Origin: an uncultured Bacteroides sp.
Lineage (GTDB): Bacteria > Bacteroidota > Bacteroidia > Bacteroidales > Bacteroidaceae
Assembly: GCA_947646015.1 (NCBI GenBank)
Contig: CANSEY010000035.1
Span: forward strand, 1-38,292
DNA: 38,292 bases
Direction of reading: 5' to 3'
The position numbers and the translations under genes are program-made. The notes beneath the pieces were generated by a model. The model saw only the letters and a list, made by a program, of their open reading frames with translations. It did no database searches and was not told the origin of the DNA. Every line of letters begins with the position of its first letter. The stretch's first letter is position 1. Shown one piece after another: positions 1-38,292 of the stretch.

Positions 1-50
1 TAACTAAACTATTCTATTCTTGGAATTTCACAATCCCTTTCTGTTCGTTG

Positions 51-82
51 CAAAGTTACATATAAAACCGATTTCTGACAAA
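51..82 (-). promoter_or_regulatory. Bacteroides-type promoter for a gene beyond the left edge
   Basis: Read on the minus strand, TTTG (79-82) is followed after 20 bp by TAACTTTG (51-58), matching the Bacteroides -33/-7 pattern TTTG / TAnnTTTG. It lies downstream of the response-regulator gene and points out of the window, so it probably drives a minus-strand gene to the left. Nothing else is seen in bases 1-128. Confidence 0.55.
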
Positions 83-128
83 CTATAATCGACAAAATTC
101 ACTTTTTTGCCGATAAATTAGACAATCA

Positions 129-827
129 TCAGCTTCTTTCATCCAAAAATGCCTGAAAAACCTGCTTGTAACTATCACTAATGGGGATATACGTTTTGTC
201 AAAGACGATACGTCCACGGTCGATCACCCGTATTTTGTCCTTTTGGACGATGAATGAACGGTGTACACGTATGAACCGGCTGGAAGGCAAAAGCTCTTCC
301 ATGGCTTTCATGCTCATGAGTGACAAGATGGGTTTGGCATCATCTTCCGTATATATTTTGATGTAATCTTTCAGTCCTTCGATGTACATGATCTTTTTCA
401 GTTCTACCTGTACCAGCTTATAGTCGCTTTTTACAAAGATGCTGTCTATCTCTTCCGGCTTCTGCACCAGCTCGAACCATTGCAGGGCTTTATTGGCTGC
501 TTGCAGGAAATCGACATACGAGATCGGTTTCAGCAGATAATCGAGTGCATTGACACGATAACCGTCGATAGCGTATTGACCGAATGCGGTGGTAAAAACG
601 ATACGCGTACGGGAATCTACCATTTGTGAGAACTCCAGTCCGTTAAGTTCCGGCATCTGAATGTCAAGGAAAAGAAGATCGACTTCTTCGCCCGGCAACT
701 CCTTCATTGCCTGAACTGCACTGGAATATTTTCCTGTAAGTTGCAGAAACGGAGTCTTATTCACATAACTTTCCAGTAGGCCCAGAGCCAATGGCTCATC
801 ATCTACAATGGCACAACGTAATATCAT
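129..827 (-). CDS. LytTR-family response regulator
   Basis: This is a 232-residue two-component response regulator. The receiver domain covers about residues 3-120, with acidic residues at 9-11 (VDDE), the phospho-acceptor Asp55 in LFLDIQMPE and the conserved Lys in the LLKPI motif near 100. A LytTR DNA-binding domain (about 130-230) follows. It is the last gene of the minus-strand efflux operon, 70 bp downstream of its probable partner histidine kinase, so it most likely receives phosphate from that kinase. In LytTR systems the regulator often controls the operon that encodes it; that is inference here. The length is normal for the AlgR/LytR family. Confidence 0.93.
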   Translation of the reverse strand: MILRCAIVDDEPLALGLLESYVNKTPFLQLTGKYSSAVQAMKELPGEEVDLLFLDIQMPELNGLEFSQMVDSRTRIVFTTAFGQYAIDGYRVNALDYLLKPISYVDFLQAANKALQWFELVQKPEEIDSIFVKSDYKLVQVELKKIMYIEGLKDYIKIYTEDDAKPILSLMSMKAMEELLPSSRFIRVHRSFIVQKDKIRVIDRGRIVFDKTYIPISDSYKQVFQAFLDERS

Positions 828-870
828 AATTCTCTATATTTTATTTAATTACCTAAACCGAATATACTCT

Positions 871-912
871 CAATTATTACCTATTACTTAATACTTATTA
901 CTTATTAATACT
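871..912 (-). repeat. Heptanucleotide (ARGTAWT)n array, copy a
   Basis: Read on the minus strand this is a run of 7-bp units: AAGTAAT, AAGTATT, AAGTAAT, AGGTAAT, preceded by AGTATTAAT. It begins inside the last codons of the histidine-kinase gene, encoding its final Ser-Ile-Asn-Lys and TAA, and continues into the gap before the response regulator. The same units recur at 3219-3283, 8741-8901, 11158-11190 and 11567-11595. Confidence 0.8.
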
Positions 913-1971
913 CTCCCTCACACGGATGCTCAGCCTTGATCTATACTCCTTGCCGTCTTCCGAAATACCTTTCTGCCAGGTATACTGGCCTGGATAAAGA
1001 ATCTCCAGTCGTCGGTTCACCTGTTCCAGTCCTATCCCCGAACCACTCTTGTCCATTATGTTCTTCGGGTGGTTGCTGTTGCTTATCTCGCAGATCACTT
1101 CCGTCTCATTTTCCGCAAGATGGATATGGATAAAACTCCGTTCCGTAGGCGATATGCCGTGCTTGAAGGCATTCTCGATCAGCGAGATAAAGATAAGCGG
1201 TGCGATAAGAGTCCGACTGTCCGGCAGTATATCAATCTGCGTAGTCATCTGTACATTGGAAGACAGGCGGATGCGCATCAGTTCGATATAGTTGCGGATA
1301 AAGTCAGTCTCTTTGCCTAGCGGGACGTAGGTCTGCTGATTATCATACAACACATAGCGTAGGAGCTTGCTTAGTTCCTGCACAGCTTGTTGCGCCTTGT
1401 CTGTATCAAAAGCAATTAAGGCATAGATATTGTTCAGCGTATTGAGCAGAAAATGCGGGTTCAGTTGATTGCGCAGATTCTTCAGTTCCGCTTCCGAACG
1501 GTTCCGTTCCGCTTCCTTACGGGCAGCTTCCGCTTGTGTCCATCGGGCACTCATACGTATGGCGGCACTCAGTCCGATGGTGAAGACGAGACTCAGCATA
1601 TCTCTGACAAAGAACAGCCATCCCGGAGGACCACCCGACCGGTGAGGCTTGGGAACAAAGGAAGGATCGAATGTCAGACTCCGCCAAAGGTGCAGCATCA
1701 GACCGATGACACACAACAGGAGAATATTGTAAGTAATATACCTCTTGGTCTGGCTCTGAAAAAGATATCGGGGAACCAGCAGGAAGTAGTTGACGTAGAA
1801 CGCGATCATGAAAGACAACGGTACGGCAGAATGGCGTAAGTATGCCATCCAGTTGATGTTTCCGTTTTCGCGCTCTACAAAGAAGAACGGAAAACCGAAC
1901 ATAATCCCCCAGCCGATAATGTGTATCAGTGCTTCCAGGGGACGACGTGCGGATGTTAGGCTTTGTTTCAT
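898..1971 (-). CDS. LytS/YehU-type sensor histidine kinase
   Basis: This is a 357-residue membrane histidine kinase of the His_kinase (PF06580) type. The N-terminal half has about four hydrophobic segments (near 15-32, 48-68, 80-97 and 118-138), then a short charged coiled segment (145-168). The phospho-acceptor is probably His173 in the motif NQLNPHFLLNTLN. An ATP-binding domain follows, with the N box at LIENAFKHG (Asn267) and a glycine box GSGIGLEQVNRR (310-321). It lies 18 bp after the MacB-like permease and upstream of the LytTR regulator, so it probably senses an envelope signal linked to the efflux pump. Its last codons and stop fall inside a heptad repeat array. Confidence 0.92.
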   Translation of the reverse strand: MKQSLTSARRPLEALIHIIGWGIMFGFPFFFVERENGNINWMAYLRHSAVPLSFMIAFYVNYFLLVPRYLFQSQTKRYITYNILLLCVIGLMLHLWRSLTFDPSFVPKPHRSGGPPGWLFFVRDMLSLVFTIGLSAAIRMSARWTQAEAARKEAERNRSEAELKNLRNQLNPHFLLNTLNNIYALIAFDTDKAQQAVQELSKLLRYVLYDNQQTYVPLGKETDFIRNYIELMRIRLSSNVQMTTQIDILPDSRTLIAPLIFISLIENAFKHGISPTERSFIHIHLAENETEVICEISNSNHPKNIMDKSGSGIGLEQVNRRLEILYPGQYTWQKGISEDGKEYRSRLSIRVRESINK

Positions 1972-1989
1972 AAAGACAAAGATAGTTTT

Positions 1990-3210
1990 TTATTCGTATC
2001 TGATTGCCTCTATCGGGTCTAAATCTGCTGCTTTCTTTGCAGGATACCATCCGAAGAAGACTCCGGTGACGGTGCAGACAGCGAAAGAAAGGAAGACACT
2101 CCAAGGTTGGATGAAGATAGGCCAGTGTGCCACGCTCTTCACGATCCAGCTGGCTCCGCAGCCTATGATGACTCCGATAAGACCTCCCGTAATACTGATC
2201 ATGATAGCCTCGATGAGGAACTGGCTCAGAATATCAACCCCACGTGCGCCGACGGACATACGCAGACCGATTTCACGGGTACGTTCGGTGACGGATACGT
2301 ACATGATATTCATGATACCGATACCGCCCACTACCAGAGATATTCCGGCAATACAGGCGAGCAGGGTGGTCATCAGATCGGTGGTAGAGTTTAGCATCGT
2401 ACTCAACTCCTGTTGGGTACGGATGGTGAAATCGTCTTCGTCCGAAGCTTTCAACTTATGGTTGCGCCGCAGGATTTCCGTGATTTCATCGGTAGCATAC
2501 TCCGTCATGTCTTCCGATAGGGCAGAAGCAAAGACACCCTGAAGATAGGTGACGGCAAGCAATCGTTTCATTACGGTGGTGTAAGGAGCCAGTACGATAT
2601 TATCCTGGTCCTGTCCCATAGAGTTGTACCCTTTGGCTTTGAGCACACCGACCACCCGGAACGGTATCTTGTTGAAGCGGATGATTTTCCCTATCGGATC
2701 GCTTCCGTCCGGAAAGAGGTTGTCTACAATCGTTTTACCGATCACGCAGACCTTAGCCGAACTTTGTATATCGGCTTCCGTAAACATATCTCCGCTTTCT
2801 ACACTCAGCTGACGGATGTCGAGATACTCCAGCCCGACACCGCTGACGGATGACGGGTAGTTGTTGTTACCCGCGATAAGCTGTCCCGACGAAGACACAT
2901 TGGGGCTGATGGCGGATAGGAAATTGGTCTCATCGCGTAAGGCCTCATAGTCGGTCAGCTTCAACGTCTGCATGGCCGATGGGTCTTGCCGGACACCCCC
3001 CCGTCTGTCGGCTCCCGGATGGATCATGATCATGTTCGATCCCATCTCCGATATCTGTTGCTGGATGCTTCGCTTCGATCCCTGACCGATAGCGAGCATC
3101 GTGATGACGGAAGCGACACCGATGATGATACCAAGCATGGTGAGGAAAGCACGCAGCTTGTTGTTCGCCAATGCCCGGAGAGCTATTTTAAATAAGTTAG
3201 TTCCATTCAT
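1990..3210 (-). CDS. MacB-like ABC transporter permease
   Basis: This 406-residue inner-membrane permease has the MacB layout: a transmembrane helix near the N-terminus (about 20-42), a large extracytoplasmic MacB_PCD domain (about 50-250) and three C-terminal helices (FtsX domain, about 283-306, 335-355 and 368-388). The segment after the second helix (VTERTREIGLRMSVGAR) is the conserved FtsX/MacB coupling motif. In E. coli MacB the ATPase is fused to the permease; here it is a separate upstream gene. Together with the MacA-like adaptor and TolC-like channel it should form a tripartite pump. The substrate cannot be read from the sequence. It could be a drug, peptide or lipoprotein-type substrate. 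Confidence 0.92.
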   Translation of the reverse strand: MNGTNLFKIALRALANNKLRAFLTMLGIIIGVASVITMLAIGQGSKRSIQQQISEMGSNMIMIHPGADRRGGVRQDPSAMQTLKLTDYEALRDETNFLSAISPNVSSSGQLIAGNNNYPSSVSGVGLEYLDIRQLSVESGDMFTEADIQSSAKVCVIGKTIVDNLFPDGSDPIGKIIRFNKIPFRVVGVLKAKGYNSMGQDQDNIVLAPYTTVMKRLLAVTYLQGVFASALSEDMTEYATDEITEILRRNHKLKASDEDDFTIRTQQELSTMLNSTTDLMTTLLACIAGISLVVGGIGIMNIMYVSVTERTREIGLRMSVGARGVDILSQFLIEAIMISITGGLIGVIIGCGASWIVKSVAHWPIFIQPWSVFLSFAVCTVTGVFFGWYPAKKAADLDPIEAIRYE

Positions 3211-3218
3211 AAACTACT

Positions 3219-3283
3219 GTTACTTATTACTTAATATTTGATACTTAATACCCAATACCTAATACTTATTACCTATTACTTAT
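3219..3283 (-). repeat. Heptanucleotide (ARGTAWT)n array, copy b
   Basis: On the minus strand there are nine successive 7-bp units (AAGTAAT, AGGTAAT, AAGTATT, AGGTATT, GGGTATT, AAGTATC, AAATATT, AAGTAAT, AAGTAAC). The array starts 2 bp after the ATPase stop codon and ends 8 bp before the permease start codon. It fills almost the whole intergenic gap of the efflux operon. Confidence 0.85.
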
Positions 3284-3285
3284 CT

Positions 3286-4029
3286 TCAATCCTCGTCGCT
3301 TTTGGGCAATGCGGCCAGTGCTTCGGCGGCGGACAGGACATGAGAGTTGACTGTATCTTCAATGACATGACCGTCGCGCAGGCGGATGTTCCGGCTGCTG
3401 TATTGCGCGATTTCGGGATTATGCGTTACGAATATAATGGTACGTCCTTCCGCATGAAGTTTCTGGAACAGGACAAGTATATCAAAAGACGTACGTGTGT
3501 CGAGGTTTCCGGTTGCTTCGTCGGCAAGGATGACCGCAGGGTTGTTTACCAGTGCACGGGCGATGGCTACGCGCTGCATCTGTCCTCCGGACATCTGGTT
3601 GGACTTATGCTCCAACCGGTCGCCCAGACCTACCGCCTGCAACGCTTCGATGGCACGTCGGCGACGTTCGGAAGCGCTCACTGATGAGTTGTACATCAGC
3701 GGTAACTCTACGTTTTCCACAGCCGTCGTCTTGGGCAGCAAGTTGTAGCTTTGGAAGACGAAGCCGATTTTCCGGTTTCTCAGTACGGCACGCTGAGGCT
3801 TGCTCATGGTGCGCACGGAGATGTCATCGAGCAGATACTCCCCGCTGGTAGGAGTGTCCAGACAGCCCAACGTGTTGAGCAATGTGGACTTTCCCGAACC
3901 GGAAGTACCCATGATGGTCACAAACTCACCTTCGTTAATGGTGAACGAAACGCCCCGTAACGCATGGACGGTTTCTTCTCCCACCTGAAAGTCTCGTTTG
4001 ATATTTTGAAGTTCAATTACTTTTTTCAT
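3286..4029 (-). CDS. MacB/LolD-like ABC transporter ATP-binding protein
   Basis: This is a 247-residue stand-alone ABC ATPase of the MacB/LolD subfamily. It has Walker A GTSGSGKST (41-49), a Q-loop in VFQSYNLLP (about 91-99), signature SGGQMQRVAIARAL (147-160), Walker B VILADEATGNLD with catalytic Glu171, and a switch His in the VTHNPE motif. It sits 6 bp after the adaptor gene and upstream of the permease, so it should power that permease. The C-terminus extends about 20 residues beyond the core fold and is acidic (ends KSDED). Confidence 0.95.
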   Translation of the reverse strand: MKKVIELQNIKRDFQVGEETVHALRGVSFTINEGEFVTIMGTSGSGKSTLLNTLGCLDTPTSGEYLLDDISVRTMSKPQRAVLRNRKIGFVFQSYNLLPKTTAVENVELPLMYNSSVSASERRRRAIEALQAVGLGDRLEHKSNQMSGGQMQRVAIARALVNNPAVILADEATGNLDTRTSFDILVLFQKLHAEGRTIIFVTHNPEIAQYSSRNIRLRDGHVIEDTVNSHVLSAAEALAALPKSDED

Positions 4030-4035
4030 ACTTGG

Positions 4036-5265
4036 CTACTTGTTGCTTTTCTTTTTGTTGTTTCCCGGAGGGCCTGGCATGAACGGGCTTCTTTCTCCGT
4101 TTCCCTGACCCGGTTCTCCATCCATACTCTCGCCCGGCATAGCACCGATAGTGGCTTCCGTGATGACCTTGGTTCCTTCGGCAACCCCACTGATGATCTC
4201 AGTGGAAATACCGTTACTGATTCCGATTTCTACCGGATGAGCCATAAAGGTGGTTCCTTCGCGCGTCCATACCTTATGTTCGCCTTCGCAATCTTTCACG
4301 ATGTCATTCTTACCGATCAACGGTGCTTCGGGGGTAAAACGCAAAGCTCTGTTGGGGACAGACAATACATCTTTCTTATCAAGGATAAAGATAGTCACAT
4401 TGGCTGTCAGACGCGGTTTCAGCTTCAAGTCCGGATTCGGAGCAGAGATCACTACTTCATAAGTGACTACCGTGCTGGTACTTGAACTGGCGCTGCTGCT
4501 ACTGCTTGCATCTCCCAGACGAATCTGTGTCACGACTCCGTCAAACACATCATTCGGATAAGCATCGACAGTAAAGCTGGCGCGCTGTCCTTCTTCAATA
4601 CCGCCTATATCTGCTTCATCCACGTCTGCTACTACCTGCATCTGTGTCAGGTCGGCCGCAATGGTGAAGAGGGTAGGAGTTTCGAATCCGGAAGCTACGG
4701 TCTGTCCGGCTTCTACATCGCGGCTGATGACAACTCCGTCTATCGGAGAAGTAATCGTAGCATATGACAGGTTACGTTCTGCCTTTGCCAGAGATGCCTT
4801 GCTGCTGTCGAAAGCGCTCTTGGCCTTCTGATAATTATAGAGAGCCTGCTCGTAGTCGGTATCGCTGATCAATGACTTATCGTGCAATCCCTTGCTACGT
4901 TCGTAGTTCTTCTTCTGATATTCAAATTCGGCTTTGGCACCATCGTAAGTTGCCTGCTGGGATGCCAGTTCACTCTGTAAAGTGACACGGTCCATCTCGG
5001 CAATCAGCTGTCCTTTGGTTACTACCGAGTTGTAATCTACATAAATCTTGTCGATGATACCGGATACCTGCGTACCGACTTCTACTTCTATCACCGGTTC
5101 GATTGTTCCGGTGGCAGTCACCGAATTGGAGATATCGCCTTTACTGACAGTCGCACTGGCATACATCACCTTGTGCTTTGCCGGAGAACCTGTAAAGAAC
5201 CAGATTCCTCCGCCCACTACTACGGCAACTGCCACAGCGATCAGGATAATCTTTTTCGTTTTCAT
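4036..5265 (-). CDS. MacA-like periplasmic adaptor (membrane fusion) protein
   Basis: This 409-residue protein is an HlyD/MacA-type adaptor joining an inner-membrane ABC transporter to an outer-membrane channel. It has an N-terminal membrane anchor (about 5-25), a split lipoyl/barrel-sandwich domain (GTQVSGIIDKIYVDYNSVV near 67 and a second half near 170), a coiled-coil hairpin rich in Ala, Lys, Glu and Gln (about 100-165), and beta-barrel and membrane-proximal domains. A serine-rich insertion (SSSSSASSSTST) lies near residues 254-265. The C-terminus is Gly/Pro/Asn/Lys-rich and probably disordered. Its place between the TolC-like gene and the ATPase/permease pair fits the MacA role. Confidence 0.93.
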   Translation of the reverse strand: MKTKKIILIAVAVAVVVGGGIWFFTGSPAKHKVMYASATVSKGDISNSVTATGTIEPVIEVEVGTQVSGIIDKIYVDYNSVVTKGQLIAEMDRVTLQSELASQQATYDGAKAEFEYQKKNYERSKGLHDKSLISDTDYEQALYNYQKAKSAFDSSKASLAKAERNLSYATITSPIDGVVISRDVEAGQTVASGFETPTLFTIAADLTQMQVVADVDEADIGGIEEGQRASFTVDAYPNDVFDGVVTQIRLGDASSSSSASSSTSTVVTYEVVISAPNPDLKLKPRLTANVTIFILDKKDVLSVPNRALRFTPEAPLIGKNDIVKDCEGEHKVWTREGTTFMAHPVEIGISNGISTEIISGVAEGTKVITEATIGAMPGESMDGEPGQGNGERSPFMPGPPGNNKKKSNK

Positions 5266-5316
5266 TCTATATTCTGTTTTACTTATTTATATTCCGCTTT
5301 TAGTAAGGAAGAAGGC

Positions 5317-6708
5317 TTATAATGCCAGTTTGTCTCCTTGGTAGAACTTCAGCAACTGAGTGTTCAGTATCGCCATGTATTTGGCTTGAAGCTGCTCTTG
5401 CTGTGCTTGCAGCAAGTTGTTCTTTTCTGTCAGCAACTCTACTGTATTCTTCATGCCCAGATTGAACTGTTCGCTGATCAGGTCGTAGCTGATCTGTGTA
5501 CTTTTCAGCTTTTCGTTCGCTGCCGCATAACGTTGCTGCGCACTGTTTGCATCCAGCCAGAGTCCTTCGATGGTCTTATACAGTGTTTTCTGTTCGTCAA
5601 GCAGCGACAGCAGACTTGTTTCGCGCTGTAACTTCGCTTTCTGCACGGCACTCTTGGTCTGACGGTTATTGAAGATAGGAACGCTGACGGAAACACCGAT
5701 GGAGTTGTTCCATCCGTTCTTTACCTGTTCTCCGAAGGTGAAGTCACTGCCGCTGGTGTGGTTCGTTCCGATACCTGCACTCAGACTGATGGTGGGGAGA
5801 TATCCCGCTTTGGCGATATCGATACCCAGTTCCGAAGCCTCTACGCTCAGTTTGCTCGCCTCGATCTCCGGACGGAGGGTAAGCGCGCTCATATACACAT
5901 CCTTCTTGGTGGGCAATGGTAAAAGTACGTTTTCGTCGGACAGGGCGGGGAGATAGACGTTCATTTCATTCTCCCCATCCAATTCGAGCAGTTGTTTCAG
6001 TTGTAATTTGTAGTCCTGCAGAGTGGCTTGCGCTGTTACTAATTGATAACGGTCGGTGCTGACCTGAGCTTCCAGCTGTGCCAGATCACTTTTGGCTATG
6101 CTTCCGGCATTCAGAAGTTCCTGTCCGCGGTCGCGCTGTGCAATGGAAACTTGCAGCGTATTTTCATTGACCTTGACGGACTCCGCTGCATAAAGAATCT
6201 GAATGTAAATCTGAGCAATAGATTCCTGAATACTATTCTCGGACGTTTCTACATCCAGATTGGCTGCCTGATTGTTCAGCTTCTCCTGTTTGATGGTGTT
6301 CAGTCGCTTGCTACCATTATAAATGGTCCACGAAGCATTCAGACCGTAATTGCCATTGTAACTGGTCTTGCTGGTTGTCTCGATCACCTCGCTTCCGCTG
6401 ATCGTTCTGCTTGATTCCTGATATGGACGGTTCACCATGTTCTGGCTCGTAGAGAACGACAGACTGGGGAACAGGGTAGCTTTGGCTGTCTTCACATCGA
6501 TCTGTGTACTTTCCGCATTCACCCGGTTTTTGCGAATCGTAATGTTCTGTTGCAACGCATAGTCGATGCACGACTGTAAATCCCATTGGGCGGGGAGATT
6601 CATCTCGCTCTGGGCGGCTGTCTGCACAGAAGATTCCTGGGCGGATATACCGGGCAGCAGACCCGCTCCAAGAAATACTATCACTGTCAATCTTCTTACA
6701 TTTATCAT
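5317..6708 (-). CDS. TolC-family outer-membrane efflux protein
   Basis: This is a 463-residue outer-membrane factor. It starts with a signal peptide (hydrophobic stretch about 8-23, cleavage near AQE) and contains two copies of the outer-membrane efflux (OEP) repeat with long helical segments rich in Ala, Gln, Leu and Asn. SLSTSQ/ISLSAGIGTNH-type segments resemble the membrane beta-strands. It is the first gene of the operon, 51 bp upstream of the MacA-like adaptor, and should supply the exit duct. The length is typical for TolC proteins. Confidence 0.93.
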   Translation of the reverse strand: MINVRRLTVIVFLGAGLLPGISAQESSVQTAAQSEMNLPAQWDLQSCIDYALQQNITIRKNRVNAESTQIDVKTAKATLFPSLSFSTSQNMVNRPYQESSRTISGSEVIETTSKTSYNGNYGLNASWTIYNGSKRLNTIKQEKLNNQAANLDVETSENSIQESIAQIYIQILYAAESVKVNENTLQVSIAQRDRGQELLNAGSIAKSDLAQLEAQVSTDRYQLVTAQATLQDYKLQLKQLLELDGENEMNVYLPALSDENVLLPLPTKKDVYMSALTLRPEIEASKLSVEASELGIDIAKAGYLPTISLSAGIGTNHTSGSDFTFGEQVKNGWNNSIGVSVSVPIFNNRQTKSAVQKAKLQRETSLLSLLDEQKTLYKTIEGLWLDANSAQQRYAAANEKLKSTQISYDLISEQFNLGMKNTVELLTEKNNLLQAQQEQLQAKYMAILNTQLLKFYQGDKLAL

Positions 6709-6737
6709 ATTTTTATATGTCTATTGATTTACTGGAA

Positions 6738-6769
6738 CGAAGGTACGTACATATTATATTAGCTGCAAA
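6738..6769 (-). promoter_or_regulatory. Promoter of the efflux operon
   Basis: On the minus strand, TTTG (6766-6769) and TACCTTCG (6738-6745) are separated by 20 bp. This matches the Bacteroides -33/-7 pattern with one change in the -7 box (TTCG for TTTG). The predicted start of transcription is about 25-30 nt before the tolC-like start codon. Confidence 0.6.
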
Positions 6770-6875
6770 AGCGATAGACAGATGGCGCTTTTTCGCCGTT
6801 AAATGTTTTTTTTCTGTCGATAGGCAGTTTTTTTGAGAAAAACCATACAAATCATGCAACATTTTGCCATACTTG

Positions 6876-6905
6876 TTTGTTTTAATTATAAAAATTGTAT
6901 ATTTG
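6876..6905 (+). promoter_or_regulatory. Promoter of the DUF4492-cydAB unit
   Basis: TTTG (6876-6879) is followed after 18 bp by a perfect -7 box TATATTTG (6898-6905), 28 bp before the DUF4492 start codon. The region 6709-6933 is otherwise AT-rich and holds only this promoter and the divergent efflux promoter. Confidence 0.65.
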
Positions 6906-6933
6906 TACTCATTACAAATTCTAAGGTCAGCTT

Positions 6934-7170
6934 ATGAAGAATACACTGCTTGCAATATGGAACTTTTATTTGGAGGGTTTCCGTAGTATGACGTTAGGTC
7001 GTACTTTGTGGCTTATTATCTTAGTGAAATTATTCATTATGTTCTTCATCCTCAAAATTTTCTTCTTTCCCGACTTTCTCGGCGATCATCCTACAGATGC
7101 CGACAAGGGTACGTATGTGGGAAATGAGCTGATACAGCGTGCACTTCCGGAGAAAACCACTGATTTTTAA
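6934..7170 (+). CDS. DUF4492 small membrane protein linked to cytochrome bd
   Basis: This 78-residue protein has one strong transmembrane segment (about 25-45, LWLIILVKLFIMFFILKIFFF) after an amphipathic N-terminus, and a short polar C-terminus. It belongs to the DUF4492 family, which in Bacteroidetes commonly sits directly upstream of cydA. The gap to cydA is only 20 bp, so the two are probably co-transcribed and made together. A role as a CydX-like accessory subunit of the bd oxidase is an inference from size, topology and position; no sequence similarity to CydX is evident by eye. Confidence 0.85.
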   Translation: MKNTLLAIWNFYLEGFRSMTLGRTLWLIILVKLFIMFFILKIFFFPDFLGDHPTDADKGTYVGNELIQRALPEKTTDF

Positions 7171-7190
7171 CTCTTAAACTACATAAGATT

Positions 7191-8753
7191 ATGATTGAAA
7201 GTATTGACACCTCGCTGATCGATTGGTCGAGAGCCCAATTTGCGATGACAGCCATGTACCACTGGATTTTCGTTCCGCTCACCCTCGGACTGGCTGTGGT
7301 GATGGGAATAATGGAGACGTTGTATTATAAAACAGGCAATGAATTTTGGAAGCGGACAGCCAAGTTCTGGATGAAACTTTTCGGTATCAACTTCGCCATT
7401 GGTGTAGCGACAGGATTGATCCTGGAGTTTGAGTTTGGTACGAACTGGAGTAATTATTCTTGGTTTGTAGGTGATATTTTCGGTGCACCGCTTGCTATTG
7501 AAGGTATTCTGGCGTTCTTTATGGAAGCCACGTTTATCGCTGTCATGTTCTTCGGATGGGATAAGGTGAGCAAACGCTTCCACCTTGCTTCTACCTGGCT
7601 GACTGGTCTGGGGGCTACGATCTCCGCTTGGTGGATTCTCGTAGCAAACGCATGGATGCAGCATCCGGTAGGTATGGAGTTCAATCCCGATACAGTGCGT
7701 AATGAGATGGTTGATTTCTGGGCGGTGGCAACTTCGCCTGTAGCGGTCAACAAGTTCTTTCATACGGTATTGTCCGGATGGGTACTTGGTGGCGTGTTCG
7801 TTGTAGGAATCAGTTGTTGGTTTCTGCTGAAGAAACGTAATCGCGAGTTTGCGCTTGCAAGCATAAAGATCGGTGCTATCTTCGGGCTTGTCTCTTCACT
7901 GCTGGCTGTATGGACGGGCGATGGTTCCGGCTATCAGATTGCACAGACCCAACCGATGAAACTGGCGGCTGTAGAGGGACTTTATGAAGGAGGAACCAAT
8001 GTAGGTCTGGTGGGAATAGGAATGCTGAACCCCGAAAAGAAGACTTACAATGATGGGAAAGACCCTTTCCTGTTCCGGATTGAGATACCCAGTATGCTTT
8101 CGTTCCTTGCCGAGCGGGATGTGGACGGGTATGTCCCCGGAATTACCAATATTATCGAAGGCGGCTATCAGCTGAAAGACGGTACGACTGCTTTGTCGGC
8201 AGCCGAAAAGATAGAGCGGGGTAAGACCGCTATCGGAGCGCTGGCTGCTTATCGTGCAGCGAAGAGCGCCGGGCACGAGGAAGATGCCGCTGTTGCCTAT
8301 CAGGTTTTGCAGGAGAATATGCCATACTTCGGATACGGATATATTAAAGATGTGAATCAGCTGGTTCCGAATGTTCCTCTGAACTTCTACGCTTTCCGTA
8401 TAATGGTTATCCTGGGCGGATATTTTATCCTTTTCTTCATCGTTGTGCTCTTCTTTATATATAAGAAAGATTTGAGTAAGATGCGCTGGATGCATTGGAT
8501 CGCTCTGCTGACCATTCCTTTGGCTTACATTGCCGGACAGGCAGGATGGGTGGTTGCCGAATGCGGTCGTCAGCCTTGGGCTATCCGCGATATGCTTCCT
8601 ACATCGGCGGCTATCTCTAAATTGGATGTAGGCTCCGTTCAGGCTACTTTCTTTATCTTCCTGATCTTGTTTACCGTAATGCTGATTGCGGAGATAGGGA
8701 TTATGGTGAAGGCGATTAAGAAAGGACCGGAAGAAGAGATAAGTAATAGGTAA
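7191..8753 (+). CDS. cydA: Cytochrome bd ubiquinol oxidase subunit I
   Basis: This is the 520-residue quinol-oxidizing subunit of the bd-type terminal oxidase, which reduces oxygen to water at very low oxygen levels. The N-terminus matches the family (SRAQFAMTAMYHWIFVPLTLGL) with the probable haem-b595 ligand His24. The conserved quinol-loop/haem motif ECGRQPW is at about 457-463. Multiple hydrophobic helices follow the known CydA topology. The Q-loop region is longer than the minimal type, with an inserted segment of about 100 residues (roughly 270-390). The last codons (Ser-Asn-Arg-stop) are formed by a heptad repeat array, so the C-terminus may be a recent replacement. Confidence 0.97.
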   Translation: MIESIDTSLIDWSRAQFAMTAMYHWIFVPLTLGLAVVMGIMETLYYKTGNEFWKRTAKFWMKLFGINFAIGVATGLILEFEFGTNWSNYSWFVGDIFGAPLAIEGILAFFMEATFIAVMFFGWDKVSKRFHLASTWLTGLGATISAWWILVANAWMQHPVGMEFNPDTVRNEMVDFWAVATSPVAVNKFFHTVLSGWVLGGVFVVGISCWFLLKKRNREFALASIKIGAIFGLVSSLLAVWTGDGSGYQIAQTQPMKLAAVEGLYEGGTNVGLVGIGMLNPEKKTYNDGKDPFLFRIEIPSMLSFLAERDVDGYVPGITNIIEGGYQLKDGTTALSAAEKIERGKTAIGALAAYRAAKSAGHEEDAAVAYQVLQENMPYFGYGYIKDVNQLVPNVPLNFYAFRIMVILGGYFILFFIVVLFFIYKKDLSKMRWMHWIALLTIPLAYIAGQAGWVVAECGRQPWAIRDMLPTSAAISKLDVGSVQATFFIFLILFTVMLIAEIGIMVKAIKKGPEEEISNR

Positions 8754-8901
8754 TAGGTATTAAGTAATAAGTATTAATCGTAGCTGCAGGCTGATTTGTC
8801 ATCATGGTTGACGTTGTTACTTATTATCTATTACTTATTACTTGATACTATACATTGCTTATTACTTGAGCTAATACTTAATACTTAAAACTTAATACTT
8901 A
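8741..8901. repeat. Inverted pair of heptad arrays between cydA and cydB, copy c
   Basis: The left arm, read on the plus strand, holds five units (AAGTAAT, AGGTAAT, AGGTATT, AAGTAAT, AAGTATT; 8741-8775) followed by AATCGTAGCTG (8776-8786). The right arm (8816-8901) holds about eight degenerate units in the opposite orientation. The centre (8787-8815) is unique. The left arm plus its 11-bp flank matches the array beside the four-helix-bundle gene (11556-11595, minus strand). The arms could pair as a hairpin in the cydAB mRNA. The 154-bp gap is long for cydA-cydB. Confidence 0.8.
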
Positions 8902-8907
8902 CATATT

Positions 8908-10050
8908 ATGTATATATTTCTACAACAATATTGGTGGCTGGTCGTTTCCTTGCTGGGGGCCATACTTGTATTTTTATTATTTGTGCAGGGAGGAAATTCT
9001 TTATTGTTCTGTTTGGGTAAGACGGAGGAACATCGTAAGATGATGGTGAACTCTACCGGACGTAAGTGGGAGTTTACGTTTACTACGCTGGTAACGTTCG
9101 GAGGTGCTTTCTTTGCTTCGTTCCCGTTGTTTTACAGTACCAGTTTCGGTGGGGCTTACTGGCTTTGGATGATTATTCTTTTCAGTTTTGTGTTGCAGGC
9201 TGTGAGTTACGAGTTCCAGAGCAAGGCAGGGAATTTGCTGGGTAAAAAGACCTATCAGACTTTCTTGGTAATTAATGGGGTAGTAGGACCTCTGTTGCTG
9301 GGTGGAGCAGTCGCCACTTTCTTCACCGGTTCTGATTTCTATATTAATAAGGCGAATATGACGGATACGATTATGCCGGTTATCAGTCATTGGGGAAATG
9401 GATGGCACGGACTGGACGCGTTGACTAATATCTGGAATGTTATTCTCGGACTGGCTGTATTCTTTTTGGCACGTGTGTTGGGTTCGCTCTATTTCATTAA
9501 TAGTATAGCGGATAAGGAACTGACCGATAAATGTCGTCGTGCAGTATTGAATAATACTATTTTCTTCCTTGTATTCTTTTTGGCATTTGTAATCCGTACA
9601 TTGGTTTCTGACGGTTTTGCTGTCAATCCGGATACATTGGAGGTTTATATGCAGCCTTATAAGTACTTTATCAACTTTATAGAAATGCCGGTAGTTCTGA
9701 TCATCTTCCTGATAGGTGTAGTATTGGTACTTTTTGGAATCGGTAAGACAGTTCTGAAAAAGACTTTCGACAAAGGAATCTGGTTTGCAGGGATAGGTAC
9801 AGTGCTGACAGTCTTGGCTTTGTTACTCGTAGCCGGATATAATAACACTGCTTATTATCCTTCATATACGGACTTGCAAAGTTCGCTGACATTGGCTAAC
9901 AGCTGTTCGAGTGAATTTACGCTGAAGACTATGGCTTATGTCTCTATTCTTGTTCCGTTTGTGATAGCTTATATATTCTATGCATGGCGTAGTATCGACC
10001 GCCATAAGATTACGGAGAAGGAGATGGATGAAGGAGGACATTCTTATTAA
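8908..10050 (+). CDS. cydB: Cytochrome bd ubiquinol oxidase subunit II
   Basis: This 380-residue integral membrane protein is the partner subunit of CydA. It contains about eight or nine hydrophobic helices, and its N-terminal region carries the conserved family segment around LVQGG/FVQGGNSLLF. The N-terminus keeps the WWLVVSLLGAI start typical of Bacteroidetes CydB, and the length is close to the usual 340-380. It is separated from cydA by an inverted heptad-repeat structure with no clear independent promoter, so it is probably read from the DUF4492 promoter. Confidence 0.96.
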   Translation: MYIFLQQYWWLVVSLLGAILVFLLFVQGGNSLLFCLGKTEEHRKMMVNSTGRKWEFTFTTLVTFGGAFFASFPLFYSTSFGGAYWLWMIILFSFVLQAVSYEFQSKAGNLLGKKTYQTFLVINGVVGPLLLGGAVATFFTGSDFYINKANMTDTIMPVISHWGNGWHGLDALTNIWNVILGLAVFFLARVLGSLYFINSIADKELTDKCRRAVLNNTIFFLVFFLAFVIRTLVSDGFAVNPDTLEVYMQPYKYFINFIEMPVVLIIFLIGVVLVLFGIGKTVLKKTFDKGIWFAGIGTVLTVLALLLVAGYNNTAYYPSYTDLQSSLTLANSCSSEFTLKTMAYVSILVPFVIAYIFYAWRSIDRHKITEKEMDEGGHSY

Positions 10051-10106
10051 GGTAATTTTGATAGACATTAAAAGAAGAGGATGTGTCAAACTCCCCTTTT
10101 AACGAA

Positions 10107-10142
10107 ATCATCCTCGCCACAGATAGTTGTAGCGAGGATGAT
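10107..10142. terminator. Shared bidirectional hairpin terminator
   Basis: The perfect 11-bp stem ATCATCCTCGC / GCGAGGATGAT (arms 10107-10117 and 10132-10142, 14-nt loop) lies between the convergent cydB and hydroxyacid dehydrogenase genes. The T run after it on the plus strand is short (CTTTAAT), and an AAA stretch precedes it, so it may serve both strands. Confidence 0.65.
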
Positions 10143-10200
10143 CTTTAATCTATGAGGGCTTCGACATATTCTCTTAGGCTTAGCTACTTTCTTGGTAATC

Positions 10201-11157
10201 CTATTTATTCACTACATTTTCCGGTGTTCCGGAGATATAAGCCTGTAGATTGCTAATGGCAATATTCATCAGACGCTCACGAGCTTCTGTGCTTGCCCAC
10301 GCGATATGCGGAGTAATGTAGCAGTTCTTTGCAGTCAGCAACGGATTGTCGGCATGAGGAGGTTCCGAAGAAAGTACATCTACTCCGGCAGCATAAATCT
10401 TGCCACTGTTCAGTGCATCTGCAAGATCTTGTTCGTTAACCAATGGGCCACGACCTGTATTAATTAAAATAGCATTCGGCTTCATCAGAGCAAGACGGCG
10501 TGCGTTCACCAATTCGTGAGTTTCCGGAGTGAGCGGGCAGTGCAGACTGATAATATCACATTCGCTGAACAACTGATCCAAATCCATCTTCTTGATTTCC
10601 GGTGGCAACTGGAAGTGAGACTTTGAAGTTAAAGCATATACCTGCATACCGAAACCGATGGCAACGCGAGCAGTAGTATATCCTGTATTTCCCAATCCGA
10701 CAAGACCGATTTTCTTATCCCGTAGCTCTATCAACGGAGTATCCCAAAAACAGAAATCCTTGTTATTGGTCCAACGACCTTTGTGGACTTCTTCCGAATG
10801 ATGCTGTACCTGCTGACAGATATTAAGAATGTGCGCAAATACCATTTGTGCAACGGAAGCTGTACTATATGCAGGGATATTAGTTACAATAATACCACGT
10901 TCTTTGGCTGCTGCCGTATCCACTACATTGTATCCCGTAGCAAGCACACCGATATACTTCAGTTCGGGCAGGGCAGCCATGTGATCGGCGTTGATGATTA
11001 CTTTATTCGTCAGAATCACTTCAGCTCCGGCTGCGCGTTCCAATACTTCTTCGGGGGCAGTACGGTCATAAATGGTACATTCTCCGAGAGCTTTCAAACC
11101 TTCCCATGATAAATCACCGGGATTGGCGGCAAAGCCGTCTAAAACTACTATTTTCAT
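10201..11157 (-). CDS. D-2-hydroxyacid dehydrogenase (glycerate dehydrogenase-like)
   Basis: This 318-residue NAD-dependent enzyme belongs to the D-isomer-specific 2-hydroxyacid dehydrogenase family. It has the nucleotide-binding motif GLGNTG (154-159) and the expected catalytic set: Arg236 in NTGRGPLV, Glu265 in SSEPP and His284 in PHIAWAS. The overall pattern, including the catalytic-domain motif ATGYNVVD near 73-80, resembles hydroxypyruvate/glycerate dehydrogenase (HprA), but the substrate is not certain from sequence alone. A heptad array begins directly upstream of the start codon, so the 5' leader is repeat sequence. Confidence 0.93.
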   Translation of the reverse strand: MKIVVLDGFAANPGDLSWEGLKALGECTIYDRTAPEEVLERAAGAEVILTNKVIINADHMAALPELKYIGVLATGYNVVDTAAAKERGIIVTNIPAYSTASVAQMVFAHILNICQQVQHHSEEVHKGRWTNNKDFCFWDTPLIELRDKKIGLVGLGNTGYTTARVAIGFGMQVYALTSKSHFQLPPEIKKMDLDQLFSECDIISLHCPLTPETHELVNARRLALMKPNAILINTGRGPLVNEQDLADALNSGKIYAAGVDVLSSEPPHADNPLLTAKNCYITPHIAWASTEARERLMNIAISNLQAYISGTPENVVNK

Positions 11158-11190
11158 AATAAGTAATAAGTAATAAGTAATAAGTAATAA
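11158..11190 (-). repeat. Heptanucleotide array, copy d (3' side of four-helix-bundle gene)
   Basis: Four perfect plus-strand copies of AAGTAAT (11161-11188) follow a partial unit that abuts the dehydrogenase start codon. On the minus strand the array lies 3 bp past the stop of the four-helix-bundle gene and reads ATTACTT, opposite to copy e. Confidence 0.9.
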
Positions 11191-11193
11191 ATA

Positions 11194-11556
11194 TTATGGG
11201 GCATTCCCATTATTTTTTAGTTTTACAATTGTGGCTGTCAGTAATTTAAGAATTTCCAGACAGTCTGTATTAATTGATTCATATTCTTCATCGCTTATAT
11301 ATTCTGTTTGTTGAAGTAAATATAGCCAGTATTCTGTTTCAGAACATTCTTTTAGAGAAATGGAATATTTGTGTATAAAGTCAAGATGAGACTCAGCATA
11401 GACAGCCTCTCTTATATTAGCTCCTATCGAAGTCCCGCTACGTAATAATTGTTTTGAAAGAATCGTTTCCTTTTTGCAATCCCTTAAATATTTATATAGA
11501 TTAATTATTCGAATTGCAAACCTCGTTGATTTCTCTTTCATCAAGTTTTCTTTCAC
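11194..11556 (-). CDS. Four-helix-bundle protein (S23/IVP family)
   Basis: This 120-residue, mostly helical protein belongs to the four-helix-bundle/S23 family, first known from intervening sequences in 23S rRNA and related in fold to Avd of diversity-generating retroelements. The family hallmark SKQLLRSGTSIGANIREA (about 39-56) is intact, followed by a helix with SLKECSETEYWLYLL. The chosen start is GTG at 11554-11556, because family members usually carry a few residues before the KEKS segment; the ATG at 11539-11541 is the alternative. The biochemical function of the family is not established. The gene lies between inverted heptad arrays and looks like an insertion into a rarA-dehydrogenase gene pair. 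Confidence 0.85.
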   Translation of the reverse strand: MKENLMKEKSTRFAIRIINLYKYLRDCKKETILSKQLLRSGTSIGANIREAVYAESHLDFIHKYSISLKECSETEYWLYLLQQTEYISDEEYESINTDCLEILKLLTATIVKLKNNGNAP

Positions 11557-11595
11557 AGCTACGATTATTACTTATTACCTATAACTTATTACTTA
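11556..11595 (-). repeat. Heptanucleotide array, copy e, with conserved 11-bp flank
   Basis: On the minus strand four units (AAGTAAT, AAGTTAT, AGGTAAT, AAGTAAT) run from the rarA stop codon to AATCGTAGCTG (11556-11566), which abuts the GTG start of the four-helix-bundle gene. The same order, units then AATCGTAGCTG, is seen at 8741-8786. Confidence 0.85.
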
Positions 11596-12861
11596 TTTAA
11601 ACCTTTCTCCCCATAACTGCTGCATCCGTTCTGCATGCTTCTGTTCGGCGGCATTGTTCTGAGGTTGCCATATTCGTTTTTCTTTCAGCTCGTCCGGCAA
11701 GAATTGTTGTTTCACGAAGTTGCCTTCGTAGCTGTGGGCGTACTTGTATTCTTGTCCATATCCCAGTTGCTTCATCAGCTTGGTGGGAGCATTGCGTAAA
11801 TGCAGAGGTACAGGCAAGTTTCCGGTGGAACGTACCAGCTCTAATGCATCGTTAATGGCACTGTATGCCGAATTGCTTTTAGGACTCGTTGCCAGATAGA
11901 TCGTTGTTTCCGCCAAAGGGATGCGCCCTTCGGGCCAACCGATTTTCATCAGAGTTTCAAAGCAGGCATTCGCCAGCAGCAATGCGTTCGGATTGGCCAG
12001 ACCTATATCTTCGGCGGCAGAGATAACGAGTCTCCGCGCGATGAAAGCAGGGTCTTCACCACCTTCTACCATGCGGGCGAGCCAGTAAATAGCCCCGTCC
12101 GGATCACTGCCACGGATAGACTTGATAAAAGCGGAAATGATGTCATAATGCATTTCCCCGTCCTTGTCGTAAGCCAACGGATTCTGTTGCAGACGTTCGG
12201 TCACCATGTCATCGGTGATGACAACCGTTTCCTCTGTGTCCGATTCCACTACAAGTTCAAGTATATTGAGCAGTTTACGGGCGTCTCCGCCGGAGAAGCG
12301 CAGCATGGCTGTCGTTTCTTTGAGTTCGATTTTCCGTTCTTTCAGTATGGTGTCGGTGGTGATGGCACGTTGCAGAAGTTCGAGCAAATCTTCCTTTTCC
12401 AAAGATTTGAGCACATAAAGCTGGCAACGGGAGAGGAGAGGGCGGATCACTTCGAATGATGGATTCTCGGTCGTTGCGCCTATCAGCGTCACCGTACCGT
12501 TTTCCACAGCTCCCAACAAAGAATCCTGTTGCGACTTGCTGAAACGATGGATTTCATCGATAAACAAGATCGGACTGGATTGCGAGAAAAAGCGGTTGCT
12601 CTTGGCACGCTCTATCACTTCGCGCACATCTTTGACGCCTGAAGTCACGGCACTCAGCGTATAAAACGGAGTTTCCAGTTTATTGGCGATAATCTGTGCC
12701 AATGTGGTTTTTCCCACTCCGGGAGGTCCCCAGAGGATAAACGAAGAAATACGTCCCGCATCAATCATCTTACGCAGGATAGCCCCCGGTCCAACTAAAT
12801 GTTTCTGACCGATATAATCATCCAATGTCTTTGGTCGTAACCGTTCTGCTAAAGGTTGCAT
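11593..12861 (-). CDS. rarA: Replication-associated recombination protein RarA/MgsA
   Basis: This is a 422-residue clamp-loader-like AAA+ ATPase that acts at stalled replication forks. It has Walker A GPPGVGKT (45-52), Walker B ILFIDEIHRF (98-107) followed by sensor motif GATTENPSFEV, and an arginine-finger motif in LLSRCQLYVL. The C-terminal half holds the MgsA tetramerisation region (YAHSYEGNFVKQQFLPDEL). The start ATG is 4 bp after the DUF5686 gene, so the two are probably co-transcribed although functionally unrelated. The stop codon lies at the edge of heptad array e. Confidence 0.96.
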   Translation of the reverse strand: MQPLAERLRPKTLDDYIGQKHLVGPGAILRKMIDAGRISSFILWGPPGVGKTTLAQIIANKLETPFYTLSAVTSGVKDVREVIERAKSNRFFSQSSPILFIDEIHRFSKSQQDSLLGAVENGTVTLIGATTENPSFEVIRPLLSRCQLYVLKSLEKEDLLELLQRAITTDTILKERKIELKETTAMLRFSGGDARKLLNILELVVESDTEETVVITDDMVTERLQQNPLAYDKDGEMHYDIISAFIKSIRGSDPDGAIYWLARMVEGGEDPAFIARRLVISAAEDIGLANPNALLLANACFETLMKIGWPEGRIPLAETTIYLATSPKSNSAYSAINDALELVRSTGNLPVPLHLRNAPTKLMKQLGYGQEYKYAHSYEGNFVKQQFLPDELKEKRIWQPQNNAAEQKHAERMQQLWGERFK

Positions 12862-12865
12862 AGTT

Positions 12866-15442
12866 TTAGAATACCATTAATACCATGAAACGAATACCGT
12901 TCTTGTTGATACCCGGATTGTCACGGTAGGTGAAACGATGTACATATTCAACGTGCAGCAACTTGAAAATGTTGTAGATACCTATACTTCCTTCGATATA
13001 CGGCACCTTCGGGTCCATCACGAAACTGGTGAATTTACCGTCGCGTGTCGGGAAACGGAAGAGGTCGGGGTTGCTGCTCTTGAATGGATTGTTCTTGTCG
13101 GTCAATGTCCCCCACAATGCGCGGATACGGAACATTTCTCTCCATTTCAGATTCTTGATCAGCGGGATGCGGTTGAACAACTTTCCGTTCATGTCATAAG
13201 AAAGTGACATGGACGCATAACGGTCGTTCAGGAATTCCATATTGTTGATCAGGGAAAATGTCTCACGTTGAGTGATATATGACAAGTTGGCTTCCGGCAG
13301 AATCAATAGCGGGAAAGGTACGACATTCCATTCTGCCCCTGCTTTTACGCTACAGTCTATCTTTCCCCACGAAGCGGGAAGCCAGAAACGTTTCCAGATG
13401 CTTGCTTCCGTGCGGTTGAAGTTGTATTCTCCGCCCAGCACGCCTTTGAAGCCCATGGCATGAGTCAGCGTGAAGATAGGAGCGTCCAGCGACACCGGAA
13501 CACGGCGCTGCTTGGAGTTGACGAAAGATTCTCCCGGAGCATAACGCAGTGTCACACTCGCTTCGGAAGTCGTGATGTCATGCACACGGGTTTGTGCAGC
13601 GTCATTCCGCAGATATTCCAGTTTTCCGGTAGGCTCGTCATTTCGATGGCGGAGCATGGCTTTCACTCCGAATCCCGTCAGCGTTTCGAGTTCGTAGTTG
13701 ATGGTAGCATCACGCATATATGACATCTGGTCTACCGTTGTCGTTTTCATCGAAAGGAAGATGTTGTCTTTGTCCGTAAACAGGAACTTGTCCATCGGCG
13801 ACATTACATCATAACTGTACGTTGCAGATATAAAATGTTTGGGAAACTCCCATACTACATAATCTCGTTTGTTGAAAGAATAAGTCAGCGTTCCGCTATA
13901 TTTCCACTTTTCGTCTTTCAGACCATAAGCTCCGTATCCGCTCAGGAACCAATGCTTGTCAAAATGGGCAGTAGTCATACCACTCAGGCGGAAACGGGTT
14001 CCGTCGATGTAGTTGCTTGAAATCATGGTGTTGATAGGACCGATATCCACTTTGCTCTTATGGCCTTTGCTGCCTGTTTCCACAAAGTTCTCGATCAATG
14101 CTTTCGCACCGAAGATGATATATTTGAATCCCGGAATCTGTTCCAGACGGTTGACGAATACATCCATGTTGCTTTCCTTTCTGGTCAACGGCACCTGGCG
14201 CACACTCGCCCAGTATTCGTCACTTTTCGAAAGCATGTCGGCCTCCTTGATCACAGGACCTTTCAAACGGAACAACCGCTGTTCTATCGGATCAAACTTA
14301 TAATTGCTGTATTTAGTCGTTCGTTCTACCTGTAACCCTCCCGAGGTTTTGTTGGAACTCCATGAAAGGTCTACCGTCATGTCGTCATCCGCCAATACCC
14401 AGTTCCCGTTGGGAAGCTGCTCGTACTGCTGCACGATGTCCATGCGGTTGACAAAGTTGACACCACTCTTTTTAGGCAGGTTCATCGTACACTTCTGAAC
14501 GGCATAGGTCGAATCTTTCAGCACATAAAGATGGCCTGTAAATCCGAAATCCTGTGAGTTCTGCGGTACGAACGTCAGATGTACGCATTCGCGCTTGTCC
14601 ACCATCAGCGTATCCATCAGGTAGTATTTATAGAACGAGATGGCATTGTTGCCGATAGGGCTTACGAATCGCTGTTGGAGCAGCCGGATGTCATCATCAT
14701 AAATGTTGATGTCGGCAAAAACATCCTTCAGAACAGTCCCCAGCATGTCTCCTGTGGAGAAAAACTCTTCGATACCATTGGAGTTCTTTCCTTTGATAAT
14801 GGTCTTTTTGCTTTCGGGATCTTTCCGGAAAATGGTCTGTGAGGCCGTTTCCTGTACGGAGATAGGGAGAATCAGTTTGTTGGTCGTCTCCGACACTTCC
14901 ACCTGATCTTTGAGGAATGAGTATTTCTTGTAGATACCCTTTTCCAGTTTCTCCGGAGTCAGGTCGTTGATAGACATTTTCATTTTCTCGTACTTGTCGT
15001 ACTGGTAGTAATCGTTCACTTCGAGCACTTGTGCTTTTTTGTGTTCGATCACTTTCTTCATGAATTCGACTGCCGGATTATTCTTGCGGGAGTATTTTTC
15101 TTTCTGTGGTTTTACGACTACTTCGGTGAGCATTACATCGTCCGGGGAGAGTTTGACATTGACGGTCTGATTTCCGGAGCCTACTTTAACGGTTTTGGTG
15201 ACATATCCGATGGAAGAGAAAACGAGCGTTCCTCCGTTTCTCCGCGCGTCGAGCTTATATTCTCCGTCAATATTGGTGACAGTACCCATATCTCTCTTGT
15301 CTTGGTAGTAGACAGAGATATACATTAGTGGTTCATGAGTGACTGAATCAGTTACAACCCCCTTTATTTGCTGCGCAAAAGCATTTGAAACTGCAAATAC
15401 GACTAAGAGCAGTATCAGTATTTTGTTATATCGTTGTATCAT
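12866..15442 (-). CDS. DUF5686 outer-membrane protein with carboxypeptidase-like regulatory domain
   Basis: This 858-residue protein has a signal peptide (cleavage near AFAQQ, about residue 24), a CarboxypepD_reg-like beta-sandwich (about 25-110; GVVTDSVTHEPLMYISVYYQ, then INVKL-type strand), and a large DUF5686 region. The C-terminal half has many alternating hydrophobic strands with aromatic ends and finishes in FMVLMVF, as expected for an outer-membrane beta-barrel. The family is widespread in Bacteroidetes and its function is not known. Its -7 box lies 20 bp upstream. Confidence 0.9.
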   Translation of the reverse strand: MIQRYNKILILLLVVFAVSNAFAQQIKGVVTDSVTHEPLMYISVYYQDKRDMGTVTNIDGEYKLDARRNGGTLVFSSIGYVTKTVKVGSGNQTVNVKLSPDDVMLTEVVVKPQKEKYSRKNNPAVEFMKKVIEHKKAQVLEVNDYYQYDKYEKMKMSINDLTPEKLEKGIYKKYSFLKDQVEVSETTNKLILPISVQETASQTIFRKDPESKKTIIKGKNSNGIEEFFSTGDMLGTVLKDVFADINIYDDDIRLLQQRFVSPIGNNAISFYKYYLMDTLMVDKRECVHLTFVPQNSQDFGFTGHLYVLKDSTYAVQKCTMNLPKKSGVNFVNRMDIVQQYEQLPNGNWVLADDDMTVDLSWSSNKTSGGLQVERTTKYSNYKFDPIEQRLFRLKGPVIKEADMLSKSDEYWASVRQVPLTRKESNMDVFVNRLEQIPGFKYIIFGAKALIENFVETGSKGHKSKVDIGPINTMISSNYIDGTRFRLSGMTTAHFDKHWFLSGYGAYGLKDEKWKYSGTLTYSFNKRDYVVWEFPKHFISATYSYDVMSPMDKFLFTDKDNIFLSMKTTTVDQMSYMRDATINYELETLTGFGVKAMLRHRNDEPTGKLEYLRNDAAQTRVHDITTSEASVTLRYAPGESFVNSKQRRVPVSLDAPIFTLTHAMGFKGVLGGEYNFNRTEASIWKRFWLPASWGKIDCSVKAGAEWNVVPFPLLILPEANLSYITQRETFSLINNMEFLNDRYASMSLSYDMNGKLFNRIPLIKNLKWREMFRIRALWGTLTDKNNPFKSSNPDLFRFPTRDGKFTSFVMDPKVPYIEGSIGIYNIFKLLHVEYVHRFTYRDNPGINKNGIRFMVLMVF

Positions 15443-15461
15443 AACGTTCGTAGTAGGGCTG

Positions 15462-15469
15462 CAAAGTTA
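15462..15469 (-). promoter_or_regulatory. -7 box for the DUF5686-rarA unit
   Basis: TAACTTTG on the minus strand, 20 bp before the DUF5686 start codon, matches TAnnTTTG. No convincing -33 TTTG is seen at the usual distance. Confidence 0.5.
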
Positions 15470-15666
15470 ACAAATAAGTCTGAGTAAAATAGAGTATATA
15501 ACTTTTTTTACCCATCGTTTTTTGTTATTTACAAGCTTATATCATTCAACAATGGAAGGAGGCAGATTGTTTTTTATCTTTTTATACTTCCCTTTTCAAC
15601 GTATGCCACATCTTGCGAACCGGCATGCTCCGATTCTTTTCCGTAGTTCCAAAATCTGTTTCAACG

Positions 15667-15776
15667 GTTGAAACAAAAAGTTTCATGCCTTGAAACTCTA
15701 GTTCCCACTGCTTGAAACTCTGGTTTCTACGCCTTGAAACTTTGGTTTCCTCGGCGTGAAACTTTCTGAAACACTT
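15667..15776. repeat. Five tandem 22-bp palindromic repeats
   Basis: Units start at 15667, 15689, 15711, 15733 and 15755, an exact 22-bp period. Each has a core of TGAAAC, and most have a nearby GTTTC or GTT-like partner (for example GAAAC-TTTG-GTTTC at 15737-15750). The array overlaps a perfect palindrome at its left edge, TGTTTCAA-CGG-TTGAAACA (15657-15675). It lies in the 416-bp gene-free stretch 15443-15858, about 200 bp upstream of the DUF5686 promoter and downstream of the WecB-like gene. The 22-bp period is about two helical turns and is not a multiple of three. Confidence 0.85.
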
Positions 15777-15817
15777 GTCGAACCTGATAGTGGTCGGCTA
15801 CTTCTGTCTGGCTATTA

Positions 15818-15846
15818 AGCCGGCTCGTTGATCATCGAGTCCGGCT
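15818..15846. other. Hairpin downstream of the WecB-like gene
   Basis: AGCCGGCTCG (15818-15827) can pair with CGAGTCCGGCT (15836-15846) with one bulged base, leaving an 8-nt loop. It lies 13 bp past the WecB-like stop on the minus strand. The sequence after it is only weakly T-rich (TTAATAG), so it may end or stabilise the transcript but is not a textbook intrinsic terminator. Confidence 0.45.
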
Positions 15847-15858
15847 CAACCACTCCGG

Positions 15859-16944
15859 TTATTTACTTGTTAATATTTGTACGATTCGTTCGGCTGTTCG
15901 TCCGTCCCAGCGTTCGGGGAGTTCGCCTTTCTTCCATTCACCTTTCATCAGCGTATCCATAGCCTGAGCGAGTGCTGCCGGATCTTCGCCGACCAGTTCA
16001 TTCGTTCCCACGCGCCACGTTTCCGGATGTTCGGCATACGTGTTGAGCGTGATACAGGGGATGCCGAGGAACGTAGCTTCTTCGGCTACATTGCCGGAGT
16101 CCGTGATGATTCCTTTGGCTTTATTGATCAGATATCCGAAGAAAAGATAATTCTGCGGAGGCATGATATGAAGATTCGGGGCTTCTATGCCGAGGTCTTT
16201 GATTGCATTGCGCACATATGTGTGCATGGGCGCTACGATAGGCATACCAGCAGCTTTTTCGATCATCGTTTGCATCAACTTCCGCAGGTTCTCTTTGTTG
16301 TTGAGCAGTACACGTCGGTTGAGGGTGAGCAGGAGATAATTGCCCTCCTGAAGTCCCAGCACGGAGAACCATACCGGTTTGAGCAGCCGGTTCCGGTTGA
16401 AACGAACGGTATCTACCAAAATGTTGCCGACGTAATATACGTTTTCGCTTTCCGTGCCTGTCTGATTCAGATTTCGGTTGGCCACCATGCCGGCGGTAAA
16501 CAGATAATCGGATACTCCGTCGGTAATCATCCGGTTTACTTCCTTCGGCATCTTCATGTCGAAGGAACGTGTGCCGGCTACCAGATGGGCTACCTTGATT
16601 CCTTGTTTCTTGGCTACGATGGCGCAACTCATGGTTGCTGTCAGATCATCCACTACCAGGACGACGTGTGCCGGATTCTCCGTCAGCTCCTGTTCGAAGG
16701 CGATCATGATTCCGGCTGCCAGACTGGTGGGGTTACTGCTTTCCACTCCAAGGTAGACATCGGGAGCTTTCATGTCGAGATCCGAAAACAGGGAAGCATC
16801 CAGACTTGTATCGTCCCGTCTGCCTGTGTACACCAAACGGTAGGAGATGCTTTTACCCAGCCCTCTTGCGGCTTCGATGGCGCGTGTGATAGGGGCTATT
16901 TTCATGAAATTGGGGCGTGCCCCGGCAACAATTGTTATTTTCAT
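15859..16944 (-). CDS. Divergent UDP-N-acetylglucosamine 2-epimerase homologue (WecB family)
   Basis: This is a 361-residue GT-B-fold protein of the UDP-GlcNAc 2-epimerase family. Start 16944 is chosen because the longer frame to 16971 runs into the -7 box. The nucleotide-side motifs are kept: GARPNFMKIAPI (8-19), DSGNVAEEATFLGIPC near 280 and HPETWRVGTNELVG. Several catalytic-site motifs differ from the family pattern: VVDD (97-100) in place of VGD, AHLVAG (119-124) in place of HVEAG, which loses the catalytic Glu at Val122, and LTLNRR (206-211) in place of LTxHRR, which replaces the conserved His by Asn209. TGRR (40-43) replaces TGQH. It may have lost epimerase activity or act on another substrate. 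No sugar-pathway genes are adjacent. Confidence 0.85.
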   Translation of the reverse strand: MKITIVAGARPNFMKIAPITRAIEAARGLGKSISYRLVYTGRRDDTSLDASLFSDLDMKAPDVYLGVESSNPTSLAAGIMIAFEQELTENPAHVVLVVDDLTATMSCAIVAKKQGIKVAHLVAGTRSFDMKMPKEVNRMITDGVSDYLFTAGMVANRNLNQTGTESENVYYVGNILVDTVRFNRNRLLKPVWFSVLGLQEGNYLLLTLNRRVLLNNKENLRKLMQTMIEKAAGMPIVAPMHTYVRNAIKDLGIEAPNLHIMPPQNYLFFGYLINKAKGIITDSGNVAEEATFLGIPCITLNTYAEHPETWRVGTNELVGEDPAALAQAMDTLMKGEWKKGELPERWDGRTAERIVQILTSK

Positions 16945-16968
16945 ATTGTTTCTATCTAATTCGTGTAG

Positions 16969-16976
16969 CAAAAGTA
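16969..16976 (-). promoter_or_regulatory. -7 box of the WecB-like gene
   Basis: TACTTTTG on the minus strand, 24 bp before the chosen ATG. Its position shows that a start codon at 16971 cannot be used from this promoter and supports 16944. Confidence 0.5.
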
Positions 16977-16999
16977 CATTTTCTTACGGAATTTATTCG

Positions 17000-17007
17000 T
17001 TACTTTG
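17000..17007 (+). promoter_or_regulatory. Probable -7 box of the TRIC-channel gene
   Basis: TTACTTTG on the plus strand differs from TAnnTTTG at one position and lies 19 bp before the chosen start of the channel gene. It is divergent from the WecB-like promoter. Confidence 0.4.
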
Positions 17008-17026
17008 CATACAAAATAACAAATAT

Positions 17027-17656
17027 ATGCCCACATTCGTTCAAATTCTTGATTTTATAGGCACATTTGCCTTTGCTATTAGTGGTATCCGGCTGGCTTC
17101 AGCAAAGCGTTTCGACTGGTTCGGAGCCTATGTCGTAGGTCTTGCTACCGCTATCGGTGGCGGTACTATCCGTGATGTACTGCTGGATGTGACGCCCGGA
17201 TGGATGACGAACCCTATCTATTTGATCTGTACGGGACTTGCCTTGATCTGGGTGATCTGTTTCGGTCGCTGGCTGATCCGTCTGAATAATACCTTTTTTA
17301 TATTCGATACCATCGGACTGGCTTTGTTTACGGTGGTCGGTGTGGGGAAAAGTATCGCTTTGGGTTATCCTTTTTGGGTAGCCATCATCATGGGTAGTAT
17401 CACAGGTGCCGCAGGAGGTGTGATTCGTGATGTCTTTATCAATGAGATCCCCTTGATTTTCCGAAAAGAAATCTATGCGATGGCGTGTGTAGTAGGCGGC
17501 ATCGCTTACTGGCTGTGCGATGCCGCAGGGATGGAATCTTATGTCTGTCAGCTCGTTGGCGGATCGGTGGTATTTGTTACACGCATCCTTGCCGTGAAAT
17601 ACCACATTTGCCTTCCTATATTAAAAGGTAGTGAAGAGACTGACGGCAATTCTTGA
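17027..17656 (+). CDS. Trimeric intracellular cation (TRIC) channel family protein
   Basis: This 209-residue membrane protein has seven hydrophobic segments in two repeats, each with the family motif: AIGGGTIRDVLL (about 42-53) and AAGGVIRDVFINEIPLIF (about 127-146). This is the UPF0126/YadS or prokaryotic TRIC family, which forms trimeric potassium/cation channels. The longer reading frame beginning at 16847 overlaps the WecB-like gene on the other strand and the promoters, so the ATG at 17027 (MPTFVQ) is taken. It converges on the DUF4251 gene with only 5 bp between stops. Confidence 0.92.
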   Translation: MPTFVQILDFIGTFAFAISGIRLASAKRFDWFGAYVVGLATAIGGGTIRDVLLDVTPGWMTNPIYLICTGLALIWVICFGRWLIRLNNTFFIFDTIGLALFTVVGVGKSIALGYPFWVAIIMGSITGAAGGVIRDVFINEIPLIFRKEIYAMACVVGGIAYWLCDAAGMESYVCQLVGGSVVFVTRILAVKYHICLPILKGSEETDGNS

Positions 17657-17661
17657 AGATT

Positions 17662-18156
17662 TTACTTCTTGTCCAGATCCACTTCTCCCCGGTAGCTGAT
17701 TGCCTGACGGTTCTGCATCGTGACATCGATGCTGGTGGTGCCGTCGGGGAACACTTTCGCCCTAAACTCAAAGAAGTCTTCCGGACTTCGGGCGGAGAAT
17801 TTGATAACGGCGTTTCCCTTCTTATCCATATCCATCGTGTATTCTTTGAGGGGAGCGTTGAATATCAGCCCGCTTCCTCCGCCGTAAGGAACGCTGTAAG
17901 CACGTCCGTAATAAGGGAGGTAAGAGAATACCGAATCATTTCTGATTTGCAGTGAGTATTGTGAAGTCAGAGGTATAGAACGTCCGCGCATGGGCATAGC
18001 AGTGTTGACGTCTATCTTGTAGTCTTCTGATACGATCAGCTGTCTGACAGCTTCTTTCTTCTGTTCCTTCTTCTCCTTCTTGGTCTGTGCCGAAAGAGTC
18101 GGGATTCCTGCTAGCATAACCAGCAGTAGCATAAGGATTTGTTTTCTTGTTTTCAT
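17662..18156 (-). CDS. DUF4251 exported protein
   Basis: This 164-residue protein has a signal peptide (hydrophobic 7-18, cleavage near LSAQT, about residue 24), a lysine/glutamate-rich linker (KKEKKEQKKEA) and a beta-rich DUF4251 domain with YSLQIRNDSVFSYLPYYGRAY and GGGSGLIFNAP segments. The family is common in Bacteroides and has no established function. The shape fits a small periplasmic or surface protein. It has its own promoter. Confidence 0.88.
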   Translation of the reverse strand: MKTRKQILMLLLVMLAGIPTLSAQTKKEKKEQKKEAVRQLIVSEDYKIDVNTAMPMRGRSIPLTSQYSLQIRNDSVFSYLPYYGRAYSVPYGGGSGLIFNAPLKEYTMDMDKKGNAVIKFSARSPEDFFEFRAKVFPDGTTSIDVTMQNRQAISYRGEVDLDKK

Positions 18157-18191
18157 ATCAGTTACAGTTTAGTGTATATATGTATAACACT

Positions 18192-18199
18192 CAAATATA
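18192..18199 (-). promoter_or_regulatory. -7 box of the DUF4251 gene
   Basis: TATATTTG on the minus strand, 35 bp before the DUF4251 start codon, is a perfect TAnnTTTG match. Confidence 0.5.
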
Positions 18200-18251
18200 C
18201 TAAAAATAAGGAGTCCCCCTGCTTTCTTTAATGAAAATTAAACAGAAATCC

Positions 18252-19214
18252 TTAGAACTGTTCCAGAATGGAGATTCGTTTCTCGATAGGGGGATGCGTG
18301 GCAAAGAGGCCGCTAAGTCCACTGAGGGCACTTTTCGACTGGTCGCCCGGATTCTGAATGAATAATTGCGCCACATCCCCACGTTTTACCGCTTCTATAT
18401 CCGGATCATCGGAAATTTTGCGCAGGGCACTTGCCAATGCCAACGGATTCTTTGTCATCTCCGCCGAACCGGCATCTGCCATATATTCGCGCTTCCGTGA
18501 AATGGCGAAGCGCATCAGACTGGCAAAGAAGTAACCGACAGCGGCTATTACTAAGGCAATCAGTATGATGAGGATAGCTCCTCCGCCGTTTTTCCCGTTG
18601 CTACGTATGCGCGCGTGCGTAATAGTATAGAAAGTGATCTGCGTCAGCATCGAGAAGATTCCGACAAATACAATCGAGACGATCAGCAGGCGCACATCTC
18701 TGTTGCGGATGTGAGTCAGTTCGTGGGCGATGACTGCTTCCAGTTCTTCGTCGTTCAACTTTTGAATAATCCCTTTCGAGAGAGTGACCGTATAGGTGCG
18801 GTCGTTGATACCGCTGGCAAAAGCGTTCAATGAATCGTCGTCGATGATATTGATTTTCGGAGTCTTCATTCCGTTTGCCATGCAGAGGTTCTCGACCAGA
18901 TTGTAGACACGTTTGTTCTCTCTGCGGTCGAGAGGTTTGGCGCCTGTGGCGGCTTTGATGATACTCGTATTCGCCCAGAAAGCTATCAGGAACCAAATCA
19001 ATACGACCCCCATCGTATAGGGGAGGGCATTGATGAAAAGAGGATTAGCCAATTCCAGGATACTTACTTCCATGCTTTCACCGTGCCCCATAGCGGCCAG
19101 CAGATAGCAGGCCAGATAAAGCAATGCTGCTACCAGGCAGGGAAATAGAAATAACAGAAGAACAGAGCGCCGGTTGTTCCGGCTCTGCTGTGTTTGGATT
19201 CCGACGTACTGCAT
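18252..19214 (-). CDS. M48 family (HtpX-like) membrane metalloprotease
   Basis: This 320-residue zinc protease has two N-terminal transmembrane segments (about 18-42 and 60-80), the HELTH zinc motif (164-168), two further helices (about 176-196 and 213-234) and the third zinc ligand Glu243 in KREYMADAGSAEM. The layout is that of HtpX/Ste24-like quality-control proteases with the active site on the cytoplasmic side. It is 12 bp after lemA; LemA-HtpX pairs are common and fit a joint envelope-maintenance role. Function beyond this is inference. Confidence 0.94.
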   Translation of the reverse strand: MQYVGIQTQQSRNNRRSVLLLFLFPCLVAALLYLACYLLAAMGHGESMEVSILELANPLFINALPYTMGVVLIWFLIAFWANTSIIKAATGAKPLDRRENKRVYNLVENLCMANGMKTPKINIIDDDSLNAFASGINDRTYTVTLSKGIIQKLNDEELEAVIAHELTHIRNRDVRLLIVSIVFVGIFSMLTQITFYTITHARIRSNGKNGGGAILIILIALVIAAVGYFFASLMRFAISRKREYMADAGSAEMTKNPLALASALRKISDDPDIEAVKRGDVAQLFIQNPGDQSKSALSGLSGLFATHPPIEKRISILEQF

Positions 19215-19226
19215 ACGTGCTCGTTT

Positions 19227-19787
19227 TTAGAAACTGATCTTCGGTGCCTGTTCCAGATTCGCACGTTCGTTGGTACCCAGGTCGAACATGATTTCTCTGC
19301 GGAAACCTGCCATACCTGCTATGATATTGGACGGGAATGTCTGAACCGCATTATTATATTCCTTCGTAGCCGAGTTAAAGTAACGGCGTACAGCAGCCAA
19401 TTTATTCTCTACATCGGATACTTCTTCTTGCAGTTGCAGGAAATTCTGGTTTGCTTTCAGGTCCGGATAAGCCTCCAACGTGATTTTCAATCCCGATAAA
19501 GCGGAAGATAATTGATTCTCAGCTGCTATCTTCTCGTCGATTGTCTTGGCGCTGACTGCACCGTTACGTGCTTGAATCACCCGTTCGAGGGTATCTTTTT
19601 CGTGTGCGGCATATCCTTTCACGGTATCCACCAGTTGCGGAATAAGGTCGTGGCGCTGTTTCAGCTGCACGTCGATGTCTGCAAAAGCATTTTCACGGTT
19701 ATTTCTCAGTCTCACCAATGAGTTGTACATGGAAGCAAAAATGATTCCCAACAGTACGATTATTCCTACGATAATAAGTATAGTCAT
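19227..19787 (-). CDS. lemA: LemA family protein
   Basis: This 186-residue protein has a single N-terminal transmembrane helix (about 2-20, ILIIVGIIVLLGIIFASMY) followed by a long helical domain with the family motifs YNSLVRLRNNRENAFADIDVQLKQRHDLIPQL-type start and RRYFNSATKEYNNAVQTFPSN near 140-160. LemA proteins are anchored with the helical domain facing outside the cytoplasm. It is the first gene of the lemA-M48 protease operon. Confidence 0.95.
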   Translation of the reverse strand: MTILIIVGIIVLLGIIFASMYNSLVRLRNNRENAFADIDVQLKQRHDLIPQLVDTVKGYAAHEKDTLERVIQARNGAVSAKTIDEKIAAENQLSSALSGLKITLEAYPDLKANQNFLQLQEEVSDVENKLAAVRRYFNSATKEYNNAVQTFPSNIIAGMAGFRREIMFDLGTNERANLEQAPKISF

Positions 19788-19816
19788 GTCCTTTACTTTA
19801 AGTTAATAATACTACC

Positions 19817-19824
19817 CAAAAGTA
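19817..19824 (-). promoter_or_regulatory. -7 box of the lemA operon
   Basis: TACTTTTG on the minus strand, 29 bp before the lemA start codon. A TTTG (19841-19844) lies 16 bp further upstream, closer than the usual spacing. Confidence 0.45.
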
Positions 19825-19875
19825 AGTTATTTTGTATTGCCAAACAAGAAGAAGAGAATAAAAAACGTCCTAAAC

Positions 19876-19912
19876 CACCTAAAAACTATCAAAAAGCACC
19901 TAAAATCTATCA
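19876..19912. repeat. Direct repeat with 21-bp period between lemA and the ECF sigma gene
   Basis: Two 16-bp copies that differ at one base, CACCTAAAAACTATCA (19876-19891) and CACCTAAAATCTATCA (19897-19912), are offset by 21 bp, two helical turns. A further CCTAAA lies just before (19869-19874). The placement in a divergent promoter region suggests a binding site for a regulator that contacts one face of the DNA. Confidence 0.7.
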
Positions 19913-20029
19913 TTTGACAGTTTCACCCCCTAAGAAATGACGAATTTCCCCCTGTTTGACTCATAAAATACCTTTAAACTTGCAAACGTCAAGAAAGAAA
20001 CGAAATATTAACCGTAAAACCCTTAAAGT

Positions 20030-20533
20030 ATGAAAAGTTTAAGTTTCAGAAAAGATTTAATTGGAGTTCAGGAAGAGTTGCTTCGTTTTGCTTATAAATT
20101 AACTGCCAATCGTGAAGAAGCAAATGATTTATTGCAAGAAACATCATTAAAGGCCTTGGATAACGAGGAAAAATATGTTCCCGATACAAATTTTAAAGGA
20201 TGGATGTACACAATCATGCGTAACATCTTTATTAATAACTACCGTAAAATCGTACGTGACCAGACATTCGTAGATCAGACCGACAATCTGTATCATTTGA
20301 ATCTCCCCCAAGACTCAGGATTTGAAAGTACGGAAGGCGCTTATGACTTAAAAGAGATGCACCGCATCGTCAACGCGCTGCCGAAGGAATATAAAGTACC
20401 ATTTTCAATGCACGTATCCGGTTTTAAATACCGTGAGATCGCTGAGAAGCTGGACCTACCCCTCGGAACGGTGAAGAGCCGCATATTCTTCACACGCCAA
20501 CGTTTGCAACAAGAGTTGAAAGATTTTGTATAA
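20030..20533 (+). CDS. ECF-type RNA polymerase sigma factor
   Basis: This 167-residue sigma-70 family factor has region 2 (about 15-85; RFAYKLTANREEANDLLQETSLKAL and FKGWMYTIMRNIFINNYRK) and region 4 (about 110-163; YKVPFSMHVSGFKYREIAEKLDLPLGTVKSRIFFTRQRL). No anti-sigma gene follows: a terminator and a promoter come next. This matches the stand-alone ECF sigma factors common in Bacteroides rather than the FecIR-type pairs. The upstream 21-bp direct repeat may regulate it. Confidence 0.94.
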   Translation: MKSLSFRKDLIGVQEELLRFAYKLTANREEANDLLQETSLKALDNEEKYVPDTNFKGWMYTIMRNIFINNYRKIVRDQTFVDQTDNLYHLNLPQDSGFESTEGAYDLKEMHRIVNALPKEYKVPFSMHVSGFKYREIAEKLDLPLGTVKSRIFFTRQRLQQELKDFV

Positions 20534-20570
20534 ATAGGGATAGCACATTAGTCAAACAATTAATTCTGGT

Positions 20571-20603
20571 AAGGAGCAACGGGTAAAAACTCGCTTGCTC
20601 CTT
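20571..20603 (+). terminator. Intrinsic terminator after the sigma-factor gene
   Basis: A 9-bp stem, AAGGAGCAA (20571-20579) with TTGCTCCTT (20595-20603), is followed by TGATTTTG. It separates the sigma factor from the carboxyltransferase gene. Confidence 0.7.
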
Positions 20604-20697
20604 TGATTTTGTGACAATATGATATTAAACATGTCTTTATACCCCAACTTATTCTCTCTGTATTTGTTATTATGTCAGAGAACTCAGTATATTTGTA

Positions 20698-20705
20698 TCA
20701 ACTAG
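20698..20705 (+). promoter_or_regulatory. -7 box of the carboxyltransferase gene
   Basis: TATATTTG, a perfect TAnnTTTG, 37 bp before the start codon. A TTTG lies at 20663-20666 but is too far away to be a normal -33 element. Confidence 0.5.
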
Positions 20706-20742
20706 TTAACCTAAGTAATATAAATCTCATCTATTTACGGCA

Positions 20743-22518
20743 ATGAAAAAGGAAATCAAATTCAGTCTCGTTTATCGGGATATGTGGCAGTCGTCCGGCA
20801 AGTATCAACCGCGTGCCGATCAGTTAGTAAGAATTGCTCCGTTAATTATCGAAATGGGTTGTTTCTCCCGTGTAGAAACCAACGGAGGCGCGTTCGAACA
20901 AGTCAACCTACTGTATGGCGAGAACCCGAACAAAGCCGTCCGGGCTTTCACGAAACCTTTCCACGAAGCCGGCATACAAACTCATATGCTCGACCGTGGT
21001 CTGAATGGTCTTCGAATGTATCCCGTTCCGGCAGATGTGCGCCGGTTAATGTATAAAGTAAAACATGCGCAGGGAGTGGACATCACCCGTATCTTTTGCG
21101 GCTTGAATGAAGTCAGAAATATTATTCCTTCCATTCATTATGCCCTTGAAGCGGGGATGATTCCGCAGGCAACGTTATGTATTACGTTCTCGCCCGTACA
21201 TACCGTAGAATATTATACCGCTATCGCCGAGCGTCTGATAGAGGCCGGAGCACCGGAAATCTGTCTGAAAGATATGGCAGGTGTCGGTCGCCCCGAAATG
21301 CTGGGACGTCTGACGAAAGCAATCAAGGAACGGCATCCCGAAATCATCATCCAGTATCACGGACATAGCGGACCGGGACTTTCGATGGCTTCTATCCTCG
21401 AAGTTTGTGAGAATGGCGCGGATATTATTGATGTTGCAATGGAGCCGATTTCGTGGGGGAAAGTTCATCCGGACGTTATCTCTGTGCAGGCTATGCTGAA
21501 AGACGCGGGATTTCAGGTACCGGAGATTAATATGAAAGCCTACATGAAAGCCCGTGCCATGACACAGGAGTTCATTGACGATTTTCTGGGTTATTTTATG
21601 GACCCTACCAACAAGCATATGTCTTCTTTGCTCTTGAAATGCGGACTTCCCGGAGGTATGATGGGTTCTATGATGGCCGATCTGAAAGGAGTGCATTCCG
21701 GCATCAATCTGATATTGAGAGGTAAGAACGAACCGGAACTGAGCATCGACGATTTGCTCGTGATGCTGTTTGACGAAGTGGAATATGTGTGGCCGAAACT
21801 CGGCTATCCTCCATTAGTGACTCCGTTCAGCCAATATGTGAAGAACGTGGCATTGATGAATGTGATGTCTCTGATCAAGGGAGAGGAGCGTTGGACGATG
21901 ATCGACAACCATACCTGGGATATGATTCTAGGTAAGAGTGGTCGTTTGCCCGGTGCACTTGCTCCGGAGATTATCGCATTGGCAAAAGAAAAAGGATACG
22001 AATTTACGGACGAAGACCCGCAGAAGAACTATCCGGATCAACTGGACGAGTATCGTAAGGAAATGACAGAAAACAGCTGGGATTTCGGACAGGATGATGA
22101 AGAACTTTTCGAACTGGCAATGCACGACCGCCAATATCGGGATTATAAATCGGGTATTGCCAAGAAACGTTTCGAAGATGATTTGCAGCGTGCCAAAGAT
22201 GCCGCATTGGCAAAACAGGGATTCTCCGAAGAAGAAGTGAAACGGATGAAACGTGCCAAAGCCGAACCGGTGACGGCAATGGAGAAAGGGCAGATCATTT
22301 GGGAGATCGATGTGGAATCGCCTTCTATGCCGCCCGAAGTGGGACATAAATATGGTCCGGACGATGTGTTTTGTTATATTGCTACTCCTTGGCATACATA
22401 TGATAAGGTGTTGGCGAATTTTAGCGGTCGTGTGATCGAGGTATGTGCCAAGCAGGGAGCATTGGTAGATAAAGGCGAACCATTGGCGTATATCGAGAGG
22501 TGTGAGGAACCGGCATAG
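20743..22518 (+). CDS. Carboxyltransferase (pyruvate carboxylase subunit B / oxaloacetate decarboxylase alpha type) with non-canonical biotinyl domain
   Basis: This 591-residue protein has an HMGL-like TIM-barrel carboxyltransferase domain (about 1-290), a conserved carboxylase region (about 300-460) and a C-terminal biotinyl/lipoyl-like domain (about 515-587). The active-site set is present: Asp13 in YRDMWQS, the carbamylated-Lys candidate Lys176 in CLKDMAG and metal ligands His206 and His208 in YHGHSGPG. The biotinyl domain is unusual. Where the family has EAMKM, this protein reads TPWHT, so the biotinylated Lys is replaced by His551. The rest of the hairpin (LANFSGRVIEV...GALVDKGEPLAYIE) is kept. 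It may work with a separate biotin carrier or not use biotin. No carrier or carboxylase gene is adjacent. Confidence 0.88.
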   Translation: MKKEIKFSLVYRDMWQSSGKYQPRADQLVRIAPLIIEMGCFSRVETNGGAFEQVNLLYGENPNKAVRAFTKPFHEAGIQTHMLDRGLNGLRMYPVPADVRRLMYKVKHAQGVDITRIFCGLNEVRNIIPSIHYALEAGMIPQATLCITFSPVHTVEYYTAIAERLIEAGAPEICLKDMAGVGRPEMLGRLTKAIKERHPEIIIQYHGHSGPGLSMASILEVCENGADIIDVAMEPISWGKVHPDVISVQAMLKDAGFQVPEINMKAYMKARAMTQEFIDDFLGYFMDPTNKHMSSLLLKCGLPGGMMGSMMADLKGVHSGINLILRGKNEPELSIDDLLVMLFDEVEYVWPKLGYPPLVTPFSQYVKNVALMNVMSLIKGEERWTMIDNHTWDMILGKSGRLPGALAPEIIALAKEKGYEFTDEDPQKNYPDQLDEYRKEMTENSWDFGQDDEELFELAMHDRQYRDYKSGIAKKRFEDDLQRAKDAALAKQGFSEEEVKRMKRAKAEPVTAMEKGQIIWEIDVESPSMPPEVGHKYGPDDVFCYIATPWHTYDKVLANFSGRVIEVCAKQGALVDKGEPLAYIERCEEPA

Positions 22519-22545
22519 TCTGTATCTCAAATAATAACAGAAAAA

Positions 22546-22606
22546 AGTAATCCCTTTATCCTTGTCTTGTTTCTTGATGAAATAGACTGTGATAAAGGGA
22601 TTGCTT
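22546..22606. terminator. Bidirectional terminator between carboxyltransferase and mtgA
   Basis: The 12-bp perfect stem AATCCCTTTATC (22549-22560) with GATAAAGGGATT (22591-22602) can be extended at the base by AAG/CTT with a T-G pair. An A run precedes it and a T-rich run follows it. The genes are convergent, and it probably serves both. Confidence 0.75.
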
Positions 22607-23352
22607 TATTTCTTTTTCTTCTTCCTGGTGTCTTTCTTATCGACCGCCTTTTTCTCTACAGGCGGAAACTTAGGAACCAGATTCATTAATCGCAATATCT
22701 GTTTTTGTCGTTTCAATAGGTAAGCCGAAGGCTTCGCTGAGTTAAACCGTATTGGGTTAGGGAGCGTAGCGGCAATCAGTGCGCACTGTCCTGAGCTCAA
22801 CTTGGCAGCTGTTGTGTTGAATTTATACTTTGCGGCAGCCTGTGCGCCATAAATCCCTTTTCCCATTTCGATGGAGTTGAGATATACCTCCATAATCCGT
22901 TCTTTCGACCAGAACAACTCTATCAGAAAGGTGAAATAAACTTCGAAACCTTTGCGTATCCAAGATGATTGCGGCCATAGGAACACATTCTTGGCTGTCT
23001 GCTGACTGATGGTACTTGCTCCGCGCTTCCGTTTCCGTTTTTCGTTCTCCTTCATCGCTTTCTCTATCTCGATGAAGTCGAATCCGTTGTGTTCGGCAAA
23101 GCGGTTGTCTTCGGAGGCGATGACCGCCATCGGCAGGTGAGGAGATATTTTATCAAAAGAAACCCACGTGTGTTTCCACGTGGGTTTATCTCCTGACGCA
23201 AGCTGCTGTACACTTCGGATGACCATCAGCGGAGTGACATACACCGGCATAAAGCGGTAGACGATCACAGCCAGAATGGTAGATGCAAAGAAGAAAATCA
23301 GCAGGTTGCGCGCATAACGCAATATTTTTTTAATTGGAAGCGGCCTGTGCAT
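22606..23352 (-). CDS. mtgA: Monofunctional biosynthetic peptidoglycan transglycosylase
   Basis: This 248-residue GT51 enzyme polymerises lipid II into glycan strands. It has an N-terminal membrane anchor (about 15-35), catalytic Glu81 in VIASEDNRF, the family motif [14 protein letters not shown] (about 104-117) and the [18 protein letters not shown] segment. The C-terminus is a lysine-rich tail ([15 protein letters not shown]). The start overlaps the end of the OmpA gene by 23 bp, suggesting translational coupling. A perfect hairpin lies in the coding sequence near codons 56-65. Confidence 0.94.
23160..23187 (-). other. Perfect hairpin inside mtgA
   Basis: An 11-bp perfect stem, AAACCCACGTG (23160-23170) with CACGTGGGTTT (23177-23187), has a 6-nt loop. 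In the direction of mtgA transcription it is followed by a T-rich stretch (CTTTTGAT), so it resembles an intrinsic terminator within codons for a Pro-Thr-Trp-Lys-His-Thr-Trp-Val segment. Confidence 0.6.
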
Positions 23353-24046
23353 CTTTAATCATCTGCTCACTTGCGTACATGTAAACTTCTACACGACGAT
23401 TCTGTTCTCTTCCGGCAGCTGTGTCGTTGCTGGCGATAGGATCGCTTTCGCCCATTCCCTGCACACCTTTAATCTGGTTGGAAGAAACGCCGCAGTTTAA
23501 CAGGTAGCTGGCTACACTCTGTGCACGTTCCTGTGACAAGTTCAGATTTTTCTGACGGCTTTGTTCGGCAGTACTGTTTCTCCAGCCCTGATTGTCGGTA
23601 TATCCGTAGATGGATACGTCCATGTCTCTGTTCTGGTTGAGTACGTTGTTGGCGAACTTGCTCAATGCAGACTTGGCAGCAGCACTCAGAGTTGCATTAC
23701 CGGTAGTGAAAAGAATACCTGAATCGAATGTAACTTTTACTGCCTGCAATCCGTTGTTGTCAGTTATCTGCTCTACTTGTGCGCCTTCAATTTGTTTTGC
23801 TTCTGCTGCCGCTTTATCCATCTTCTTTCCGATAAGGGCACCTGTTCCTGCACCTACTGCAGTACCGATAGCCGCACCGATGGCAGCACCCTTGCCTTTA
23901 CCGATAACACCGCCGAGGATAGCACCCAATGCAGCACCCGAACCACCGCCGATTGCGGCACCTTTGCCCGTATTGTTCATGCTTGCGCAGCCACTGAATA
24001 TCATGGTTATACTCATGAAGAGAACCATCCATTTCATCTTGTTCAT
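23330..24046 (-). CDS. OmpA-family lipoprotein with glycine-zipper domain
   Basis: This 238-residue protein starts at MNKMKW; the frame open to 24130 runs through the promoter. It has a lipoprotein signal peptide (lipobox FSGC, Cys20), a glycine-zipper segment (about 28-75, repeated [11 protein letters not shown]-type motifs) and an OmpA C-terminal peptidoglycan-binding domain (about 100-225) with [21 protein letters not shown] and the [10 protein letters not shown] motif. It should tether the outer membrane to peptidoglycan. It lies upstream of mtgA and overlaps it by 23 bp, which fits a shared cell-wall context. Confidence 0.94.
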
Positions 24047-24101
24047 AATGCAATGTTTTTTAAATAGGTTTATAAAATAATACTTTAATAAATTAACAAC
24101 G

Positions 24102-24109
24102 CAAAGATA
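24102..24109 (-). promoter_or_regulatory. -7 box of the OmpA-mtgA unit
   Basis: TATCTTTG on the minus strand, 55 bp before the chosen OmpA start codon. It lies inside the longer open frame and therefore supports the start at 24046. Confidence 0.5.
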
Positions 24110-24191
24110 CATATTATTTGCCAAGGTCATACTTTTTAAGTTAAAATAACTCCGGACGATCTTTGTATATGTAAAATAACAAACGACACGA

Positions 24192-25547
24192 CTACCTTGT
24201 TGACACGGAAGGCAGATTTAAGCATTTTTTCCTGATCATGGTGAACCATCCCAAGAGAATCAGTCCTTTGGCAATCGTTGTGACGCATACTGCCCACCAG
24301 ATACCTTCTACTCCCATGCCCATCCGTACAAACAGGATGGCAAGCGGAATGCGCATATAGTTGCATACAATGCTGACAATGGCAGGAGGCACGGTACGCC
24401 CGATGCCGTAGAACACTCCCTGCATCGCGATTTCGAGCATCATAAACAGCTGCGAATATCCGTCGATACGCAGAAATACACCTCCGGCTTCGTAAGCTGC
24501 CTGTTCGGGGACAAAGATCGAAAAGACCTCATTGCCGTAAAAGACAAACAGCAGCGTGCAGAAAGTTCCGAAGATTCCCGTCATCCATAGGGTGGTGTGC
24601 CAGGCTTTCAGTACCCGTTCTATTCGTCCGGCGGCGAAGTTCTGGGCAATAAAGGCGCTAAGTGCGGTGGAGAAACCTTGGGAGGTATTCCAGGTGATGG
24701 CTTCTATCTGACCGCCGGTGGTGAAAGTCATCAGTCCGATGTGTCCGCCCTGTTCGGATGCGGTACGGCAGAGGAACATATTGACGAAGGCGAACAGGGT
24801 GTTTAGGGTAGCTACAGGCAGACCTAGTTTCAGAATACGCCGTGTGTACTTCTTCTTCAGTCGGGAGAAGAAGGGGAAACCGCCGAGCAGGGCGTCTTTG
24901 CGGAAACGCAGCTGATAGATGAAGATGGCGAAAACCGTTGCCTGCGAGAGCCATGTAGCGTAGGCGGCACCGTTTGTTCCCAGTCCGAAGCCGAAGATAA
25001 ACAGAGGGTCGAGAATGATATTCATAATCAGTCCCGTCCCACTGATGTAAAATGGAATTTTGCTTCGTCCCGCTGCATTATAGATACCTGTGAAGGCAGC
25101 AGACAGGAATATGAACGGCAATGCGGTGGAAATAATCCGCAGGTATTCGATGGCATTGGCTGTGATGTGCTCTTCTAGTTCATAGATGCGGATGATGGGG
25201 CTTGCGAACATGAAAAGCAGTCCGCCCCAGCAGATCGAAATGATCAGAGCAATCGTGATATTGTGTGAAGCGAACTGGCGGGCATCTTCCTGATTCTGCG
25301 CACCGATGGATTGGCCTACGCTGACTTCGGACCCTACCTTATTTAATAAGGAGATAGAACCGGACATCCACGTCAGGATTCCTACCGAACCGATGGCGGC
25401 TACAGCCTCACTGCCCAATCGTCCTACCCATGCCATGTCTGTAAGGCTGTATGCCATCTGTATAAACGACGTTGCCATGATAGGCATCGCCAGATTGAAA
25501 AGTTGGCGGTTGATAGGGCCGTGTGTCAGATTCTTAATTCCTTGCAT
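24192..25547 (-). CDS. MATE family multidrug/metabolite exporter
   Basis: This 451-residue membrane transporter has about twelve hydrophobic helices in two homologous halves. The N-terminal motif LFNLAMPIMATSFIQMAYSLTDMAWVGRLGSEAVAAIG is typical of MatE domains, and the second half begins near ILKLGLPVATLNTLFAF. It should export organic cations or drugs in exchange for sodium or protons. Start 25547 is chosen because the alternative at 25577 lies within the -7 box. It is divergent from the esterase gene. Confidence 0.93.
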   Translation of the reverse strand: MQGIKNLTHGPINRQLFNLAMPIMATSFIQMAYSLTDMAWVGRLGSEAVAAIGSVGILTWMSGSISLLNKVGSEVSVGQSIGAQNQEDARQFASHNITIALIISICWGGLLFMFASPIIRIYELEEHITANAIEYLRIISTALPFIFLSAAFTGIYNAAGRSKIPFYISGTGLIMNIILDPLFIFGFGLGTNGAAYATWLSQATVFAIFIYQLRFRKDALLGGFPFFSRLKKKYTRRILKLGLPVATLNTLFAFVNMFLCRTASEQGGHIGLMTFTTGGQIEAITWNTSQGFSTALSAFIAQNFAAGRIERVLKAWHTTLWMTGIFGTFCTLLFVFYGNEVFSIFVPEQAAYEAGGVFLRIDGYSQLFMMLEIAMQGVFYGIGRTVPPAIVSIVCNYMRIPLAILFVRMGMGVEGIWWAVCVTTIAKGLILLGWFTMIRKKCLNLPSVSTR

Positions 25548-25574
25548 ATCATTTTTTCTATTTAAAAGGAGGCG

Positions 25575-25582
25575 CAAAGATA
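25575..25582 (-). promoter_or_regulatory. -7 box of the MATE gene
   Basis: TATCTTTG on the minus strand, 27 bp before the chosen MATE start. A TTTG lies 24 bp upstream (25607-25610), slightly farther than usual. Confidence 0.5.
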
Positions 25583-25593
25583 CATAAAATTAC

Positions 25594-25601
25594 TATCTTC
25601 G
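25594..25601 (+). promoter_or_regulatory. Probable -7 box of the esterase gene
   Basis: TATCTTCG on the plus strand differs from TAnnTTTG at one position and lies 37 bp before the esterase start codon. Confidence 0.4.
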
Positions 25602-25638
25602 CACATCAAATATTCATTAATCAAAGTATACAGATACT

Positions 25639-27030
25639 ATGAAACAGAAATTCTCTTCTCTTTTTGTATTGCTGGTCCTGCTATTGACAGGTCTGCAAGT
25701 CTCGGCACAAAGTACGCCAAAACCATTTGATATTGAACAGCCTTCTCTTCGTGTTTTCCTGCCGGCACCGGAACTGGCGACAGGTCGTGCTGTGGTAGCC
25801 TGTCCGGGTGGAGGATACTCCGGTCTGGCGGTCAATCACGAAGGGTATGATTGGGCGCCGTATTTCAACAAACAAGGAATTGCATTGATTGTTCTCAAAT
25901 ACCGGATGCCGAAAGGCGACCGCACCCTCCCGATCTCCGATGCCGAAGCAGCCATGAAAATGGTACGTGACAGCGCTGACGTATGGAATCTGAATCCGAA
26001 TGATATTGGTATCATGGGATCTTCTGCCGGAGGCCATCTGGCTTCGACCATCGCTACACATGCGCCTGAAGCACTTCGTCCCAACTTCCAGATTCTCTTT
26101 TATCCGGTGATCACGATGGACAAATCTTTCACCCACATGGGCTCTCATGACAATCTGTTGGGTAAGGACGCTTCTGCCGATTTGGAAAAAGAATTCTCCA
26201 ACGAGAAGCAAGTGACCAAAGAGACTCCCCGTGCTTTCATTGTTTATAGCGATGATGACAAGGTAGTTCCTCCTGCCAACGGAGTCAACTATTATCTGGC
26301 TTTAAATAAGAAAGGTGTTCCTTCCGTTCTCCATATTTATCCTACAGGCGGACACGGTTGGGGAATCCGTGAAGATTTCCTCTACAAGAGTGAAATGCAG
26401 AACGAACTGACTTCTTGGTTGCGTAGTTTCAAGGCTCCTCGCAAAGATGCCGTCCGTGTGGCTTGCATCGGCAACAGTATTACGTTCGGAGCAGGAATAA
26501 AGAATCGCAGCCGTGACAGCTATCCTTCCGTACTGGCCCGTATGTTGGGCGACAATTACTGGGTGAAAAATTTCGGAGTGAGCGCCCGTACCATGTTGAA
26601 CAAAGGAGATCATCCTTATATGAACGAACCTGCTTATAAGAATGCGTTAGCTTTTAATCCTAACATCGTCGTTATCAAACTCGGAACAAACGACAGCAAA
26701 TCATTCAACTGGAAATACAAAGCAGACTTCATGAAAGATGCGCAGAACATGATCAACGCTTTCAAGGGCCTTCCTTCACAGCCGAAGATTTATCTCTGCT
26801 ATCCTTCCAAAGCTTATCTTACAGGTGACGGCATCAACGATGATATTATCTCTAAAGAAATCATTCCGATGATCAAGAAGCTCGCCAAGAAAAACGACCT
26901 GTCTGTTATAGACCTCCATACTGCGATGGACGGAATGCCCGAACTCTTTCCGGACCGTATTCATCCGAACGAAAAGGGAGCGCAGGTAATGGCAAAAGCT
27001 GTCTATCAATCTATCTCTGCTTTAAAATAA
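25639..27030 (+). CDS. Exported two-domain esterase: alpha/beta hydrolase plus SGNH hydrolase
   Basis: This 463-residue secreted protein joins two different esterase folds. After a signal peptide (cleavage near VSAQS, about residue 24) comes an alpha/beta-hydrolase domain (about 35-270) with oxyanion segment CPGGGYSG, nucleophile Ser129 in GSSAGGH, acid in YSDDDKVVP and His in TGGHGWG. An SGNH/GDSL domain follows (about 277-460) with block I GNSITFG, block III KLGTND and block V DRIHPNEKG. Both are typical of carbohydrate deacetylases, for example acetyl-xylan esterases, so a role removing acetyl groups from plant or host glycans is likely. No glycan-utilisation locus surrounds it. The exact substrate is unknown. 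Confidence 0.9.
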   Translation: MKQKFSSLFVLLVLLLTGLQVSAQSTPKPFDIEQPSLRVFLPAPELATGRAVVACPGGGYSGLAVNHEGYDWAPYFNKQGIALIVLKYRMPKGDRTLPISDAEAAMKMVRDSADVWNLNPNDIGIMGSSAGGHLASTIATHAPEALRPNFQILFYPVITMDKSFTHMGSHDNLLGKDASADLEKEFSNEKQVTKETPRAFIVYSDDDKVVPPANGVNYYLALNKKGVPSVLHIYPTGGHGWGIREDFLYKSEMQNELTSWLRSFKAPRKDAVRVACIGNSITFGAGIKNRSRDSYPSVLARMLGDNYWVKNFGVSARTMLNKGDHPYMNEPAYKNALAFNPNIVVIKLGTNDSKSFNWKYKADFMKDAQNMINAFKGLPSQPKIYLCYPSKAYLTGDGINDDIISKEIIPMIKKLAKKNDLSVIDLHTAMDGMPELFPDRIHPNEKGAQVMAKAVYQSISALK

Positions 27031-27098
27031 AAAATATGTTACCGATCATTGAGCTTTTAACCGGATAATTGTATTGATAATATAGCCCCTGATAAAAG

Positions 27099-27105
27099 AA
27101 AGGAG
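27099..27105 (+). promoter_or_regulatory. Strong Shine-Dalgarno sequence
   Basis: AAAGGAG lies 6 bp before the ATG at 27112. Such a strong match is unusual in this window, where most genes lack one, and it fixes the start of the following gene. Confidence 0.65.
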
Positions 27106-27111
27106 AATATT

Positions 27112-27882
27112 ATGATTAGAACAGTTGCTGTCTTTGTTTTTGTGTCTTTAGCTTGTGTTGCTACTGCCTTTTCTCAAACTATAGAAAAGGGGAATAAAAT
27201 GGATGTGCAAAAGAAAAATAGCTCTGCGGAAGTAAGCGGACACCAGTTGCCCGAAGCAAAAATCATAGAACCGAAGTTACCGGATATAGAGGCTAAAAAA
27301 CTTGCAACAGATGATAAGTCCATGCAGACATACGGTCTGACACCTTCAAGTCCTGCATCGGGCTTATCTCCCTATTTTTACGATTTTCCTGCATTGCTGG
27401 AAAGTAATCCGGCATTGACGGATTTTTATAATTTTCGTCAGCATTCTATGAATGGACAGTTTTCTTTTATTGGGAGTGCAGAACAAAAGACTTATCTGGG
27501 ATTGGGGCAATATGTAGCGGTAAATGCCGGAATGCGCTGGATTCCTTCTCAAAGATTTTTCGTTGAAGCGGGAGGAACCTTAAGCCGGCAATTCTATTTG
27601 GCTTTGCCTATAGCGAGACAAGACATAGCAGGAATATATACGAGAATTCATTATTCTTTAGCCAGAAATGTCCGGTTAAATGTCTGGGGACAATATTTTA
27701 TGGGGGGAAATACACCCCCTCCGGTTTACAATCCGTTATTTCCACATACAGGGGTAGGAGCTTCTATCTCGGTCGATGTGAAAAAGAATACGGAAGTAAG
27801 TGTCGGTGCGGAATACCAGTATGACAAGAATTCAAGGGAATGGAAAATGGAAACGTCAGGCCGTGTATCCATTGGCTTTTGA
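27112..27882 (+). CDS. Exported protein, probably outer-membrane beta-barrel, unrecognised family
   Basis: I do not recognise this 256-residue protein. It has a signal peptide (hydrophobic 3-19, cleavage near AFSQT), a charged, low-complexity region (about 24-75) and a C-terminal part (about 115-256) made of alternating strands rich in aromatic and glycine residues (YLGLGQYVAVNAGMRW, FFVEAGGTLSRQF, VSVGAEYQYD). It ends in RVSIGF, a terminal Phe as in many outer-membrane barrels. It has about eight plausible strands, so a small barrel is possible. It lies 81 bp after the esterase with its own strong ribosome-binding site, and no clear promoter is seen in the gap. Confidence 0.75.
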   Translation: MIRTVAVFVFVSLACVATAFSQTIEKGNKMDVQKKNSSAEVSGHQLPEAKIIEPKLPDIEAKKLATDDKSMQTYGLTPSSPASGLSPYFYDFPALLESNPALTDFYNFRQHSMNGQFSFIGSAEQKTYLGLGQYVAVNAGMRWIPSQRFFVEAGGTLSRQFYLALPIARQDIAGIYTRIHYSLARNVRLNVWGQYFMGGNTPPPVYNPLFPHTGVGASISVDVKKNTEVSVGAEYQYDKNSREWKMETSGRVSIGF

Positions 27883-28011
27883 CACATATTTCATCATTCA
27901 TTTGGTTCTGTTATTTATTTCCCATATCTTTGACGCATTAAAATTATAATGTTTCATTAAAACTAGTGGATGTTTAACTCATCATTTATTACATCGGATT
28001 TGGTCTGATAA

Positions 28012-28070
28012 GAATCTGTTCACTTTAACAGATTCGAACTTTCATACTTTCGGATAATCTTTCCGGAAGT
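28012..28070 (+). other. Two adjacent hairpins upstream of the RsgA-type gene
   Basis: GAATCTGTT-CACTTT-AACAGATTC (28012-28035) is a perfect 9-bp stem. ACTTTCGGA (28046-28054) and TCCGGAAGT (28062-28070) form a second with one G-T pair. They lie in the 283-bp gene-free gap 27883-28165. The first could terminate the preceding gene, but it lacks a T run. The second could be a leader element of the GTPase gene. Confidence 0.4.
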
Positions 28071-28165
28071 GATTCTCCTATATTATATAACTTTAGTTTT
28101 TATACCCGCATACAATAGCAAAAGCATTGTTGTGCTTTCACGTGTATGCTATATACATTAAGATA

Positions 28166-29233
28166 ATGAGTAACGAAAATAATAATCTGTCATTATATGG
28201 TTGGAGTGATAATCTATTCCGGCAAAAACAAATCTCACAATTTAAAGATATGTCTCATGGACGAATCATCGTGACACATAAAACCTGTTATGAAGTAGTT
28301 GCAGAGGATGGCGTATATTTGTGTGAGTTAACAGGAAATATGATTTATGGCAGAATGCCTGATGAATACCCTTGTACGGGCGATTGGGTGATTTTTCAGC
28401 CATTTGATGCAAATAAAGGGATTATAGTTGATACGTTGCCTCGTGAACGGGCGTTGTATCGCAAGAAGAACGGAACGGTAGCCGACCGGCAGGCCATTGC
28501 TTCTTACGTCGATAAAGCATTTATTGTGCAAAGCCTTGATGATAATTTCAATGTTCGCAGAGCGGAACGTTTCATAGCCCAGATAATGGAAGAAAATATC
28601 AAACCAGTATTGGTGCTCAATAAAGCCGATTTAGGTTGTGACAGGCAGAAAATAGATGAAGCGATCAAACACATTGCCCGTCAGTTTCCTGTATTTATCA
28701 CAAGTATTTGTCAACCTCAAACGATTCTCCGGTTGCGGGAATCCATAACAAAAGGCGAAACGGTCGTGTTTGTCGGCTCTTCGGGTGTCGGCAAGAGTTC
28801 ACTGGTGAATACCCTTTGCGGGAAATCGGTACTGAATACTTCCGATATAAGCCTGTCTACAGGGAAGGGACGGCATACTTCGACTCGTCGGGAAATGGTA
28901 TTGGTGGATGGCTCAGGTGTTTTAATCGACACTCCGGGTGTTCGGGAATTTGGTTTGGCGATTGACAATCCCGATTCGCTTGCCGAAATGTTTGAAATAT
29001 CCGACTATGCGGAATCATGCCGTTTCAGCGATTGTAAGCATATCGACGAGCCGGGTTGTGCTGTTTTAGAAGCGGTACATAATGGTACGTTAGATCATAA
29101 GGTATATGAGAGTTATCTGAAACTCAAACGAGAAGCATGGCATTTCTCCGCTTCCGAACATGAAAAACGTAAGAAGGAGAAATCCTTTACGAAACTCGTA
29201 GAAGAAGTGAAGAAACGCAAGGCTAATTTCTAA
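28166..29233 (+). CDS. rsgA: RsgA-type circularly permuted ribosome-assembly GTPase
   Basis: This 355-residue GTPase has an N-terminal OB-fold (about 30-105), then a circularly permuted GTPase domain in the order G4 NKADL (152-156), G1 GSSGVGKSS (204-212), G3 DTPG (255-258), and a zinc knuckle with Cys285, Cys290, His292 and Cys298. RsgA helps mature the 30S subunit. The motif DDNFNVRRAERFIAQI and the lysine-rich C-terminus resemble the second RsgA-like paralogue found in several bacteria rather than the core one, so it may be an accessory copy. The longer frame from 28127 is not preferred: MSNENN is a better family-like start. Confidence 0.92.
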   Translation: MSNENNNLSLYGWSDNLFRQKQISQFKDMSHGRIIVTHKTCYEVVAEDGVYLCELTGNMIYGRMPDEYPCTGDWVIFQPFDANKGIIVDTLPRERALYRKKNGTVADRQAIASYVDKAFIVQSLDDNFNVRRAERFIAQIMEENIKPVLVLNKADLGCDRQKIDEAIKHIARQFPVFITSICQPQTILRLRESITKGETVVFVGSSGVGKSSLVNTLCGKSVLNTSDISLSTGKGRHTSTRREMVLVDGSGVLIDTPGVREFGLAIDNPDSLAEMFEISDYAESCRFSDCKHIDEPGCAVLEAVHNGTLDHKVYESYLKLKREAWHFSASEHEKRKKEKSFTKLVEEVKKRKANF

Positions 29234-29345
29234 AGAACTATTGAAGCAGGGAATGCCGGTACTTTATCAGACAAGGTGATACTGTATGACGGCTTCTCTG
29301 CTTCTTATTGTTTGGTAAGAGTTTACGGCAACTATTCTCTTGCTT

Positions 29346-29816
29346 TTAGAGTAAAGGCATTTCAACTCTTGTGACATGTTCCTCTTCGGGTACATCCGGA
29401 TTGCTGTAATAATATTCTATTGATGTTCCCGAAGCCTTATATCCATTTGTTTTTATCCATTCGGTCATCTCATTGTACAGCTGTGCCAGTTCATTGTAAT
29501 TTCCTCTATGCAGACATACGACTATTCTTCTGGCGGGGAGGATGACAGACTGTATTTTTTCGTCACCCTGTAAAGGTTTCGAAGATTTCAGTCCGATAAT
29601 CATTTCTATACGATCTTCGGTCAGGCTTTCAAAGTCGGGGTATTCTACGAAGGGGATATCCGTGGTTACTTCTCCCTGTTTCTTGAATAAAGAGTCTATT
29701 CTTACAAAATTTTCTCCGATAGCCTGTGACATACCTTTCATGTTGGTTTGTACTTCAATAGCCAAAGCAGGCTGTTCCGGCTGCTGTAAAAGCATGATTT
29801 CTGATATCTTTGCCAT
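29346..29816 (-). CDS. GyrI-like small-molecule-binding domain protein
   Basis: This 156-residue protein consists of a single GyrI-like/AraC effector-binding domain (SHS2 fold): QPALAIEVQTNM at the start, then VILPARRIVVCLHRGNYNELAQLYNEMTEWIKTNGY and a C-terminal strand HVTRVEMPLL. Such stand-alone domains bind small hydrophobic molecules. It is 20 bp downstream of an AraC regulator that carries the same domain, so the pair is probably an operon responding to one ligand class. The ligand is not known. Confidence 0.88.
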   Translation of the reverse strand: MAKISEIMLLQQPEQPALAIEVQTNMKGMSQAIGENFVRIDSLFKKQGEVTTDIPFVEYPDFESLTEDRIEMIIGLKSSKPLQGDEKIQSVILPARRIVVCLHRGNYNELAQLYNEMTEWIKTNGYKASGTSIEYYYSNPDVPEEEHVTRVEMPLL

Positions 29817-29836
29817 AGATTCTGTTTTAATGGTGA

Positions 29837-30970
29837 TTATTTCCGTATGACCGGTATATATATTTCTGTTAGTAATTCCGACGTTTCCGTGGTGGACGGA
29901 TGATTCATATACATCTCAAAGCTGAATGTGCTTTGGGGATGGTATTTACTTTTCGGAAACCATTCCTCATAAATGCTCCTGTACACTTTGTGTAAAGAAG
30001 AATAGCTCCCCGTATGTCTGAACACGGCATATCGCCCTCCGGGAATTTGCATGATTCCCGGTACCGGTCTCGCTTTAGTATCATCGCGAAGGGTGATGCC
30101 CAGATAGAACCGGCACTTCTCCGTAGGCGTAATCGACGGATCGTCCATGCTAAGGCTGATAAACTTGTCATATCGTGGGTCTGCTTCATACTGTTCGGCA
30201 TGATGCAGTAGTTTATTCCAAAGTAATCTGTATTTTAGTTTGTTTTTATACGCTTCACCCACTTCGATGCAGAATATCTTTATCGGGCTGATCACTTTTA
30301 TCTCCGGTTTTATGTTTGTTGCCGGATTTTCACCGTTCGGTCTGTGCTTCTCTCTGTATTGAGAAGTTGATATACCAAAATGTTTCTTAAAAGCTTTGGC
30401 GATACTGTATTTAGTCTGATAACTCGTTTGCTCTATGATTTGCTTTAGCGTATAGTCCGTAGAGATCAGCAGATGTGCAACGTGTTCCATGCGCAAACGC
30501 TGTATGTAACTGCCGATATTCTCTCCGGTAGCGGTGCGGAACACTCTTCTGAAATGAAATTTGGACAGTCCGCTCATCGAACTCAGCGTGTCGGTATCCA
30601 GTACCTCCGTCAGATGACCGTTGATGTACACTATTATGTTCTGAATCATCTTATGATGAAGGCTGCTTGTCTCTTGCTTTTGCCGCCATCTGTTCAGTGT
30701 GGGAAGGCGTTTGTCCAGTATCTCCCTCAGCTCTTTCGGAGAATAGTCCGTGTCTGCGTATTCATTATATTTATCTGTATATTTTATCCAGATGTCGATC
30801 ATTTCCCACATGGATATATCGACAATGTATTTCCCATCCTTCAGGCAGTAATAACAAAACTCATCACTCCTCGAACCGTCGGAGTTGGTGCCTAAATATT
30901 CCTCCACGTCGAAGCGGAGCGGCATTCCGCAGCTTTGGCAATATCTTTTATTTATTTCTGATTCAACCAT
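29837..30970 (-). CDS. AraC-family regulator with zinc-ribbon and GyrI-like domains
   Basis: This 377-residue protein joins three modules. An N-terminal zinc ribbon (CQSCG and CYYC, Cys11, Cys14, Cys39, Cys42) precedes a two-motif AraC DNA-binding domain (about 105-205; SGLSKFHFRRVF and QIIEQTSYQTKYSIAKAFKKHFG). A C-terminal GyrI-like effector-binding domain (about 220-375) with MQIPGGRYAVFRHTGSYSSL follows. It resembles SoxS/Rob-like multidrug regulators with an added zinc ribbon. It is followed by a stand-alone GyrI-like gene and has its own promoter 23 bp upstream. Confidence 0.9.
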   Translation of the reverse strand: MVESEINKRYCQSCGMPLRFDVEEYLGTNSDGSRSDEFCYYCLKDGKYIVDISMWEMIDIWIKYTDKYNEYADTDYSPKELREILDKRLPTLNRWRQKQETSSLHHKMIQNIIVYINGHLTEVLDTDTLSSMSGLSKFHFRRVFRTATGENIGSYIQRLRMEHVAHLLISTDYTLKQIIEQTSYQTKYSIAKAFKKHFGISTSQYREKHRPNGENPATNIKPEIKVISPIKIFCIEVGEAYKNKLKYRLLWNKLLHHAEQYEADPRYDKFISLSMDDPSITPTEKCRFYLGITLRDDTKARPVPGIMQIPGGRYAVFRHTGSYSSLHKVYRSIYEEWFPKSKYHPQSTFSFEMYMNHPSTTETSELLTEIYIPVIRK

Positions 30971-30992
30971 TTGACTAATCTTGCATTCTTTG

Positions 30993-31000
30993 CAAAAATA
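30993..31000 (-). promoter_or_regulatory. -7 box of the AraC-GyrI operon
   Basis: TATTTTTG on the minus strand, 22 bp before the AraC start codon, matches TAnnTTTG. Confidence 0.45.
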
Positions 31001-31081
31001 AGCTATTTTTTCAGTAAACAGTTGTCCGGAATAGCCATCTTTTTATTAACAAATGTTCATTTCCGCTATTTCTTAAAGTTG

Positions 31082-31089
31082 TATCTTTG
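31082..31089 (+). promoter_or_regulatory. -7 box of a short orphan transcription unit
   Basis: TATCTTTG on the plus strand is a perfect TAnnTTTG. The only gene-length sequence before the strong terminator at 31264-31290 is about 200 nt, so it should drive a small RNA or a very short mRNA. Confidence 0.5.
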
Positions 31090-31117
31090 CTGCGCTTTTA
31101 TAATATATAAGGTAAAG

Positions 31118-31225
31118 ATGGAAACAATAACTGGAAAAAGAAGTTTATCATTCTATGAGCCGATTGTTTGGTGTAGGTCTGTTTGTCATCAATTCGATAT
31201 TGGATATGTTTTGGGCTTTATGTAG
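31118..31225 (+). CDS. Possible 35-residue peptide
   Basis: The first ATG after the -7 box opens a 35-codon frame starting METITGK and ending VLGFM. I do not recognise it. It overlaps, in another frame, the hydrophobic 41-codon frame at 31155-31280. Coding is not shown; the transcript may be a non-coding RNA. Confidence 0.25.
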   Translation: METITGKRSLSFYEPIVWCRSVCHQFDIGYVLGFM

Positions 31226-31280
31226 AGTCTTATATTTATGTTCTGTGTATATTAATAAAAAAACCTCTGATAATCAATGA
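31155..31280 (+). CDS. Possible 41-residue hydrophobic peptide
   Basis: The frame from ATG at 31155 encodes a strongly hydrophobic segment (about residues 4-32, with GVGLFVINSI and MFWALCRVLYLCSVY) and a polar tail (NKKTSDNQ); it ends inside the terminator stem. The shape is that of a small single-span membrane peptide. No known family is recognised, and there is no ribosome-binding site. A non-coding RNA is an equal alternative. Confidence 0.25.
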   Translation: MSRLFGVGLFVINSILDMFWALCRVLYLCSVYINKKTSDNQ

Positions 31281-31290
31281 TTATCAGAGG
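31264..31290. terminator. Strong bidirectional terminator
   Basis: CCTCTGATAATCA and TGATTATCAGAGG form a perfect 13-bp stem. Seven A's precede it and seven T's follow it, so it should end the orphan plus-strand unit and also the minus-strand tRNA-Lys transcript. Confidence 0.9.
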
Positions 31291-31303
31291 TTTTTTTACT
31301 CCG

Positions 31304-31376
31304 TGATCCAGCTGGGGCTCGAACCCAGGACCCCAACATTAAAAGTGTTGTGCTCTACCTGCTGAGCTACTGAATC
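31304..31376 (-). tRNA. tRNA-Lys (anticodon UUU)
   Basis: On the minus strand a 73-nt cloverleaf can be drawn: acceptor stem GATTCAG/CTGGATC with one T-G pair, D arm GCTC/GAGC, anticodon stem CAACA/TGTTG with loop CTTTTAA (anticodon TTT), T arm CTGGG/CCCAG with loop TTCGAGC and discriminator A. CCA is not encoded. A promoter lies upstream at 31409-31439 and a terminator downstream at 31264-31290, so it is a single-gene unit. Confidence 0.95.
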
Positions 31377-31408
31377 AATCCTTTATGCTTTCTTTCGAAT
31401 TGCGGGTG

Positions 31409-31439
31409 CAAAGGTAGAACATTTTTTTAGAACTCCAAA
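31409..31439 (-). promoter_or_regulatory. Promoter of tRNA-Lys
   Basis: On the minus strand TTTG (31436-31439), a 19-bp spacer and TACCTTTG (31409-31416) make a full Bacteroides promoter 32 bp before the tRNA. Confidence 0.7.
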
Positions 31440-31458
31440 GCATTTCAAACATTTTTCT

Positions 31459-31466
31459 TATCTTTG
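31459..31466 (+). promoter_or_regulatory. -7 box of ettA
   Basis: TATCTTTG, a perfect TAnnTTTG, 32 bp before the ettA start codon and divergent from the tRNA promoter. No clear -33 TTTG is seen. Confidence 0.5.
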
Positions 31467-31498
31467 TGCCATTATCAACAATATACAATCATTAATAT

Positions 31499-33187
31499 AT
31501 GGCTGACGATAAAAAAATCATCTTCTCAATGGTGGGAGTGAGCAAAGCTTTCCAACCAAATAAAAATGTACTGAAAGACATTTACCTGTCGTTCTTCTAT
31601 GGAGCGAAGATTGGTATTATCGGTCTGAACGGTTCCGGTAAATCTACCTTATTGAAGATTATCGCGGGTCTGGAGAAATCCTATCAGGGAGAAGTGGTCT
31701 TCTCTCCGGGATATTCTGTGGGCTATTTGGCACAAGAACCTTATCTGGACGACACAAAGACAGTAAAAGAAGTAGTAATGGAAGGTGTGCAACCGATCGT
31801 TGACGCACTGGCAGAATACGAAGAAATCAATCAGAAATTCGGTTTGCCCGAGTATTATGAAGATCAGGACAAGATGGATATACTTTTCGCCCGTCAGGGA
31901 GAATTGCAAGATATCATCGACGCAACTGATGCATGGAATCTGGACAGTAAACTGGAACGTGCGATGGATGCGCTCCGTTGTCCGCCCGAAGATCAGCCGG
32001 TGGTGAATCTCTCCGGAGGTGAACGCCGTCGTGTCGCTCTTTGCCGTTTGTTGTTGCAGAAACCGGACATCCTGTTGCTCGATGAGCCTACCAACCACTT
32101 GGATGCTGAATCTATCGACTGGCTGGAACAACATTTGCAGCAATACGAAGGTACAGTTATCGCCGTAACTCACGACCGTTACTTCCTTGATCACGTTGCC
32201 GGATGGATTCTCGAACTCGACCGTGGCGAAGGTATCCCTTGGAAGGGAAACTACTCATCCTGGCTGGAACAGAAGACCAAACGGATGGAAATGGAAGAAA
32301 AGACCGCCAGCAAGCGTCGTAAAACACTGGAACGTGAGTTGGAATGGGTGCGCATGGCTCCGAAAGCTCGTCAGGCGAAAGGAAAAGCCCGTCTTAATTC
32401 ATACGACAAGTTGCTGAATGAAGACTTGAAGGAGAAAGAAGAGAAGCTGGAAATCTTTATCCCGAATGGTCCCCGTCTGGGTAATAAGGTAATCGAGGCA
32501 AAACACGTAGCGAAGGCATACGGCGACAAACTGCTGTTCGATGATCTGAACTTTATGCTTCCTCCTAACGGTATTGTCGGTGTCATCGGTCCTAACGGTG
32601 CAGGAAAAACAACTCTTTTCCGTCTGATTATGGGATTGGAAACGGTAGATAAAGGTGAGTTTGAAGTAGGAGAGACCGTAAAGGTATCCTATGTAGACCA
32701 GCAGCATAAAGACATTGACCCGAACAAGAGCGTCTATCAGGTAATCTCCGGTGGTAATGATTTGATCCGTATGGGTGGACGTGATATCAATGCACGTGCG
32801 TACCTGTCCCGTTTCAACTTTGCCGGTGCCGATCAGGAAAAACTTTGTGGTGTTCTTTCCGGTGGTGAAAGAAACCGTCTGCATCTGGCGATCGCTCTGA
32901 AAGAAGAAGGTAACGTTCTGCTGCTCGATGAGCCGACCAATGACATTGACGTGAACACCCTTCGTGCTTTGGAGGAAGGTTTGGAAGACTTTGCAGGGTG
33001 TGCGGTAGTCATCTCTCACGACCGTTGGTTCCTTGATCGTATCTGTACGCATATCCTCGCTTTTGAAGGAGACTCTAATGTATTCTACTTTGAAGGTTCC
33101 TATTCAGAATATGAGGAAAACAAATTGAAGCGTCTAGGCAATGAAGAGCCGAAGCGTGTTCGTTATAGAAACCTAATGACTGACTAG
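31499..33187 (+). CDS. ettA: Energy-dependent translational throttle protein EttA (ABC-F)
   Basis: This is a 562-residue soluble ABC-F protein with two ATP-binding domains joined by a linker. The first has Walker A GLNGSGKST (42-50) and signature LSGGERRRVALCRLLL. The linker/arm region (about 245-325) contains KRMEMEEKTASKRRKTLERELEWVRMAPKARQAKGKARL, the EttA-specific segment. The second has Walker A GPNGAGKTT (364-372) and LSGGERNRLHLAIAL. EttA binds the ribosomal E site and gates entry into elongation according to energy level. Length and motifs match EttA rather than other ABC-F members. Confidence 0.96.
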   Translation: MADDKKIIFSMVGVSKAFQPNKNVLKDIYLSFFYGAKIGIIGLNGSGKSTLLKIIAGLEKSYQGEVVFSPGYSVGYLAQEPYLDDTKTVKEVVMEGVQPIVDALAEYEEINQKFGLPEYYEDQDKMDILFARQGELQDIIDATDAWNLDSKLERAMDALRCPPEDQPVVNLSGGERRRVALCRLLLQKPDILLLDEPTNHLDAESIDWLEQHLQQYEGTVIAVTHDRYFLDHVAGWILELDRGEGIPWKGNYSSWLEQKTKRMEMEEKTASKRRKTLERELEWVRMAPKARQAKGKARLNSYDKLLNEDLKEKEEKLEIFIPNGPRLGNKVIEAKHVAKAYGDKLLFDDLNFMLPPNGIVGVIGPNGAGKTTLFRLIMGLETVDKGEFEVGETVKVSYVDQQHKDIDPNKSVYQVISGGNDLIRMGGRDINARAYLSRFNFAGADQEKLCGVLSGGERNRLHLAIALKEEGNVLLLDEPTNDIDVNTLRALEEGLEDFAGCAVVISHDRWFLDRICTHILAFEGDSNVFYFEGSYSEYEENKLKRLGNEEPKRVRYRNLMTD

Positions 33188-33235
33188 TATTTGCTGACAG
33201 ATTACAAGTTAAATCTCACTTAATATACGAAAGTG

Positions 33236-33264
33236 AAAGGCTCTGCAAACATTGCAGGGCCTTT
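33236..33264 (+). terminator. Intrinsic terminator after ettA
   Basis: AAAGGCTCTGCAA (33236-33248) pairs with TTGCAGGGCCTTT (33252-33264), 13 bp with one T-G pair, followed by ATTGTTTTC. It lies 49 bp after the ettA stop. Confidence 0.75.
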
Positions 33265-33345
33265 ATTGTTTTCGAAAGCAATAAAATGTTTATCTCTCTT
33301 AAAAGAATGTAGCATAATTGTCATCTAAGTCTAAATAATATTAAT

Positions 33346-33353
33346 TATCTTTG
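33346..33353 (+). promoter_or_regulatory. -7 box of the TonB-dependent receptor gene
   Basis: TATCTTTG, 50 bp before the start codon, is a perfect TAnnTTTG match. A clear -33 element is not seen. Confidence 0.5.
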
Positions 33354-33403
33354 TGCACAGTTTCAATGAAACAAACAATTAGTATTAACTAATAAATTAC
33401 ATT

Positions 33404-36400
33404 ATGTTGAAGAGAATGCGGTCTTTTTTAGTGGTCGTAATGTTACTGATTACTGCTACGATGAGTGCGCAAGTTACCACAGCAAGTATGAGTGGTAAAG
33501 TAACAGCACAAGATGAACCTATTATTGGAGCAACGATCGTTGCTATTCACGAGCCCTCCGGTACCCGCTATGGTACAGTGACCAATGTCAGTGGGCAATT
33601 CAATCTGCAAGGTATGCGTACAGGCGGTCCTTACAAAGTCGAAATCACCTATGTCGGCTATCAGTCAGCCATTTACAAGGGCATCCAGTTGTCATTAGGA
33701 GAAAACTACGTATTGAATGTTTCTTTGAAAGAAAGTTCAGAGTTGTTGGATGAAGTAGTAGTAACAGCACCAAAAACTATCGAAAAAATAGGTACTGTTA
33801 CTAATGTAAGTGAACGTCAGATGAACACTTTACCTACTATTAACAGAAGTATAACAGATTTCACAAAGCTCTCTCCTTATGCAGGTGGAAGCAGTTCTTT
33901 TGCGGGGCGTGATGGACGTTATAACAATATAACGATTGATGGTGCTTCGTTTAATAATAGTTTCGGATTAAGTTCTAATAATTTACCTGGAGGAGATTCT
34001 CAACCCATATCTTTAGATGCAATCGATGAGATTACTGTAAATGTCTCTCCTTACGATGTTAAATATTCCAACTTCACAGGTGCTTCTATTAATGCTGTAA
34101 CAAAAAGTGGAACAAACTCATTTTCGGGTACTGCATATACCTATCATAAACCAAGAGGATTTGCAGGGAGCTCTATTGACGGTGAGGATATTCTTAAAGC
34201 AAAAGAATACAACTCTCATTCATATGGTGTAACTTTTGGAGGTCCAATCATTAAGAATAAGCTTTTCTTCTTCTTGAATGCTGAAATTGAAAATAAGGAA
34301 ACTCCGGGGGTAACTTGGCTTCCTAATCAAGATCAAAATGGAACAGGGGATAGCGGAAAACGTATCTCACGTACTTGGGTGGGTGATATGCGTACTATCA
34401 GTGACTTTGTTAAAACTAAATATGATTATGACCCCGGACAGTATGAGAACTTCAATAATTTCCAAAGTGATAATTGGAAGTTAATGGCTCGTATTGATTG
34501 GAATATACATCAGAACCATAAGTTGACAGTGCGTTTTAATTCTGTTTCCTCAGAAGATGACAGAGAAGTAAGCGCTAAGTCCACTATTATAACTAGTACT
34601 AATTCTAATCGTTATGGTTTGGATGCCTTTTCTTTTGGTAATTCAAACTATAAGATGAAAAACGTAGTAACATCGATAACAGGCGAGTTAAATAGTCGTT
34701 TCTCGAATAATGTTCAGAATAAACTGTTAGCCACATATACTCATATTAGTGATACACGCGAGCAGAAAGGCTCTGATTTTCCTTTTGTCGATATATATAA
34801 GGACGGAAAGCAATATATAACTTTAGGTACAGAAGTGTTTACTCCTAATAATCAGGTTATCAATAATGTATTTAGTCTTGTTGATAATGTGAGTATATCA
34901 TTAGGAAAACATGAATTGCTTGCTGGCGTTTCTTTTGAGCGCCAATATTTTAAAAATTCTTATTTGAGAGGCCCTTACGGATATTATCGTTATGATTCAA
35001 TGGATGATTTTATGCAGGGAAAAGTACCTACCATTTATGGTATTACATATGGGTATAATGGTAATGATGCTCCAGGTTCTGAGTTGACATTCGGAATGGC
35101 TGGTGTGTATGCCCAAGACGTATGGTCTCTTACTCCTAATTTTCGTTTGACTTATGGCTTACGTCTGGATATGCCAATATATATGAATTCATTGGATTCT
35201 AACAAGTCAATAGAGGAATTAGCTTTTGTAAATAATACTCATGTCGATATTTCTAAGTGGCCGAAGACGCAAGTCTTGTTTTCGCCAAGAGTCGGTTTTA
35301 ATTGGGATGTAAAAGGTGATCGCTCCGTAATTGTATCAGGAGGTACAGGAATCTTTACTGGATTGTTACCTTTTGTATGGTTCACTAATCAACCAAGTAA
35401 TTCGGGCTTATACCAAAATATGGTAGAGTATAATACACAAAAAAATCCGGGCTCTTTACCTGCTGACTTTGGTTTTAATCCTAATTATAGAGAAACTCTG
35501 CAGAAATATCCCAGTTTATTTCCTTCTACACCTTCAGAGCAAGCACCTGATGTTATAGCATATGTAGATCCTAAGTTTAAGATGCCGCAAGTTTGGCGTA
35601 GTAATTTGAATGTGGATATTCAACTGCCGTATGATTTTATGTTATCTGTTGGAGCAATGTATACAAGAGATATTTATAATGTTGCGCAGATCAATATGAA
35701 TGAGGCTGAGCCTACGGGTGTGTATAATGAACAACCGGATCGTATTTATTGGGCTTCAAAAAAATACGAGTATAATGATTATACTAATGGTAAGAATGTA
35801 GTAGTAAAACTTTCTAATGGAGAAGATAAAGGATATCAATATTCTTTTAATGCTATTTTGACAAAGAAATACGATTTTGGTTTTACAGGGTCTATCGGCT
35901 ATACTTATACAATGGCTAAAGATCTGACTGCAAATCCTGGGTCAGCACCTAATTCAGCATGGCAAAATAATGTGGCAGTAAATTCATTGAATGATCCTGG
36001 AGTATCTTATTCTTTATTTTCTACGCCCCATCGTATTATTGCTAATGCTTCTTATGAAATTAATTATGCTAAATGCTTAAAGACAACGTTCTCGTTATTT
36101 TATTCAGGATATCATACAGGACGTTATTCCTATACATATTATAATGATATGAATGGTGATGGCAATTATTCGGATTTAATATACGTGCCTAACTCTCAGG
36201 ATGAAATGACCTTTGTTGATATTACAGATAAAAGTGGTGCTATTACTTATTCTGCTGTAGATCAAGCTAAAGATTTTTGGGATTTTGTGAACAATGATTC
36301 TTATCTTAAAGATCGTAAGGGAAAATATGTGGAACGTAATGGATCTTTAACACCTTGGATTAATCGCTTTGATTTTAAAATTGCTCAGGATTTTTATGCA

Positions 36401-36676
36401 ACTTTAGGTGGGCGTAAATATGGAATACAGGTTAGCCTTGATATGCTGAATGTAGGAAATATGATTAATTCAAAATGGGGAGCATATCAATCTTGTGGTC
36501 TCAAGAGTTATGACAATGTACAGTTATTAAAAACTGCTAGCAAAGTTGGTGAACCCTTGACTTACCAGATAAATGCTAATTCACGTGAAGCTTTTAAAGA
36601 AAGATCATCATGGCAATATACCAATACCATTGGTAGTGCATGGTCTATGCAATTAGGAGTAAAAGTTACTTTCTAA
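33404..36676 (+). CDS. Oar-like TonB-dependent outer-membrane receptor
   Basis: This 1090-residue outer-membrane transporter has a signal peptide (cleavage near MSAQV, about residue 23), a CarboxypepD_reg-like domain (about 28-115), a plug domain (about 125-230; FAGRDGRYNNITIDGASFNNSFG) and a large beta-barrel ending in QLGVKVTF. It resembles Oar-type receptors. There is no adjacent SusD-like lipoprotein and no TonB/ExbBD, so it is not a typical polysaccharide-utilisation pair; the cargo is unknown. The first 120 codons or so use GC-rich codons like the neighbours, while most of the rest is visibly AT-rich, as if the barrel were acquired or exchanged. Confidence 0.9.
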   Translation: MLKRMRSFLVVVMLLITATMSAQVTTASMSGKVTAQDEPIIGATIVAIHEPSGTRYGTVTNVSGQFNLQGMRTGGPYKVEITYVGYQSAIYKGIQLSLGENYVLNVSLKESSELLDEVVVTAPKTIEKIGTVTNVSERQMNTLPTINRSITDFTKLSPYAGGSSSFAGRDGRYNNITIDGASFNNSFGLSSNNLPGGDSQPISLDAIDEITVNVSPYDVKYSNFTGASINAVTKSGTNSFSGTAYTYHKPRGFAGSSIDGEDILKAKEYNSHSYGVTFGGPIIKNKLFFFLNAEIENKETPGVTWLPNQDQNGTGDSGKRISRTWVGDMRTISDFVKTKYDYDPGQYENFNNFQSDNWKLMARIDWNIHQNHKLTVRFNSVSSEDDREVSAKSTIITSTNSNRYGLDAFSFGNSNYKMKNVVTSITGELNSRFSNNVQNKLLATYTHISDTREQKGSDFPFVDIYKDGKQYITLGTEVFTPNNQVINNVFSLVDNVSISLGKHELLAGVSFERQYFKNSYLRGPYGYYRYDSMDDFMQGKVPTIYGITYGYNGNDAPGSELTFGMAGVYAQDVWSLTPNFRLTYGLRLDMPIYMNSLDSNKSIEELAFVNNTHVDISKWPKTQVLFSPRVGFNWDVKGDRSVIVSGGTGIFTGLLPFVWFTNQPSNSGLYQNMVEYNTQKNPGSLPADFGFNPNYRETLQKYPSLFPSTPSEQAPDVIAYVDPKFKMPQVWRSNLNVDIQLPYDFMLSVGAMYTRDIYNVAQINMNEAEPTGVYNEQPDRIYWASKKYEYNDYTNGKNVVVKLSNGEDKGYQYSFNAILTKKYDFGFTGSIGYTYTMAKDLTANPGSAPNSAWQNNVAVNSLNDPGVSYSLFSTPHRIIANASYEINYAKCLKTTFSLFYSGYHTGRYSYTYYNDMNGDGNYSDLIYVPNSQDEMTFVDITDKSGAITYSAVDQAKDFWDFVNNDSYLKDRKGKYVERNGSLTPWINRFDFKIAQDFYATLGGRKYGIQVSLDMLNVGNMINSKWGAYQSCGLKSYDNVQLLKTASKVGEPLTYQINANSREAFKERSSWQYTNTIGSAWSMQLGVKVTF

Positions 36677-36718
36677 TACAAGTTTTAAAGTTAAAAAGAA
36701 GGATTTTATTTTAATGGG

Positions 36719-36751
36719 AAGCCAGTTAATTCATAATGAGTTAACTGGCTT
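36719..36751 (+). terminator. Intrinsic terminator after the TonB-dependent receptor
   Basis: AAGCCAGTTAA (36719-36729) pairs with TTAACTGGCTT (36741-36751), an 11-bp perfect stem with an 11-nt loop, followed directly by TTTTTG. It lies 42 bp after the receptor stop. Confidence 0.85.
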
Positions 36752-36790
36752 TTTTGTAGCCTTTCTATATAGTGATATACAGCGTAAGGT

Positions 36791-37909
36791 TTATAACCTC
36801 ATTCTCATCACCACCGGATTATGATCACTATACTCCAAATCCGGAGAGAAGTAATCTACCCCTTGAAACTCAGACGAATGGAGGATATAGTCGATTCTCA
36901 GCAGATGCTTGAAATATCGGAAAGTGTACATATACCCATGTCCGCAGGTCTGAAAACCATCATTCAGTTTTTCTCCTTTTACCGTTTGATATACATATGA
37001 AGAAGGGAGAGAGTTGAAGTCACCACATACCAGGGTGGGATAGGGAGAAGCGGAAATCAATTGATTGATATGTTCAGCTTGTGCGGCACGTTTCTTGAAG
37101 TTCTCGTGCAGACCATCGGCAAGGGTGAGAGCGGCACGTTCCGCACGGTCGGTATCATCCGCACGAAGTTCTTTTTCCAGTTTGCGCTTGTTGCGGCTGA
37201 CTTCCGTAGTCTGCAGATGATTGTTGAACAGACGGATTGTTTGGTCGTTAATGTCGATATCACACCACAGGCTGCAGTTGTTGGAATTTGGGTAGGTGAC
37301 GAGCTGCTTCTCCTTGATGGGATAACGGCTGAACACAGCCAGTTGCAAAAGACTCTCCCCGGCAGGAGAAGAAGGTACATAGTAATACGGCCATTCGGAA
37401 AGAACGGTGCGAAGACTGTCAATACCAAATTCATGATTGATCCCAAACTCTTGAAAACAGAAGATATCTACACCGAGCTCCTTCATGCAAGCAGCGATTT
37501 GCTTGCATGAGAAACCTGTGTGCTCGTGATTAAAGCTGTTAACGTTATAGGTGGCAATAGTCAGTGCTGATTCGGTGTCCCTTTCGTTTTTCTTCAGAAA
37601 CGAAGATTCAGTATTCGGTTGGGAAGCCGAATCAAAAAGCGGGAACTGGAGGACACGGGTCAGATACCCCCAATTTCCCAGTATGGCGATTAAAGGAATG
37701 AAAACCCAGCATCGCCAGCGAACCATCCAATAGATGGCAGAGACGACATTAGCTAGCAAAAGTATCGGCAGAACCAATCCGATAAAGGGCATCAGCTTAA
37801 AGCCGTCCGGCGAAGCATCTCCGGCGAAGGCTCCGGCTAATGTGAAACCTGCCAGAATACTCGTCAGCAGGATAGACAGGTAGTAAAGTAATCTATATAA
37901 GGCTTTCAT
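36791..37909 (-). CDS. Membrane-anchored endonuclease/exonuclease/phosphatase family protein
   Basis: This 372-residue protein has three hydrophobic segments (about 7-29, 40-61 and 66-85), then an EEP catalytic domain (about 115-372). The active-site pattern is complete: Asn122 in ATYNVNSFN, Glu154 in FCFQEFG, a CGDFNSLP motif near 297-304 and Asp362-His363 in YSDHNPV. EEP enzymes cleave phosphodiester bonds in DNA, RNA, lipids or inositol phosphates; the domain here should face away from the cytoplasm, but the substrate is not known. It starts 1 bp after the stop of the hybrid kinase gene, so the two are probably one operon. Confidence 0.92.
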   Translation of the reverse strand: MKALYRLLYYLSILLTSILAGFTLAGAFAGDASPDGFKLMPFIGLVLPILLLANVVSAIYWMVRWRCWVFIPLIAILGNWGYLTRVLQFPLFDSASQPNTESSFLKKNERDTESALTIATYNVNSFNHEHTGFSCKQIAACMKELGVDIFCFQEFGINHEFGIDSLRTVLSEWPYYYVPSSPAGESLLQLAVFSRYPIKEKQLVTYPNSNNCSLWCDIDINDQTIRLFNNHLQTTEVSRNKRKLEKELRADDTDRAERAALTLADGLHENFKKRAAQAEHINQLISASPYPTLVCGDFNSLPSSYVYQTVKGEKLNDGFQTCGHGYMYTFRYFKHLLRIDYILHSSEFQGVDYFSPDLEYSDHNPVVMRMRL

Positions 37910-37910
37910 T

Positions 37911-38292
37911 TTATGGTAACCATTTATTAATCATATCCTTGAGCTTCGCTTGCGAGATCGGTTTGGCGATGAAGTCGCTGCATCCGGCATCCGTTGCAGC
38001 GATCTGATCCTGTTGATAAGCATAAGCACTTTGTGCGATAATGGGCACAGTAGGAGAGAGCTCACGAATGATCTTCGTAGCCTCCAGACCGTCGAGATTA
38101 GGCATTTTGATATCCATCAGAATAAGGTCCGGCTTCGCTTCATCGTATGAGGTAACGGCCTCCATACCGTCCCGTGCACGTATAAGCCTGTACTTTCTTC
38201 CAAGAATAGCTTTCAGCAAATCGAAGTTACTGTCCTCATCTTCCGCTATCAGAATAGTCCGCTGGCTTGGAGAGGCATTGGCGGAAATACTA
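37911..38292 (-). CDS. C-terminal receiver domain of a hybrid sensor kinase (5' part outside the window)
   Basis: The frame is open to the right edge. The visible 126 residues have a short linker (ANASPSQR) followed by a complete receiver domain: acidic pocket ILIAEDEDSN, phospho-acceptor Asp in PDLILMDIKMPNLDGLEA, Ser/Thr region IIAQSAYA and conserved Lys in FIAKPIS, ending INKWLP. Receivers of this kind with a preceding linker are usually the tail of a hybrid histidine kinase, but the kinase part is not visible, so a free-standing regulator cannot be fully excluded. The EEP-family gene follows 1 bp later. Confidence 0.8.
   Translation of the reverse strand, partial: SISANASPSQRTILIAEDEDSNFDLLKAILGRKYRLIRARDGMEAVTSYDEAKPDLILMDIKMPNLDGLEATKIIRELSPTVPIIAQSAYAYQQDQIAATDAGCSDFIAKPISQAKLKDMINKWLP

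Follow-up and report, generated by a model that had tools for sequence, protein, structure and literature searches.

An S23-family gene framed by inverted heptanucleotide arrays in a Bacteroides operon, a candidate intervening element outside ribosomal RNA

Introduction

In the genome of an uncultured Bacteroides sp., a small gene of the S23/IVP family is flanked by rarA and a 2-hydroxyacid dehydrogenase gene, and arrays of a 7-nt repeat stand on both of its sides in opposite orientation. This arrangement raises the question of whether gene and arrays form one unit and, if so, of what kind. The window, by which we mean the whole stretch of 38,292 nt that was analysed (contig CANSEY010000035.1), had been given a first-pass annotation in which the arrays were the ends of a small mobile unit and paired with each other in its transcript.

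The four-helix bundle of the S23 family is related in fold to Avd (PF22296), a protein of diversity-generating retroelements. Solved structures of S23 proteins include 2rld and 2gsc, the latter being XCC0516 of X. campestris. According to the accessible part of PMC4990558, the family is without known function, and the Coxiella element in 23S rRNA has two to three tandem heptamers before its ORF, variable among strains, is cut out by RNase III and carries an ORF undergoing reductive evolution.

Short repeats near gene ends have also been described in other settings. The cyanobacterial STRR are kindred heptamer repeats, and in REP/RAYT systems a gene-bearing unit with inverted ends is accompanied by many short gene-less copies near gene ends. 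In Xanthomonas, convergent array pairs of the GGGAATC type lie close together, 70 in Xcc and 75 in Xac, and stem-loops or cruciforms have been suggested for them; G-rich heptamers occur also in Nostoc (available text of PMC4692102). Intergenic TAACTGA repeats are shared by Beggiatoaceae, Cyanobacteria and Bacteroidetes, with no evident transfer mechanism and an unexplained origin in what is available of PMC4679880.

We propose, with about even confidence, that the feature is an operon-resident intervening element made of an S23/IVP gene and inverted arrays of about 7 nt, and a relative of the 23S rRNA intervening sequences.

Results

The element in the window

The element and its host genes are laid out as follows, all on the minus strand.

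11194..11556, minus strand: S23/IVP four-helix-bundle gene, 120 aa from GTG 11556, with an internal ATG at 11541
11565..11597, minus strand: 5' arm, (AATAAGT)n array, 4.7 copies of 7 nt with 84% matches, containing the rarA stop codon 11593-11595
11157..11190, minus strand: 3' arm, inverted array, 4.9 copies of 7 nt with 100% matches
11556..11566, minus strand: inner edge motif AATCGTAGCTG, varied forms of which are common to gene-less copies
11593..12861, minus strand: upstream host gene, rarA/MgsA-type AAA ATPase
10201..11157, minus strand: downstream host gene, 2-hydroxyacid dehydrogenase

The ORF matches the profiles PF05635 (E 1.9e-28, 99.2 bits against a cut-off of 33.8) and TIGR02436 (E 1.5e-31, 108.8 bits against a cut-off of 24) and, in the PDB, 2rld (E 2.9e-40). 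It is a member of the S23/IVP family above both curated cut-offs. The two arms pair over 33 nt with 94% complementarity and 374 nt between them, so that the first-pass description of an S23/IVP-like gene between rarA and the dehydrogenase, with heptamer arrays in opposite orientation, is confirmed. All three genes share one direction, the element fills the gap between rarA and the dehydrogenase, and its 3' arm abuts the dehydrogenase start codon (11155-11157). The protein is near neutral, with a pI of 6.9; the S23 medians are 8.5 and 8.8.

When the full element is folded as RNA, a long stem is predicted with the gene in its loop (z -5.2), and 0 of 100 shuffles were as stable. One feature of a 23S rRNA intervening sequence, a stem of complementary ends around an ORF, is thereby found in both the pairing and the predicted fold. 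The element is not inside an rRNA gene, Rfam at the gathering threshold finding only a tRNA in the window. The encoded protein contained no Y1/HUH transposase or other catalytic domain, PF05635 being the only domain found, and no reverse transcriptase is beside the gene, its neighbours being rarA and the 2-hydroxyacid dehydrogenase.

Inverted arms recur around S23 genes

The arrangement was sought elsewhere by comparing the 250-nt upstream flank of each S23 gene with its reverse-complemented downstream flank; a score of at least 12 was counted as a match, a cut-off chosen after looking at the data, and related loci are not independent in the resulting counts. Within the genus, own arms matched at 81 of 87 S23 loci; mismatched pairs gave 20/348, and the direct orientation 13/87. 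This set comprises 92 of 144 matches (the source genome's own 2, 30 with loci and 60 taken regardless of arrays), from which 5 were dropped for short flanks. Among the best 80 of at least 568 relatives, drawn from many phyla, 53 had matching arms (mismatched pairs, 8/320; direct orientation, 10/80). Eight named genomes gave 18 of 29 (mismatched, 2/145), this set being 29 of 40 matches with the short locus L364 left out; 8 of these loci belong to the cross-phylum 80 as well, and the other 21 gave 14. In Cyanobacteriota, own arms matched at 21 of 28 loci (mismatched, 4/140), the 28 coming from 29 new loci less L402, which was not located. Matching arms fell below the cut-off at 27 of the best 80 of at least 568 loci in other phyla and at 7 of the 28 in Cyanobacteriota. 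S23 loci with matching inverted arms were found also in Geobacter and Thiohalocapsa. The first-pass expectation that such arrays would be met near other four-helix-bundle genes is thus borne out at S23 loci, where they are frequent.

The commonest array period is 7 (92 of 174 flanks in the genus and 58 of 160 in the others, against 0 in shuffles), and periods of 8-11 occur in some. In one Anabaena locus (L374, Anabaena sp. UHCC 0204) the inverted repeat at the S23 gene spans about 90 nt, far more than the array by itself.

The related Avd genes behave differently: no matching inverted arms were found at 10 of 10 Avd loci, against 12 of 18 for S23-type proteins in the same search, the two types having been separated by score and, by eye, by sequence, and two loci having been dropped (L329, short; L323, ORF mislocated). 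An RT-like motif stands beside 5 of the 10 Avd loci. Matching arms were present at 14 of 192 control genes, and each of the 14 adjoins or overlaps an S23 gene; the counts were 1/31 and 0/10 for controls away from S23 and 9/111 and 13/103 for those beside it. Four conserved 23S words, which make a weak test, had no exact match at the 172 genus and cross-phylum loci.

These counts bear on the explanation that slippage gives some genomes inverted heptamer arrays between their genes quite generally, and that the S23 gene lies among them by chance. It would be in keeping with the many gene-less arrays of the source genome, with the arrays of other units that other species carry at the cydA/cydB gap (both described below) and with the 70-75 Xanthomonas inverted pairs, for which the available text of PMC4692102 gives no S23 link; however, control genes away from S23, Avd loci and mismatched pairs (about 1-6%) seldom or never show matching arms, and the arms return at S23 loci as distant as those of Geobacter and Thiohalocapsa. 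We consider a chance association very improbable.

The arms adjoin the ends of neighbouring genes

At 98 of 119 loci no more than 30 nt separate the start of the 5' arm from the upstream stop codon (median +1), and at 52 of the 119 the arm begins before the end of that codon. For the 3' arm, the median distance from its end to the following start codon is 10 nt (n=121), as estimated by taking the first start codon after the arm. The 5' arms are C-poor (8%), and a stop codon in all three frames is present in 69/113 of them, against 36/113 of the 3' arms and 25/113 of the shuffles.

The S23 gene is codirectional with both neighbours at 66 of 92 loci in the genus and at 55 of 80 elsewhere; it runs against both at 2 and 3, respectively. 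Other genes in the stretches around these loci gave 76/120 with both neighbours and 3/120 against both, and the genes of the window 10/29 and 1/29. In their orientation S23 genes thus behave like operon genes, and a bias that resembles the one of ordinary operon genes counts against the intervening-element reading. The host operons include what we take, from translations read by eye, to be the conserved pairs adk-obg, frdA-frdB, serC-serA and argC-argD, and no functional theme was visible among translations of S23-neighbouring genes read in the same way.

Gene-less copies share the unit and the edge motif

The source genome sequence amounts to 4.9 Mb and is 74.7% complete, so that whatever is counted in it is a minimum. 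The AAGTAAT array in three exact copies was found at 2 places in these 4.9 Mb, and the reversed control at 0. In degenerate form, the unit of the window S23 copy was found at 19 places or more; the 19 are the S23 copy itself, 11 gene-less inverted pairs and 7 arrays without a clear partner (2 borderline). Where both arms fit the pattern, the order is array and then inverted array. A form of the edge motif is present in 11 of the 11 gene-less pairs, CGTAGC in 9 and CGAAG in 2 as judged by eye. In the manner of MITEs, these are short copies elsewhere that have the ends of the gene-bearing element, in both unit and edge motif. The motif pattern caught 9 of the 11 pairs; all 9 lie in sense orientation to the upstream reading frame, and their array match begins at most 14 nt from its end. 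The following copies lie in the window itself.

8739..8901, plus strand: gene-less element with the unit of the S23 copy, in the cydA/cydB gap; the pair of inverted arrays itself lies at about 8740-8851, with further array copies after it
8776..8786, plus strand: inner edge motif AATCGTAGCTG of the cydA/cydB gene-less element
874..907, minus strand: single array between genes, with the unit of the S23 copy; no inverted partner found
3221..3282, minus strand: single array between genes, with the unit of the S23 copy; no inverted partner found

The array at 8739-8765 supplies the C-terminal codons of cydA (ISNR and stop), and relatives without the element have a different cydA end. A further tandem repeat of the window, with a 22/44-nt period (CTTGAAACTCTGGTTTCCACGG), lies at 15680-15763 between a DUF5686 gene and an epimerase gene.

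The first-pass annotation had put forward AATCGTAGCTG together with the arrays as a signature to search for, and this holds in part: in the window the motif adjoins an array at each of the two inverted elements, but 3 of its 7 matches in the source genome are within other genes.

The source genome has a second S23 gene, presumably a neighbour of araA, which is bracketed by inverted arrays of another unit, AATTGAC, and this unit occurs at 3 further sites. Another species of the genus has array copies at several sites and yet no S23 gene at its rarA gap, which speaks against the intervening-element reading. The gene-less copies are probably deletion derivatives of S23 elements.

Gain, loss and selection

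The rarA/dehydrogenase gap was compared at 30 loci of the genus, not all of whose gaps were parsed. Clean gaps of 18-26 nt were found at 5 of the 30 (L117-L120 and L124), which are the empty sites that the first-pass annotation had proposed to look for at this junction. The window arrays overlap stop and start regions, and no target duplication is readable from the empty sites. At L104, where rarA is 98% identical, the insertion is present too, with an S23 ORF 88.7% identical. At L110 the gap holds a 145-nt remnant in which C-terminal S23 codons stand between array pieces, that is, an internally deleted copy, and L116 has a similar but shorter stretch. In other species (L107 and L113) the gap holds a different palindromic insertion, of GTGTAATCC type. 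In others again (L049, L053 and L074) the S23 gene is on the other side of rarA, beside a gene that by eye is DUF5686-like; the rarA neighbourhood thus appears to have been entered on both sides. The cydA/cydB gap was compared in 30 genomes, one of them (G053) misparsed: it measures 11 nt in 6 and 25 nt in 3, holds a TAAGTAWT element in 4/30 and, by eye, inverted arrays of other units in at least 3/30. Taken together, the empty gaps, the decayed copy and the 11 gene-less pairs support what would be a past dispersal of S23 elements.

S23 genes are patchy in the genus, being present in 85 of 149 genomes at 0-8 copies, and the 92 genus loci fall into up to 46 contexts. Loci at different contexts share their unit in 17.6% of 170 pairs whose S23 proteins have an identity of 0.6-0.8, in 3.9% at 0.5-0.6 and in at most 1.1% below 0.5 (Mantel, 0/300). 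Because similar S23 proteins share a unit at different contexts, gene and ends seem to have moved together. That units follow related proteins in this way, and that gene-less copies share unit and edge motif, lends support to the first-pass view of the arrays as the ends of the element. The overall correlation of protein and unit is weak (Spearman 0.18, and 0.08 among other phyla), and this, the loci without matching arms and the near-neutral pI of 6.9 are to be counted against the intervening-element reading.

All 27 ORF pairs that are at least 80% identical share their context, 26 on both sides and 1 as seen on one side only, so that no recent jump of an S23 gene was seen among them, and recent jumping was rejected as a candidate for these pairs. 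In 19 S23 pairs, which share loci and in which dS is partly saturated, dN/dS is 0.00-0.08, which suggests that the protein is kept by selection where it sits. The mobile unit of the first-pass annotation therefore stands as a matter of historical dispersal; current mobility finds no counterpart in the shared contexts or in the strong purifying selection, which a host function and a selfish one would explain equally well.

It might accordingly be asked whether S23 is a domesticated regulator, a host RNA- or DNA-binding protein acting on its own operon, with the arrays as its binding site and as an mRNA processing or insulating hairpin, and with mobility long past. The low dN/dS, the inheritance in the same context in 27/27 close pairs, the sense orientation and the placement in conserved operons are what such a regulator would be expected to show. 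However, its patchy presence and its many contexts are difficult to reconcile with this role, as are the dispersed gene-less copies and the lack of a functional theme seen in the neighbours. We regard domestication as unlikely, though as the strongest competitor of the intervening-element reading.

Arms change in concert

The repeat unit varies from locus to locus and is common to both ends of one locus. In ten groups of loci of the same context, the own-arm sum was 1050 against a permuted mean of 831, and 0 of 20,000 permutations were as high. The signal is carried by three groups of eight loci each (13/5000, 13/5000 and 0/5000); two groups run counter to it, their own arms matching at best as well as permuted ones (116/120 and 6/6), and the remaining five are small. 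In the group L028-L050 the period goes from 8 to 11, with both arms still matched. Between close pairs no signal of concerted change was found (6 for, 7 against, 9 ties); it is seen only among diverged loci of one context.

An RNA-level wobble signature of the arms was rejected: arm mismatches have no excess of G.U on the mRNA strand, with 80 against 113 on the antisense strand in the genus and 89 against 93 in other phyla. Since mismatches do not favour mRNA-strand G.U pairs, the matching of the arms may be kept at the DNA level. Pairing of the arms in the transcript, as proposed in the first-pass annotation, is supported by modelling, in that the predicted RNA fold agrees with it, but this pattern of mismatches lends it no support.

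Could the element, then, work at the DNA level throughout, with S23 binding DNA hairpins at the ends and the remaining steps left to replication or a host nuclease, in the manner of REP/RAYT and with no role for RNA? Inverted ends with gene-less copies, arm matching without a wobble signature and concerted arm change, as palindrome correction would give, all accord with this possibility. Set against it are the absence of a catalytic domain among those found and the sense orientation of 9/9 gene-less copies with the upstream gene, which a DNA element does not need, although selection could explain it. We think a purely DNA-level element rather improbable, less so than a chance association of gene and arrays and more so than domestication.

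Discussion

The operon-resident intervening element thus remains the explanation that we prefer. At the level of sequence, its anatomy, its recurrence across phyla, its empty and decayed sites and its gene-less relatives with unit and edge motif are established, and comparisons of the same kind establish the link between unit type and protein type, the concerted arms of several groups and the purifying selection on the S23 protein. The element sits in sense orientation in a short gap, with its 5' arm at the upstream stop codon and its 3' arm before the next start. Paired in the mRNA of the operon, or in single-stranded DNA, the arms would form a long stem, and RNase III might cut it, by analogy with the 23S rRNA intervening sequences. 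An S23 pentamer may bind its own hairpin and aid the upkeep or rare spread of the element, and arm identity is probably kept by slippage and by palindrome (hairpin-template) correction in DNA.

It would be tempting to go further and regard S23 genes with array ends as pan-bacterial minimal elements that encode one factor only, the S23 pentamer, by which array hairpins are maintained and now and then spread. A sizeable share of the heptanucleotide arrays that lack an explanation in Bacteroidota and Cyanobacteriota, and perhaps in Xanthomonas, would then be gene-less derivatives of such elements, with the rRNA intervening sequences as the branch that resides in rRNA. We offer this wider proposal tentatively and with less confidence than the reading of the window element. 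If it is true, it joins the old question of how rRNA intervening sequences arose to the equally old one of why bacterial intergenic DNA is overly rich in heptanucleotide repeats (accessible portions of PMC4679880 and PMC4692102). For the S23 family, inverted arrays with a unit tied to the protein type would offer a concrete candidate substrate.

The nearest likeness is to the 23S rRNA intervening sequences of Leptospira and Coxiella, which share with the window element the S23 family, an ORF within a stem of complementary ends and a patchy presence. Those sequences sit in rRNA, whereas the window element lies between protein genes; unlike them, it has tandem arrays with a locus-specific unit for both arms; and its protein is under strong purifying selection, in contrast to the reductive evolution of the Coxiella ORF (PMC4990558, in the part available). 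The Xanthomonas and Nostoc heptamers likewise form intergenic arrays, in Xanthomonas also in inverted pairs, but one G-rich unit per genome is described, and S23 or four-helix proteins are mentioned 0 times in the available part of PMC4692102. The TAACTGA repeats resemble the arms in being intergenic heptamer arrays near gene ends in the same phyla; they are, however, mainly direct repeats, and the accessible text of PMC4679880 describes no link to an S23 gene. In comparison with REP/RAYT, the S23 element is without an HUH/Y1 transposase and its ends are tandem heptamer arrays, while Avd (PF22296) differs in the lack of matching inverted arms at the 10 loci compared, and the window S23 gene differs from it in having no reverse transcriptase beside it.

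A search of the literature, subscription journals being mostly outside it, found no link of S23 genes outside rRNA to inverted arrays, and the only S23 ORF beside tandem repeats within this coverage was that in the available part of PMC4990558. The association of S23 with inverted arrays itself, its breadth and the concerted, locus-specific units seem to be new; for Xanthomonas, inverted heptamer pairs have been published before, with no S23 link (PMC4692102, as available). Another case of an operon gap is listed in Table 5 of PMC5524665, in the portion of that paper available: a four helix bundle gene of Flavobacterium columnare lies between guanylate kinase and nucleotidyltransferase genes, separated from each by about 35 nt in one strain, and is placed inside predicted phage regions.
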